Assembly (NCBI GenBank): GCA_017938985.1
Contig: JAGBAK010000096.1
Span: forward strand, 1 to 50,217
Direction: 5' to 3'
DNA length: 50,217 bases
Origin: Clostridia bacterium
GTDB lineage: Bacteria > Bacillota > Clostridia > Oscillospirales > Acutalibacteraceae
This document shows positions 1 through 50,217 of the stretch, piece after piece (position 1 is the first letter of the stretch; each line of letters begins with the position of its first letter). Position numbers and translations under genes: made by a program. The notes under the pieces were generated by a model. It saw only the letters and a list, made by a program, of their open reading frames with translations. It was not told the DNA's origin and did not search any database.

Positions 1-124
1 GCTCTCTTGATACCGTACTGACACTTCTTCCTATTAACTTTGCTATTTTTCGATAACTGTATCCTTTTACGTAATATTCCCGTAGACAACAACGTTCTTC
101 TATGGTAAGATGGGTATAACTCAT
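1..124 (-). CDS. IS30-family transposase, N-terminal 41 residues (partial)
   Basis: Reading leftward from the ATG at 122-124, the frame stays open to the window edge. It encodes a protein starting MSYTHLTIEERCCL and ending at the edge in GRSVSTVSRE, the helix-turn-helix found at the N-terminus of IS30-family DDE transposases, which binds the terminal repeats. The Shine-Dalgarno AAGGAGG is at 131-137 on the minus strand with good spacing. The catalytic DDE part lies outside the window, so integrity of the gene cannot be judged. Confidence 0.85.
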   Translation of the reverse strand, partial: MSYTHLTIEERCCLREYYVKGYSYRKIAKLIGRSVSTVSRE

Positions 125-186
125 ATAAATCCTCCTTGGTTGTTGTTTTGTAGCAATCACATTATACCATGGATTTATATGAGTTA
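117..186 (-). promoter_or_regulatory. IS30 transposase promoter and start-codon hairpin
   Basis: The arms 117-132 and 171-186 are perfect 16-bp inverted repeats separated by 38 nt. The left arm contains the transposase ATG and touches the SD. On the minus strand a -10 box TATAAT (161-166) lies between the arms, with only a weak -35. A transcript started there lacks the 5' arm, whereas read-through RNA from outside would fold and bury the start codon. This is the layout known from other IS elements that block translation of read-through mRNA; function here is inferred. Confidence 0.6.
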
Positions 187-239
187 CTTTATTTTCTTAA
201 ACTGTTGCACTTGATAGTATAATTCACCTTATAAAAAAC

Positions 240-267
240 AAAACGGCTTGCAGATGCAAGCCGTTTT
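240..267 (-). terminator. Rho-independent terminator of the lipoprotein/nnr operon
   Basis: A perfect 12-bp stem (240-251 with 256-267, loop AGAT) directly follows the lipoprotein stop codon on the minus strand and is followed by a U-rich stretch. The GGCTTGCA core recurs in terminators at 18772 and 38731. Confidence 0.85.
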
Positions 268-270
268 TGC

Positions 271-789
271 TTATTCCGGTTTGAATTCTTTGAATACTAT
301 GTGAAGCTGTGCACCCTCAACGGAAAGGTCAAGCCAGTTGCCGCTTTGTGAGTCACGGTTAAGCGCAAAAACTCCGCTGTCCGTGCTGCCGTGATACGTT
401 GTTTTGCCGTCGCTGACGGTCTTTTTGAGGTCAATGCCAGCCTGTACGTAGTCAAACGCCTGTGCCGCAATTGCCGTGAATTCGGCTTGAGGAAATCGAC
501 CTGAATCCGTGCTGAATTCAATGCCGTCAAAGGACGCACTGCATTCACCGTCAATGCAGACCGTCTCAAGTGCGGAAAGGGATTCGGGCGTAATAAATTT
601 AACTTTCAGTTCGCCGTTTTTGCTTCTTGTAATTTGCGCTGTCATATACAGATCCCTGAACGTTATTTCTGCTTTTGCCGTAAAGCTGTTGCAGCTATCC
701 TCTGATGAAAAATCCGTTTTGTTTTGCTTTTCACATCCTGCAGTAATTATTGTGAGCATCACTGCGAAAAACAGCAAAACCTTTTTCAA
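271..789 (-). CDS. Small predicted lipoprotein of unknown function (172 aa)
   Basis: The protein begins with a lipoprotein signal peptide: basic MKK, a hydrophobic stretch and the lipobox ITAGC with Cys19, so it is expected to be lipid-anchored outside the membrane. The mature part (about 150 residues) has alternating beta-type sequence and no motif I recognise. Start is TTG at 787-789, supported by the SD AGGTGG six nt upstream. The SD abuts the stop codon of the upstream nnr gene (gap 11 nt), so the two are probably co-transcribed, ending at the terminator at 240-267. No function is claimed. Confidence 0.8.
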   Translation of the reverse strand: MKKVLLFFAVMLTIITAGCEKQNKTDFSSEDSCNSFTAKAEITFRDLYMTAQITRSKNGELKVKFITPESLSALETVCIDGECSASFDGIEFSTDSGRFPQAEFTAIAAQAFDYVQAGIDLKKTVSDGKTTYHGSTDSGVFALNRDSQSGNWLDLSVEGAQLHIVFKEFKPE

Positions 790-800
790 AAAACCACCTG

Positions 801-2345
801 CTATTCAAATTTTGAAAAAAGCACGGGCAAAACGTCAAGAACGTCGCTCGGGAGCATACCTCTCATTGACGTTTTTGCGGCAACCGCATCGGCGGCAAGA
901 CCGTGAAGATAAACTGCGCAAACTGAGGCATCAAACGGATCCATACCCTGCGCAACAAGCGAAACAACCATACCTGCAAGCAAATCTCCGCTGCCGCCCC
1001 GTGCGAGACCTGCATTGCCTGTTGTGTTAACGTAAACCGAATTTTCGCTGTTACAGATAACGGTATTTGCACCTTTGAGAACAACGGTAACACCGTATTT
1101 CTGCGCAAATTCACAGGCAACGGCAACGGGATTTGCAATAATCTCTGCAATGCTTCTGCCGCAGAGCCTGCTCATTTCGCCCGGATGAGGGGTCAGTATA
1201 ACGGGCGCCTGTGCTTCCTTCAGTATATCTATATTTGTGCTTACAGCATTTATGCCGTCTGCATCAATAATCATTGGCGATTTTATTTCTTTTATCGCAC
1301 TGTGGACGATTCTTGAGGTATCCTTGTTGAAGCCGAGACCGCAGCCGATCAGCACGGCGGTTGCATTTTTTGCGGCTTCTGTTATTCCGCCGAGTGCGGC
1401 GAAAGCAAACGTGCCCTCAAGATTTGATTCAAGCGGCAAAAGAAGAGATTCCGTCAGTTTCGGCGCAATTGCGGGATAAGCGCTTTGCGGAAACGCAAGC
1501 GTAACGAGACCTGCACCTGTTCTGAGAGCACCGCCCGTTGCAAGTGTTGCGGCACCCGTCATTTTCATGCTTCCGCAAACCAGCAAAGCTCTGCCGTACG
1601 TGCCTTTGTTTGAGACAGGCTTGCGCTTGGGGAGCATTTTTTTGATTTCCTTTGCGTCAAGCGTAAAACAGGTCACGCTTTCAAGCTTTTTGAAATCGCT
1701 TTCAGTCATTCCTATGTCGGCAACAACCGTTCTGCCGCAGAAAACATTATAAGGTTTAAGTATGTGGATGGGTTTATAGGCAGAGATTGCAATTGTCATA
1801 TCCGCTTTAAAAACAGCTCCGTCAACGGTTGCAGCGTCGCAGTCTGCGCCGCTCGGAACGTCAATAGCAACCGTTTTTGCATCAGCGGAATTTACTGCTT
1901 TTGCAAGGGCAGAGAGAGATTGATTGAGTGCGCCCGAAAAACCCGTGCCGAAAATCGCATCAACAATTATATCAGCTTCTTCAATGTACGTTTTAAGCAG
2001 GGTTAGGTTATTGTTATAAGTCAGAATATCAATACCCATCACTTCTGCGAGCGAAAACATATTTTTGGATATATCGTCCTTCGGCTCGCCGCAGGCAAGC
2101 ATAATCTTAACGTCACAGCCGTATTCACGCATCTTGCGGGCAATAACAAAGCCGTCGCCGCCGTTTTTGCCCTTGCCGCAGATAACAAGAATTTTCTGCG
2201 GTTTATCTTCGGTTATGCAAAAGTGCTTTTTTATCAGCTTTGCGCAGGCGGTACCTGCGTTTTCCATAAGCTGAGGGAAACCGATGCCTCTTTCAACGGC
2301 GTTGCACTCTGCCGCATACATCTGTTTGCTTGTTAATATATGCAT
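801..2345 (-). CDS. nnr: Bifunctional NAD(P)HX epimerase / ADP-dependent NAD(P)HX dehydratase
   Basis: This is a metabolite-repair enzyme that restores hydrated NADH/NADPH. The N-terminal ~220 residues are the YjeF_N epimerase domain, with the glycine-rich CGKGKNGGDGF segment and DAIFGTGFSG. The C-terminal ~270 residues are the ribokinase-like dehydratase domain, with GCGLGFNKDT, LTPHPGEM and the GGSGD motif that carries the catalytic Asp. The length of 514 residues is normal for the fused form. The start ATG is preceded by GGGGTGA. It is divergent from the nifU-like gene and followed by a small lipoprotein in the same transcription unit. No missing motif was seen. Confidence 0.95.
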   Translation of the reverse strand: MHILTSKQMYAAECNAVERGIGFPQLMENAGTACAKLIKKHFCITEDKPQKILVICGKGKNGGDGFVIARKMREYGCDVKIMLACGEPKDDISKNMFSLAEVMGIDILTYNNNLTLLKTYIEEADIIVDAIFGTGFSGALNQSLSALAKAVNSADAKTVAIDVPSGADCDAATVDGAVFKADMTIAISAYKPIHILKPYNVFCGRTVVADIGMTESDFKKLESVTCFTLDAKEIKKMLPKRKPVSNKGTYGRALLVCGSMKMTGAATLATGGALRTGAGLVTLAFPQSAYPAIAPKLTESLLLPLESNLEGTFAFAALGGITEAAKNATAVLIGCGLGFNKDTSRIVHSAIKEIKSPMIIDADGINAVSTNIDILKEAQAPVILTPHPGEMSRLCGRSIAEIIANPVAVACEFAQKYGVTVVLKGANTVICNSENSVYVNTTGNAGLARGGSGDLLAGMVVSLVAQGMDPFDASVCAVYLHGLAADAVAAKTSMRGMLPSDVLDVLPVLFSKFE

Positions 2346-2457
2346 ATATTCACCCCAAAACCGTATTATTTTACATTCATCACCATTATTTTAGCATAAG
2401 GATATGCGTAATTAAAGATAAAAATCAAATATTTGTGTATTTTTTTCCATTTTACAA

Positions 2458-2486
2458 TTGCGCTTGAAAAATTATGGTGTTATAAT
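2458..2486 (+). promoter_or_regulatory. Sigma-A promoter of the nifU-like/GH38/pgcA operon
   Basis: TTGCGC (2458-2463), 17-nt spacer, TATAAT (2481-2486), with an extended -10 TG at 2478-2479. It sits about 36 nt upstream of the first start codon. Confidence 0.75.
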
Positions 2487-2521
2487 CAAAATGGACAATT
2501 TCGGAAAGGGTGTCTGATGCT

Positions 2522-2755
2522 ATGGAAAAATATATCAACGAATATATCAGACCACGCTTACAGGGCGACGGCGGAGAAATAACCTTTGTTGCAGAAAACG
2601 GCAATGAGGTTACGGTGCTTTTGCAGGGCGAATGCTCCAAATGCCTTATTCTTGACCGCTGTCTGAAATGGATTGAAGAAAGAATCGAAGCCGACCTTGA
2701 CCGTAAAGTCAGGGTTATCGGCATACGCAAAAAGCCTTATTTTCAGGATACTTAA
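2522..2755 (+). CDS. NifU C-terminal-domain (Fe-S scaffold-like) protein, 77 aa
   Basis: The short protein matches the NifU C-terminal domain: a helix YINEYIRPRL, a GDGGEITF strand, then VTVLLQGECSKC with the conserved CxxC pair that holds an Fe-S cluster in this family, and a final helix WIEERIEADL. It stands alone, without the IscU-like N-terminal domain. I chose ATG 2522 because GAAAGG (2504-2509) is well spaced from it; a GTG at 2510 in the same frame would sit directly on the SD. It is first in an apparent operon with an alpha-mannosidase, an unexpected neighbour for an Fe-S protein. Its target is unknown. Confidence 0.8.
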   Translation: MEKYINEYIRPRLQGDGGEITFVAENGNEVTVLLQGECSKCLILDRCLKWIEERIEADLDRKVRVIGIRKKPYFQDT

Positions 2756-2767
2756 GGAGGTGGCGGA

Positions 2768-5704
2768 ATGGCTCATATCAAAGTTGAACGCCGAAGTATG
2801 CGTCCCGAAGAATGGATAAAGCTCCGTTTCGGCTGGCTCAAAAGAGAAATCTGTTCCGAAAAGCATGAGATTGAAACCTTTGTGATTCGTGAAGCACGCC
2901 AGACCTCCGAGATGAATTTTGAGTTTTACGATGAAGCTCCGAGACCTCTTAAAAAAGGAGATATGTATTTTACGCCCGACGGTACGGCATTTATTGAAGC
3001 GGATTATGAACTGCCTGCCCACCTTGAGGGCAAAAAATTCTGTTTTTCGCTCAAAACCGCCGCTGAAATGATAGTTAAGGTTAACGGCAGATACGTCGGC
3101 GGCATTGACCCCAACAGAGAAAGAATGAATCTTTCCGAATACGTTGACGGAAGAAAGCTGCATTTTGAAATTATGGGTTATAACCGCTCAAAACCCGATG
3201 ATGAGCGCAACCCCGAGAGCCTTTCGGTCAGAGGCTGCCGTCAGATTTTTGAGGGCGGATATATTGCGGTTGTAAACGAAGCGGTGCAGTCGCTTGTTTA
3301 TGATATTGAAATGCTTCTTGATGCTGCCTTAAGCGGAGCGTTTAACGAGGACTTTTCGGCTTTAATTATCGACGAGCTTGACAAAGCGCTCAACTGCATT
3401 GATTTTGACGATATAAAAACTCAGGACGTCAGAGCTGCATCGGCTTACATTGAAGAAAACATCTTTTCAAATGAAGATTATAAAGGCAGCGGTAACGTTG
3501 CACTTGTTGCACATTCGCACCTTGACATTGCTTATTATTGGCGCAGAATTCACGCCGTACAAAAGAATCTGCGCACCGTGCTCATTCAGCTTCGTCTGAT
3601 GGATAAATACCCCGATTTCAAATATGCCCACACACAGGCATATACTTACGAAACGGTTGAAAAATATTACCCCGAAATCTTTGAAGAGCTTAAACGGAGA
3701 ATTGCCGAGGGCAGGTTTGAACCCGTGGGCGCAATGTACGTTGAGCCCGACTGCAATGTGCCGTCGTGCGAAAGCTTAATCAGGCAGTGCCTTTACGGAC
3801 AAAGTTTTTTCAGAGAAAAATTCGGCATAACGGTTGATAACTGCTGGCTGCCCGACGTTTTCGGTAACAGCTGGATTCTGCCGCAGATATTGAAAAAAAG
3901 CGGTGTTGACTATTTTGTTTCAAATAAGATGTCAACCTGGAACGATACAAACAGATTCCCTCACAACAACTTTATCTGGCGAGGCATTGACGGCTCCGAG
4001 GTTTATGCCTGCGTGCCGCCGACCCACTTTATTTCGTGGAATATGCCGAGTCAGATTATGGATAACTGGGAGGCTTATCAGGATAAAAATACTGGCAGCG
4101 CAACCCTGCAGATGTTCGGCTACGGTGACGGCGGAAGCGGCGCAACCGAAGAAATGGTTGAGCTTATGCATCGCTTTGAAAAGCTTTCCGTCATGCCGCA
4201 GACAGAGCACACAACGGGCAAAGAATTCTTGCATAAAAACTTTGACGGCAATCAAAAACTTTCCGTCTGGGACGGCGAGCTTTATCTTGAGATGCACAGA
4301 GGAACTTTCACAACAAAGTCAAACCTCAAAGAGCTCAACCGCAAGCTTGAGTTTATGCTGCGTGAAGCAGAAATGCGTTGTGTTCTTCGTATGAAGCAGG
4401 GGATTGAGTATCCTGCCGAAAAGCTTCGTGAGATTTACAAAAAGCTGATGATAAATCAGTTTCACGATATTATTCCCGGCAGCCACATTACGCCCGTTTA
4501 CCGTGATGCCATGGCGGACTATGAGCAGATGGAGCGAGAGCTTAAAGAGATTATCGGCGGCGGAGAAAGATATTTCAATTCGCTCAATTTTGAAAGAAAC
4601 TCGCTTACTTTCATACCCGATGAAAACGGTAAAATTATAAGAAAAGGAATCTGCGGATATTATGCCGTGCCTGAAATTCCCGCTCTTTCGTGCGGCAAAA
4701 TCAAAACAGAAAAAGCCGACGGCTGGTTTGAGCGTGACGGACTTAAAATCAAAACTCCGTTTTATTCCGTTGAATTTGCTCCCGACGGCAGCATAATCTC
4801 GCTGCGTGATAACGAGCTGAGCCGTGAATGGGCAAAGGGCGATTTCAACAAGCTTAAGATTTATCACGACACTCCCGGTAACTATGATGCTTGGGATATT
4901 CTTCCGAATTATAAAGATAAGCAGGAAGAAATCAGAATCGAAAAACCGCTTGAATTTATTAAGAGCGATGACGAATGCGCCGAGTTTTCGGTTACTCTTG
5001 CAACGGCAAAAAGCACCTGGCAGAGGATAATCCGTCTTTTCCGCCGTTCAAGGGGAATTGAGGTTGAAAACGTTGTTGACTGGAACGAAAAGCACCGCCT
5101 TGCAAAGGTTGAGTTTGGTTGCAATGTACTTTCAAGAGAGCTTGTTTGCGACACTTCGGCAGGCTTTATACGCAGAGAAACTCACCGCAACACCTCGTGG
5201 CAGCAGGCTCGCTTTGAGGTTTGCCACCATAAATGGTGCGATATGAGCGAGCACGGCGGCGGCGTTGCACTCATCAATCAGGGTAAATACGGCGTTTCTG
5301 CAGAAAATAACGTTATGGCGCTTTCGCTTCTGCGTGCAACAATCCGCCCCGACCCGACGTCGGATATGGGCAAGCACGATTTCTGCTATATGATTTATCC
5401 CCACGCAGGCGATGCAATTGACGCAGGCATAAACAAAACCGCGTTTGAATATAATATTCCGCTTGAAAAGGCTGACGTTGACTGCGATTTTTCATTTAAC
5501 GATAAGCTTTGGCTGCAGGCGGTCAAGCTTTCCGAAAATGGCAAAATGATTGTTGTCAGGTTAAACGAACAAAACGGCGAAAGAGGTATTCTCAATTTGC
5601 CGAAGAAAGCAAAAATTCTCAATATGCTTGAGGATGAAACCGGTGCGGCAGAGAAGATTGAATATGCACCGTTTGAAATTATTACACTCGGATTTGAATT
5701 GTAA
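2768..5704 (+). CDS. Glycoside hydrolase family 38 alpha-mannosidase (978 aa)
   Basis: A GH38 retaining alpha-mannosidase that removes terminal alpha-mannose from glycans. The N-terminal ~230 residues form a beta-rich accessory domain. The catalytic domain starts near residue 247 with AHSHLDIAYYW, the family's zinc-binding HxxxD segment. WLPDVFGNSW near residue 360 contains the nucleophile Asp, and QFHDIIPGSH near 565 supplies another zinc His/Asp. The C-terminal ~350 residues are the beta-sandwich domains. There is no signal peptide, so it is probably cytoplasmic and acts on imported oligosaccharides. The start ATG follows AAGGAGGTGGCGG. It sits 12 nt after the NifU-like gene and 14 nt before the phosphohexomutase, which could process the phosphorylated product. 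Confidence 0.93.
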   Translation: MAHIKVERRSMRPEEWIKLRFGWLKREICSEKHEIETFVIREARQTSEMNFEFYDEAPRPLKKGDMYFTPDGTAFIEADYELPAHLEGKKFCFSLKTAAEMIVKVNGRYVGGIDPNRERMNLSEYVDGRKLHFEIMGYNRSKPDDERNPESLSVRGCRQIFEGGYIAVVNEAVQSLVYDIEMLLDAALSGAFNEDFSALIIDELDKALNCIDFDDIKTQDVRAASAYIEENIFSNEDYKGSGNVALVAHSHLDIAYYWRRIHAVQKNLRTVLIQLRLMDKYPDFKYAHTQAYTYETVEKYYPEIFEELKRRIAEGRFEPVGAMYVEPDCNVPSCESLIRQCLYGQSFFREKFGITVDNCWLPDVFGNSWILPQILKKSGVDYFVSNKMSTWNDTNRFPHNNFIWRGIDGSEVYACVPPTHFISWNMPSQIMDNWEAYQDKNTGSATLQMFGYGDGGSGATEEMVELMHRFEKLSVMPQTEHTTGKEFLHKNFDGNQKLSVWDGELYLEMHRGTFTTKSNLKELNRKLEFMLREAEMRCVLRMKQGIEYPAEKLREIYKKLMINQFHDIIPGSHITPVYRDAMADYEQMERELKEIIGGGERYFNSLNFERNSLTFIPDENGKIIRKGICGYYAVPEIPALSCGKIKTEKADGWFERDGLKIKTPFYSVEFAPDGSIISLRDNELSREWAKGDFNKLKIYHDTPGNYDAWDILPNYKDKQEEIRIEKPLEFIKSDDECAEFSVTLATAKSTWQRIIRLFRRSRGIEVENVVDWNEKHRLAKVEFGCNVLSRELVCDTSAGFIRRETHRNTSWQQARFEVCHHKWCDMSEHGGGVALINQGKYGVSAENNVMALSLLRATIRPDPTSDMGKHDFCYMIYPHAGDAIDAGINKTAFEYNIPLEKADVDCDFSFNDKLWLQAVKLSENGKMIVVRLNEQNGERGILNLPKKAKILNMLEDETGAAEKIEYAPFEIITLGFEL

Positions 5705-5718
5705 GGAGGAAATATATT

Positions 5719-7350
5719 ATGACAGGTTATGAATATTGGCTCACTTTTGATGAAGCAACAAAGGCGGAGCTCGAAGCTATCACAGACAAAAAGGAACTCG
5801 AAGACAGATTCTATAAGGAACTCGAATTCGGCACAGGCGGTCTGAGAGGCATTATGGGCGCAGGTCCCAATAGAATGAACAAATACACCGTTGCAAAGGC
5901 AACAAAGGGACTTGCAGATTATCTTAACGCTGAATTCAGCGGCGAAAAGTCTGTTGCAATTGCATATGATTCACGCAACAATTCCGCTGCTTTTGCGGCA
6001 GATGCAGCTTCTGTTCTCAACGCTGCAGGCATCAAGGCGTATCTTTTCAATACCCTTATGCCCACACCCGTTCTTTCATTTGCCGTCAGATACCATAACT
6101 GCACAGCAGGCATCGTTCTTACCGCAAGCCACAATCCCAAGGAATACAACGGCTACAAGGTTTATGATTCAAAGGGCTGCCAGCTTGTTCCCGAATATGC
6201 CGATAAGGTTATTGCATATGTCAACGCAGTTACAGACCTCAAGGCAATTCCTTTTATGAGTGCTGATGAAGCAAAGGCAAACGGACTTCTTGTTGATATC
6301 GGTGACGAGACTCTTGACGCTTTCCTTGCAGAGGTTAAAAAGCAGAGCGTTTATAACGAGGCAAGCGAGCTTAAAATTGTTTATACCGCTCTTCACGGCA
6401 CGGGCAATATTCCCGTAAGAAAGATTCTTGCAGGCAAGAACGTTTCAATCGTAAAAGAGCAGGAGCTTCCCGACGGCAATTTCTCAACCGTCCGCTCACC
6501 CAACCCCGAAGAAAAGGACGCTCTTAACTATGCTCTTAAGCAGGCAGAGGCAGAGGGTGCCGATATCGTTATCGGTACAGACCCCGACTGCGACAGAGTA
6601 GGCGTGGGCGTTTGCCACAACGGCGAATACGTTCTTCTCACGGGCAACCAGACCGGTGCACTGCTTGTTGACTTTGTTCTTAAATTCAGAAAGGATTCTA
6701 TGCCTGCCAATGCTGCGGTTGTCAAAACAATCGTAACCAGCGGTCTCGGCGCAGCTATTGCCGAAAGCCACGGTGCCAAAACGGTTCAGACTCTTACGGG
6801 CTTCAAATATATCGGCGAAAAAATCTGCAACTGGGAAGAAAACGGCGAAAACACCTTCCTTTTCGGCTACGAAGAGAGCTACGGTTACCTTGCAGGTACA
6901 CACGCAAGGGATAAGGACGCAGTTTCCGCCTCAATGCTTATTGCGGAAATGGCAGCTTACTACAAGAATCAGGGTAAAACACTTGTTGATGCCCTTAATG
7001 ATATTTATGCCGCATACGGTTATTATTTTGACTGCCTTGAGACAATCGTTCTCAAGGGCAAAGAAGGTGCAGAAAAGATTCAGGCTTCAATGCAGCTTCT
7101 CAGAGAAAACGGTACAAAGGCGTTCGATGACCTTGATGACCTTAAGGATTATTCAAAGGGTATCGACGGTCTGCCCAAAGAAAACGTTCTTCGCTTTGAC
7201 TTCAGCGACGGCTCGTGGGCAGCGGCAAGACCTTCTGGTACAGAACCCAAGCTCAAGCTTTATTTCTCTGTCAAGGGTGAAAACTCCGAAGTTGCTATGG
7301 CAAGACAAAAAGCAATTTCCGCAAAGCTTATGGAAACAATGGGACTTTAA
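5719..7350 (+). CDS. pgcA: Phosphoglucomutase/phosphomannomutase (alpha-D-phosphohexomutase, 543 aa)
   Basis: This enzyme interconverts hexose 1- and 6-phosphates. All four family signatures are visible: the phosphoserine loop TASHNPKEYNGYK (Ser near residue 136), the Mg-binding GTDPDCDRVG (near 288), the sugar-binding GYEESYGY, and the phosphate-binding RPSGTEPKLK (near 504). Its length fits the PgcA-type Firmicute enzymes rather than shorter GlmM. The SD AAGGAGG lies before the ATG. It closes the operon with the alpha-mannosidase and ends at a bidirectional terminator. Whether glucose-P or mannose-P is preferred cannot be read from sequence. Confidence 0.93.
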   Translation: MTGYEYWLTFDEATKAELEAITDKKELEDRFYKELEFGTGGLRGIMGAGPNRMNKYTVAKATKGLADYLNAEFSGEKSVAIAYDSRNNSAAFAADAASVLNAAGIKAYLFNTLMPTPVLSFAVRYHNCTAGIVLTASHNPKEYNGYKVYDSKGCQLVPEYADKVIAYVNAVTDLKAIPFMSADEAKANGLLVDIGDETLDAFLAEVKKQSVYNEASELKIVYTALHGTGNIPVRKILAGKNVSIVKEQELPDGNFSTVRSPNPEEKDALNYALKQAEAEGADIVIGTDPDCDRVGVGVCHNGEYVLLTGNQTGALLVDFVLKFRKDSMPANAAVVKTIVTSGLGAAIAESHGAKTVQTLTGFKYIGEKICNWEENGENTFLFGYEESYGYLAGTHARDKDAVSASMLIAEMAAYYKNQGKTLVDALNDIYAAYGYYFDCLETIVLKGKEGAEKIQASMQLLRENGTKAFDDLDDLKDYSKGIDGLPKENVLRFDFSDGSWAAARPSGTEPKLKLYFSVKGENSEVAMARQKAISAKLMETMGL

Positions 7351-7363
7351 TCTCAATATACAG

Positions 7364-7399
7364 AAAAAACTCTGCAGCCGTCAGGTTGCAGAGTTTTTT
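7364..7399. terminator. Bidirectional terminator between pgcA and the sigma-factor gene
   Basis: Stem AAAAAACTCTGCA (7364-7376) pairs with TGCAGAGTTTTTT (7387-7399). A/T runs on both sides make it usable by the convergent genes on either strand. Confidence 0.85.
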
Positions 7400-7404
7400 T
7401 ACTT

Positions 7405-9108
7405 TTATGAAAGTGTAAAGTCAAATCCGTTGGCAAGGGCAAATTCGTGTGCCGCAGAGCCTTCCGAGCATTTTATTGTCAGCGAATCGCAGCCGTAAAA
7501 AGCGTCGTCGGATATTGACGTTACGCTTGCGGGGATGGCGATTGACCTGAGCGAGGAGCATTCGGCAAAAGCTTCGTCGGCAATTGTTTTTGTTCCTCCG
7601 GGAACGGAAACGGAACTAAGGGCGGTGCAGCCGTAGAACGCGCCGATTCCGATAGTTTCAAGTGAGGACGGAAAAGATACGGAAGAGAGTCTTGTGCAAT
7701 CGGCAAAAGCCTCCTGACCGATTTGTGTAACCGTTGAGGGAATTGCAACGGATTTTATGTTCGGGTTGCTCGCAAAGGCACCTGCTCCGATTGCTGTTAC
7801 CGTTTCCGAACCGACCTTTGACGGAATCGAAACACTCGAATCGCTGCCCGTGTATTGTTGGATAACTCCGCCCGAAAGAGAATAAACCTCTTCCGGACTT
7901 GTGGCGGGCGGAACTGTTGTAGGTATGGCGGTGGTTACGGGTTTTGTTGTTTGCACTGACGTTGTGGGTTTTGCCGTTGTTGCCTGCGTTGTCAGTGTTG
8001 AGGTTGCGGTTGCCCGTGTTGTTGACGGCTTTTGTGTTGTTTTTTGCAGCTGTGTTGTTGAAAAAACGGAGAGTGCGGAAGTTGCCTGAGCTGAACTTGT
8101 CAGCGTTGTTGAAGGCGTTTCTTCAGACGGCTGAGTTTCGGGTAAGATTTCAGCGATTGTGCAGGTTTCTTCAGGCGCAAAAACCGTTGATATCTGCGTT
8201 GTTACGGCGTTTTCTTTTTTTGTTTCAACATATTCTTTTATCGCAACGGAACCGCCGACGGCAAGCGAGCCTGCAACGGCAACTGCAGTAACTTTGACTG
8301 CGATTGAGGTTGCGGCAGTCGCGGCAACGGATGTTGCGGCTGTTGCGCTTGCTGCGGAAGCACCTGCTGCTGCGGCTGAACCTGTTGCAACCGTGCCCGT
8401 CAAACCTGCCGCCGCACCTGAGGCGGTTGCTCCTGCAAATACCGATTCGCCAAGCGCAACGGGAACGGTGAGATTTGCCGATTCATATGCAAGCATAGCC
8501 ATAACTGCAGGGATGGCGGCGATACCGTAGAGCGACGGGTCTTTTTTTCTCAGCTTATTGAACTCTTTTTCTATTTGTTTTCGGCCATTGTGAAGGCGGC
8601 TTTTTACCGTGCCCAGCGGAATGTCGAGCAATTGTGCTGTTTCGTCAAGGCTTTTGTCTTCAAAATGAAAAAGAACAATGCAGGCACGAACCTCGGGTGA
8701 AAGACCGTCAATAATTTTTGAAACGCTGTTGCGAAGCTCTTCCTTTTCCATATATTCCTGAGGAACGGGTTTTTTCCATTCTTCGGAGTAATCTTCCGCT
8801 TTGTTTTTGAAGAATATCAACGGAGCCGATATTCTTTTTTCTTTTTTTATGAAATTCTTGCTTTCGTTTTCAACAATCGCTTTAACCCAGCTTTCAAAGC
8901 TTTCGGGTTTGTTAAGTTCGTCAAGCCTGCTGTGAACCTTGATGTACGAATTTTGCAGAACGTCTTCAACGTCATCGGCATTGTTCAAAAGAAGGGTTGC
9001 CGTGCGGTATGCAGTTTTGATTGTGAGATTATAAAGTTCTTCAAAAGCGGCATTGTTGCCGCTTTTTGCTTCGTCTATAAGCTTTTGAAAGTCAACCGTT
9101 TCTTTCAT
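7405..9108 (-). CDS. ECF-type sigma factor fused to a membrane segment and an extracytoplasmic BspA-type LRR domain (567 aa)
   Basis: Residues ~15-90 form sigma region 2 (LNNADDVEDVLQNSYIK) and ~125-187 form region 4 (LDIPLGTVKSRLHNGRK), so the N-terminus is an RNA polymerase sigma factor. An Ala/Ser/Thr-rich stretch (~205-270) leads into a hydrophobic segment near 270-290. A Thr/Ser-rich linker (~300-410) follows, then LRR_5/BspA repeats of the type SIPSKVGSETVTAIGAGAF to the end. Free ECF factors are about 170-200 residues, so two thirds of this protein is extra. The layout suggests a membrane-tethered sigma factor with an outside sensor or adhesion domain. It has its own promoter and is divergent from the secreted-protein cluster. 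Confidence 0.9.
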   Translation of the reverse strand: MKETVDFQKLIDEAKSGNNAAFEELYNLTIKTAYRTATLLLNNADDVEDVLQNSYIKVHSRLDELNKPESFESWVKAIVENESKNFIKKEKRISAPLIFFKNKAEDYSEEWKKPVPQEYMEKEELRNSVSKIIDGLSPEVRACIVLFHFEDKSLDETAQLLDIPLGTVKSRLHNGRKQIEKEFNKLRKKDPSLYGIAAIPAVMAMLAYESANLTVPVALGESVFAGATASGAAAGLTGTVATGSAAAAGASAASATAATSVAATAATSIAVKVTAVAVAGSLAVGGSVAIKEYVETKKENAVTTQISTVFAPEETCTIAEILPETQPSEETPSTTLTSSAQATSALSVFSTTQLQKTTQKPSTTRATATSTLTTQATTAKPTTSVQTTKPVTTAIPTTVPPATSPEEVYSLSGGVIQQYTGSDSSVSIPSKVGSETVTAIGAGAFASNPNIKSVAIPSTVTQIGQEAFADCTRLSSVSFPSSLETIGIGAFYGCTALSSVSVPGGTKTIADEAFAECSSLRSIAIPASVTSISDDAFYGCDSLTIKCSEGSAAHEFALANGFDFTLS

Positions 9109-9137
9109 TTCTGCCTCCGTTAAATCTTATCTTACAA

Positions 9138-9166
9138 AATATAACATATTCCGCAAAATCATTCAA
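9138..9166 (-). promoter_or_regulatory. Promoter of the sigma-factor/LRR gene
   Basis: Minus-strand TTGAAT (9161-9166), 17-nt spacer, TATATT (9138-9143) with an extended TG, about 30 nt upstream of the start codon. Confidence 0.65.
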
Positions 9167-9275
9167 TAAAAGGCCGTGAAATAATTTTTTGAAAATTTTC
9201 TTAAATAAGTGAACTTTTTACTGTTACGTGTTGTCTTTACTATTAATAAAACGTTTTAAAAGTGAGGTGAGAAAA

Positions 9276-9359
9276 GTGTTTATGCTGATTTCGCTGCTTG
9301 CAATAGTGGTTCAACCCTTTATGTGGGTATATGACACGATTGTATATATATTCGGCTGA
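9276..9359 (+). CDS. Short hydrophobic peptide, 27 aa
   Basis: A GTG at 9276-9278 preceded by GAGGTGAG starts a 27-residue frame ending in TGA at 9357-9359. The peptide is almost entirely hydrophobic and aromatic, with the end QPFMWVYDTIVYIFG. The same kind of ending (PF.W followed by aliphatic and IG residues) occurs at the C-termini of the two secreted proteins downstream. The next gene begins 28 nt later, so they are probably co-transcribed. It could be a small membrane peptide or a remnant of a larger secreted protein. Evidence is the SD, length and context only. Confidence 0.5.
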   Translation: MFMLISLLAIVVQPFMWVYDTIVYIFG

Positions 9360-9365
9360 TTCAAT

Positions 9366-9381
9366 TTAAATTTTTGGAGGT
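9366..9381 (+). repeat. Duplicated ribosome-binding leader (copy 1 of 2)
   Basis: TTAAATTTTTGGAGGT precedes the gene at 9388. The identical 16-mer precedes the gene at 10991 (10969-10984). Both copies start a few bases after the stop of a preceding reading frame. Confidence 0.8.
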
Positions 9382-9387
9382 AATTCT

Positions 9388-10383
9388 ATGAAAAAATTAA
9401 TGACAGTTATTCTTGCATTCGCAACGCTTATGAGCTTTTGTGCAATCGGTGCATCGGCTGCGCAAAAGAACGATTACATCTATTGGAACGATGAAAGCCG
9501 AAACGGCGCCTATGTGTACAGACTTGACGGATATGTCGGTTTGGGAGAATCCGAGCTTACGGCAAGCGAAGAAAATTTTGATTATAACGCAAACGGTATC
9601 GTTTATGAACTCAATGTTCCCGAGGACGGATGCTACATAATTACTTTTGACTGCATTGATCTCGACGTTTCGGAAGAATATGCAGGCGATGAAGCTTACG
9701 GATATGAAGAATATGAACAGGCAGATGATGACGGAAGAATTTATTATCTGCAGAGCGGAACGCTTCTGATTTATGCGGCATGCTATGAAAATCGCTGCAA
9801 AATCAACGTTGCAAAATATGACGGTGAAAGACCTGCGGCAACCTATGATGCACAGGATTATATCAAAGAAATCGTTGTTGAAAACCTTGAAAGTGCCGTT
9901 AAGTGCTTTGAATATTATGACGGTACCTGCAGCTTCAGCGATCCCCGTGAAAACGGCGGCAAGATTGTTGCGAAGTTTAAAGACGGCTCACAGACTGAGG
10001 TGACGAGTTATTGTGACGATGACGGCTGGCATTCGTTTGTAAACCTTCCCAACGGTGAGGAATTTGAGGTTATTATTTATCAGAGAAAATCTGAAGAAAA
10101 CGGTCTTCATTTTGTTGTCAGTGTTGATGAATACAGATTTATCGTTGAAGAATTTGAGGTTGAAAAACGCAATTTCAAAGCAAATTCAGACTATTTCAAG
10201 GCAGAAACAGGCGAGTGCATTGCGAGAATCAGCGAGAACGTAAAGGATATTGCCGCTTCGTTTTCCTATATCGGAAACGTAGAGATGTTTATGGAAAGCC
10301 TGGCATACAGCACCAGGTCAATAGCTGTTAACGTCAAATGGATATTCAACAGCATATTTGATTTTATCGGCTATTGGTTATGA
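9388..10383 (+). CDS. Secreted protein of unknown function (331 aa)
   Basis: A Sec signal peptide is clear: MKKLMTVILAFATLMSF followed by GASAA, with likely cleavage after residue 25. The mature protein is acidic and rich in Tyr/Glu/Asp. It contains beta-type segments such as EENFDYNANGIVYEL and one that ends in a run of carboxylates. The last 20 residues switch to a hydrophobic aromatic tail (VKWIFNSIFDFIGYWL), which may be a membrane or wall-targeting end. The SD TTGGAGG is strong. It belongs to the plus-strand cluster with the short peptide before it and the 173-aa secreted protein after it. I recognise no family. Confidence 0.85.
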   Translation: MKKLMTVILAFATLMSFCAIGASAAQKNDYIYWNDESRNGAYVYRLDGYVGLGESELTASEENFDYNANGIVYELNVPEDGCYIITFDCIDLDVSEEYAGDEAYGYEEYEQADDDGRIYYLQSGTLLIYAACYENRCKINVAKYDGERPAATYDAQDYIKEIVVENLESAVKCFEYYDGTCSFSDPRENGGKIVAKFKDGSQTEVTSYCDDDGWHSFVNLPNGEEFEVIIYQRKSEENGLHFVVSVDEYRFIVEEFEVEKRNFKANSDYFKAETGECIARISENVKDIAASFSYIGNVEMFMESLAYSTRSIAVNVKWIFNSIFDFIGYWL

Positions 10384-10446
10384 AAATAGATTCAGCCGAA
10401 TGTTTAAAAAGAGATGTATGTGTGCTTTAACAGCACGGAGGTTTTT

Positions 10447-10968
10447 GTGAAAAGGTTTGATAAAAAGTTCTTTACGCTTACGCTTGTGCTGACTTTGTTT
10501 TTTGTAAGTGCAGTGCCTGCTTTTGCATATTCAAGCGCACAGCCCAGGGCATCGCTTGTTGCACCCGAAGCACTTGCGGTTGGCGAGAGTGTATATTGTT
10601 CCTGCGGATTTTATTCCATAAACGGTATCAGCAACGTTGAACTGGACGAAGATGATTTTTATATCAGCGGCACGGGTAAGGCTGTGCTGAGTGATTTTCA
10701 AACTCAAGTTTCCGACGGATTGACGGTTACTGTCAAATTTAAGCTGACGGCGACTTACCCGGGTCAGATAAAGATTGCAACTAAACCCGATGCGGTTTTT
10801 GATAACGCCGGAATTGTGAGCACAGGTTCGGTACCGAAGTTTATTGACGCTAAAATTTTTAACGTTGAAGGCGAAAACGCTCATATAAAAATGACGGACA
10901 GAGAGTTTATGCTTACGCTGTTTGTGGCTCCGTTCTGGTATCTTCTGAATCTGATCGGATTGGTATGA
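10447..10968 (+). CDS. Secreted protein of unknown function (173 aa)
   Basis: The start is GTG 10447, with GGAGG at 10437-10441; an ATG 33 nt upstream in the same frame has no SD. The signal peptide MKRFDKKFFTLTLVLTLFFV ends at AFA. The mature part resembles a small beta-sandwich/cohesin-like surface domain: a run of strands with LTVTVKFKLTATYPGQIKI. It ends with a hydrophobic tail APFWYLLNLIGLV, similar in character to that of the upstream gene. The gene lies 63 nt after its neighbour, and the next gene starts 22 nt after its stop. Function is not known. Confidence 0.8.
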   Translation: MKRFDKKFFTLTLVLTLFFVSAVPAFAYSSAQPRASLVAPEALAVGESVYCSCGFYSINGISNVELDEDDFYISGTGKAVLSDFQTQVSDGLTVTVKFKLTATYPGQIKIATKPDAVFDNAGIVSTGSVPKFIDAKIFNVEGENAHIKMTDREFMLTLFVAPFWYLLNLIGLV

Positions 10969-10984
10969 TTAAATTTTTGGAGGT
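10969..10984 (+). repeat. Duplicated ribosome-binding leader (copy 2 of 2)
   Basis: Identical 16-mer to 9366-9381, placed directly upstream of the CHAP-domain surface protein. Confidence 0.8.
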
Positions 10985-10990
10985 TGTATT

Positions 10991-13900
10991 ATGAAAAAAA
11001 TCAGCAAACAACTTGTAGCCCTGCTGCTTGCAGTGGTTATGGTTCTGCCAATGGGTGTGTTTTCAGCTAACCCGTTTGTAACACAGGCAGAGGCGGCAAC
11101 AACAAATAAAACAAGAGCAGATGCTATAAATTGGTTGGTATCAAAAAATGGTTCCCAATTAGGTGCTGGTCAATGTGTAAATTTAATTTACAGTTATGGT
11201 GCTTATCTTGGGTTCTCACATTCAGGACCAAACGCTTGTGATTACAGAACGTATGGTATACCATCTGACTGGGCAAGAGTAAAAGGTGGAAAAAATCCTC
11301 AAAAAGGGGATATATTAATATATGCAGGTAATAGCGGTTATGGTCATGTTGCTATATATGAGAATGACACTACAACTTGGCACCAAAATTTTGGCAAAGT
11401 AAAAAAAGTACAAAAGATAACTGAAATAAATTATAAAAATATTAAAGGCGATGGTGGAGGCGGCTATTGGGGATATATTCGACCAGACTTCACAGATGCC
11501 CGTACATCGATTGTTAAAGTTTCTTTTATCGGTAACGGTGGTACCCCTTCTACTTCAAGCGGAACTTATGTTGTTGGAGAAATTTATAGTGATTATATGC
11601 CCTCCGCAACGCGTGAAGGATACACTTTTGACGGTTGGTACACTTCTGCTTCGGGCGGAACAAGAGTTACCCGTAGTTCAACGGTAACTTCCGGCAACAA
11701 AACCCTGTATGCACACTGGAAAGAGAATCAAACTGATGTTCTTGAAGTGGGTCACGTATACAGAATTTACAATGAAAACAGCGGATTAGTATTAGCTTCC
11801 GACGGTTCGGATTCCGGAAATTTGGTCAGCCAGCGCAACAAAGGCGAAAAAGGCAACGGCGAATTATGGAGAGTAACAGCGGCGACAGGTGACGGTTATT
11901 ACAGTTTTGAAAATTTGAACGGCGGTTTGGCTCTTGACGTTGATGCAGATGACAGGTATGCCTATGGTGCTTCTCTTCAGGTTTATACAAAAAGCAACCA
12001 TAATGCTCAGAAGTTTTCGATTATCAAACGTGGCGATAAATCCGGTTACAGCGGCATATATTCAATTCATTCCAAACATAGCGGCAGGGCGATAGACGTT
12101 TCTGATTCATCAACAAAGTCAGGTGCCGCTCTTCATCAGTGGGATTTCCATGGCGGAAAAAATCAACTTTTCTATTTCGAAGAAGTGGAGAAGCGAAACG
12201 TAACGTTTTATGATAATTTCAATAATAACTATATATCTTCGCCTGCAGAGGAATATGAAAATATTAGCTCTGCAACTCCCAAAGCTCATTATTCTTCAAG
12301 AAATACAGAGTATGCAAAAGTTACGTTAAAACCCGAAACAGACAGCTTATATATTCAGGCATTAAAAGCAGGTTCTTCCGGTAAAGATTTGAAGTTTGAT
12401 ACTTTAATTAACGGCTCGTATTATTATAATTTCGCGCAAGCCAATGAATCAACTATGGTGTTAAAATTCAAGGCGAAATCAAGTGTTTCAGGCGCAAAAA
12501 TGTATTTCAGATGGGGATATGAAAACAATTTCGTTTCAGTTACGTTAACAAATTCATGGGCTGATTATTCTGTTGAACTGAAAAGAACAAAAATAAGCGG
12601 AAGTTCGATTCATCCGTATATCGACAGAGCTTGTAACATTGAGATGTCTGACATTGCTCTTTATGAAAAGGGCACAACGGGTTATATAGGTGACACAGAT
12701 GCCTATACGGCACAGACAGTTGTTGCCAACGTTAACGATGACTATATTCAACCCGCACCGTTGCCGAAGAATAACAGAAGCGGATATATTTTTATCGGTT
12801 GGTTTACCAAGCGTGTCGGCGGAACAAGAGTAGCCGGCGCTGCGGAATATTTTACAGCATCGCTTGACGGTAACACCAAACTTTATGCTCACTGGACAAA
12901 GAGCGAAGCGGCAAATTATACTTTGTCATATAATGCAAACGGCGGCACGGGTGCACCTTCATCGCAGAGCGGTGCAACAAGCTATACTGTTTCATCAACC
13001 AAACCCACCAGAAGCGGTTATACTTTCCTTGGTTGGTCAACAAACGGCAGTGCAACGTCTGCAGCTTATGTAGGCGGCAATACAATTTCACTTTCAGCAA
13101 ACACAACTCTTTATGCGGTATGGCAAAAGAATGCTGCAACAACCTACACCCTCATTTATAATGCTAACGGCGGCACGGATGCACCGTCATCGCAGACGTT
13201 TAGCGAAAATGATGCACTGTATATCAGCGACGTATGTCCGTCACGTTTCGGTTATACTTTTTCCGGCTGGAAAACGTCAGACGGTTGGTGGTATTATCCG
13301 GGTCAGTCTGCCGGCTTCTTTGAAAACACAACACTCTATGCTCAGTGGGACAGCTGGAGCGTATATACCGACCAGTCCGTAGTGTTTATGCTTGATTCAA
13401 CAACAAAAGAGGGCTATGTAAAGTTCGTTCCTGATGAAAGCGGATGCTATGTATTTGAATCAAAGAAAGTGTATGAAGATCTTGACACCGTAGGCTATCT
13501 GTATGACAGCAACCAAAATGAAATCGCTATGGGTGACGATGAAGGAGAAAACTCTAATTTCAGATTTTCCGCAAACCTCACCAAAGGTAATACATATTAT
13601 TTATATGTAAAAGCGTATAGCGCAAACACAGAAGGAGAGTTCAGAATAACCGTTACCCCTGCATATACGGTTACTTTTGATGCTAACGGCGGATATGATG
13701 CGCCAGATGCATTGTACGGCGATTATGTTTATACCATCCCCTATGATGAACCTGTCAGAGAAGGATATGAGTTTTTGGGCTGGTCAGCTTATGAAGATTT
13801 TACTTTTGCCGATATATGTGCAGGTGACGAGATAGAGATTGAAGGAAACGTAACTCTTTATGCTGTGTGGAAAGAATCATATTATACAATCAAATATTAT

Positions 13901-15019
13901 ATCAGCGGTGATTTGCATTATACACAAGAATGTGGCTTAAATGAAGACACGATAATTATATATGATGTTCCTGAAAAATTTCCTTATACGTTTACCGGCT
14001 GGAAAGAAGTTGGGTATGATGGCGGAAAAACGTATTACCCCGGCGAAGAACTCACACTGAATGATAATCTGGAACTTTATGCCGCTTTTGAACATTATTC
14101 CATAACCAGAAACGAACAGCAAAATTATAAGTTTACGGAAAAGGTGCCTACCTATTGGGTCGAGTTTGTCACCGAAGTATCGGGAGAATATGTTATCAAA
14201 TCGTTGTCGGACGGTTCCGATTCTGACACTTACTGTAAAATGTATGACGGTGACCAAAACTATATTGTCGGTAACGATGACGATATCGATAAAAACTTTG
14301 CTATCAGTGTTTATCTGACAGCCGGGGAACGCTACTATTTCTTGATTGGCATAAACGGAGAATATCCCGGCAGTGCTGATTTGGTAATATCAAGAGCATA
14401 CAACCTTTCTTATGATACCAATGGCGGAAACGGTGATTTCCGCACTCAGAGCGGTGATTCAACCTATACCATTCCCGTTGTTGAACCTTACCGTGACGGT
14501 TATGTTTTCGTTGGCTGGTCAAAAAACAAAAATGCGACTGATGCTGATTACCGTCCCGGTGATATTATTGCCGTTGATTCAGAAACAACGCTTTATGCAG
14601 TCTGGGAAGAGGCTGATGTGCCCGTTGATCCTGGCTATGATCCCGATGATCCCATGCTGCCAGGCTTGCTGACAATCAGAACTCCGAGCATAACAACAAT
14701 AAAATACGGTGATACAATCAAACTCCACGCTGATATGGGCAATGCGCCTGTAGCAGGGCTGAAAGTTGAGTGGGAGTTCAGCAACGATAATTTTGAAATA
14801 GTTTCAATTTCTGAAGATGGCAGAACCTGCAAAATCACTCCGAGCAAGAGCGGCCAGACAACGTTTACTGCAAAGGTAAAACTCGGTAACCGTCTGCTCA
14901 GCTCCGACACACAGATTATGACGTCAAAAGCGGGCTTCTTTGATAAACTGATTGCATTTTTTAGAGAAATATTCGATTTGCTCAAAGACTATGAGCAGGC
15001 AATTAATGCTACATTCTAA
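10991..15019 (+). CDS. Large secreted mosaic protein: CHAP amidase/peptidase, ricin-type lectin, InlB-type repeats (1342 aa)
   Basis: A signal peptide covers ~1-35. A CHAP domain follows (~40-167), with catalytic Cys62 in GAGQCVNL and His119 in GYGHVAIYE, expected to cut peptidoglycan peptide or amide bonds. After an InlB/Flg_new repeat (~176-245) comes a ricin-B-type lectin (~250-397) and a jelly-roll-like segment (~401-585). Further InlB-type repeats ending in LYAHW/LYAVW (about seven in total) are interleaved with two PPC-like domains. An Ig-like domain and an amphipathic tail (FFDKLIAFFREIFDLL) close the protein. The CHAP part is visibly more AT-rich, with ATA/TTA/AAT codons unlike the rest. 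It may be a cell-wall hydrolase or a secreted effector. Confidence 0.88.
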   Translation: MKKISKQLVALLLAVVMVLPMGVFSANPFVTQAEAATTNKTRADAINWLVSKNGSQLGAGQCVNLIYSYGAYLGFSHSGPNACDYRTYGIPSDWARVKGGKNPQKGDILIYAGNSGYGHVAIYENDTTTWHQNFGKVKKVQKITEINYKNIKGDGGGGYWGYIRPDFTDARTSIVKVSFIGNGGTPSTSSGTYVVGEIYSDYMPSATREGYTFDGWYTSASGGTRVTRSSTVTSGNKTLYAHWKENQTDVLEVGHVYRIYNENSGLVLASDGSDSGNLVSQRNKGEKGNGELWRVTAATGDGYYSFENLNGGLALDVDADDRYAYGASLQVYTKSNHNAQKFSIIKRGDKSGYSGIYSIHSKHSGRAIDVSDSSTKSGAALHQWDFHGGKNQLFYFEEVEKRNVTFYDNFNNNYISSPAEEYENISSATPKAHYSSRNTEYAKVTLKPETDSLYIQALKAGSSGKDLKFDTLINGSYYYNFAQANESTMVLKFKAKSSVSGAKMYFRWGYENNFVSVTLTNSWADYSVELKRTKISGSSIHPYIDRACNIEMSDIALYEKGTTGYIGDTDAYTAQTVVANVNDDYIQPAPLPKNNRSGYIFIGWFTKRVGGTRVAGAAEYFTASLDGNTKLYAHWTKSEAANYTLSYNANGGTGAPSSQSGATSYTVSSTKPTRSGYTFLGWSTNGSATSAAYVGGNTISLSANTTLYAVWQKNAATTYTLIYNANGGTDAPSSQTFSENDALYISDVCPSRFGYTFSGWKTSDGWWYYPGQSAGFFENTTLYAQWDSWSVYTDQSVVFMLDSTTKEGYVKFVPDESGCYVFESKKVYEDLDTVGYLYDSNQNEIAMGDDEGENSNFRFSANLTKGNTYYLYVKAYSANTEGEFRITVTPAYTVTFDANGGYDAPDALYGDYVYTIPYDEPVREGYEFLGWSAYEDFTFADICAGDEIEIEGNVTLYAVWKESYYTIKYYISGDLHYTQECGLNEDTIIIYDVPEKFPYTFTGWKEVGYDGGKTYYPGEELTLNDNLELYAAFEHYSITRNEQQNYKFTEKVPTYWVEFVTEVSGEYVIKSLSDGSDSDTYCKMYDGDQNYIVGNDDDIDKNFAISVYLTAGERYYFLIGINGEYPGSADLVISRAYNLSYDTNGGNGDFRTQSGDSTYTIPVVEPYRDGYVFVGWSKNKNATDADYRPGDIIAVDSETTLYAVWEEADVPVDPGYDPDDPMLPGLLTIRTPSITTIKYGDTIKLHADMGNAPVAGLKVEWEFSNDNFEIVSISEDGRTCKITPSKSGQTTFTAKVKLGNRLLSSDTQIMTSKAGFFDKLIAFFREIFDLLKDYEQAINATF

Positions 15020-15030
15020 TAAACCATATC

Positions 15031-15063
15031 AATTATGCGGCAGGGTCACCCTGCCGCATAATT
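15031..15063 (+). terminator. Hairpin terminator after the CHAP gene
   Basis: A perfect 15-bp stem (15031-15045 with 15049-15063) with a 3-nt loop lies 11 nt after the stop. A long U-run is absent, so termination strength is uncertain. Confidence 0.6.
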
Positions 15064-15099
15064 TACATACCGCTTACGTGTGCGCTTTATAATAACCTG

Positions 15100-15128
15100 T
15101 TGCAAACGGTGTGGGTTTATATTATAAT
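15100..15128 (+). promoter_or_regulatory. Sigma-A promoter of the LRR surface protein
   Basis: TTGCAA (15100-15105), 17-nt spacer, TATAAT (15123-15128), about 36 nt before the ATG at 15164. Confidence 0.8.
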
Positions 15129-15163
15129 CAATACATCGAAAAATCACAAAATGGGGTGTATGA

Positions 15164-18100
15164 ATGAGAAAAATTGTTTCAGCTTTTCTTACGTTCGTGA
15201 TTGCGGTTTTGCCGCTTACGTGCGCTCTGCCTGCGGTTACGGCTAATGCTGATTCCGCAATGGAGGATGAGCTTGTTTATAAATGCGGTGATAACGCCAC
15301 ATGGTCGCTTAATACCGAAACGGGTGTTTTGACGATTGCCGGTACAGGCAAAACCTACAGCTATGTAACTGAACAGGCACCTTGGCGTGCATACGGTCAA
15401 TACATAAAGCATATCGTTGTGGAAGAGGGAATAACCGAAATTCTTGAAGGCGCATTCGTTGCTTTGAACAACGTTGTTTCGCTCACACTGCCGTCAACAC
15501 TTGAAACAATTTGGTCGGATGCGGATTTTTATGCACTTGAAACAATCTCTGTTCCTGAAAAAGCAAATCTCAGATGTATCAAATATTCGACGTTTGCCTC
15601 AAAAAGCAAATGGCTTGCAAATATTCCCGAAAATTCACCTGTATATATCGGTCCATTACTTTTTAAATACAAGGGAACTGTTCCCGAAAACACAACTCTT
15701 GTTATTAAAGACGGAACTAAAGCAGTGAACTGTAAGGCGTCCAAAAACGCCGCAAACATTACCGACGTTGTTTTTCCCGCTACGCTGGATTACGTTGGAG
15801 AAGCTGCTTTTGAGGGTACGGGTTGGTATGAGAGCCTTCCTGACGGTGCAGTTTATGCGGGTAATGTTCTTTATGCTTATAAAGGTGTAATGCAGCTTGA
15901 TAAAGCGGATTTTGTTGTTAAAGACGGAACAAAAAGCATTGCAGATAAAGTGTTTTATAATAATACGATTATCGGCAGCGTAACAATACCTGCATCAGTT
16001 GAAATCATAGGAAAACAGGCTTTTGACGGTTGCAGAAACATAAAAAAAATAACCATCCCCGAAAACAGTAATTTACGTATTATTTCGGACGATGCGTTCA
16101 AATATGCAAATATAACGGAAATAAATCTGCCCGAATCTCTTGAGATTATAGGTGCGAGAGCTTTTACACGAACAAATCTTAATTCGGTTTATATCCCGTC
16201 AAACGTTAAGGCTCTTGAAGGTGCATTCAACGAAATATCAACTATTGATTATTTTGAGGTATCGCCCGATAATCTTTATTACTGTTCAGATAAAGATGGC
16301 GTTCTTTTCAACAAAGACAAAACCGTTTTGTGCTATTTCCCGAGCGATATAAAGGATTATGAATATACGATACCTGACGGCGTAACGCATATTTGTGATT
16401 ATGCTTTTTCGTTTTGCGACGTCAAAAAAATTGTTTTTTGCGATGGTATTGAATCAACAGGCAAAAACATTTTTTATCAGTGCTATACAGATGTCATAGA
16501 TTTAGGAAAAGGTTTGGAAGTGATCAGTCGATATGCCTTTTTTGATAATTGGGCTACCGACCGCCTTACAATCCCCGAAAACGTAAAGTATATTGATTGG
16601 GGCGGTCTGGGATATCAGTTAAACTATTTATATTTCCCCGGCAAGGACGTTGAGTTTGATACAATATGGTATAATTCGGTTGAAACTGCAACGTTCTTCT
16701 GCTATGAGGATTCAACGGCATATGACTTTGCGGTTGAAAACGAAATTCCCGTTATTCTTTTTAATGATGAGAATGTAGGCGATTATTCAGAGCTTGAATA
16801 CGCCGTAAAAAAATTCAACTCTGTTTCCGAAACTAAAAAAGCGAAGAGTGCATATTGGAATGCTGCGGCAGTTGTTGAAAATATTCCTTGGAATATAGAT
16901 GCTTCGTATCAGACTGCGATAGACGATATGACTGCGGCGATTGAAGCATCGTTCACCTCAATGAAAATTGTGTGGACCGATTATTCTGCCGTTGATGAAG
17001 CGGTTGAAAGAGCAAATGCAATCGACAGGGATTTGTATTCCGCCGAATCGCTTGCAAGGCTCGATGCTGCGGTTAATTCTGTTGAACGTCACTGCGACGT
17101 TGCAGATGAGGCTTTGATAGCTGAATATGTTGAAAGCATTGACGGAGCAATTGAGCTTCTTGAAATGAAAACGGGTGACTATACCCAAATGAACGAAGTG
17201 CTTGAAATTGCAAAAAACATAGACAGAACCTTGTATACAGTCGAAAGTCTCGGCAGGCTTGACGATGCGGTTTCTGCTGCGGAAAATGCCGAAACAACTT
17301 TTGACCAAAGCGTAATCAACGCTTATACCAAAGCGGTCAGAGAAGCAATTGAAAACCTTGAGTATCTTCCTGCGGATTATTCTGCGCTTGATGAACTGAA
17401 AGAAAAATGCAGTTTGCTTGACCGCTCGCTTTATACCGCAGAAAGCCTTCAGCGCCTTGACGATGCTCTTAAAGCGGCAGAAGAAAAACTTACGGTTGAT
17501 AAGCAGGCGCAGGCTGACGCTCTTATTGAAGCGGCACAGAATGCTTATGATTTGCTTGAATATCTGCCTGCCGATTATTCTGCCGTTGAACAGGCAAAGG
17601 AAAGAGTGTCTGCGCTTGACAGAAGATATTACAGCGAAAAATCGCTCATAATTCTTGATAATGCTGTTAAAGCGGTTGTGTACGGACTTGATATAACCGA
17701 ACAGGCAAGGGTTGACGGGTTTGCTCAGACAATCAATGCTGCCATAGATTCGCTTGAATATGCGTCAATCGTGCTTCGCCACGAGCCTTGCGGCGTTATT
17801 GTTTCGGCAACAACAAAGGAGATAAAGCCTGATACCGTTCTTGCGGTTGAAGAGGTTGATTCTTCGGAGCATGAAGGAACAAATTTTGCTGTCGGCGGTT
17901 CAATCAGAAGCCTGCATTTTTATGACATCAATCTGGTCTGTGAAACGGTTACGGTTCAGCCTGACGGTACGGTAACGGTTAAAATCAAGCTTGCAGACGG
18001 GGTAGACCCGAGCAAATGCAAGGTTTATCACGTGACCGATGATATAGTAAATCCGCTTGTGCGCTTTGCAAGCACCATAGACGGCAATTATATTGCTTTT

Positions 18101-18754
18101 GAAACCGACCATTTCAGCGAGTTTGCCGTAATTGAGGTTGAACCCGTTCTGACGGGTATTGAAATATCGTCATTGCCTGCAAAAACCGCTTACGGAATAG
18201 GCGAAGGGCTTGATATAAGCGGAATGGAAATTGTTGCGTATTTCAGCGACGGTTCAAGCAGAACCGTTGAGGACTATGACGTTGGCAGCGTGAATACTGA
18301 ATCGATAGGCACAAAAAAGGTTATGGTTTACTATACCTTCGGCGGTGTTACAAAAACGGCAGAGCTTGAGATAACCGTTGCTGCAGAGAATGCTTCTGTT
18401 GAAATAACAAGAAACGGAAAGAGCGCTGAAAGCGTCACCAAAAAGCTTGGCTTGTTCTCGCTTTATTCAAAAGCAAGCATTCAGCTTGGCTGTAACACAA
18501 AAAATTCAACGGGTCTTTCCGTTCAGTGGTCATCGGATAATTCCAAAGTCAGCGTTGATGCAAACGGAAAGGTTACCTGCAAGGGACTTTTCGGTGCAAA
18601 AAAAGCAAACGTAACGGCTAAGCTTGTTGACGGTGCGGGTAACGTTATTGCAAGCGACACTGTGGTTGTTATTTTCTATAAGCTTGCATTTCAGCTTCCG
18701 TCAAATCTTCCGCAGACATTTAACACGGTTATAAGAAAAATTTATTTTGTTTGA
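15164..18754 (+). CDS. Large secreted surface protein: BspA-type LRR, four 66-residue repeats, Ig-like domains (1196 aa)
   Basis: A signal peptide (MRKIVSAFLTFVIAVLPL, cleavage near ANA) is followed by BspA/LRR_5 repeats over ~60-535. An alpha-helical region comes next with four tandem repeats of exactly 66 residues (606-869), each starting DYS/DYT and containing LDR.LYS.ESL..LD, similar to FIVAR-type modules. After a beta segment come a Big_3-like Ig domain (KTAYGIGEGLDISGMEI) and a Big_2-like domain (VQWSSDNSKVSVDANGKVTC). There is no LPXTG motif or SLH domain; it ends in NLPQTFNTVIRKIYFV. An adhesin or binding role is inferred from the domains. It has its own promoter and terminator. Confidence 0.88.
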   Translation: MRKIVSAFLTFVIAVLPLTCALPAVTANADSAMEDELVYKCGDNATWSLNTETGVLTIAGTGKTYSYVTEQAPWRAYGQYIKHIVVEEGITEILEGAFVALNNVVSLTLPSTLETIWSDADFYALETISVPEKANLRCIKYSTFASKSKWLANIPENSPVYIGPLLFKYKGTVPENTTLVIKDGTKAVNCKASKNAANITDVVFPATLDYVGEAAFEGTGWYESLPDGAVYAGNVLYAYKGVMQLDKADFVVKDGTKSIADKVFYNNTIIGSVTIPASVEIIGKQAFDGCRNIKKITIPENSNLRIISDDAFKYANITEINLPESLEIIGARAFTRTNLNSVYIPSNVKALEGAFNEISTIDYFEVSPDNLYYCSDKDGVLFNKDKTVLCYFPSDIKDYEYTIPDGVTHICDYAFSFCDVKKIVFCDGIESTGKNIFYQCYTDVIDLGKGLEVISRYAFFDNWATDRLTIPENVKYIDWGGLGYQLNYLYFPGKDVEFDTIWYNSVETATFFCYEDSTAYDFAVENEIPVILFNDENVGDYSELEYAVKKFNSVSETKKAKSAYWNAAAVVENIPWNIDASYQTAIDDMTAAIEASFTSMKIVWTDYSAVDEAVERANAIDRDLYSAESLARLDAAVNSVERHCDVADEALIAEYVESIDGAIELLEMKTGDYTQMNEVLEIAKNIDRTLYTVESLGRLDDAVSAAENAETTFDQSVINAYTKAVREAIENLEYLPADYSALDELKEKCSLLDRSLYTAESLQRLDDALKAAEEKLTVDKQAQADALIEAAQNAYDLLEYLPADYSAVEQAKERVSALDRRYYSEKSLIILDNAVKAVVYGLDITEQARVDGFAQTINAAIDSLEYASIVLRHEPCGVIVSATTKEIKPDTVLAVEEVDSSEHEGTNFAVGGSIRSLHFYDINLVCETVTVQPDGTVTVKIKLADGVDPSKCKVYHVTDDIVNPLVRFASTIDGNYIAFETDHFSEFAVIEVEPVLTGIEISSLPAKTAYGIGEGLDISGMEIVAYFSDGSSRTVEDYDVGSVNTESIGTKKVMVYYTFGGVTKTAELEITVAAENASVEITRNGKSAESVTKKLGLFSLYSKASIQLGCNTKNSTGLSVQWSSDNSKVSVDANGKVTCKGLFGAKKANVTAKLVDGAGNVIASDTVVVIFYKLAFQLPSNLPQTFNTVIRKIYFV
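16979..17770 (+). repeat. Four tandem 198-bp coding repeats
   Basis: Repeat units begin at 16979, 17177, 17375 and 17573, exactly 198 bp (66 codons) apart. The DNA copies are diverged but the protein frame D-Y-S/T...LDR.LY..ESL is kept. Confidence 0.85.
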
Positions 18755-18771
18755 TTTCCCTGACATAACAG

Positions 18772-18809
18772 AAACAGGCTTGCATCGGTTTAACCCTGCA
18801 AGCCTGTTT
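18772..18809. terminator. Bidirectional terminator (GGCTTGCA family)
   Basis: A 13-bp stem (18772-18784 with 18797-18809) is followed by a U-run on the plus strand. It lies between the convergent LRR and GDPD genes. Its arm and loop AGGCTTGCATCGGTT recur on the minus strand at 38755-38769. Confidence 0.85.
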
Positions 18810-18833
18810 TTACTTTTAAAATATTTGTTTGAA

Positions 18834-19553
18834 TTACCGAAGCATTTCAAGAAGAATATGCGGATTTTTTGTTGTAACGTTATCGGGTCGGCAGGCAATA
18901 ACCCTTGCCATATCCGCCGCTTTGTTGGCTGTCCAGAGTGAAACAAGCAGACCGTTTTTGCGCATGGCACGAGTTGAAACAGCGCTTGCATTGCTGAAAT
19001 TGCTGTTAAGTCCGATTGCGCCAAGTGATATGATTTTGTCTGCAAGCTCCTGAAGCAGGTTCTCGTCATAGGATTCTTTTTTTGACAGATTATGATTGAG
19101 ATAATAGGGGATTGCAGATGTGTTTTTAACCGTTTCAACCCAATCCTCAAAAACTCCCGTATAAAACACCCTTTCAGAAAGGCCGAACTTTTTAACAAGC
19201 TTATCAACTTCGGGCAGGTTTGCGGTTGATTTGATATCAAGGTTGATTTTGCATTCTTTATCGGTTGCAACCACAGCAAGGGCATCTTCAAGCAAAACGC
19301 CCTCATCATCTTCAGGCTTACCGTTGTGGATAATAACCGCGGTGCCGTCGGGTCTGAATGAAACGTCAAATTCAACCACTTTTGCACCGTAATCAAGAGC
19401 AGCTTTTATTGATTCAATTGAATTCGGCTTTGTTTTCATTGCTCCTGCGTGAAACGTTACGGTGAAATCATCGGGCAGATTCCGCGCGTTTTTTTTGGCA
19501 GAAACGTAATGCTTTCTGTTTAAAATTTTGCTGAGAGTGATTTCAAATTTCAC
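18834..19553 (-). CDS. Glycerophosphodiester phosphodiesterase family protein (239 aa)
   Basis: The sequence keeps the GDPD barrel pattern: an early HAG near residue 36, PNSIESIKAALDYGAKVVEFDV with the metal-binding Glu and Asp, PDGTAVIIHN, INLDIK, and a C-terminal VSLWTANKAADMARVI. The family hydrolyses glycerophosphodiesters to glycerol 3-phosphate and an alcohol. Typical enzymes have HRG and HD where this has HAG and HN, so activity is likely but not certain. There is no signal peptide. It is last in an operon with a threonine aldolase (13 nt upstream) and an organophosphate-antiporter-like transporter, which fits uptake and cleavage of a phosphodiester. Confidence 0.85.
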   Translation of the reverse strand: MKFEITLSKILNRKHYVSAKKNARNLPDDFTVTFHAGAMKTKPNSIESIKAALDYGAKVVEFDVSFRPDGTAVIIHNGKPEDDEGVLLEDALAVVATDKECKINLDIKSTANLPEVDKLVKKFGLSERVFYTGVFEDWVETVKNTSAIPYYLNHNLSKKESYDENLLQELADKIISLGAIGLNSNFSNASAVSTRAMRKNGLLVSLWTANKAADMARVIACRPDNVTTKNPHILLEMLR

Positions 19554-19566
19554 TTAATCACCGCCT

Positions 19567-20604
19567 TTAAAGAATCTCGATAACAGTTTTTTCAAGAGTT
19601 TCAAGTTTTTCTTCCGTTGTTGCCCAGCTTGAGCAGAATCTTACGGCGCTTTTGCCGCTGCCCACGCTGCACCAGATTTCGCCTGCGCATTTTTCAAGCA
19701 GGGCGTTTGCTTTGCTGTCGGGCAGAATGGGAAACAGCTGATTTGTTTGAGAATCAAACAGAAAACCGCAACCCTTGTTTTCAAAAATCCGACGAATTCG
19801 TTTTGCGCAGTTTATTGCGTGCTTTGATATTTCAAAATAAAGTCCGTCTTCAAAAAGAACTTCAAACTGAATGCCGAGCAGTCTGCCTTTGGCGAGCAAA
19901 CCGCCTTTTTGTTTGATTATATAGCGGAAATCCTTTTTGAGCTTGTCACTGTTGATAACAAGTGCTTCTCCGAAAAGTGCGCCGACCTTTGTGCCGCCGA
20001 TATAAAATGCGTCACATAACTTTGCAAAATCGGTTATGTCAAGGTCATTTGTTTCCGCCGCAAGTCCGTATCCGAGGCGTGCGCCGTCGATATAAAGCGG
20101 TATGCCGTGACTTTGACAAACGGAATATAACTCGGTCAGTTCCTGCTTTGAATATAACGTGCCTCCCTCGGTAGGGAATGAAATATATACCATGCCCGGC
20201 TGCACCATATGTTCCCTGACGGGGTCGTTTTCGTTCTCTGTAAGGTACCTGTCAAGGTCGTTTGCTTTAAGCTTGCCTTCGTCGGCAGGCAGAGCAAGCA
20301 CCTTGTGTCCCGTTGCTTCAATTGCTCCGCTTTCGTGGATGTTTATGTGACCCGTTTCGGGACTTACAACACCCTGATGAGGACGCAAAGCGCTGCAGAT
20401 TACCGCCGTGTTTGTCTGCGTGCCTCCAACAAGAAAATGAACGTCGCTTTCGGGCGCATCGCATATTTTTTTTATTAATGCCTTTGCGTTGTCACAGTGC
20501 TCGTCGCAGCCGTAGCCTATGCTCTGCTCCATATTTGTTTCGCTCAACCTTTTAAGAATAAGCGGATGCGCACCTTCGAGGTAATCGCAGTCAAATCTTA
20601 TCAT
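19567..20604 (-). CDS. Low-specificity L-threonine aldolase / beta-eliminating lyase family (345 aa)
   Basis: A PLP-dependent fold-type I enzyme that cleaves threonine/allo-threonine to glycine and acetaldehyde. Visible features are SDVHFLVGGTQTN at the cofactor-phosphate loop, FPTEGGTLYS, LYIDGARLGYGL with the Asp-Ala-Arg of the family, and YIGGTKVGALFGEALV with the Schiff-base Lys. Start is ATG at 20602-20604, preceded by AAAGGA inside the end of the transporter gene; a longer frame to 20646 has no SD. It sits 2 nt downstream of the transporter stop, so the two are probably translationally coupled. Confidence 0.88.
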   Translation of the reverse strand: MIRFDCDYLEGAHPLILKRLSETNMEQSIGYGCDEHCDNAKALIKKICDAPESDVHFLVGGTQTNTAVICSALRPHQGVVSPETGHINIHESGAIEATGHKVLALPADEGKLKANDLDRYLTENENDPVREHMVQPGMVYISFPTEGGTLYSKQELTELYSVCQSHGIPLYIDGARLGYGLAAETNDLDITDFAKLCDAFYIGGTKVGALFGEALVINSDKLKKDFRYIIKQKGGLLAKGRLLGIQFEVLFEDGLYFEISKHAINCAKRIRRIFENKGCGFLFDSQTNQLFPILPDSKANALLEKCAGEIWCSVGSGKSAVRFCSSWATTEEKLETLEKTVIEIL

Positions 20605-20606
20605 TT

Positions 20607-21812
20607 TTAATTTTCCTTTCTTTTGACAATAAGTCCCGTGAGGCATATAACCGACGCCGCAATGCAGACCGTGAGCATAATAACAAAAACGGCATTCCAG
20701 CCTTTTGCCTGCGAAACTGCACCGAGAGCATAAGTTGTTGTTGTGCTGCCCACATAGCAGAATGTGTTGAGTAAGCCTGCCACAAAACCCGAGTTGAGAT
20801 GTTTACGGTGGTCAAGCGCAAACATACTTGTCACAACGTTGTTTATCATTGCCATTGAGCAAGAAAGACCGACAAAGCAAACCATAATTGCGGGCAGATT
20901 GCGGATTTTCAGCGAGAAGATGATACCGAGACACAAAACTGCGGCAACGGCATAGAATAACGTGTTCATTGTTGAGTGGGTTCTGATTTTTTCGTGAGTT
21001 TTCTTTGCGATTGTTGCTCCGAGTGTTGAAACCATAGGTAAAAACAGGGTGAGCAAAATTGAAAACGAGGTTGAAAGTCCGAATTCTTCATAAAGCACGG
21101 ACGGCACCCAGGTTGTTACGCCGTCTTTGATAAAGCCGTTTGCAACGCCTGCAATTGCCGCAAGCGCAAGGGCAAATCCGACCGCTTTGCTCATTTTGAT
21201 TTTGCCTGTTTCGGTTTGCACCTGAGATTCGGCAGTGCTTCGTTTCTTTGACGGTCCGAAAAGTGACAGCCATACGAACGCCGAAACAACAAGAATAACG
21301 CTTGCAACGTAGAAAACCGCTTGCCAGAGTCCCGATTTTGCAAAAACTGCAGAAATGCCGTATGCAACAAGAGTGCCTATTGCAACTGTTGTGCTCATTG
21401 CGAGTATGGCAGAGGGCAATTTTTTGTCTGAAACAAAATCGGAGAGAGTCTGTATGAGAGTGCTCCATAAAACAGATTGAGCCATACCGTTGACGAGCCA
21501 TATATATTTCATAACCGAAACGTCACCGCAGAGGGGCATCAGCAGGTTAATCACAGCCGAAACTGTCAGTGAGCCGAAAACCATATATTTGGCATTATAA
21601 TACTTTGTAAGAATGCCGTTAACAAGCTGACCTGCGCCGTATGCAAAGAAAAAGAACGAGCTTACAAGACCCACCTCGGGTTTTGTTGCGCCAAGCGCAT
21701 CGATTATTGCAACGTTTGAAGCGCTGAAATTGAGCCTGCCCACGTAGGCAGCGGTGTAAGCGAGCCAGCATATGAATATTGTTCTTGATTCTTGTTTTTT
21801 GATAACGTTCAA
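20607..21812 (-). CDS. Major facilitator transporter, organophosphate:Pi antiporter-like (401 aa)
   Basis: The protein shows about 12 hydrophobic segments and a central cytoplasmic loop (FGPSKKRSTAESQVQTETGK). The N-terminal YTAAYVGRLNFSASN and the following FFFFAYGAGQLVNG resemble GlpT/UhpT-type antiporters, which import glycerol 3-phosphate or sugar phosphates. Start is uncertain: TTG at 21810-21812 has AGAAGG eight nt upstream, while a GTG at 21819 lies on the SD itself. It leads an operon with threonine aldolase and GDPD from its own promoter. Substrate is inferred only from resemblance and the GDPD neighbour. Confidence 0.8.
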   Translation of the reverse strand: MNVIKKQESRTIFICWLAYTAAYVGRLNFSASNVAIIDALGATKPEVGLVSSFFFFAYGAGQLVNGILTKYYNAKYMVFGSLTVSAVINLLMPLCGDVSVMKYIWLVNGMAQSVLWSTLIQTLSDFVSDKKLPSAILAMSTTVAIGTLVAYGISAVFAKSGLWQAVFYVASVILVVSAFVWLSLFGPSKKRSTAESQVQTETGKIKMSKAVGFALALAAIAGVANGFIKDGVTTWVPSVLYEEFGLSTSFSILLTLFLPMVSTLGATIAKKTHEKIRTHSTMNTLFYAVAAVLCLGIIFSLKIRNLPAIMVCFVGLSCSMAMINNVVTSMFALDHRKHLNSGFVAGLLNTFCYVGSTTTTYALGAVSQAKGWNAVFVIMLTVCIAASVICLTGLIVKRKEN

Positions 21813-21837
21813 AACAGACACCTTCTTCTAACCCCAA

Positions 21838-21866
21838 ATTCTAACATTTTTTGAACGTAAGGTCAA
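21838..21866 (-). promoter_or_regulatory. Promoter of the transporter-aldolase-GDPD operon
   Basis: Minus-strand TTGACC (21861-21866), 17-nt spacer, TAGAAT (21838-21843), with a TG upstream of the -10. Confidence 0.7.
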
Positions 21867-21873
21867 TAAAAAT

Positions 21874-21904
21874 CGGCACAGTGAAAGAAATTTTCACCGT
21901 GCCG
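21874..21904 (-). terminator. Terminator after ispE
   Basis: CGGCAC.GTGAAA pairs with TTTCAC.GTGCCG (one mismatch), followed on the minus strand by a U-rich run. It sits between ispE and the next promoter. Confidence 0.8.
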
Positions 21905-21914
21905 TAATTTTTTA

Positions 21915-22772
21915 TCATATTGTTTTTGCTCCGTAGTTTACAGGTGAGGTAAGGAAAACGTCTTTATAGCTCTTTTTAAGCTCCCGAACGCATTTTTCAG
22001 CCTCTTCTTTGCTGTCAAATATGCCGAAAACACTCGGTCCGCTTCCGCTCATCTGATAGAGCAATGCTCCGCAGCTGCGCATAACGTCTTTGATTTCAAT
22101 TCTTTCAACAACCTCGATAACCTGTTCAAAAACGTTGCTTGCGTGCTTGCAGATGGCGTTGAAATCGCCTCTTGAGCAGGCGTCGAGCATTCTGAGGTTA
22201 TCGGGATGATAGATGTGAGTGCTGTCCGCCGCCGCAAACGCCTGTGCGGTTGAAACGCCTTTTTCGGGTTTGGCAATAACAATAAAGCACTCTTTGAGAG
22301 GCTTTACTTCCGAAAGCACTTCGCCTCTGTTTTGCGCAATGCAGGTGCCGCCTTTGATGCAGAAAGGTACGTCGCTGCCAACCGTAAGACCTATTTCGCA
22401 CATAGCCTGTGTTGAAAGCTCTGTGCCGTAAAGTTTGTTAAGACCAACAATAACGGCAGCCGCATCGGCGCTGCCGCCCGCAAGACCCGCTTCAAACGGT
22501 ATCTTTTTGGTTACGGTGATAACTGCGTTTGGTTCAATTCCTGTTGCCTTGAAAAATGCCGACGCCGCTTTGTATGCGATGTTTCTTTCGTCCTGCGGCA
22601 GACGTTCATCGGAACAGGTCAGCGATATGCCGCCGTTGCCCTTGTCAACGGTGATTTCGTCACACAGGTCAACCGTTTGCATAACCATAAAAAGGCTGTG
22701 AAAGCCGTTTTCAAGTCTGCCGAGGATATCAAGAAAAAGGTTGATTTTTGCCGGTGCCGTAACGTTAATCAT
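21915..22772 (-). CDS. ispE: 4-diphosphocytidyl-2-C-methyl-D-erythritol kinase
   Basis: A GHMP-family kinase of the MEP isoprenoid pathway that phosphorylates CDP-ME at the 2-hydroxyl. N-terminal APAKINLFLDILGRLENGFH is the IspE signature, including the conserved Lys. The ATP-binding loop PFEAGLAGGSADAAA lies near residue 93, and the C-terminal MSGSGPSVFGIF is the third GHMP motif. The length of 285 is typical. It follows the PHP phosphatase by 18 nt with SD AAAGGGA, forming a two-gene unit that ends at the terminator at 21874-21904. Confidence 0.96.
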   Translation of the reverse strand: MINVTAPAKINLFLDILGRLENGFHSLFMVMQTVDLCDEITVDKGNGGISLTCSDERLPQDERNIAYKAASAFFKATGIEPNAVITVTKKIPFEAGLAGGSADAAAVIVGLNKLYGTELSTQAMCEIGLTVGSDVPFCIKGGTCIAQNRGEVLSEVKPLKECFIVIAKPEKGVSTAQAFAAADSTHIYHPDNLRMLDACSRGDFNAICKHASNVFEQVIEVVERIEIKDVMRSCGALLYQMSGSGPSVFGIFDSKEEAEKCVRELKKSYKDVFLTSPVNYGAKTI

Positions 22773-22790
22773 TTCTGCCGCTCCCTTTCT

Positions 22791-23609
22791 TTATTCAATC
22801 GGAATAAGCGTGGGTGTTCTGTTCTGGTAAACCGCAATTGAGTCAAAACCGCAGCGCAAAGCCATTTCATATCCCTTATCAACGCCTGCGCCGAGATGTT
22901 CAACAAAATGTGCATCTGAGCCGATGGTCAGAAGCTTGCCGCCAAGCTCTTTATAGCGTCGCAGGATAGCTTCGTTCGGCGACGTTTCGCCGATAGGTTG
23001 GCGCAGACCGCCGGTGTTGATTTCAAGCGATTTTTCGTTTTTGATCAGTGTAATGAGAATTTCGTCAATGATTTCGGCGTAATTCTTCATATCAACGGGC
23101 TTGTTGTAGTTGCCGATGATATAGCGCAGGGGATAAGTAAGGTGAGCAAGAGTGTCAAAGCCGTCCCATTGGGCAAGCTTCAATTCCCACTCAAAGTATT
23201 CTTGAAGCAAGGCATGGTAATCTATGCTTTCGTCATCAAAGTTCATATAGTAGAAATCTTCCTTGTCAGGCAGATTATGGATTGAACCGATGATAATATC
23301 GTATTTCATTGTGGAAACAAGCTTGTCTGAAAGCTCTTTGTTATATACGGGTTGACCCAACTCGGCACCGCTGCAAACAATCAGTCTGCCCTTGAAAGCG
23401 GAGCGTGCCTTTGCGACTTCAAAGAATGAGTGAATTGCCGTTTTTTCAAAACTGCCTTTGAAAAAAGCATCCATTTCAATGTGGTCAGTAAAGGCGACGG
23501 CTCTCAAACCTTTCATGTATGCTGTTTCGCAAAGAAACATTGCTGAATGGTTGCCGTCAAACGAATTGTCGGTGTGTGTGTGCAGGTCAACTATGTTTTT
23601 GAACGCCAT
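22791..23609 (-). CDS. PHP-domain phosphatase, histidinol-phosphatase (HisK)-like (272 aa)
   Basis: The PHP metal-binding motifs are all present: VDLHTHTDNSFDG at the N-terminus, FTDHIE, a middle IGSIHNL, LAHLTYP, and SDAHF near the C-terminus. Length and motif order match histidinol-phosphatase of the HisK type, the last phosphatase of histidine synthesis. No other his gene is nearby, so a different phosphoester substrate is possible. It is first in a unit with ispE. A -10-like TAAAAT with extended TG is on the minus strand at 23640-23645, but its -35 is weak. Confidence 0.85.
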   Translation of the reverse strand: MAFKNIVDLHTHTDNSFDGNHSAMFLCETAYMKGLRAVAFTDHIEMDAFFKGSFEKTAIHSFFEVAKARSAFKGRLIVCSGAELGQPVYNKELSDKLVSTMKYDIIIGSIHNLPDKEDFYYMNFDDESIDYHALLQEYFEWELKLAQWDGFDTLAHLTYPLRYIIGNYNKPVDMKNYAEIIDEILITLIKNEKSLEINTGGLRQPIGETSPNEAILRRYKELGGKLLTIGSDAHFVEHLGAGVDKGYEMALRCGFDSIAVYQNRTPTLIPIE

Positions 23610-23686
23610 AGGGAAGTCTCCTCTGAATCATATGAAACTATTTTAACACAAATTTTCCAAATAAAAAAGCTAAAATTAAAAAAATG

Positions 23687-23715
23687 TTGAGATATTTTTT
23701 AAAATGTGATAAAAT
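23687..23715 (+). promoter_or_regulatory. Promoter of the RmlD-like gene
   Basis: TTGAGA (23687-23692), 17-nt spacer, TAAAAT (23710-23715), extended TG at 23707-23708. It lies 35 nt before the ATG. Confidence 0.7.
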
Positions 23716-23750
23716 AAATCGAAAATATGCTTATTTGAACAGGAGCAGTT

Positions 23751-24599
23751 ATGAAAATAGTTGTTACCGGCGCTGCGGGTCAGCTCGGATATGATGTAAT
23801 AAAAAGGCTTGAACTGTGCGGCATACAGGCAGTCGGAATGGATTTGCCGCAGGTTGATATTACCGATAAGTCGGCTGTTGAGGCTTTTATTTTAAGCGAA
23901 AACCCCGACGGCGTTATTCACTGTGCGGCTTACACTGCCGTTGATAATGCAGAAACGGAAAAAGAGATTTGTTCCGCAGTTAACGAAACGGGCACACGCA
24001 ACGTTGCCGAAGCCTGTGAAAAATGCGGCAGCAAGCTTATATACATAAGCACAGATTACGTTTTCAGCGGCAAGGGTGAAGAAGCGTTTGAAACAGATTC
24101 TCCCAAAGCGCCTTGCAACCACTACGGCGCGTCAAAGCTTGCCGGCGAAGAAGCGGCTCTTGAAAGCTGCAGCAAATGCTTTGTTGTCAGAATTTCCTGG
24201 GTGTTCGGCATCAACGGCAAGAACTTTGTCAAAACTATGCTGCGCCTTGCCGAAACCCGCGATGAGCTTACCGTTGTTAACGACCAGGTAGGCTCACCGA
24301 CTTATACATATGACCTTGCGATTCTGCTTTGCGAGATGATTAAAACAGAAAAATACGGCGTTTATCACGCCACCAATGAGGGCCTTTGTACGTGGGCGGA
24401 ATTTGCAGCCGAGATTATGCGGCTTGCAGATAAAAGCACAAAAATCATTCCCGTAACCAGTGCCGAATATAAAACGGCTGCGGTCAGACCTCTTAACTCA
24501 AGAATGAGCAAAAAATCACTTGACGAAAACGGATTCTGCCGTTTGCCGACGTGGCAGGATGCTCTTGCAAGATACGTTGAAGCACTGAAAGATTGTTAA
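23751..24599 (+). CDS. rfbD: dTDP-4-dehydrorhamnose reductase family protein (282 aa)
   Basis: An extended short-chain dehydrogenase of the RmlD group, which reduces dTDP-4-keto-rhamnose to dTDP-L-rhamnose with NAD(P)H. The N-terminal TGAAGQLGYDV is the nucleotide-binding glycine motif. AAYTAVDNAE is a strong RmlD marker, STDYVFSG carries the active-site Thr, and YGASKLAGE is the catalytic YxxxK. The C-terminal RPLNSRMSKKSL also fits. The other rhamnose genes (rfbA, B, C) are not in the window, so the substrate assignment rests on family motifs. The SD AGGAG precedes the ATG. Confidence 0.88.
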   Translation: MKIVVTGAAGQLGYDVIKRLELCGIQAVGMDLPQVDITDKSAVEAFILSENPDGVIHCAAYTAVDNAETEKEICSAVNETGTRNVAEACEKCGSKLIYISTDYVFSGKGEEAFETDSPKAPCNHYGASKLAGEEAALESCSKCFVVRISWVFGINGKNFVKTMLRLAETRDELTVVNDQVGSPTYTYDLAILLCEMIKTEKYGVYHATNEGLCTWAEFAAEIMRLADKSTKIIPVTSAEYKTAAVRPLNSRMSKKSLDENGFCRLPTWQDALARYVEALKDC

Positions 24600-24621
24600 C
24601 AGAATCTTTACCCGTTCAAGC

Positions 24622-24650
24622 TTGCAAACTTATAAATAATGTATTATAAT
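24622..24650 (+). promoter_or_regulatory. Promoter of the M23 peptidase gene
   Basis: TTGCAA (24622-24627), 17-nt spacer, TATAAT (24645-24650), 33 nt before the ATG. Confidence 0.8.
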
Positions 24651-24682
24651 CAACGGCGCTGATTACTTGACGGAGCGGATAT

Positions 24683-26827
24683 ATGAGCGAAGAAAAAAGA
24701 AAAGTCAATAATGCTCAGACGCACAAGCCTCTTGACGAAATCACAGACGGTTTCTATGATTTGAATGAGGTTTATTCAGGTGCGCCCGAAAAGCTCACAC
24801 GCGAAGAAGAGCTTATTCAGCGAGACAAAAAGCGCCGTGAAGCCGAACTTCAGGCAATATTTGAGGATATCGAGCGCAGATACACCATTCACCTTGAAAA
24901 GGCAAAAAGCAACGCTGAAGCTTCGGCGGCTGAAGGGGAGAGGAACAAAAAATCCGTTCTTGATTTTGAAACGGATACCTCTGTTGTTTCGGAAGAAATT
25001 GAAAGAATGGATGCTCTTATAAGCAAAGACGGTTCACAGGTGCTTGCAGAAGAGGACTCCGACGCTCCGAAAAAAGAAACATTGCCCGAAGAAAACCAAC
25101 CGTTTGATTTGTCGCAGAGCAATGCAGTGTACGCTTTTATTTACGGCCTTGGCGATGCGGTTTCAAGGTTAGTCAAAACAGTATTTTTATTGCTTTTTAA
25201 ATTAATCAGGCTGCCGTTCAGAATTATTATGCGCCTTTTCAGCAAATCTGCGGCAAAAATCAAAGTCAGAGAATATGCAAGAAGCACTCTGCGTGAGATG
25301 GTTTATTTCAGAAGAGAAATCAAAACCGCTTCAAAATCCATCAAAAAAGCAATCCGTAAGCCGTGGAGTATACCTGCTGTTCTTGCTCATTATGTCAAAA
25401 AAGCTGTTTCAAGGCACAAAAAGCTTCTCAAAACCACAGCCAACACGTTGATGCCCGTTTTGTCTGTTATTATTCTTATAATAACTTTAAATTATTGGAG
25501 CGGCATTACTTTTGCGCTTGAGGTTGTTTATAATAACAAAAGTATCGGATATATCAGCAATGAGTCGGTTTACGTTGAAGCAAAGGATATAGTAAAGAAA
25601 AGGCTTTCAACGGGCGACTTTTCAACAGAAACCGAAGCAACCGCCGCATTCTCTGCCAACCTGCGTGCCGAATATAAAATTGCCGTTGTTTCGGTTGAAG
25701 AGCTCAATGACGCACAGACCATTTCTGATAAGATGATTGAAAATTCGGTTGATAATCTTACCAATGCCTGCGGTGTTTACGTTGACGGTAAATTCATCTG
25801 CGCAGTAAAAAATGAAGCTGATGCAAAAAGCGTTTTCTACAGTATACTTGAACCCTATGAATCACAGGCGCAGGCAGAAGGCTACGTCGTCGGCTTCGCG
25901 CAGAATATAGATTATGTTCAGGGTCTTTATAAAGATGACGAGAGCGTTATGTGGGACGCCGCAACCCTTGCCGAAAAGCTTTCGCAGCCAAAGGAAGAGG
26001 CGGTTGTTCACACTGTCAGCGAGGGCGATACTCTTGAGTCGATTGCTGCTGAATATGAGCTTGATGAAGCTGATATTATTGAACTGAATCCCGCATATGA
26101 CTTTGAAAATATGCTTGAGGGTGACAGCGTTACCGTAAAACAGGCAAAGGGTTTTATCAATATCAGAAAAACCGTAACAACCACCGAAATCAGAGATATT
26201 GAGTATGACACCGTTAAGAAAAAAGACTCAACCAAATACAGCGGTTATAAAAAGGTTGAGCAAAAGGGCGTTGACGGCAGCGAAAGAGTTACCAAAACCA
26301 AGATATATATTGACGGCGAACTTGTTGACACAAAGTATGATTATGAAACAATAGTCGAGCCTGTTGATGAAATCGTAATAGTCGGCACAAAGACTTATTA
26401 TGACGGCGTTTACGTAGGCTCACCGTCCGAATCAGGCTTCCTCTGGCCTGCACCGAGCTGCCATTACGTAAGCTCGCCCTACGGTTGGCGTAACAGCGGC
26501 TGGCACAACGGTATTGACCTTATCAAAGCGGGCGGCGGTGCCAACGGCACACCCGTTATTGCTTCAAGAAGCGGTACGGTTGAGGTTGTTCAGCGAAGCA
26601 ATTCGGGTTACGGCAATATGGTTCTTATCAACCACGGCGACGGCTACAAGACCCGTTATGCCCATATGATAAGCGGCTCAATAACCGTCAGGGTCGGTGA
26701 CTACGTTGAGGCAGGCAGAACAATCGGCAGGGTCGGCTCAACGGGCAACTCAACAGGCCCTCACCTTCATTTTGAGGTTATCTACAGGGGCGAAACTCAG
26801 AATCCAAAGAACTATATATACGGTTAA
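24683..26827 (+). CDS. Membrane-anchored LysM-G5-M23 peptidoglycan endopeptidase (714 aa)
   Basis: The N-terminal ~250 residues are cytoplasmic, charged and helical. A single transmembrane segment lies near 253-272 (LMPVLSVIILIITLNYW). Outside are a domain of about 160 residues, a LysM domain (~443-488, HTVSEGDTLESIAAEYELD), a G5 domain (~490-575) and a C-terminal M23 peptidase (~586-714). The zinc ligands are visible in GWHNGIDL (His608, Asp612) and PHLHFEV. Such proteins trim peptidoglycan cross-bridges and often act in spore or cell-wall remodelling. The 250-residue cytoplasmic part is long for the family and has no recognised domain. It has its own promoter and terminator. Confidence 0.92.
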   Translation: MSEEKRKVNNAQTHKPLDEITDGFYDLNEVYSGAPEKLTREEELIQRDKKRREAELQAIFEDIERRYTIHLEKAKSNAEASAAEGERNKKSVLDFETDTSVVSEEIERMDALISKDGSQVLAEEDSDAPKKETLPEENQPFDLSQSNAVYAFIYGLGDAVSRLVKTVFLLLFKLIRLPFRIIMRLFSKSAAKIKVREYARSTLREMVYFRREIKTASKSIKKAIRKPWSIPAVLAHYVKKAVSRHKKLLKTTANTLMPVLSVIILIITLNYWSGITFALEVVYNNKSIGYISNESVYVEAKDIVKKRLSTGDFSTETEATAAFSANLRAEYKIAVVSVEELNDAQTISDKMIENSVDNLTNACGVYVDGKFICAVKNEADAKSVFYSILEPYESQAQAEGYVVGFAQNIDYVQGLYKDDESVMWDAATLAEKLSQPKEEAVVHTVSEGDTLESIAAEYELDEADIIELNPAYDFENMLEGDSVTVKQAKGFINIRKTVTTTEIRDIEYDTVKKKDSTKYSGYKKVEQKGVDGSERVTKTKIYIDGELVDTKYDYETIVEPVDEIVIVGTKTYYDGVYVGSPSESGFLWPAPSCHYVSSPYGWRNSGWHNGIDLIKAGGGANGTPVIASRSGTVEVVQRSNSGYGNMVLINHGDGYKTRYAHMISGSITVRVGDYVEAGRTIGRVGSTGNSTGPHLHFEVIYRGETQNPKNYIYG

Positions 26828-26833
26828 TTTGGT

Positions 26834-26871
26834 CGGTCTGCGCAATTGATTTTTGTGCAGACCGATTTTTT
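26834..26871 (+). terminator. Terminator after the M23 peptidase gene
   Basis: CGGTCTGCGCA (26834-26844) pairs with TGTGCAGACCG (26854-26864) with one mismatch, followed by a T-run. Confidence 0.85.
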
Positions 26872-26895
26872 GTGTATTTTAACAATAAAAAATTG

Positions 26896-26924
26896 TTGAC
26901 AAACGGACTTTGCGGTGTTATTCT
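26896..26924 (+). promoter_or_regulatory. Promoter of the T-box leader
   Basis: Consensus TTGACA (26896-26901), 17-nt spacer, TATTCT (26919-26924) with an extended TG at 26916-26917. Transcription should start near 26931. Confidence 0.85.
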
Positions 26925-26930
26925 ATTACC

Positions 26931-27233
26931 ATAGTTTCCGAAAACGGGGACTCAAAAATGATAAAAGCTATGACGAAGAAGGCTGAGTTGCAGCGTTTTC
27001 AGAGAGACGGCGTTTGGTGCGAGCCGTCAGCAAAGCAGTTCAAAAGCTATCCCTTCCGAGCCGAAACTCCGAAAGCCGCAGGGTGAGTAGACAGTTTTCG
27101 TAGATGCTGCGTTAAGGCATGGGGCTTGTTGGAGCCTGTTGAGCGGCGCATTAAGCGCAATTTGAGTGGTACCGCGGGTAAGATTTATACTCGTCTCAAA
27201 GCAGAGTCAATTCTGTTTTGGGGCGTTTTTTTT
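26931..27233 (+). promoter_or_regulatory. T-box tRNA-sensing leader
   Basis: The conserved T-box core GAGTGGTACCGCGGG is at 27164-27178. Stem I features CAGAGAGACGGCG and TTTGGTGCGAG are at 27000-27022. The antiterminator helix pairs TTTGAG (27161-27166) with CTCAAA (27195-27200), and the latter is also in the terminator arm. The terminator is a 14-bp stem (27192-27205 with 27212-27225) followed by eight T. The UGGU bulge predicts a tRNA with discriminator A. The specifier is ambiguous by eye: GCT (27046-27048, Ala) in AA-GCT-ATCC, or TAT (27048-27050, Tyr). Confidence 0.93.
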
Positions 27234-27278
27234 GTTCCCCAAAGCAGCAAATCCAATAATCATCAGAAAGGAGAATGA

Positions 27279-29609
27279 ATGATGATAACTTTCGGTCAAG
27301 GTTCAGTTGAAAACAAAATCATGGAGGTTGCTCAGCGAATTATTGCGCTCAGACTTGATATGGGTCTTTCACAGCGTGAAATGGCAGAGAAAATCGGTTT
27401 AAGCGAAGAAGAATACTGCTTCTATGAATCGGGCAGCCGTGATTTCAGCTTCACGTTTATCTATAACCTTGCTCAGGTTTGCGGCGTTGAAATTACAGAT
27501 ATCATGGAGGGCAGCAGCCCCAGCCTTACGGAGTACACAGTAACAAGAAAAGGCGAGGGTATGCCCATAACAAGAAGAGAGGGCTTTGTTTATAACCGCC
27601 TTGCTCCTTTCTTTAAGAATAAAATTGCGGAGCCTTTCAGAGTAATTATTCCTTATTCCGAAGAAGCTCTTAATCCTCCTTACCACTGCGTAAGTCACGA
27701 GGGTCAGGAAATCAACATCGTTATCAAAGGCACTCTCAAAATGATTATCGGCGACAGAACCGAAACTCTCAGCGAGGGTGACTGCATCTACTTCGATTCC
27801 TCTGTTCCTCATAACGAAATCGCAGTCGGCGGTCAGGAATGTGAATTTTATGCAATCGTTATTGCTCCCGACGGTTCAACCGAAATGAGCGATTACGTTG
27901 AAGAAATCAAAACGGCAAGCACAACAAACGTTGACCTTGCAAACATTCCCAATCCCGTTTCCGCAAAATTCATTGAAACAACTCTTGACGAAAACGGCGT
28001 TCTCAACGGCATCACATTTAAGGATGATGATAAGTTCAACTTTGCTTTTGACGTTGTTGACGAAATTGCAAAGAAAACACCCGATAAGACAGCGATGCTT
28101 CACGTTGATAATCAGGGCGTTGAAAGACGCTTCACTTTCAGCGATATGAGCCGCCATTCCTCAATGACTGCAAACTATTTCAAATCGCTCGGCATCAAAA
28201 AAGGCGACAAGGTTATGCTTGTTCTCAAGCGTCACTATCAGTTCTGGTTCTCAATTCTTGCTCTTCATAAGATTGGCGCAATCGTTGTTCCTGCAACAAA
28301 CCAGCTTGTTGAACACGATTTTGAATATCGCTTCAACGCAGGTAAAATCAGCGCAATCGTCTGCACTGCAGACGGTGATGTTGCTCATCAGGTTGAGCTT
28401 GCAGCGGCAAAATGCCCCGTTCTTAAGACGAAAATCATCGCTCACGGCGAGCGCGAAGGCTGGTTCAATTTTGATAGCGAATACTGCAACTTCAGCGACG
28501 TATTTGAAAGACCTTCATCCGAAGAAGGCGCATTCGGTTATGACCCGATGCTTATGTTCTTCACTTCGGGCACAACAGGATATCCCAAAATCGCACTTCA
28601 TACCCACAGATATCCTCTCGGTCATTTCATCACCGCAAAATACTGGCATAACGTTGACCCCAACGGTCTGCATTTCACAATTTCGGATACCGGCTGGGGC
28701 AAAGCTCTCTGGGGCAAGCTCTACGGTCAGTGGCTCTGCGAAGCAGGCGTTTTCACCTATGACTTTGACCGTTTTGTTGCCGATGATATCCTCAAGATGA
28801 TCGGCAAGTATAAGATAACAACTTTCTGCGCACCGCCCACAATGTATCGCTTCTTTGTTAAGGAAGACCTTGCAAACTATGACCTGAGCTCAATCAAGTA
28901 TGCCACAACTGCAGGCGAGGCTCTCAACCCCGAGGTGTTCCAGCAGTTCCTCAAGGCAACCGGCATCAGACTTATGGAAGGTTTCGGTCAGACAGAAACA
29001 ACTCTTGCTCTTGCAAACTTTGTAGGCACTTCTATCAAGGTTGGCTCAATGGGTAAACCCAGTCCGCTGTTTGACGTTGATATCATCACATCCGAAGGCA
29101 AGCCTGCAAAGGTCGGCGAGGTTGGCGAAATCGTAGTCAGAACAGATGCAGGTTCACCCTGCGGTCTGTTTATGGAATATTATCTTGACGAAGAAAAGAC
29201 CAAGGAAGCATGGCACGACAACATTTATCATACGGGCGACACCGCATGGAGAGATGAAGACGGCTTCTTCTGGTATGTCGGCAGAGTTGACGACGTTATC
29301 AAGTCGTCAGGCTACCGCATCGGACCGTTTGAAATTGAAAGCGTTATCATGGAGCTTCCCTACGTTCTTGAATGCGCCGTTTCAGCCGCACCCGACGAAA
29401 TCAGAGGTCAGGTTGTTAAGGCAGACATCGTTCTCACAAAGGGTACGGAAAAGAGCGACGCTCTTAAGAAAGAAATTCAGATGTACGTTAAGGAGCACAC
29501 CGCACCTTATAAGTATCCCAGAATCGTTGAATTCAGAGACGAGCTTCCCAAGACCATCAGCGGCAAAATCCGCAGAGTTGAGCTTCGCGAAGCAAACAAG
29601 AATAAATAA
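27279..29609 (+). CDS. XRE helix-turn-helix + cupin + adenylate-forming acyl-CoA synthetase fusion (776 aa)
   Basis: Three parts are visible. Residues ~15-75 are an XRE-type HTH (ALRLDMGLSQREMAEKIGL). Residues ~100-195 are a cupin barrel (PPYHCVSHEGQEINIV, then DCIYFDSSVPHNE). Residues ~235-775 are an AMP-binding ligase with MFFTSGTTGYPK, LMEGFGQTE, YHTGDTAWRDEDGF, RVDDVIKSSGYRIGPFEIES and the C-terminal catalytic Lys in PKTISGKIRR. XRE-cupin pairs normally form stand-alone regulators, so covalent linkage to a ligase is unusual. The ligase core is complete and resembles acetyl/medium-chain acyl-CoA synthetases. The T-box upstream ties expression to an uncharged tRNA, hence probably to amino-acid metabolism. 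SD AAAGGAG lies before the ATG. Confidence 0.9.
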   Translation: MMITFGQGSVENKIMEVAQRIIALRLDMGLSQREMAEKIGLSEEEYCFYESGSRDFSFTFIYNLAQVCGVEITDIMEGSSPSLTEYTVTRKGEGMPITRREGFVYNRLAPFFKNKIAEPFRVIIPYSEEALNPPYHCVSHEGQEINIVIKGTLKMIIGDRTETLSEGDCIYFDSSVPHNEIAVGGQECEFYAIVIAPDGSTEMSDYVEEIKTASTTNVDLANIPNPVSAKFIETTLDENGVLNGITFKDDDKFNFAFDVVDEIAKKTPDKTAMLHVDNQGVERRFTFSDMSRHSSMTANYFKSLGIKKGDKVMLVLKRHYQFWFSILALHKIGAIVVPATNQLVEHDFEYRFNAGKISAIVCTADGDVAHQVELAAAKCPVLKTKIIAHGEREGWFNFDSEYCNFSDVFERPSSEEGAFGYDPMLMFFTSGTTGYPKIALHTHRYPLGHFITAKYWHNVDPNGLHFTISDTGWGKALWGKLYGQWLCEAGVFTYDFDRFVADDILKMIGKYKITTFCAPPTMYRFFVKEDLANYDLSSIKYATTAGEALNPEVFQQFLKATGIRLMEGFGQTETTLALANFVGTSIKVGSMGKPSPLFDVDIITSEGKPAKVGEVGEIVVRTDAGSPCGLFMEYYLDEEKTKEAWHDNIYHTGDTAWRDEDGFFWYVGRVDDVIKSSGYRIGPFEIESVIMELPYVLECAVSAAPDEIRGQVVKADIVLTKGTEKSDALKKEIQMYVKEHTAPYKYPRIVEFRDELPKTISGKIRRVELREANKNK

Positions 29610-29612
29610 CTT

Positions 29613-29646
29613 AAAAAGGCTTACACGGTTTCGTGTAAGCCTTTTT
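29613..29646 (+). terminator. Terminator after the ligase fusion gene
   Basis: A 15-bp stem (29613-29627 with 29632-29646), loop GTTT, T-run at the 3' end. Confidence 0.88.
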
Positions 29647-29647
29647 C

Positions 29648-29688
29648 AATGAATAGTGAACAGTTAAAGAAGGGCTTCGCCCTTACCC
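29648..29688. repeat. Possible remnant of a dispersed intergenic repeat
   Basis: AGTGAACAGTTAAAG is followed by the small hairpin AAGGGC-TTC-GCCCTT (29670-29684) and a C-rich end. This composition resembles short dispersed repeats of Clostridia, but no second copy is in the window. Weakly supported. Confidence 0.25.
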
Positions 29689-29689
29689 C

Positions 29690-30352
29690 TCATATCTTCA
29701 GTTTGAACGTTCTTCCGTCATAGTCAATCAGACCGTCGTTTTTCATTCGTGCAAGTTCCTTTGACATTGCGCTGCGCTCAACAGAAAGATAGTCTGCAAG
29801 CTCCTGACGGTTAAATGGTATCGTGAAAATAATCGTTTTTTGCTGATTTGCCTGTTCCGACAGGTAGGAAATCAGTTTTTCGCGTGTTGTTCTGCGTGAA
29901 AGGTGAGTGATTTTGTTGTTCAGCTCGCAGTGCTTCGCCGCCATAGAGCAGAGCAGATTATCCGTCAGCAGGCGGTGATTCATACAGTCTTTGACACACG
30001 GGGCGGCAAGACGGCGCATATCAAAAACAAGAATATCAGAATTTTCTTTTGCAACAATGTTAAAAGGCATTGTCATATTTTTTGCAAAAGCATAGCTTTC
30101 GCCAAAGCATCTGCCGGGCGTGAACTCCGTAACAATTGATTTGTTGCCCAGAAAGTCATTGCTTTCAAGATAAATTCTTCCTTTGAGAACAACGCCTGCA
30201 GAGTTGGCAAATTCGCCCGCACGGCAAACAGTATCTCCCTTGCGGAAGCTTTTGACCTCGGCGTTAAGGCAGGTTAAAACGTCGGCAAGCTCGTTTTCGC
30301 TGATGCCGTCAAACAGCTCGCACATTTTCAAAACATTTAAATATCTGTGCAT
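29690..30352 (-). CDS. Crp/Fnr-family transcriptional regulator (220 aa)
   Basis: The N-terminal ~120 residues are a cyclic-nucleotide-binding-type beta-roll (FRKGDTVCRAGEFANSAGVVLKGRIYL). They are followed by a long dimer helix and a winged HTH near the C-terminus (NRQELADYLSVERSAMSKELARMKNDGLI). Start is ATG 30350-30352 with AAGGA nine nt upstream; a TTG 21 nt further up also lies in frame but has no SD. There is no Fe-S type N-terminal Cys cluster as in FNR, so the ligand is unknown. It has a consensus-like promoter and a palindrome between promoter and start that could be an autoregulatory site. Confidence 0.9.
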   Translation of the reverse strand: MHRYLNVLKMCELFDGISENELADVLTCLNAEVKSFRKGDTVCRAGEFANSAGVVLKGRIYLESNDFLGNKSIVTEFTPGRCFGESYAFAKNMTMPFNIVAKENSDILVFDMRRLAAPCVKDCMNHRLLTDNLLCSMAAKHCELNNKITHLSRRTTREKLISYLSEQANQQKTIIFTIPFNRQELADYLSVERSAMSKELARMKNDGLIDYDGRTFKLKI

Positions 30353-30365
30353 ATTGTCACATCCT

Positions 30366-30414
30366 TGTTGCAATTAACACATTAATTATATAATATATCT
30401 AACTGTGTTGTCAA
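30366..30414 (-). promoter_or_regulatory. Promoter and candidate operator of the Crp/Fnr gene
   Basis: Minus-strand TTGACA (30409-30414), 18-nt spacer, TATAAT (30385-30390). Two dyads lie at the start region: TGTT-N6-AACA (30366-30379) and AATTAA-N4-TTAATT (30372-30387), the second overlapping the -10. Crp/Fnr proteins bind dyads of this size, so self-regulation is plausible. Confidence 0.6.
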
Positions 30415-30432
30415 TTGAAATACAAAAAATAT

Positions 30433-30468
30433 ACCGACCTGAAAAGGAAAAATCCGATTCAGGTCGGT
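30433..30468 (-). terminator. Terminator of the DUF3798 lipoprotein gene
   Basis: ACCGACCTGAA (30433-30443) pairs with TTCAGGTCGGT (30458-30468), followed on the minus strand by a U-rich run. Confidence 0.85.
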
Positions 30469-30478
30469 GTTTTATTGT

Positions 30479-31714
30479 TTAATGCAACGCTTCAAATGCA
30501 GGGCAATATGCTGTATAAATGTTGTTTCCGCTGCCAAAAGATTTGACCGCAAAGTCCTTGCTTGCTGCGGCATCATTAAGACGCATTGCAACTCTGTCTG
30601 CCATATTGTTTGCTGTTGTTTTGCCTGCAAGCATATCAAACGCAGTGTGAACGGCGCCCGTAAGCAAAACAGTTTCAAGCGGATAGTTGTAGTAACCGAG
30701 AATTGCTTTGGCTGATACTGTTGCGCTTGCAACGTCTGCCTTGAAACTGCCTGTACTGTAGGGGTTTTCGGGCAGTTCAACCGAATACAAATCGCATATT
30801 CCGTTATAGGCAGTGGGGAAGGCGGGCGAAACGTAGACATATTTATTCTCGTTTGCAATGTTTATAAGTTCGTTCTGAATGAAATAATCGGTTGAGAAAA
30901 GAGCAACGCTTTCTTCTGCAATCTTTCCGCTTTCTTTGTATCTTGTAAGGCTGTCCCTGATATCCTTTTTAACAGCCTTTGTACCGTCTGCGGAAATCGG
31001 GTCGGGGCAGTTATGATAGATAAACTCAATTTCCTGATTTTGGCACGCAGCGCTGATTGCACTTTTTGCCGTTGCGGCAAGGAGCGAGGTGTTATCGGAA
31101 TCGTTTGTGCCGCTGCCGATGTGGCGGTCAAAAGACATCATCAAAAACTGTGTTGCGCCCTGCGATTTGGCAAGTGCAACCATATCGTTTGCGGCGCTTA
31201 CCCAGTCAACGCAAAGAACAAGGTCGCATTTTGCCGCAATTTTATCAACGGAATCCTCAGGCTCAATGCAGATGATTTTCAGCTCGGGATTGTTTCCCCG
31301 TGCCGCTGTGATTGCTTCGTTTGTAAGACGCGTTGATTTGGCAAAGACAATTGCTCCAACCGATTTGTCAGCAGCAACTTCGGCTGCAACGTCTATAACG
31401 CCGTGACCCAGGTTATCTGCGAGCGTGTAATTGTTTTGATATTCTTTGACAATTACGTTGTCGGCGTACTTTTTCTGAAGCATATCCGCAGCCATAATGC
31501 CTTCGTTGAACTGTTCACCTGCGGGAACAAGGATAACGATTTTTTTGCTGATTTCGGGAATATCCTCCGAAATAACGGGCTCGGCAACCGCTTCGGTTTC
31601 CTGCTCGGTTACTGGCGGCGTTTTGAATCTGTCCAAAAAACTGCCCTTGCCGCAGGAAGCAAGTGTAAAGATGAACGTAAACGCCATTAATATTGCCGTT
31701 ATTTTTTTAAACAT
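30479..31714 (-). CDS. DUF3798-family lipoprotein, periplasmic-binding-like (411 aa)
   Basis: A lipoprotein signal peptide (MFKKITAILMAFTFIF, lipobox LASC) is followed by a short acidic linker and a domain of about 370 residues. That domain begins KKIVILVPAGEQFNEG and continues with alternating strands and helices like a type I periplasmic binding protein. The pattern and length fit DUF3798, whose ligand is not known. Start is ATG 31712-31714 with AAGAGG eight nt upstream. It follows a WYL regulator and a GH2 glycosidase in the same direction, suggesting a substrate-sensing or uptake role, but no permease is linked. Confidence 0.8.
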   Translation of the reverse strand: MFKKITAILMAFTFIFTLASCGKGSFLDRFKTPPVTEQETEAVAEPVISEDIPEISKKIVILVPAGEQFNEGIMAADMLQKKYADNVIVKEYQNNYTLADNLGHGVIDVAAEVAADKSVGAIVFAKSTRLTNEAITAARGNNPELKIICIEPEDSVDKIAAKCDLVLCVDWVSAANDMVALAKSQGATQFLMMSFDRHIGSGTNDSDNTSLLAATAKSAISAACQNQEIEFIYHNCPDPISADGTKAVKKDIRDSLTRYKESGKIAEESVALFSTDYFIQNELINIANENKYVYVSPAFPTAYNGICDLYSVELPENPYSTGSFKADVASATVSAKAILGYYNYPLETVLLTGAVHTAFDMLAGKTTANNMADRVAMRLNDAAASKDFAVKSFGSGNNIYTAYCPAFEALH

Positions 31715-31738
31715 AAAAGTAACCTCTTTTATTGTCAT

Positions 31739-32734
31739 TTACTTTGGTTCTGAATATGATTGAATTACCGTCTGTGCACGTTCCGTAAGGTAATCACGGA
31801 GTTCTTTCGGAGCAACAGTTTCAACCTTGTCGCTGCAGCAGAAAAGCCATCCGACAAGGCGTTCATCGAGAACGGAATAGACCTTTGCAACGCAATAGCC
31901 TTCATTTTCGTCTTTTCTTATCTGAATGGGAGAGTCGAAAAAGTTTCTGACAAACTCTGCGTGTTCCTGCCTGAATTTGAGAAAAACCCAGCCGGCAGTT
32001 CTGTGACGGTCTTTGATTACGCTGCCTGTAAAAAATCCCTTTGCGTCAAAGATATCACCGTTATAAGGCTGTGCATCATCGTCAAGAATTTCCACGTTTT
32101 TGATGCGGCAAATATGCATACACTCAGCTTGGTTCGGATTATTACGAGAAAAGACAAGCAAAGTGCTGTTGACGCTTATTGCAATTCTTATCGGGTTGAC
32201 CTCCATTTTTTCTTCTGCTTCAACAGACGAAAAACTGTCACCGGGGGAGGTTACCGTGTAGGTTAAAATTGCTTTCTTTTTGCGGTGAATCGCTTGGCGC
32301 AGAGCCATAACGATTTCTCTTGATGCGGGTTCATGAGGGATATCGGCAGAAACCCTGTCTGTTGTGTTGAGCAGCAAGTCATACGTTGGTATGCTCACAA
32401 TATGTCTGAGAGATCTTTCAACGTTGCTTCTGTCTGCAGCAGAGAGCATATCCGATGAATAAAGTGCGGTCAGCATAGTGTCAATCGACGAAAGCGTGTA
32501 ATCTCTGACAATGTAATAACCCTTTTTGGGGCTGGTGACGTATATTATTTTTTGCGTTGTGGTGTTAATGCTCTTGATATCGGAAACGATGCTGCGCTTT
32601 GTTGCTTTGTAGCCGTAGTTTTCAAGGTGAGCGCATATTTCCTCAATGCTGAGCACGTTGCTTTCATTTGAATATATTTTGAGAATATCGACGATAAGAA
32701 GAAGCCGGGTGCGTGCGCCGGTGTTTTCTTCCAC
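31739..32734 (-). CDS. WYL-domain transcriptional regulator (331 aa)
   Basis: The N-terminal ~70 residues are a winged HTH (RLLLIVDILKIYSNESNVLS, then YKATKRSIVSDIKSI). The middle (~150-230) is a WYL domain that keeps the ITYTVTSPG / VNPIRI / HICRIKNVEIL pattern. The C-terminal ~90 residues form the WCX extension. WYL proteins usually bind nucleic acid or nucleotide-like ligands and regulate nearby genes. Start is GTG 32732-32734 with AAAGGGAG upstream. It lies 19 nt after the GH2 gene and 24 nt before the DUF3798 lipoprotein, so it is probably co-transcribed with both and may control them. Confidence 0.88.
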   Translation of the reverse strand: MEENTGARTRLLLIVDILKIYSNESNVLSIEEICAHLENYGYKATKRSIVSDIKSINTTTQKIIYVTSPKKGYYIVRDYTLSSIDTMLTALYSSDMLSAADRSNVERSLRHIVSIPTYDLLLNTTDRVSADIPHEPASREIVMALRQAIHRKKKAILTYTVTSPGDSFSSVEAEEKMEVNPIRIAISVNSTLLVFSRNNPNQAECMHICRIKNVEILDDDAQPYNGDIFDAKGFFTGSVIKDRHRTAGWVFLKFRQEHAEFVRNFFDSPIQIRKDENEGYCVAKVYSVLDERLVGWLFCCSDKVETVAPKELRDYLTERAQTVIQSYSEPK

Positions 32735-32753
32735 TTTAATCAGCTCCCTTTGT

Positions 32754-34511
32754 TTAATAAGTCAGTTTGCTGTTAATATCAATGATAGCCTGTTCGTCAA
32801 TTTTAAGTACTTTTCTGTCGTAAGTGTAAATACCGTTAACCTCAAACTCAACGTCGCTGACCTGGGTATAAACGGTAGCGCAAAGACCGTCTTTAATGAG
32901 CGGAATAACCTGGTTTTCGTGAAGATTAACGTAAGCCTTGGTTATTGCTTCTTTGCTCAGATAGGGGATATAGCCGAATGAACGCAGGGGATTCCAGGCG
33001 TGTTCTTTGATGTTCCAGCTGTATCCGCCGTATTCGCTGATTACAAAAGGTCTGCCGTTTGTTCTGTGCTTTGTGGGTTTGTGAATGGGGAAAATGTATT
33101 TGTGGATGCTCTTGAAATCGCAGCCGCCCTGGTCATGCCAACCGCTTGCGTGGTCAACAAATCTTGTGGGGTCATAGGCCTTGACCTTGTTGCCGATTTC
33201 AAGTGCGTCAAACTGTCCCCAGCCTTCGTTGAAGGGAACCCAGCAACAGATTGAAACGCAGTTATAAAGGTTGTCAATCATCTCAAAAAGTTCAGCCTTG
33301 AATTCTTCTCTCCATTCGGGCAGGTCACGGTTGAAAGCTTTGTAGATATTATCCTTAACGTGAACGTTGATGTTTGGCAGAGCGCCTGCGAGAATGGGGT
33401 TAAGAGGCTTGCCGCCGCTTATCATATCCTGCCATACGAGCATTCCGAGCCTGTCGCAGTGATAATACCAGCGAAGAGGTTCTTCCTTGATGTGCTTGCG
33501 AAGCATATTGAAGCCGAGGTCTTTCATCTTCTGAATGTCAAAAATCATTGCTTCGTCAGTGGGCGGAGTAAGCTGAGCGTCGGGCCAGTAACCCTGGTCG
33601 AGCAGACCTTTCTGGAAATAGGGTTCGTTGTTGAGAGCGAGTCTGGGATAACCGTCAGCCGATTTGATGATTGAGAATTTGCGCATACCGAAATAGCTTT
33701 TTACTGTGTCGGTTTCGCCGTTGCAATCAAGAGTAAGCTCAAGGTCATAAAGGAAAGGAATTTCGGGACTCCAGAGCTTTGCATCGGGAATTGAAATTTC
33801 AGCTTTGGCGTCGATTTCGCCTTCAAAATAAGTGTTGTTACCGTCAAAAATTTTTGCCGTTATTTTGCCGCCGCATTTGCAGGTATGGAACACCTCAATG
33901 TTGATAACACTCTTGTCAATGTCAGGTGTAAGACGTATATTTTCAATTCTGCAGTAGTTTACGGGTTCAAGCCAGACTGTCTGCCAGATGCCCGAGGTTG
34001 CGGTGTACCAGAAGCCGACGGGTTTCTGAATCTGCTTACCTCTCTGCTGATGACCTGCGTCTGTGGGGTCGAAAACCTTGACAAGCAGTTCGTTTTCGCC
34101 GTCAGCAAGAACGTCTGTTATGTCAAATGTAAAGGGGTTGTAGCCGCCTGTATGCTCGCCGACAACCTCGCCGTTGACCCAGACTTTGCACTGCCAGTCA
34201 ACCGCGCCGAAATGAAGCAGGGTTCTTTTGCCTTTGAAAGCGTCTGTGAGAGTAAATTTTCTTCTGTACCAAAGACGCTGTGTTTCATCAATCTTTTTTT
34301 CAACGCCCGAAAGAGCGGATTCTACCGAAAACGGAACAAGAATTTCGCCGTCAAACGTTTTTGGGATGCTGTCATATTCGCCCGTGATGGCATATTCGTA
34401 GATGCCGTTGAGGTTGAGCCAATCTTTTCTGACAAGCTGGGGACGGGGATATTCGGGCAGGGGGCAGCTTTTATCTACTTTGTCAAACCATTCTGTTTTA
34501 ATATGTGTCAT
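32754..34511 (-). CDS. Glycoside hydrolase family 2 enzyme (585 aa)
   Basis: The order is a GH2 sugar-binding jelly roll (~20-175, LLHFGAVDWQCKVWVNGEVVG), an Ig-like sandwich (~180-275) and a TIM barrel (~280-585). The acid/base Glu is in WVPFNEGWGQ and the nucleophile Glu in FVISEYGGYSW. The family includes beta-galactosidases, beta-glucuronidases and beta-mannosidases; the specificity is not obvious. No signal peptide is present, so it is probably intracellular. ATG 34509-34511 has AAAGGAG eight nt upstream; the TTG two codons earlier is less well placed. It is flanked by a lipoprotein gene and a WYL regulator in one direction. Confidence 0.92.
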   Translation of the reverse strand: MTHIKTEWFDKVDKSCPLPEYPRPQLVRKDWLNLNGIYEYAITGEYDSIPKTFDGEILVPFSVESALSGVEKKIDETQRLWYRRKFTLTDAFKGKRTLLHFGAVDWQCKVWVNGEVVGEHTGGYNPFTFDITDVLADGENELLVKVFDPTDAGHQQRGKQIQKPVGFWYTATSGIWQTVWLEPVNYCRIENIRLTPDIDKSVINIEVFHTCKCGGKITAKIFDGNNTYFEGEIDAKAEISIPDAKLWSPEIPFLYDLELTLDCNGETDTVKSYFGMRKFSIIKSADGYPRLALNNEPYFQKGLLDQGYWPDAQLTPPTDEAMIFDIQKMKDLGFNMLRKHIKEEPLRWYYHCDRLGMLVWQDMISGGKPLNPILAGALPNINVHVKDNIYKAFNRDLPEWREEFKAELFEMIDNLYNCVSICCWVPFNEGWGQFDALEIGNKVKAYDPTRFVDHASGWHDQGGCDFKSIHKYIFPIHKPTKHRTNGRPFVISEYGGYSWNIKEHAWNPLRSFGYIPYLSKEAITKAYVNLHENQVIPLIKDGLCATVYTQVSDVEFEVNGIYTYDRKVLKIDEQAIIDINSKLTY

Positions 34512-34528
34512 ATTCAAATCTCCTTTGA

Positions 34529-35170
34529 TTATTTCTGGATTGCAACAAAGTTGTCAAGTTTCCATTCGCCGTCAACCAGAACGGCGTTCATTGTGCTTAT
34601 CATAACTTTGTTTTCTGTTATGGCGTCAATAACGTAGAATCTGAGTTGGACAGTGTCGTCGGTTTTGGTTGTGAAATTATCGTCGATTTCAATTTCGCTC
34701 CAGTCGTAGGGATAAATTCCTTCGCCTGCGAAGTAGCCTGATGAATAGTCGAGGTTGTAATAAAGCTTGCCGTCAATTTCGGTGTAAATTGCAGGGTTGC
34801 CAAGCAGCTTTTCTATCGCCTCTTTGGTGTATAAGCTTTGAAGCTTTGCAAGAAGCTCGCCGTAGGTCTTATATTTTGCCTTGTCGGTAACCGGTGCATA
34901 ATTTACGCCGTTGTGCACAATAGCGGCTGACTTGTCAACAGGCAGGTGCGAAAGCACAAAAACATCTTCAACAAGTTCGGCGTGAGGCATAAGGTAGGAT
35001 TTAAGAAGAGTTTCTTTTAATGCAGCCTCAACTACGATGTTGGAGTCATACGCCGCTGTGAAATCTTCTGCCGCCGTTGTGGCTTCGGGCAAAACACGGT
35101 CCTTTACGTTGCAGCCTGCAAAAGCAAAAACAGTTGCGGCAACAAGTAAAAGCGCAAATATTTTTTTCAA
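34529..35170 (-). CDS. Predicted lipoprotein (213 aa), unknown function
   Basis: The signal peptide MKKIFALLLVAATVFAFAGC has a lipobox with Cys at residue 19-20. I take TTG 35168-35170 as start because AAAGGA lies nine nt upstream; the longer frame to 35179 begins directly on the SD. The mature part has AKYKTYGELLAKLQSLYTKE and strand-rich segments (KLYYNLDYSSGYF, TVQLRFYVIDAI). This is reminiscent of IseA/NTF2-like secreted domains, but I am not confident of the family. It lies between a MraY-like transferase and a GH2 enzyme, all in the same direction. Confidence 0.75.
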   Translation of the reverse strand: MKKIFALLLVAATVFAFAGCNVKDRVLPEATTAAEDFTAAYDSNIVVEAALKETLLKSYLMPHAELVEDVFVLSHLPVDKSAAIVHNGVNYAPVTDKAKYKTYGELLAKLQSLYTKEAIEKLLGNPAIYTEIDGKLYYNLDYSSGYFAGEGIYPYDWSEIEIDDNFTTKTDDTVQLRFYVIDAITENKVMISTMNAVLVDGEWKLDNFVAIQK

Positions 35171-35203
35171 TGTAATCAATCCTTTCGGGTTATGGTTATG
35201 TTC

Positions 35204-36163
35204 TTATTTCAGAGCGCAGATTGTAACGGCGGAAATAACAGCCTGTATCATGCAGAATCTGAAAATAACCTGTGAGTTTGACCAGCCTTTGTTCTTTCTG
35301 AAATGGTCGTGAAGGGGAGTGCGGATTTTTTTGAAGGCATTGAAATGAAGGAATCTGATAAGCGAAACCTTAAGGATGCCGAGTAAGCCGTCAAGGCAGA
35401 GCATAAAGCAAAGCGGAATTGTGAGCAGGACGTTGCCTGTTTTGAAAATAAGGATGCAGAGGAAAAGACCGAGAGCTCTTGAACCTGCATCTCCCATCAT
35501 CATTGTGCTGGGTTCGGAGTTGCTCCAGAGATAGGGCATAAGAGTAACAACCATAAGCAGCACAAGCATTGTAACGTTGCTGTCTGTGCCTGCAAGGTAA
35601 ATGACGGCGGCAATTGAAATCATTGAAACGATTGAAAGGCTGCCGCAGAAGCCGTCAATGCCGTCTGAGCAATTGGTGGCGTTGATGAGCATCCATACAA
35701 GAACGGTTCCCAGAATGCCGAAAACAATCGGATTTACGTTTATACCGAAACCGAAAAAGCTTACGTGCAGAAGTTCGGGGTTAAAGTAAACAAAGTTTGC
35801 GGAGGTCAGTGCCGAAATTATAAGGTCAATAGCGCCTTTTTTGTATTCGCCCCAGGGCTTTTCGGAAGCGTCGTCAAGATAGCCCGAAAGCATACCGAGG
35901 AAAAGAAGAACGTAATAGAATAAGTATTCGTATGAAAACGGAACAAACAGGAGGGCGACGGCGATAAATGAGCAAACAAAAATGATGCCTGCGCCTCTGA
36001 CCTTGCCTGCCGAAAGCTTACCGTTAAAAGCAAATTCTCTGCCCTGGTCCTTGGGAAGCTTACCTTTGAAAAGCTTAAGCATAGCCGCACACAGAGCGGC
36101 GCCGCAAAGAATTGCAAGGATAAACAGGTACTTTGGTTCGAGTTCAATAAATTTATTAAGCAT
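35204..36163 (-). CDS. MraY-like phospho-MurNAc-pentapeptide transferase homologue (319 aa)
   Basis: A multi-pass membrane protein with about ten hydrophobic segments and the glycosyl-1-phosphate transferase motifs: GYLDDASEKPWG (first Asp pair), NATNCSDGIDGFCG (catalytic Asp region), MGDAGSRALG, and TPLHDHFRKNKGWSNSQV. MraY moves phospho-MurNAc-pentapeptide onto undecaprenyl phosphate to form lipid I. The usual HHH of MraY reads HDH here, and the gene is outside any division/cell-wall cluster, so it may be a second copy or act on another nucleotide sugar. SD GGAGG lies before the ATG. Confidence 0.85.
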   Translation of the reverse strand: MLNKFIELEPKYLFILAILCGAALCAAMLKLFKGKLPKDQGREFAFNGKLSAGKVRGAGIIFVCSFIAVALLFVPFSYEYLFYYVLLFLGMLSGYLDDASEKPWGEYKKGAIDLIISALTSANFVYFNPELLHVSFFGFGINVNPIVFGILGTVLVWMLINATNCSDGIDGFCGSLSIVSMISIAAVIYLAGTDSNVTMLVLLMVVTLMPYLWSNSEPSTMMMGDAGSRALGLFLCILIFKTGNVLLTIPLCFMLCLDGLLGILKVSLIRFLHFNAFKKIRTPLHDHFRKNKGWSNSQVIFRFCMIQAVISAVTICALK

Positions 36164-36240
36164 AGTATACCTCCATTATAATTCAGCTAAAAAAAGCATA
36201 ACACAAGCCAAGGGATTTTTCAATATTAATTTTAATTTAT

Positions 36241-36269
36241 TTGACTTGATATCTATATTTATATATAAT
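36241..36269 (+). promoter_or_regulatory. Promoter of the PfkB kinase gene
   Basis: TTGACT (36241-36246), 17-nt spacer, TATAAT (36264-36269), 17 nt before the ATG. Confidence 0.8.
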
Positions 36270-36286
36270 ATCGTCAGGGTGATAAA

Positions 36287-37138
36287 ATGAAGATTCTTGC
36301 AATCGGTGAAATTATTTTCGATATTTTTGATAACGAAGCCGCAATCGGCGGTGCACCGCTGAACTTTTGCGCTCACTGTGTTGCCTGCGGAGAGCGGGCG
36401 GCGTTGATTTCGGGCGTGGGCAATGATGAATACGGCAAGGCTGCTCTTGAATGTCTTGAAAGCTTCGGCGTTGAGTCCCGTTTTGTTTGCCGGAATGAGC
36501 TCGAAACGGGCAAATGTATTGTCAGCGTTAAAAACGGCAATCCCTCATACAACGTTCTCCGACCTGCGGCTTATGACAGTGTTCAGACCGATATTTCCGC
36601 AATAAAAACCTATGCAGCCGATGTTTTTGCGTTCGGAACACTGATACAAAGAGAAGAAAAGTCACGCAATGCAGTTAAAGAAATACTTTGTAATTGCAGT
36701 TTCGGCAACGTTTTTTGCGATATCAATCTGCGCAAAGACTGTTACGATGCGGAAAGCTGCAGGCTTTGTCTCGAAAACGCAACAATTCTTAAACTCAGTA
36801 ATGAGGAAGAACCGCTTCTTGCTCGGTTCGGATTTTATGAATCAGCTGCCAACGAAGAAAAGCTGCTTGAGAATATTGCGAAAAGCTTCGGCAATATCCG
36901 CCTGATTCTTTACACAAAGGGCGAAAAAGGCTCGGTTGTTTATGATGCAGTAAACGGCAAATACGAATACTTTTCTGCAGTCAGAACAACGGTTGTTTCA
37001 ACCGTCGGTGCAGGCGACAGTTACAGCGCCGCATTTCTGAGCGAATACCTGAGAAGCGGCGATATAAGAAAAGCAGGTGAAGCGGGTGCAGAGTTAAGTG
37101 CATTTGTGGTTTCAAAAAAAGAAGCAATACCGCTATGA
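36287..37138 (+). CDS. PfkB-family carbohydrate kinase, fructokinase-like (283 aa)
   Basis: A ribokinase-type sugar kinase. The N-terminal GEIIFDIFDNEAAIGGAPLNFC is the fructokinase-like sugar-binding start, and GVGNDEYGKAALE follows. Near the C-terminus VSTVGAGDSYSAAF is the second PfkB signature with the catalytic Asp and anion hole. The protein is slightly short but complete. GGGTGA precedes the ATG. It stands alone between its promoter and the terminator at 37145. Fructose is the likeliest substrate by resemblance, not proven. Confidence 0.9.
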   Translation: MKILAIGEIIFDIFDNEAAIGGAPLNFCAHCVACGERAALISGVGNDEYGKAALECLESFGVESRFVCRNELETGKCIVSVKNGNPSYNVLRPAAYDSVQTDISAIKTYAADVFAFGTLIQREEKSRNAVKEILCNCSFGNVFCDINLRKDCYDAESCRLCLENATILKLSNEEEPLLARFGFYESAANEEKLLENIAKSFGNIRLILYTKGEKGSVVYDAVNGKYEYFSAVRTTVVSTVGAGDSYSAAFLSEYLRSGDIRKAGEAGAELSAFVVSKKEAIPL

Positions 37139-37144
37139 ATAAAC

Positions 37145-37188
37145 AAAAGCAGCACAGAGTTTTGCTACTCTATGCTGCTTTTCTTTTT
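37145..37188 (+). terminator. Terminator after the PfkB gene
   Basis: AAAAGCAGCA.AGAGT pairs with ACTCT.TGCTGCTTTT (37145-37182) followed by TTCTTTT. Confidence 0.85.
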
Positions 37189-37193
37189 GCTGC

Positions 37194-37246
37194 CATATTG
37201 CTGCAAATTCCGTACCTGCGGTACAGGAAATTTTGGCGGCAATATG
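37194..37246. repeat. Long imperfect palindrome (53 nt)
   Basis: CATATTGCTGC (37194-37204) pairs with GCGGCAATATG (37236-37246), and the inner AAATTCC/GTACC pairs with GGTAC/GGAAATTT around the loop TGC. It lies just after the stop of the convergent XRE gene and may be its terminator, but no U-run follows on the minus strand. Confidence 0.6.
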
Positions 37247-37267
37247 ATAACATTTTGTTTGCAGGAA

Positions 37268-37522
37268 TCACTTTTTTGGAGGAACGTATTTCATTATGTC
37301 TCCGATTTCGCACTCGAGATAATTGCAAATGCGTGCCAGAACAAAAAGGTCGATTCTTGCAACCTTGTTTTTGCAGTAGTTCTGCAACTGTGTTCGCTGA
37401 ACATTGGCGTTGATGCAAATCTGGTTTTTGCTTATGCCCTTTGATTTTCTGAACTCATCAAGGGTGAAGCAAACCTGACCGATATCTTCCTGTTCAGCAA
37501 CCGATTTTTTGGTTTCTACCAA
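37268..37522 (-). CDS. XRE-family transcriptional regulator (84 aa)
   Basis: Almost the whole protein is one helix-turn-helix domain: VCFTLDEFRKSKGISKNQIC, then VQRTQLQNYCKNKVARIDL, VLARICNYLECEIGDIM. The best start is TTG 37520-37522 with GAGGTGA five nt upstream; the open frame extends further but without an SD and across the promoter region. It is divergent from the zinc-ribbon genes, and a 15-bp direct repeat covers the -10 of each divergent promoter, consistent with autoregulation and control of the neighbours. Ligand unknown. Confidence 0.8.
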   Translation of the reverse strand: MVETKKSVAEQEDIGQVCFTLDEFRKSKGISKNQICINANVQRTQLQNYCKNKVARIDLFVLARICNYLECEIGDIMKYVPPKK

Positions 37523-37550
37523 ATCAATCACCTCAGAATATTCGGTAAAT

Positions 37551-37612
37551 GTATTATATCTTACAAAAGTTTTTATTGACTGCTGTAAAATATTGCAGTA
37601 TAATATCTTACA
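37551..37612. promoter_or_regulatory. Divergent promoter region with two near-identical 15-bp sites
   Basis: The plus-strand promoter is TTGACT (37576-37581), 17-nt spacer, TATAAT (37599-37604). A minus-strand -10 TATAAT is at 37553-37558. Direct repeats GTATTATATCTTACA (37551-37565) and GTATAATATCTTACA (37598-37612), 14 of 15 identical and 47 bp apart, each cover one -10 box. They are candidate operators of the XRE protein. Confidence 0.65.
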
Positions 37613-37648
37613 CAGTAAAAACAAATTTATTATGTAAGGAGGCGTGTT

Positions 37649-38134
37649 GTGTTTTGCGGTAAGTGCGGGGCGGCAATTAAGCCGGGAGCGCGTTTTTGCT
37701 CAGCCTGCGGTGCGCGGGTAACCGTTTCACCCGTTAACAACCGGGTTGACGGCAGCTTGCTGATGTCTCAACTGATAAAAAAGTTGCGGTCAGAAATTTT
37801 TGCATGGAGTGTCGTTGTTTTGGTTCAATGCATAGTTTCGGTTATTCTTTTTTCGCAAGGTGGTGGCGAAAACATATTTTCAGGCATAATCTGTTCGGTT
37901 TGTGCCCTGCTTAACATTGGTTCTGTTTATGATGATTATACTTTTCTTAATCAAATCAAAAACAAACCTGCAGGCATTGTTGCCAGGTATGAGTCGATGC
38001 CCGGTTTCTGGGTTGCGTTTATCTGGAGCGTAACAAGAGGTCTCGGTGTTGGTCTTATTGCTTGGATTTTTACAATGCTGACCAGAAGCTTTGTTCTGGA
38101 TAACAGACAAAGCTTTCTCGAACTCGAAGAATAA
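37649..38134 (+). CDS. Zinc-ribbon membrane protein (161 aa)
   Basis: An N-terminal zinc ribbon (FCGKCGAAIKPGARFCSACG, two CxxC pairs) is followed by hydrophobic segments at ~55-75 (FAWSVVVLVQCIVSVILF), ~82-95 and ~125-150. The protein is probably an integral membrane protein with the ribbon on the cytoplasmic side. Start is GTG 37649-37651 behind AAGGAGG. Zinc-ribbon/TM proteins of this type are common in Firmicutes and mostly uncharacterised. It is followed 27 nt later by a second zinc-ribbon protein and is divergent from the XRE gene. Confidence 0.85.
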   Translation: MFCGKCGAAIKPGARFCSACGARVTVSPVNNRVDGSLLMSQLIKKLRSEIFAWSVVVLVQCIVSVILFSQGGGENIFSGIICSVCALLNIGSVYDDYTFLNQIKNKPAGIVARYESMPGFWVAFIWSVTRGLGVGLIAWIFTMLTRSFVLDNRQSFLELEE

Positions 38135-38161
38135 TATTTCAATCAGAAAGAGGTAAAAATT

Positions 38162-38704
38162 ATGTTCTGTAAAAAATGCGGTAAAGAAATAGCTGAAGGT
38201 CTTACAACCTGCCCCGAATGCAATGCAACAACACAGGCTGCACAGTTGCCTGCGGAGAATGCTGCAGGTGGAGTAAAAGGCTTTGTTGACGGCTATAAGA
38301 ATTTTGGTTCACTTTCAAAGAACAGCAAGATTATTCACATTGCCGTTCCTGTTGTTGCGGTGATTGTTGTTGCTGTTGTTCTTTCGCTTATTTTCTCAAA
38401 AGACTATGTTGCCATGGTTAAGGACAGTACACTTGACGATTATTCCAAAACAGTAACCGTAGGTGAGGCGTTTGACGAATTCTTTTCTGACCCCGAATGG
38501 GAAACTTTCAAGTCTGAAGACGGCGACAGAATCGTTGAATTCAACGGCGAATGTGAATATTACGGCGAAAAAGTAAATTGCTGCGTTCAGTTTGAGATTT
38601 CGGATGACGATGATTACTTTGAGGTTGAATATATGGATATCGACGGCGAAAGCCTGAATAAGCTTGAAATCCGTGCAATGCTCGAAGTTATTTATGAAGG
38701 CTGA
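38162..38704 (+). CDS. Zinc-ribbon protein with one membrane segment and acidic outer domain (180 aa)
   Basis: The protein starts with a zinc ribbon (FCKKCGKEIAEGLTTCPEC). A spacer with NSKIIHIAVPVVAVIVVAVV as transmembrane segment (~60-80) follows, then an acidic C-terminal domain of about 95 residues (TVGEAFDEFFSDPEWETF, later FEISDDDDYFEVEYMDIDG). This small extracellular domain recurs in ruminococcal zinc-ribbon proteins, as far as I recall; its role is unknown. The SD is AAAGAGG before ATG. It is probably co-transcribed with the preceding zinc-ribbon gene and ends at the terminator at 38731. Confidence 0.85.
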   Translation: MFCKKCGKEIAEGLTTCPECNATTQAAQLPAENAAGGVKGFVDGYKNFGSLSKNSKIIHIAVPVVAVIVVAVVLSLIFSKDYVAMVKDSTLDDYSKTVTVGEAFDEFFSDPEWETFKSEDGDRIVEFNGECEYYGEKVNCCVQFEISDDDDYFEVEYMDIDGESLNKLEIRAMLEVIYEG

Positions 38705-38730
38705 TAAACCGATGAATTAAGTTAAATAAA

Positions 38731-38779
38731 AAACAGGCTTGCAAAGGTAGTGGTAACCGATGCAAGCCTGCTGTTTTTT
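38731..38779. terminator. Bidirectional terminator (GGCTTGCA family)
   Basis: CAGGCTTGCA (38734-38743) pairs with TGCAAGCCTG (38761-38770), followed by a T-run. It separates the convergent zinc-ribbon and XRE genes and shares 15 nt with the terminator at 18772. Confidence 0.8.
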
Positions 38780-38804
38780 GAGAAAACGTAAGGTTTATTC
38801 CTGC

Positions 38805-39221
38805 TTATATTTCTTTTTCATTTGTGTCAATCAATATAGAGTTGATTTGGTTTATGTCAAGCTTTTTATTAATTGCAAAAATAAAAACACTGTCTCTTTT
38901 GTTTCTCGGGTCAAGGTAAGCAAATTTTGCGAGCCTCAATACAAGCTGGGTTTCGGACAGGGTAAGACCCATGCCGACAGCAATTGAAATAACCACGTCC
39001 CTTGTTGGATTTTTGTTGCCGTTGAATATTTTATAAGCATAGTCTCCTCTGCCTGATTTATCGGCAACGTATGCAACTGTAAGGTCTTTTTCCGCAAGTA
39101 AACGCGAAAGGCACTGCGGCAGAGTTTCACGGAGGATTTCTTTTTCGTTCGTTTCAAGAAAACTGATTATGTCATTTGAGTTGGTCAGACTGTTGAGAAG
39201 CTGGCTTGTTGATTTCTCCAC
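38805..39221 (-). CDS. XRE-like helix-turn-helix protein (138 aa)
   Basis: The middle contains an HTH: LTVAYVADKSGRGDYAYKIF, then NPTRDVVISIAVGMGLTLSETQLVLRLA, with a C-terminal helical tail ending TNEKEI. Start is GTG 39219-39221 with AAAGGAG eight nt upstream. It diverges from the Ser/Thr kinase gene with face-to-face promoters only 30 bp wide, so the two are very likely regulated together. I infer that the kinase may act on this protein; nothing in the sequence proves it. Confidence 0.78.
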   Translation of the reverse strand: MEKSTSQLLNSLTNSNDIISFLETNEKEILRETLPQCLSRLLAEKDLTVAYVADKSGRGDYAYKIFNGNKNPTRDVVISIAVGMGLTLSETQLVLRLAKFAYLDPRNKRDSVFIFAINKKLDINQINSILIDTNEKEI

Positions 39222-39250
39222 TTGTAAAACTCCTTTGCATAGTATATAAT
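39222..39250 (+). promoter_or_regulatory. Promoter of the Ser/Thr kinase gene
   Basis: TTGTAA (39222-39227), 17-nt spacer, TATAAT (39245-39250), 43 nt before the kinase ATG. Confidence 0.7.
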
Positions 39251-39251
39251 C

Positions 39252-39280
39252 ATTATAAGCCAAAACACATTTTGTTTCAA
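39252..39280 (-). promoter_or_regulatory. Promoter of the XRE-like gene
   Basis: Minus-strand TTGAAA (39275-39280), 17-nt spacer, TATAAT (39252-39257). The two -10 boxes of the divergent promoters are one base apart. Confidence 0.7.
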
Positions 39281-39292
39281 GGGGGTGACGGA

Positions 39293-40771
39293 ATGAATCT
39301 TACGGATAGCTACAAACTTTCGCTTTACGGTGAAATCGGCTTGATAAAAGAAAGCGATTATTGTACGGTTAAGCTTGTTGTATCCTCGCTTGACGGCAAG
39401 CGTTATATCAAAAAAGAATATGCGGATAACAAAATGCAGGTGTTTTCTGTTTTGCAAAGAATTCATTCTGCAAACCTTCCTGAAATAAAAGATATAATTG
39501 ACGGCAGAATCATAATTGAAGAATTTGTTGAGGGTGTAACGCTCGAAAGATTTTTTCAGATTCAAAACGGAGTCCTCGATCAGAAAAGGGCAAAAATCAT
39601 TTTTGACGGAATTCTGTCTGCCCTTAATGAACTGCATAAAAACGGAATCGTTCACCGTGACGTCAAGCCGTCAAACGTTATAGTCAGACCGAACGGCACG
39701 GCGGTGCTGATTGATTTCGGTATATCAAAGATATTTAACCCTCAGGCTGATAAAGATACCTCTTTGCTCGGCACTGTGGGTTACGCTCCGCCCGAGCAGT
39801 TCGGCTTTTCATCAACCGATTATCGCTCCGATATCTATTCCTTCGGCGTAACCGCTGAAAAGCTCAATGTTAAAAAATATAACCGAATAACCAAAAAATG
39901 CAAATCTTTTGACCCATCAAAGCGCTATGCAAATGCAGACAGAGCCATAGCAGACACCAAAAGGATAAACCCGTGGAGAATTGCCGCTGTCGTTATCGGA
40001 ATTTTGTTCGTTTTCGGAATCACTCAACGTGAAAACAAAAGAACGGTTGCGCCCGAAATTCCCGAATTACCGTCAGGTACGTCGGTTTATTTTGATGAGG
40101 TTTACGGCACAGCTCAAAGCGAAACATTTGCGTCTGTGCAGCAGCAAACGCAGTCTGCAGCAGAGGAGCTTACACAGCCGCTGACAGAAAATCAGACTCA
40201 GGCTTTTTTAACCACACGCAGGTTGCAGCTTTTTGACCACCCAAAACCTTACAGAGTTATTGAAACCGATGAACATATTTATTCGATTTTAATAATGGCA
40301 GCCGAAGCGGATGAAAGGATAATTGTTCCGACGGGTGACGGCGGTGAGATTGAGGTTCATTACGTTCTTGACAGAAACAACCTTAAGCTGACCCTGACAG
40401 ACGGCAAACACAGGTTTGAAGCCGAATACAGTGCCGCACAAATAACAATGGGCGAATATCTTTCAAAGGGTATTATGACGGAAATAGTATTTTATGATAT
40501 AAGCGGTGACGGAATTTATGAAATCATCCCGTTGTTCCGCCATAATGACTATACCGCGGAAGACGGAAAACTCGGAACGCTTGTTAATTCGTGGGAAGGC
40601 TACTGCATAGAATATTCACCCGAAAACGGCTTCAGACAATGTGACGGTGAGCTGCGTGTGCGTGGTTCGCAGAGCGAAAGCCTTTATGTGGGCGACGGCA
40701 GAATTTATGATGACAGCAACCCCTACGGCTATACTGTTTCCGACGGAAAGTTCAGGCAGCAGGAAGGTTGA
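39293..40771 (+). CDS. Membrane Ser/Thr protein kinase with compact catalytic domain (492 aa)
   Basis: Residues ~10-222 form a Hanks-type kinase: beta-3 Lys in KRYIKKEY, catalytic IVHRDVKPSN (Asp123, Lys125, Asn128), DFG at 141-143 and GTVGYAPPEQ. The glycine loop is degenerate, no clear helix-C Glu is visible, and the C-lobe after the activation segment is only ~50 residues, shorter than usual. A transmembrane segment is at ~228-244, followed by a Gln/Thr-rich linker and an outer domain of ~170 residues with ISGDGIYEIIPLF. Start is ATG 39293 behind AAGGGGGTGA. It is divergent from the XRE-like gene; no phosphatase partner is nearby. Confidence 0.85.
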   Translation: MNLTDSYKLSLYGEIGLIKESDYCTVKLVVSSLDGKRYIKKEYADNKMQVFSVLQRIHSANLPEIKDIIDGRIIIEEFVEGVTLERFFQIQNGVLDQKRAKIIFDGILSALNELHKNGIVHRDVKPSNVIVRPNGTAVLIDFGISKIFNPQADKDTSLLGTVGYAPPEQFGFSSTDYRSDIYSFGVTAEKLNVKKYNRITKKCKSFDPSKRYANADRAIADTKRINPWRIAAVVIGILFVFGITQRENKRTVAPEIPELPSGTSVYFDEVYGTAQSETFASVQQQTQSAAEELTQPLTENQTQAFLTTRRLQLFDHPKPYRVIETDEHIYSILIMAAEADERIIVPTGDGGEIEVHYVLDRNNLKLTLTDGKHRFEAEYSAAQITMGEYLSKGIMTEIVFYDISGDGIYEIIPLFRHNDYTAEDGKLGTLVNSWEGYCIEYSPENGFRQCDGELRVRGSQSESLYVGDGRIYDDSNPYGYTVSDGKFRQQEG

Positions 40772-40802
40772 AACAAAAATTTAAATTGTTGGCATATTTC
40801 TC

Positions 40803-40831
40803 TTGATTTTTCAGAAGCATTCGGCTATAAT
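40803..40831 (+). promoter_or_regulatory. Promoter of tRNA-Leu
   Basis: TTGATT (40803-40808), 17-nt spacer, TATAAT (40826-40831), 15 nt before the tRNA. Confidence 0.8.
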
Positions 40832-40845
40832 AGAAAAGCTGATTT

Positions 40846-40932
40846 GCCGATGTGATGGAATTGGCAGACGTGACGGACTCAAAATCCGTTGGTAGCGATA
40901 CCGTGCGGGTTCGACCCCCGCCATCGGCACCA
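40846..40932 (+). tRNA. tRNA-Leu (anticodon CAA)
   Basis: Acceptor stem GCCGATG (40846-40852) pairs with CATCGGC (40922-40928), followed by discriminator A and an encoded CCA. The anticodon stem ACGGA/TCCGT encloses CTCAAAA, giving anticodon CAA, which reads UUG. A long variable arm (TGGTAGCGATACCGT) and GGTTCGACC T-loop fit a class II leucine tRNA. Confidence 0.96.
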
Positions 40933-40935
40933 GAG

Positions 40936-40966
40936 AATTCTCGTTCAGATGAACGGGAATTTTTTT
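40936..40966 (+). terminator. Terminator after tRNA-Leu
   Basis: AATTCTCGTTC (40936-40946) pairs with GAACGGGAATT (40951-40961), followed by a T-run. Confidence 0.85.
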
Positions 40967-41005
40967 GTACGTTTAGAAATAATTGCAGAAAGGAAAGGCA
41001 ATAAT

Positions 41006-41392
41006 ATGAACAACAAACTCAGAGCTGTATTGGCAGCCGCAATGCTTCTGTGCTCGGTTGCGCTTATTGCCTTCGGACTTTTCGGCAATTTTGAAAAATT
41101 CGGAAACAAGCAGATAATAGCAACCTTGTTGCCTACGCAGGCATACAGGTCAAGCGCAAATACGGTGAAATCGGCAGGAAAAGAAATAAACGGAACCGCA
41201 GCGACTGGTCTTAATTTCAGCGCGGATGACGAAAAGATAAATTATATTGTTAACACGGACAGCAAAGTGTTTCACCATCCGTGGTGCAGCTTTGCGGAAA
41301 AGATAAGCGAAGAAAATATCAAGCTTGTCTATAACAATGCATACGAATTAATTCAGGAGGGATACCAACCCTGCGGCAAATGTCATCAGTAA
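41006..41392 (+). CDS. Small membrane-anchored protein with Ada-like metal-binding C-terminus (128 aa)
   Basis: The start is ATG 41006 behind AAAGGAAAGG; the longer open frame runs back through the tRNA and is not credible. An N-terminal membrane segment (VLAAAMLLCSVALIAFGLFG) is followed by a linker and a C-terminal module: NTDSKVFHHPWCSFAEKI, then NNAYELIQEGYQPCGKCH. This His/Cys...CxxC pattern resembles the small Ada-type zinc-binding fold appended to secreted nucleases. No nuclease domain is present. No own promoter is visible, so it may depend on read-through past the tRNA terminator. Confidence 0.78.
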   Translation: MNNKLRAVLAAAMLLCSVALIAFGLFGNFEKFGNKQIIATLLPTQAYRSSANTVKSAGKEINGTAATGLNFSADDEKINYIVNTDSKVFHHPWCSFAEKISEENIKLVYNNAYELIQEGYQPCGKCHQ

Positions 41393-41406
41393 AGTACATA
41401 TAGCAC

Positions 41407-41440
41407 AAAGACTTGCATATTGCAGGTCTTTTATTTTTTT
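41407..41440 (+). terminator. Terminator after the Ada-like protein gene
   Basis: AAAGACTTGCA (41407-41417) pairs with TGCAGGTCTTT (41421-41431), loop TAT, then a long T-run. Confidence 0.88.
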
Positions 41441-41470
41441 TTGTTTGATTTAGGGGTGTTAAAAAATTGC

Positions 41471-41499
41471 TTGCCAAGAACGATTTGTTTTGATATAAT
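41471..41499 (+). promoter_or_regulatory. Promoter of the structured leader RNA
   Basis: TTGCCA (41471-41476), 17-nt spacer, TATAAT (41494-41499) with extended TG at 41491-41492. Predicted start near 41506. Confidence 0.8.
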
Positions 41500-41505
41500 C
41501 AACTT

Positions 41506-41655
41506 GCTGCACAAAACGCATATTGTTTTCCAACACGGGAATACCTTGATAAAAGGTGATTCCCTTTTTTCTCATGCCGTGTTGGAAGAGCGTTTGTGTA
41601 GCGACAACGAGGGGATGCACTTTTTTGATGCGTTCCTTCGGGGGCGCATTTTTTT
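41506..41655 (+). promoter_or_regulatory. Structured leader RNA with antiterminator/terminator switch, class not recognised
   Basis: Three elements follow one another. First is a long hairpin, 41506-41602: GCTGCACAAAACGC pairs with GCGTTTGTGTAGC, then TTCCAACACGG pairs with CCGTGTTGGAA, with an inner hairpin (CCTT/AAGG). Next, CGAGGGGATGC (41608-41618) can pair over 11 bp with GCGTTCCTTCG (41630-41640). Third, ATGCGTTCC (41628-41636) pairs with GGGGCGCAT (41641-41649) around a TTCG loop followed by T6, an intrinsic terminator. The second and third structures exclude each other. The SD AGGAGGTGA follows at 41662. I match no known riboswitch consensus. Confidence 0.8.
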
Positions 41656-41676
41656 ATTTTCAGGAGGTGATTTGTA

Positions 41677-42582
41677 TTGAAGTTCGGATTAAGAAAACCG
41701 TCGCTTAAGCGATCTTTAAAAGCAAGAACAACAGGTCGGGCTAAAAGGGCTGTTAAAAAAGCTTTAATTCCGGGATATGGCAAAAAAGGAGTAGGGTGGA
41801 TTAAAAATCCTAAAAAATCACTGTATAACAAAGTTTACAGAAAAACAACTTTTGGCGTAGGAGATTTATTCAGATTCAGCTTTGGCTCAAAAAAGAAAAA
41901 TAAAACCAAACGAAACACGGCAAAAAGGAATGATAATATGGAACACAATGAAAACGTGAACAACATCAAAACACCGTTTTATAAAAAGAAATGGTTTATT
42001 ATTTTGGTTTCTGTGTTTGTGCCTGTGGCAGGCATAGTTTTTGTGTGGAAATCAAAAAGCAATATAAACAAGGGTGTAAAAATAGGACTGACTGCAGTTG
42101 CGTCTTTCTGGTCGGTTATTCTGCTGGCAATCGGTTTTGGCGGTGGTGAAACCGCCGAAGAAACAACCCAACCTGAAACCACAACCGCAATAATCGTAGA
42201 ATCAACAACAGTTGCGCCTGTTGAATCCACAACGGCAGAAATTATTGAGGAGTCAACAACCGAAGCGAGTACAACGGAAGAGTCAACAACGCAAAAAGCT
42301 ACAACTACCGCAGCACCAACCACAACAAAAAAGGTAACCACTACGACCGCTCCAACAACTAAGAAAGAAACAACCACAAAGAAAGTCACCACAACAGCAA
42401 AACCAACTACCACAAAGAAGGTTACGGAGAATCCTGAAGAAAATATCAAGGTGTATCGCACCAAAACGGGAGAAAAGTATCATTATGAGAATCCTTGTGG
42501 AAACGGTACTTATTATGAAATCTCACTTGCAGAGGCAAAGCGTATTGGTCTTGGGGCGCGTGAGAAATGTGTTTTGCAATAA
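41677..42582 (+). CDS. Basic membrane protein with Thr-rich linker and Ada-like C-terminal module (301 aa)
   Basis: Start is TTG 41677-41679 with AGGAGGTGA six nt upstream. Residues 1-~85 are strongly basic and lack hydrophobic segments; LIPGYGKKGVGWIKNPKKSL looks like a conserved module that I have seen in phage- and plasmid-associated Firmicute proteins (recollection, not checked). Two membrane segments follow (~108-125 and ~137-153), then a Thr/Glu/Lys-rich low-complexity linker (~158-250). The end is a module VYRTKTGEKYHYENPC...EAKRIGLGAREKC, related to that in the preceding gene but lacking the second CxxC pair. Expression is probably set by the upstream attenuator. Function unknown. Confidence 0.82.
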   Translation: MKFGLRKPSLKRSLKARTTGRAKRAVKKALIPGYGKKGVGWIKNPKKSLYNKVYRKTTFGVGDLFRFSFGSKKKNKTKRNTAKRNDNMEHNENVNNIKTPFYKKKWFIILVSVFVPVAGIVFVWKSKSNINKGVKIGLTAVASFWSVILLAIGFGGGETAEETTQPETTTAIIVESTTVAPVESTTAEIIEESTTEASTTEESTTQKATTTAAPTTTKKVTTTTAPTTKKETTTKKVTTTAKPTTTKKVTENPEENIKVYRTKTGEKYHYENPCGNGTYYEISLAEAKRIGLGAREKCVLQ

Positions 42583-42601
42583 CAGACAAAGATGAATAAA
42601 C

Positions 42602-42635
42602 AAAAAGCAGGCATTCATTTGAATGCCTGCTTTTT
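42602..42635. terminator. Bidirectional terminator
   Basis: AAAAAGCAGGCATTC (42602-42616) pairs with GAATGCCTGCTTTTT (42621-42635), loop ATTT, with A/T runs on both sides for the convergent genes. Confidence 0.88.
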
Positions 42636-43091
42636 TTAAAAATCTTTATCAATTGTCATTTGTCTGTAATCAAGAAACTCGAATCCAAGGCGTTCATAGA
42701 GTCTGATTGCGTCAAGGTTATCTTCGCCGACCTCAAGACGGAGACGTCTGATTTTTCCTTTGAGTTCTTCTGCCAGAAAATCAAAAAATTTGCTGCCTAT
42801 ACCGCTGCCTCTGAATTCTTCTTCAACAAAAAGCTCTTCAATCCAGGCGGCAATTCCGCCAACCTCGGTCTCAAATTTAAGCGAAACCATCGCATATCCC
42901 GCAGGCTTGCCGTCGCATTCAAAAATGTATCCCTTAACGTATTCGGGCATTTCAATCGCTGCGTCGAATGCCGAAAGCATTACCTCGTCGCTCGGAAAAT
43001 GCAGAACGGCAGGGGGTGCATAGAATTTTTTTACCATACTGAAAAAGGTCTCTCTGTCCTCTTTCACAAAGTTTCTGAAAGTAACGTTCAT
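42636..43091 (-). CDS. GNAT-family N-acetyltransferase (151 aa)
   Basis: An acetyl-CoA dependent acyltransferase of the GNAT fold. Motif A is visible in LFVEEEFRGSGIGSKFFDFL with the R/Q-x-x-G-x-G loop, and motif B in LEVGEDNLDAIRLYERLGFEFLDYRQM. The substrate is not evident. It starts 6 nt after the LCP gene and is probably the second gene of that transcript, ending at the terminator at 42602-42635. Confidence 0.92.
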   Translation of the reverse strand: MNVTFRNFVKEDRETFFSMVKKFYAPPAVLHFPSDEVMLSAFDAAIEMPEYVKGYIFECDGKPAGYAMVSLKFETEVGGIAAWIEELFVEEEFRGSGIGSKFFDFLAEELKGKIRRLRLEVGEDNLDAIRLYERLGFEFLDYRQMTIDKDF

Positions 43092-43097
43092 CTGTGA

Positions 43098-44438
43098 TTA
43101 ATCTTCTTTCTTTTCTTCGTCTTCAAATTTGATTTTGTCCGTATAAATGAAATCGTAAAGGTATTCTCTGACCTTTTCGATATCAAGCACTTCAACCCAC
43201 TGACCGTTGATTGTGTCCTCGGTCATATGCTCCTGAATCGGCACTCTCGTCTGTTCAACCTCATATTTCAGAAGTCCGTATCCGCCCTTGAGACCGACAG
43301 AGATAAGCTCTCTCTTGTTAAGATCGGTCTGTATCAGCGGAAAAACCTCAAACATAGCGTCAATCAGCATCTTGATATCCGCTTGCTTTGCCTGCTCCAT
43401 CAGCGCAGAGATAACCTTTCTCTGGCGGTAGGTGCGCATATAGTCGGTGTCAAGCTTTCTTATGCGGCAATAAACAAGCGCTTCTGCGCCGCTGAGCCTT
43501 ACGTTTTCGCCGCTTTGCATATTCTTGTATCGGGTTGTGTTTCTTATGAATTTTGCTTCTTTTTCGGTCACCTCAACCTCAACGCCGCCGACGGCATCAA
43601 TGATTTTGGTGAACATCTCAAAGTCAACCATAACATAATGGTCAATATCTATTAAAAAGTTATATTCGATTGTGTCAACAGCACCCTGTATGCCGTTTGC
43701 GGCGTAGGCGGCGTTAAGCTTTGCTTTTTTGCCTTTCATCGGCAGGTCAACCCAACTGTCACGCAAAAAAGATGTGAGCTTAATCTTTTTATGCTTTTTA
43801 TCAATGGAAATGAGCATCATTGAATCGGAGCGTGAATTGCCGCCTTCATCATCGTCAATGCCCACAAACAATATGTTGGTAACGCTGCTGCTGCCGTTAA
43901 GACCGCTTTGGTCAATGTATTGGTTTTTTTCAAGGTCAACCTGCTGATAGTCAACCTTTGACATAACCGCATATACAAGCCCGACTGCAACAATAACCAC
44001 CGTCAGCAGAGTGACAATCGGTGTCAGTATCAAAGCCTTAAAAATGCGGTGCTTTTTCTTCTTTTTCTTTTTCGGCTTTTCAGGCGGTTCATACTGAGGA
44101 TACTGCTCGTATTGGGGATATTGCTCGTATTGCTGCTGATACTGCGGAGCCTGAGGCTGCTGAAACTGTTGCTGATATTTATGATTCACATAAACGTCAC
44201 CGTAGCCGTATCCGTTGTCATAGCTGTCATCGTCGCCGTAATCCTCGGCAAGGTTGAACGTGGGTATTTCTTCGGTATCCGAAAATAGCGGAAGGTTCGA
44301 TCGCTTTATACCTCTTCGGCTTTGCTGCTCTGCCTGCCCGTCCGTATAACGGCGATAATGCTCGGTTCCGATTGTTTCGTTCGAATAAAAATTGCTCGGC
44401 AGTTCGTTGTTATTTCTGTTGAATCTGTTATCACTCAT
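43098..44438 (-). CDS. LytR-CpsA-Psr (LCP) family cell-wall glycopolymer ligase (446 aa)
   Basis: A long cytoplasmic N-terminus (~1-130) ends in a Gln/Tyr/Pro-rich repeat (QQYEQYPQYEQYPQYEPP) and a poly-Lys patch. A transmembrane segment follows (~137-160, LILTPIVTLLTVVIVAVGLVYA). The LCP domain runs from ~195 with TNILFVGIDDDE, RSDSMMLISID, LTSFLRDSWVDLP and the Arg-rich VYCRIRKLDTDYMRTYRQRKV. LCP enzymes transfer teichoic-acid or capsule precursors from undecaprenyl-P to peptidoglycan. SD AGAGGGT and a divergent promoter next to rnpB support the start. Confidence 0.93.
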   Translation of the reverse strand: MSDNRFNRNNNELPSNFYSNETIGTEHYRRYTDGQAEQQSRRGIKRSNLPLFSDTEEIPTFNLAEDYGDDDSYDNGYGYGDVYVNHKYQQQFQQPQAPQYQQQYEQYPQYEQYPQYEPPEKPKKKKKKKHRIFKALILTPIVTLLTVVIVAVGLVYAVMSKVDYQQVDLEKNQYIDQSGLNGSSSVTNILFVGIDDDEGGNSRSDSMMLISIDKKHKKIKLTSFLRDSWVDLPMKGKKAKLNAAYAANGIQGAVDTIEYNFLIDIDHYVMVDFEMFTKIIDAVGGVEVEVTEKEAKFIRNTTRYKNMQSGENVRLSGAEALVYCRIRKLDTDYMRTYRQRKVISALMEQAKQADIKMLIDAMFEVFPLIQTDLNKRELISVGLKGGYGLLKYEVEQTRVPIQEHMTEDTINGQWVEVLDIEKVREYLYDFIYTDKIKFEDEEKKED

Positions 44439-44469
44439 CTTTTACCCTCTGTTAAATGATATCAGTCAC

Positions 44470-44498
44470 ATTTTATCGCAGTTTGTCGTCATATACAA
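44470..44498 (-). promoter_or_regulatory. Promoter of the LCP-GNAT unit
   Basis: Minus-strand TTGTAT (44493-44498), 17-nt spacer, TAAAAT (44470-44475). Confidence 0.7.
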
Positions 44499-44538
44499 GA
44501 GTTAAATTGTAAATATTTTTATTTATCAATTAAATCAT

Positions 44539-44567
44539 TTGACATTTTGCTAAAGGTGTTTTAAAAT
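44539..44567 (+). promoter_or_regulatory. Promoter of rnpB
   Basis: TTGACA (44539-44544), 17-nt spacer, TAAAAT (44562-44567). Start expected near 44574-44578. Confidence 0.8.
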
Positions 44568-44577
44568 ACTATGGAGT

Positions 44578-45203
44578 ACGGACGCTGAGAAGGTGGGGCA
44601 GTCGCGGGCAGTTTATTAACTGCGTGAGGAAAGTCCGAGCTTCACAGAGCAGGATAACGGCTAACGGCCGCCGAGGGTGACCTTAGGGAAAGTGCAACAG
44701 AGATATACCGCCTGCGTAGAGTGTCGGGAGCAATTCGGACTATGCCTGAAAACAAATTGTGTTTCAAAATGGATGGTATAGGTCATACAGCTCTTTTAAA
44801 AGTCAAGAACGCTCAAAAATCTTTTGCTTTCAGGTCGAAGATTTTTTATCGTGAGGATTTTTGGCTTATAAAGGCACAAAACGGAGCAAATCCTTAACGG
44901 CTTTGCGAGTATTTTAACGAAGAGAAGACGGAAATCATCCGATAAAAAACAGTTCGGATTATTCCCGACGCTCTATGTAGGTAAGGGTGGAAAGGCGAGG
45001 TAAGAGCTCACCGGGGCACGGGGAACCGTGCTGCCCTGCAAACCCTATCCGAAGCAACACCGACCGGAGGAGAAGCTCTTTGAGCTTCGGCGCTTGCTCG
45101 GCGATACTCCGAAGGGTGGCTTAAGCCATGCAGCAATGTATGGCGTAGACAGATGATTGCCTTAAATGACAGAACTCGGCTTACAAGCCTTCTCGGCGTC
45201 TGC
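44578..45203 (+). ncRNA. rnpB: RNase P RNA with enlarged P12 arm
   Basis: The catalytic RNA of RNase P, which matures tRNA 5' ends. Universal blocks are present: GAGGAAAGTCCGAGC (44632-44646), GGGAAAGTGCAACAGAGATATACCGCC, GGTAAGGGTGGAAAGGCGAGG with TAAGAGCTCACC, and AGACAGATGATTGCCTTAAA near the 3' end. P1 pairs GACGCTGAGAAGG (44581-44593) with CCTTCTCGGCGTC (45188-45200). The RNA is about 625 nt, against roughly 350-420 for most bacteria. The surplus lies between ACCGCC and GGTAAGGGTG, in an arm closed by 44715-44729 pairing with 44963-44977. The exact ends are estimates. Confidence 0.95.
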
Positions 45204-45217
45204 TCAATTTTAATTAT

Positions 45218-47431
45218 GTGTGCTTGATTATGGATGAACTTGTAACTATAACCGGCGTTGTTGAGTATATAACATTTCAGAATACCGAAAACGGCTACAC
45301 CGTGCTCGATTTTTCGAGTAACGGTGAACTTTATACTGCAACGGGCAACGCAGGCTCGCTCTATTGCGGCGAAAGAGTAACCCTTACGGGCACGTGGACA
45401 GTTCATCCCACCTTCGGAAAGCAGTTCAGAATTGAAAACTGCCGCCGTGAAATGCCCGAAACCGCAGCCGAAATGCTGTCCTACCTTGCTTCGGGAATAA
45501 TCAAGGGCGTCAAAGAAAAAACAGCCGCAAAAATCATTGAAGCTTTTGGCGATGAAAGCTTTTACGTTATTGAAAAATATCCCGAAAGACTTGCCAAAAT
45601 CAAAGGCATTTCAGCCGAAAAGGCAAGGGAAATTTCAAAGGAATTCATTAACCGTGCGCAAGAAAGAGAAGCTTTGATTGCGCTCGAAAAATACGGTCTG
45701 TCAACAGCCGAATGCCTGCGCATTTTCAAAACCTACGGAGCAAGAACCGTTGAGACGGTTGAAAAAAATCCTTACGCTCTTTGCTCCGACGGCATAGGTA
45801 TCACCTTTGAACGTGCGTGTGAGATTGCAGATAAGCTGCCCGTCAGACCCGACGATGAATACAGAATTGCCGCAGGCGTTCTTTACGTTGTGCGGCATAA
45901 TCTTCATAACGGACACACCTGTCTGCCGAGAGAAAAGCTTGTTCCGACGGCTGCAATGCTTCTCGGCTGCTCCGATGATACAGCGGATATACAGACGGAT
46001 AAACTCATTGAGCAAAAGCAGCTTTCGTCATATATGCTCAATTCAAGGGATTTTATTTTTATGCCCGATATTTTTAATGCCGAAAAAAAGGCGGCGGACA
46101 GTATTCTTTTTATGAAGCATTTTACGCCCAAAAATCTTTCGGACATTGAAAGCGAAATCAACAAAGCAGAGCTGATAAGCGGCATCTGCTATAACGATAA
46201 ACAGCGCCTTGCAATAAAAACCGCCGTTGAAAAAGGAATGCTTATTCTTACAGGCGGACCCGGCACAGGCAAAACAACAACGCTGCGAGGAATACTGAAA
46301 GTCTTTGAATGGCAGGGTCTTGAGGTCGCTCTTGCCGCTCCGACAGGCAGGGCGGCAAAAAGAATGAGCGAGCTTACAGGCAGAGAAGCGCAGACAATAC
46401 ACAGGCTTCTCGAAGTTGAGTGGGACAGAAACGACAGACCTGTTTTCTCACGCAACCGCCGCAACCCCATCAGCGCCAATGCAGTTATTGTTGATGAGCT
46501 TTCCATGGTTGACATAACCGTCTTTTCAAGTCTGCTTGAGGCTCTGCCGATTGGCTGCAGGCTGATTATGGTCGGCGATTCCGACCAGCTTCCGCCTGTC
46601 GGCGCAGGCAACGTGCTGCACGATTTGATTAACTCAAAAGCCTTGCCTGTTGTTGAACTCAACGAGGTTTTTCGTCAGGCAATGGAAAGCTTGATTGTTA
46701 CCAACGCTCATAAAATAGTCAGGGGCGAAATGCCCGATATCTACAGAACGGATAAAGACTTTTTCTTTATGGAAAGGTCGCAGCCTTATGCCGCAGCGGC
46801 AACCGTTGCGCAGCTTTGTTCAACAAGACTTCCGAACGCATACGGTTATTCGCCGACAGAGGATATTCAGGTTTTATGTCCGTCAAGAAAAGGCGAGGCA
46901 GGCACCGTTAACCTCAACAAGGTTCTCCAGAAATGCCTCAATCCCGCCGCAAAGCATAAAAAAGAGCATCTTTTCGGTCAGCGTATCTTCCGTGAGGGCG
47001 ATAAGCTGATGCAAACCAAAAACAACTATAATATCACGTGGAAATCCGACGAAAAAGAGGGCATGGGCATATTCAACGGCGACATCGGTGTGCTTGAAAA
47101 AATCGACGAAGCCGCCCACACTCTCAAAATCCGGTTTGATGACAGGGTCGCGGATTATCCGTTTGAAAGTCACACCGAGCTTGAACACGCTTACGCCATA
47201 ACCGTTCATAAAAGTCAGGGCAACGAATTCGATGCGGTTGTTATGCCTGTTACGGGCGTTGTTGAACAGCTTGCTTACAGGAATCTGCTTTATACAGCCG
47301 TAACAAGAGCCAAAAAGCTGATTGTTCTGGTTGGCTCGGCGCAAACCGTTGAGCGTATGGCGGCAAACAACAGCAAATCAAAACGTTATTCGGCGCTTAA
47401 AAACTTCATAATGCTGGGGGATTCCGATTGA
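45218..47431 (+). CDS. recD2: RecD-like DNA helicase RecD2 (737 aa)
   Basis: A superfamily 1B 5'-3' helicase. The N-terminal ~200 residues carry the RecD2-specific OB-like domain and HhH segments (YLASGIIKGVKEKTAAKIIEA). The motor has Walker A LTGGPGTGKTTTLRG near residue 345, Walker B VIVDELSMVD, MVGDSDQLPPVGAG, and the C-terminal AITVHKSQGNEFDAV and LLYTAVTRAKK. Its length fits the stand-alone RecD2 group, which lacks RecBC partners. Two possible starts exist (ATG 45218 or 45230), neither with a good SD. Only ~15 nt separate it from the rnpB 3' end. It overlaps the comF start, implying coupling. Confidence 0.94.
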   Translation: MCLIMDELVTITGVVEYITFQNTENGYTVLDFSSNGELYTATGNAGSLYCGERVTLTGTWTVHPTFGKQFRIENCRREMPETAAEMLSYLASGIIKGVKEKTAAKIIEAFGDESFYVIEKYPERLAKIKGISAEKAREISKEFINRAQEREALIALEKYGLSTAECLRIFKTYGARTVETVEKNPYALCSDGIGITFERACEIADKLPVRPDDEYRIAAGVLYVVRHNLHNGHTCLPREKLVPTAAMLLGCSDDTADIQTDKLIEQKQLSSYMLNSRDFIFMPDIFNAEKKAADSILFMKHFTPKNLSDIESEINKAELISGICYNDKQRLAIKTAVEKGMLILTGGPGTGKTTTLRGILKVFEWQGLEVALAAPTGRAAKRMSELTGREAQTIHRLLEVEWDRNDRPVFSRNRRNPISANAVIVDELSMVDITVFSSLLEALPIGCRLIMVGDSDQLPPVGAGNVLHDLINSKALPVVELNEVFRQAMESLIVTNAHKIVRGEMPDIYRTDKDFFFMERSQPYAAAATVAQLCSTRLPNAYGYSPTEDIQVLCPSRKGEAGTVNLNKVLQKCLNPAAKHKKEHLFGQRIFREGDKLMQTKNNYNITWKSDEKEGMGIFNGDIGVLEKIDEAAHTLKIRFDDRVADYPFESHTELEHAYAITVHKSQGNEFDAVVMPVTGVVEQLAYRNLLYTAVTRAKKLIVLVGSAQTVERMAANNSKSKRYSALKNFIMLGDSD

Positions 47432-48153
47432 TGAATGATTATATCAGAGCATTCCTCAAATCTCTTTTTCCTCAGCGGTGCGCATATTGCGGCAAAGTGA
47501 TTTCCGCAGACCGTCTTGCTTGCGATTCTTGCCAAAAAGCGCTGTCACGAATTGACGGCAAAGTCTGCCTCAAATGCGGCAGGGGAATAAAACTCTGCTC
47601 CTGCAGGGGAGAAAAATATTTTGCTTCGCAAGCAGCGCCGTTTTATTATGAGGGTGTTGTCCGTAACGGTCTGCACCGTTTCAAGTTCAGAAAAGGTCAG
47701 CAGAATGCTGAAGCTTTTTGTGAAGAAATGGCAAAAACCGTCAGCGAAAGGTATGCTGACGTAACGTTTGACTGTATAGTTGCCGTTCCGATGACAAAGA
47801 AAAGCATACGTCAGAGAGGGTATAATCAGATTGATATTCTTTGCCGCGGACTTGAAGAAAAACTCGGTGTCAGATATGAAAGCAATGCATTGATAAAGCT
47901 CTATGAAACACGCAAACAGCACGGTATCAGTCTTGTTTTGCGCAAAGGTAATCTGACAGGCGTTTTCGATGTGCCTGACCGTGAAATAATCAACGGCAAA
48001 ACCGTTTTGCTCTGCGATGATATTTCAACATCGGGCGAAACGTTTAACGAATGCGCAAAAATGCTGTGGCTAAGCGGCGCAAAAGAGGTGCGGTGCATCA
48101 GCGTTGCGCTGACAAGGCAAACTAAAAATAAGGATAATATACATATTATATAG
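47431..48153 (+). CDS. comF: ComF-family phosphoribosyltransferase-like protein (240 aa)
   Basis: The N-terminus carries zinc-finger cysteines (CAYCGKVISADRLACDSC, then CLKCGRGIKLCSC). The C-terminal half is a type I phosphoribosyltransferase fold with VAVPMTKKSIRQRGYNQ, an RKGNLTGVF segment and the PRPP loop VLLCDDISTSGET. ComF family proteins (ComFC/GntX) act in DNA uptake in competent Firmicutes, with unclear chemistry. The ATG at 47431 overlaps the recD2 stop (TGATG), so translation is coupled. The pairing of a DNA helicase and ComF is common in Clostridia. Confidence 0.92.
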   Translation: MNDYIRAFLKSLFPQRCAYCGKVISADRLACDSCQKALSRIDGKVCLKCGRGIKLCSCRGEKYFASQAAPFYYEGVVRNGLHRFKFRKGQQNAEAFCEEMAKTVSERYADVTFDCIVAVPMTKKSIRQRGYNQIDILCRGLEEKLGVRYESNALIKLYETRKQHGISLVLRKGNLTGVFDVPDREIINGKTVLLCDDISTSGETFNECAKMLWLSGAKEVRCISVALTRQTKNKDNIHII

Positions 48154-48170
48154 CGAAAGGCGGTGAAACG

Positions 48171-49217
48171 ATGATAGGAACAAATATCGGCATAGACCTC
48201 GGCACAACGTCAATAAAAATATATGTTGAAGGTAAGGGTATTGTGCTTTGTGAACCCTGTGCAGCGGCTTACGAGGTTGATTCGGGCAAGCTTCTTGCTG
48301 TCGGCAAGCGTGCGCAGGATATGCACGAAAAAGCGCCCGATTCAATAAGAGTCGTCAAGCCGATGATTAACGGCATCGTTTCGGATTTTACCGCCACAAA
48401 ACACATTCTTCGCACGTTTCTTTCAAAAATCTGCAAAACAATGGTGTTCAAACCCAACGTTGTTGCGTGTGTACCCTCAATGGTAACGAGTCTCGAAAAA
48501 AGAACAATCCTCGACCTTATAACCTCTGCAGGTGCGGCAAAAGCGTGTCTTATTGAAGAGCCTCTTGCGGCAGCTCTCGGTGCAGGCCTTAAAAGCGACC
48601 GTCCCAAGGGAGCGATGGTTGTTGATATCGGCGGCGGCACAACGGATATTGCTGTCATTACTATGGGTTGCATCTCCGTTTCAAGTTCAATCAAGGTTGC
48701 GGGTAACGCTCTTGATGAGGCAATTCAGCGGCAGATCCGACGTGAAAGGGACGTAATAATCGGCGAAAAGACAGCCGAACATATAAAGAAAAGCATAGGC
48801 TGTTCCTATCTGCGTGAGGTTGAACTCGGTCTTACCGTTAAAGGTAAACATTTTATAACCGGTATGCCTGTCAGCGTTGAGGTAACTTCAACCGAAGCTT
48901 ATCTTGCAATGCGTCCTCATCTTGAGCAAATCAGCGAGGCTGTCCGTTCCGTCCTTGAAATCACTCCGCCTGAGCTTGCGGCGGATATAATGAGTTCGGG
49001 CATTTATCTTACAGGCGGCGGAGCTCTGCTTGAAGGTATTGACGAAATGATTTACCGCAAAACAGGCATCAGAGCCTTTGTTGCGGAAAGAGCTGTCGAA
49101 TGCGTTGCTCTCGGAACAGGAGAGGCTCTCAAACATATTGATATTCTCAGCCAGAACGGCTATGTGTTCAAGTCAAGAGATGAAATCGGCGGACTTGAAA
49201 TAAATAAAACTGAATAA
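48171..49217 (+). CDS. mreB: MreB/Mbl-family rod-shape actin homologue (348 aa)
   Basis: A bacterial actin that organises cell-wall synthesis. ATP-binding motifs are visible: phosphate-1 GIDLGTTSIKIYV, phosphate-2 MVVDIGGGTTDIAVI and adenosine IYLTGGGALLEGIDEMI. IEEPLAAALGAGL and VVKPMINGIVSDF are typical of MreB. The length matches the family. No mreC or mreD follows, so this may be a paralogue such as Mbl or MreBH. GAAAGGCGGTGA precedes the ATG. It is 17 nt downstream of comF and is followed by the terminator at 49225, inside whose right arm lies the SD of spoIIR. Confidence 0.92.
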   Translation: MIGTNIGIDLGTTSIKIYVEGKGIVLCEPCAAAYEVDSGKLLAVGKRAQDMHEKAPDSIRVVKPMINGIVSDFTATKHILRTFLSKICKTMVFKPNVVACVPSMVTSLEKRTILDLITSAGAAKACLIEEPLAAALGAGLKSDRPKGAMVVDIGGGTTDIAVITMGCISVSSSIKVAGNALDEAIQRQIRRERDVIIGEKTAEHIKKSIGCSYLREVELGLTVKGKHFITGMPVSVEVTSTEAYLAMRPHLEQISEAVRSVLEITPPELAADIMSSGIYLTGGGALLEGIDEMIYRKTGIRAFVAERAVECVALGTGEALKHIDILSQNGYVFKSRDEIGGLEINKTE

Positions 49218-49224
49218 TAATATC

Positions 49225-49271
49225 AAAACCGTCCAATAATGTAGTCAAACAAAACAAAGGACGGTTTTTTT
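49225..49271 (+). terminator. Terminator overlapping the spoIIR ribosome binding site
   Basis: AAAACCGTCC (49225-49234) pairs with GGACGGTTTT (49259-49268), followed by T to 49271. The spoIIR SD AAAGGA (49256-49261) overlaps the start of the right arm and the ATG is directly after the T-run. Confidence 0.75.
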
Positions 49272-49874
49272 ATGAAAAAGCACCATAAAATTGAAATCTC
49301 GCTCGCAATCGGTCTTGTTGCGACGATTATATTTTCCGTTGTCGGATTTGGTGCCGACTGCAAAAAGGTAAGAAACAACGTTGTGCGTCTGCATATCCTT
49401 GCGGATTCCGATTGTGAAGCGGACCAGAACGTCAAGCTTCTTGTACGAGATGCGCTTCTTGAAAGCGGAGCCGAAATATTTTCGGGTACCGTCGATGTTG
49501 AAGATGCAAGCGGCGCACTTGAATGTGAAAAGGAAGAGCTGATAAGAGTTGCTGAAAACGTGCTCCGCGAAAACGGATTTGATTACGGCGTCAGCATAAA
49601 TCTTGAACGTGAATACTACACAACCAGAACTTATGACACCTATACCTTGCCTGCCGGTGAATATCTTTCGCTCAAAGTAATCCTCGGCAAAGGGGAAGGA
49701 CATAACTGGTGGTGTGTGATGTTTCCGCCGCTTTGTCTGCCTGCCGCAAGTCCGTCTGCCGATATTGATGCCGTACTCGGCACCGACGGAGCCAAACTGA
49801 TAAAAAGCAGTCCCAAATATGAAATGCGATTTAAAATTGTTGAAGCATATGAAACGGTAAAAAGCTGGTTCTGA
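49272..49874 (+). CDS. spoIIR: Stage II sporulation protein R
   Basis: SpoIIR is made in the forespore and secreted to the intermembrane space, where it activates the SpoIIGA protease and so sigma-E. The sequence has an N-terminal membrane/signal segment (ISLAIGLVATIIFSVVGFG), the hallmark VRLHILADSDCEADQNVKLLVRDALLE, a middle TYTLPAGEYLSLKVILGKGEG and the very conserved NWWCVMFPPLC. The length of 200 is normal. It is strong evidence that the organism forms endospores. I saw no convincing sigma-F promoter; the gene may be partly expressed from mreB read-through. Confidence 0.95.
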   Translation: MKKHHKIEISLAIGLVATIIFSVVGFGADCKKVRNNVVRLHILADSDCEADQNVKLLVRDALLESGAEIFSGTVDVEDASGALECEKEELIRVAENVLRENGFDYGVSINLEREYYTTRTYDTYTLPAGEYLSLKVILGKGEGHNWWCVMFPPLCLPAASPSADIDAVLGTDGAKLIKSSPKYEMRFKIVEAYETVKSWF

Positions 49875-50022
49875 TTATGAATTAACAGCAGCAGCTGATG
49901 ATGCCTGCCGAAGCTAAAATGTATAAATATAAAGATGCCTGCAAATCTAACTGCAATTAAAATGCTGCAAAATAATTACGAAAAAGAACAATAAAAAAGT
50001 TGAAAAAATTTTAAAAAAAGTG
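49875..50022. other. AT-rich intergenic region
   Basis: No gene or clear signal is seen. GATGCCTGC occurs twice about 36 bp apart. The region ends in A-rich sequence (49975-50020) that may act as an UP-element for the following promoter. Confidence 0.5.
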
Positions 50023-50217
50023 TTGACAAATCGAAATTGTTGTGATATATTATTTGAGCACCCCAAACGACGGGGCTGCACCGCACCTTGAAAATTAAAC
50101 AACGAGAAGAAGAAAAACCCTTGAAGATTAATTTGAGAAGTACTTTCAAGTACAACAGTAATTCTTGTGAAGAACGAGAATGATAAAGTCAGTAGAAACT
50201 GACTGAGCGATTAAAGC
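50023..50217 (+). promoter_or_regulatory. Promoter and leader of a probable rRNA operon
   Basis: TTGACA (50023-50028), 17-nt spacer, TATATT (50046-50051) with extended TG, preceded by an A-rich tract. The transcribed part holds GCACCTTGAAAATTAAACAA, a phrase common before 16S genes in Clostridia. Hairpins follow at GTACTT-TC-AAGTAC (near 50144), ATTCTTGT/ACGAGAAT and AGTCAGT-AGAA-ACTGACT (50188-50205). The window ends before any mature rRNA sequence, so the 16S gene is predicted, not seen. Confidence 0.75.

Follow-up and report, generated by a model that had tools for sequence, protein, structure and literature searches.

The leader at positions 41506-41655 of the window (the whole 50,217-nt stretch of Clostridia DNA that was analysed) is, as far as sequence comparison indicates, one copy of a large family of clostridial RNA switches that has apparently not been described before. 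It is probably a cis-acting conditional terminator that works by a relay of exchanged strands, and would be the first of a large class of RNAs to be described. The sequence observation made in a preliminary description of this DNA, that a promoter is followed by a hairpin and by mutually exclusive antiterminator and terminator helices, is confirmed, and its interpretation is partly supported.

Architecture of the leader in the window

The consensus promoter that had been claimed for this leader was located by a motif scan and the family profile at 41471-41499 (forward strand, as are all features of the element), with a −35 sequence TTGCCA, a 17-nt spacer, and an extended −10 sequence TATAAT preceded by TG, matching the consensus at 11 of 12 positions. 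The proposed ~97-nt hairpin was found at 41506-41602 (97 nt), with an energy of −42.0 kcal/mol when folded alone. The 11-bp antiterminator (41608-41618 with 41630-41640) was present in the predicted minimum-energy fold, and the described UUCG terminator with its T-run coincided with a terminator-like site at 41627-41650 that has 10 pairs, a 4-nt loop, and then a U-run. Directly after the switch, also as described, stands a strong Shine-Dalgarno sequence (AGGAGG, 41662-41667, read from the sequence), and a TTG start lies at 41677. The leader as a whole (41504-41660) folded at −64.9 kcal/mol, compared with −37.35 kcal/mol (SD 3.59) for dinucleotide shuffles (n = 200), resulting in a z of −7.67, and none of the 200 shuffles folded as stably as the real sequence. 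The antiterminator and the terminator are mutually exclusive and have one strand in common, which supports the attenuator architecture suggested earlier.

The hairpin was resolved by folding into a P1 5' strand (41506-41519), where, judging also from covariation and the spacing to the −10 sequence, transcription is likely to start or to have its start close by, a P2 5' strand (41526-41538), a strand A' (41537-41545), a P2 3' strand (41577-41587), and a P1 3' strand (41590-41602, supported also by covariation). A' would pair within the hairpin with strand A (41551-41566) to form P3, as indicated by the fold and by the covariation of A':A in the family. Strand A comprises the A-run of the loop and a 3' segment, and fold and covariation point to either A' or strand B, in a pseudoknot, as its partner. 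Its 3' part and the following pyrimidine-rich bulge occupy 41560-41576. Across the family, the stretch immediately 3' of A is for the most part unpaired, based on pairing probabilities in 94 copies, and is proposed as a toehold; in the window copy, this region is partly covered by GGGAAU:AUUCCC pairs in the fold. The linker GACAAC (41603-41608; conserved as RRCAA), a proposed loop 3 of the pseudoknot, leads to B (41608-41626), the 5' strand of the antiterminator, which is complementary to A too. Strand C (41627-41640) serves as both the antiterminator 3' strand and the terminator 5' arm, and strand D with the U-run (41640-41655) forms the terminator 3' arm. B, C, and D were assigned from the fold and covariation, and C and D from the terminator scan as well.

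The pairing of A with B, which the preliminary description had missed, comprises 16 predicted pairs with one bulge between 41551-41566 and 41609-41625 (−17.6 kcal/mol). Rather than standing as an aptamer apart from a two-helix switch, as had been assumed, the hairpin contributes a switching strand of its own, the strand in its loop, which pairs with the antiterminator strand.

The controlled gene (41677-42582; TTG start) encodes, by ORF translation, a protein of 301 aa with a basic N terminus, hydrophobic segments, a Thr-rich middle, and a Cys-containing C terminus, for which the Pfam scan gave no match above the cut-off. A similar Cys-containing ending (..C..C), presumably resembling an Ada-type metal site, is shared by the controlled protein (42420-42582, +) and the protein encoded upstream (41007-41392, +), and is also seen at 751-1965 of another locus of the family (L270). 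Two neighbouring genes for zinc-ribbon membrane proteins lie at 37649-38131 (+) and 38162-38701 (+), the first above and the second below the Zn_Ribbon_1 cut-off. A class A RNase P RNA of 614 nt occupies 44586-45199 (+); it matches the model over its full length (1-367), and one of its helices carries an insert of ~250 nt close to model position 136. A tRNA-Leu gene (40846-40929, +) is located 665 nt upstream of the element. Within 1 kb of the 178 copies of the family described below, 17 tRNA genes were counted upstream (of 14 elements) and 3 downstream, mostly on the same strand, a count that is rough because upstream flanks are often short. Some of the units of element plus gene may be cargo inserted behind tRNA genes.

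Distribution of the family

A BLAST search with the leader against 99 genomes gave some match in 11, several of which were true homologues with the letters rearranged and the plan kept; three others (L002, L008, and L012) looked like chance matches and were left unused. A covariance model was built from seven homologues over 58 positions of the 3' half only (P1 foot, linker, B, and terminator). In the family sample, 137 of 300 genomes were hit at E ≤ 0.01, with a maximum of 17 matches in one genome. At E ≤ 1e-4, the order sample gave hits in 98 of 295 genomes (maximum, 14) and the class sample in 74 of 291 (maximum, 15), these samples being overlapping. The phylum sample yielded 1 of 249 genomes, namely the window's own, and doubles as a check for false positives. 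An exact 22-base pattern matched at least 120 stretches in named genomes, and the 80 match titles listed were of Clostridia, Oscillospiraceae, Ruminococcus, and similar metagenome-assembled genomes, most being named after rumen or gut samples.

Seven of the 108 rows of the first copy set (four duplicate views of the same copies and three weak partial ones) and six of the 89 rows of the second (L170, L125, and L178 by hand, and three with short upstream DNA) were dropped. The resulting 184 copies, minus six that were identical or contained N, gave 178 distinct copies for analysis.

An origin of the element in phages or plasmids was rejected: the 22-base pattern, which fits only some copies, had no match in IMG/VR, a search of plasmids gave no match, and, of two matching records labelled as phage, one (H2) was a bacterial-looking contig by its ORFs. 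A copy is carried by L270 (MT835845.1), labelled Bacteriophage sp., the ORFs of which look bacterial (ClpB-like, YicC-like, and aminopeptidases).

Conserved helices and the A:B pseudoknot

An extended −10 element was present upstream of P1 in 174 of the 178 copies and at 6-7 nt before P1 in 123, indicating that the RNA starts at or beside P1. The promoter profile of the family is TTG..TRTGnTATAAT (122 copies), and the copies start from a vegetative-type promoter. The median length from the RNA start to the end of the model match was 160 nt (122 copies). In the hairpin, P1 is followed by a 5' bulge with a conserved AAUA-like sequence, by P2, and by P3 (A':A), which has the loop UUUGGU and the A-run; the 3' bulge, rich in pyrimidines, comes next. 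Beyond P1, a linker that contains CAA (CA in 170 of 178 copies) leads to B, C, and D. Among unpaired residues, the loop GG was conserved at 81-83% and the bulge U at 63-74%, a moderate level that is below expectation for a strict small-molecule aptamer. A resemblance of the bulge and loop to boxA and CsrA motifs was discarded, the letters not being kept in distant copies. Two or three copies less than 450 nt apart were found at 8 of 165 loci, and at the three tandem loci inspected (L026, L046, and L063) each copy had its own promoter.

Homologous leaders preserve both alternative helices, which had been named as a check on the earlier proposal, and the helices are hence not a product of chance. 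The comparison shows that P1, A':A, A:B, B:C, and C:D are conserved and covarying, with B:C being the least so, and that A:B is a conserved pseudoknot of the family. When cognate strands were compared with swapped partners in 128 non-redundant copies (out of 174, 4 of the 178 having been lost earlier for want of an A anchor), cognate pairing was preferred for P1 (p = 9e-23), A':A (2e-20), A:B (8e-22), and B:C (1e-7), and the A:B duplex energy was −15.6 kcal/mol for cognate and −11.8 kcal/mol for swapped strands. The control pairings A'B, AC, A'C, and P1b:B exhibited no cognate preference in the same test.

In an alignment of 37 copies, retained from a trial alignment of 48 after removal by hand of 11 gappier or longer ones, the cells paired amounted to 94.4% for A:B, 94.7% for P1, 99.7% for C:D, and 92.1% for B:C, and two-sided changes were observed in 6 of the 13 A:B pairs, including columns with U-A/U-G/C-G/G-C and with G-C/A-U/U-A/U-G. 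Because these copies had been selected by hand, the count was repeated on all 94 full-length copies. A:B was paired in 96.0% of cells, compared with 89.6% (maximum, 90.7%) after shuffling and 38-61% after sliding, and there were 77 double-change cells compared with 23.4 in shuffles; C:D and P1 were paired at 99.5% and 92.4%, respectively. For B:C, 92.5% of cells were paired, compared with 89.7% (maximum, 91.0%) in shuffles, with 28 double-change cells against 11.5 and 4 pairs with double changes against 3.6. The B:C pairs with double changes barely exceeded shuffles, and by this comparison B:C is a real helix and the weakest one.

Position-wise shuffling with a second, independent anchoring placed A:B positions 1 and 2 past the A-run above shuffles (0.89 vs 0.76 and 0.85 vs 0.70), and position 5 was likewise above shuffles with the same anchoring. 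Positions 3, 4, 6, and 7 were not above shuffles, partly because a bulge lies there in many copies. Since kinship among sequences inflates covariation counts, the number of shuffles is not to be read as a probability, and the helices are more safely supported by the tests with swapped partners, sliding, and control pairs. The idea that A', A, and B form a U.A-U triplex was abandoned, as A' and B are each antiparallel to A.

Proposed strand relay

In the proposed relay, transcription would begin at the foot of P1, and the P1-P2-P3 hairpin would be the first to fold, with A' holding A. Strand B, as it emerges, would invade the hairpin by pairing initially with the 3' part of A, which is largely unpaired and would serve as a toehold, and the U-run of B would then displace A' from the A-run. 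With the A:B pseudoknot formed, C would be free for D, resulting in termination (OFF, the presumed default). Alternatively, the hairpin or bulge may be held by a diffusible signal in the form of a small molecule or protein, so that B pairs with C, no terminator forms, and the gene is read (ON). The leader would thus operate as a strand-exchange relay A'-A-B-C-D, in which A' competes with B for A, and A competes with D, via B and C, for the outcome. The helices, the promoter position, and the gene placement derive from comparison of the copies; the folding order, the default state, the direction of control, and the existence and nature of a signal are what we infer.

The segment 7-14 nt past the A-run had a pairing probability within the hairpin of 0.14-0.30 (94 copies), and this unpaired segment, together with an order of B synthesis that matches the direction of zipping into the A-run, fits toehold exchange. 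The OFF state (A:B + C:D) was predicted to lie below the ON state (A':A + B:C) in 94 of 94 copies, by 12.5 kcal/mol on average without a pseudoknot penalty and with tertiary contacts and kinetics ignored, which suggests that termination is the default and that a signal would hold the hairpin. In the window copy, the gap is only ~4 kcal/mol before any pseudoknot penalty, making its default state uncertain.

Genes downstream of the element

An ORF with a Shine-Dalgarno sequence was present downstream of 155 of the 178 copies, with its start codon 12-40 nt past the element in 111 of the 155. Of the 97 downstream proteins, the alignment and scan covered 95, all except L146 and L165. Among the best 25 of the 51 families matched, BspA-type leucine-rich repeats occurred 15 times, DUF6273 and double zinc ribbons 4 times each, and CHAP and List_Bact repeats 3 times each, and there were one or two matches each to cell-wall peptidases, SLH, EcoRI-type methylase, ABC transporter, sigma factor, and others. 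By a crude hydropathy rule, an N-terminal hydrophobic segment was called in 48 of 78 genes starting within 60 nt compared with 63 of 265 control ORFs taken from named loci (Fisher p = 1.3e-9); the remaining 30 of the 78 fell outside this envelope rule. The targets are therefore diverse and enriched in secreted and membrane proteins.

Three copies (L053, L064, and L076) lie directly 5' of related adenine-methyltransferase-like genes, and one of the 95 scanned proteins matched EcoRI_methylase at 2e-111. In two genomes (G805 and G668), several copies (L260, L263, L264, L268, and L269) precede small Cys-rich ORFs of 66-83 aa that begin MIID..TGIEL.PGN and carry a CCCDEC motif, and three further copies (L254, L096, and L102) precede short ORFs that by eye are AbrB/SpoVT-like.

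As one leader stands before many unrelated genes, its signal is likely to be general rather than specific to the 301-aa protein, and the earlier expectation that the ligand would reveal the role of that membrane protein is unlikely to hold. We tentatively envisage a regulatory RNA that occurs across the class Clostridia, is missing from Rfam, and links a modular set of envelope and accessory genes in many species to one general signal via a four-step co-transcriptional toehold relay. Its terminated leaders of ~160 nt, each with an A and a B strand, might in addition work in trans on sister copies.

Candidate input signals

A riboswitch that binds a small molecule, either a second messenger or a common metabolite, is a reasonable candidate that nonetheless falls somewhat short of an even chance. 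The terminator/antiterminator expression platform with a pseudoknot, the tandem copies, and the modular placement before unrelated genes with no fixed protein neighbour are in keeping with it, but few unpaired residues are near-invariant. GGDEF was found in 11 of 22 carrier genomes, picked for completeness and copy number (1-17 copies), and was not found in the other 11, including carriers of 10 and 7 copies, so that c-di-GMP is unlikely as the universal ligand and was rejected as such.

Slightly more doubtful is a protein-bound attenuator, in which an RNA-binding protein common in Clostridia holds the bulge or hairpin as an antiterminator and no small-molecule pocket exists. The unpaired conservation, a low-complexity pyrimidine run and a GG loop at 60-80%, resembles a protein site more than a pocket, and the copies are patchy in distribution (137 of 300 genomes). 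However, LoaP, the only antiterminator tested, was above its curated cut-off in 0 of the 22 carriers and not in the window's own genome (81% complete), and it was rejected as the partner; a match to the LoaP model below the cut-off occurred in 22 of 22 carriers and likewise in most control genomes. The GGDEF and LoaP results weigh against c-di-GMP or LoaP as the one obligatory input and have no bearing on other ligands.

That the leader has no external input, with a kinetic partition, or one set by temperature or transcription speed, between A:B and B:C fixing a low or variable expression of surface genes, appears unlikely: the two helices are of similar stability in the window copy and the targets are variable and of surface type, but a fixed leak would not need a ~97-nt hairpin with a conserved loop, bulge, and linker. 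A chance strong hairpin beside an ordinary terminator, conceivable in an AT-rich window with 9 terminator-like sites against 2.6 expected from shuffles, is so improbable as to be set aside, being refuted by homologues with compensatory changes in hundreds of genomes of the class.

Relation to known RNA families

The leader had been described as fitting no known RNA class, and this held: Rfam 15 at gathering scores matched only RNase P RNA and a tRNA in the window, and over the window and 48 further loci together the only matches were to RNase P, tRNAs, and one abiF, all away from the element (in one batch of loci, eight matches comprised seven tRNAs and the abiF RNA in L158, far from the element). 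A permissive Rfam search of the leader gave a best sub-threshold match of 19.4 bits compared with a gathering score of 55, and a known Rfam family was accordingly rejected. Literature searches, with a 2017 survey of 224 motifs lying outside them, found no description of the leader family, and the parts of PMC8632094, PMC11109978, PMC6429828, and PMC2864571 covered by a word search held no account of it. The proposed mechanism is transcription attenuation, and the family appears to be new with respect to Rfam 15 and these searches. If the proposed relay is correct, a regulatory RNA present in a quarter to half of the sampled genomes of a major class of gut bacteria, in up to 17 copies each, has been without an Rfam entry. 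Identifying its ligand would uncover a signal by which surface proteins, cell-wall enzymes, and accessory genes are controlled in largely uncultured organisms, and the relay itself would be a clean example from nature of co-transcriptional strand exchange through a toehold.

The ZTP and fluoride riboswitches are transcriptional and use strand exchange with a pseudoknot, and the present leader resembles them in its leader hairpin, pseudoknot, mutually exclusive antiterminator and terminator, and a ribosome-binding site right after, but it differs in lacking an Rfam match and in having mainly envelope and accessory genes, rather than one pathway, as targets. In LoaP-dependent antitermination, an RNA hairpin likewise lies before a terminator in Firmicutes, ahead of large gene clusters, whereas the present leader has its own antiterminator helix and none of the 22 carriers tested showed LoaP above the cut-off. 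The GEMM-I and GEMM-II c-di-GMP riboswitches often precede surface-protein genes in Clostridia, sometimes in tandem, as do copies of the present family, which differs from them in having no Rfam match and in that half of the tested carriers had no GGDEF detected. According to its description, the SLH motif is an orphan riboswitch candidate of Clostridia that is found before surface-protein genes, with 80 examples of which ~60% precede S-layer-homology genes (PMC6429828), whereas an SLH domain occurred in 1 of the 95 downstream proteins of the present family, a distinction drawn from that description and not from the consensus of the motif. Among the sources considered, the SLH-motif candidate is the nearest published idea, with a different target profile (PMC6429828).
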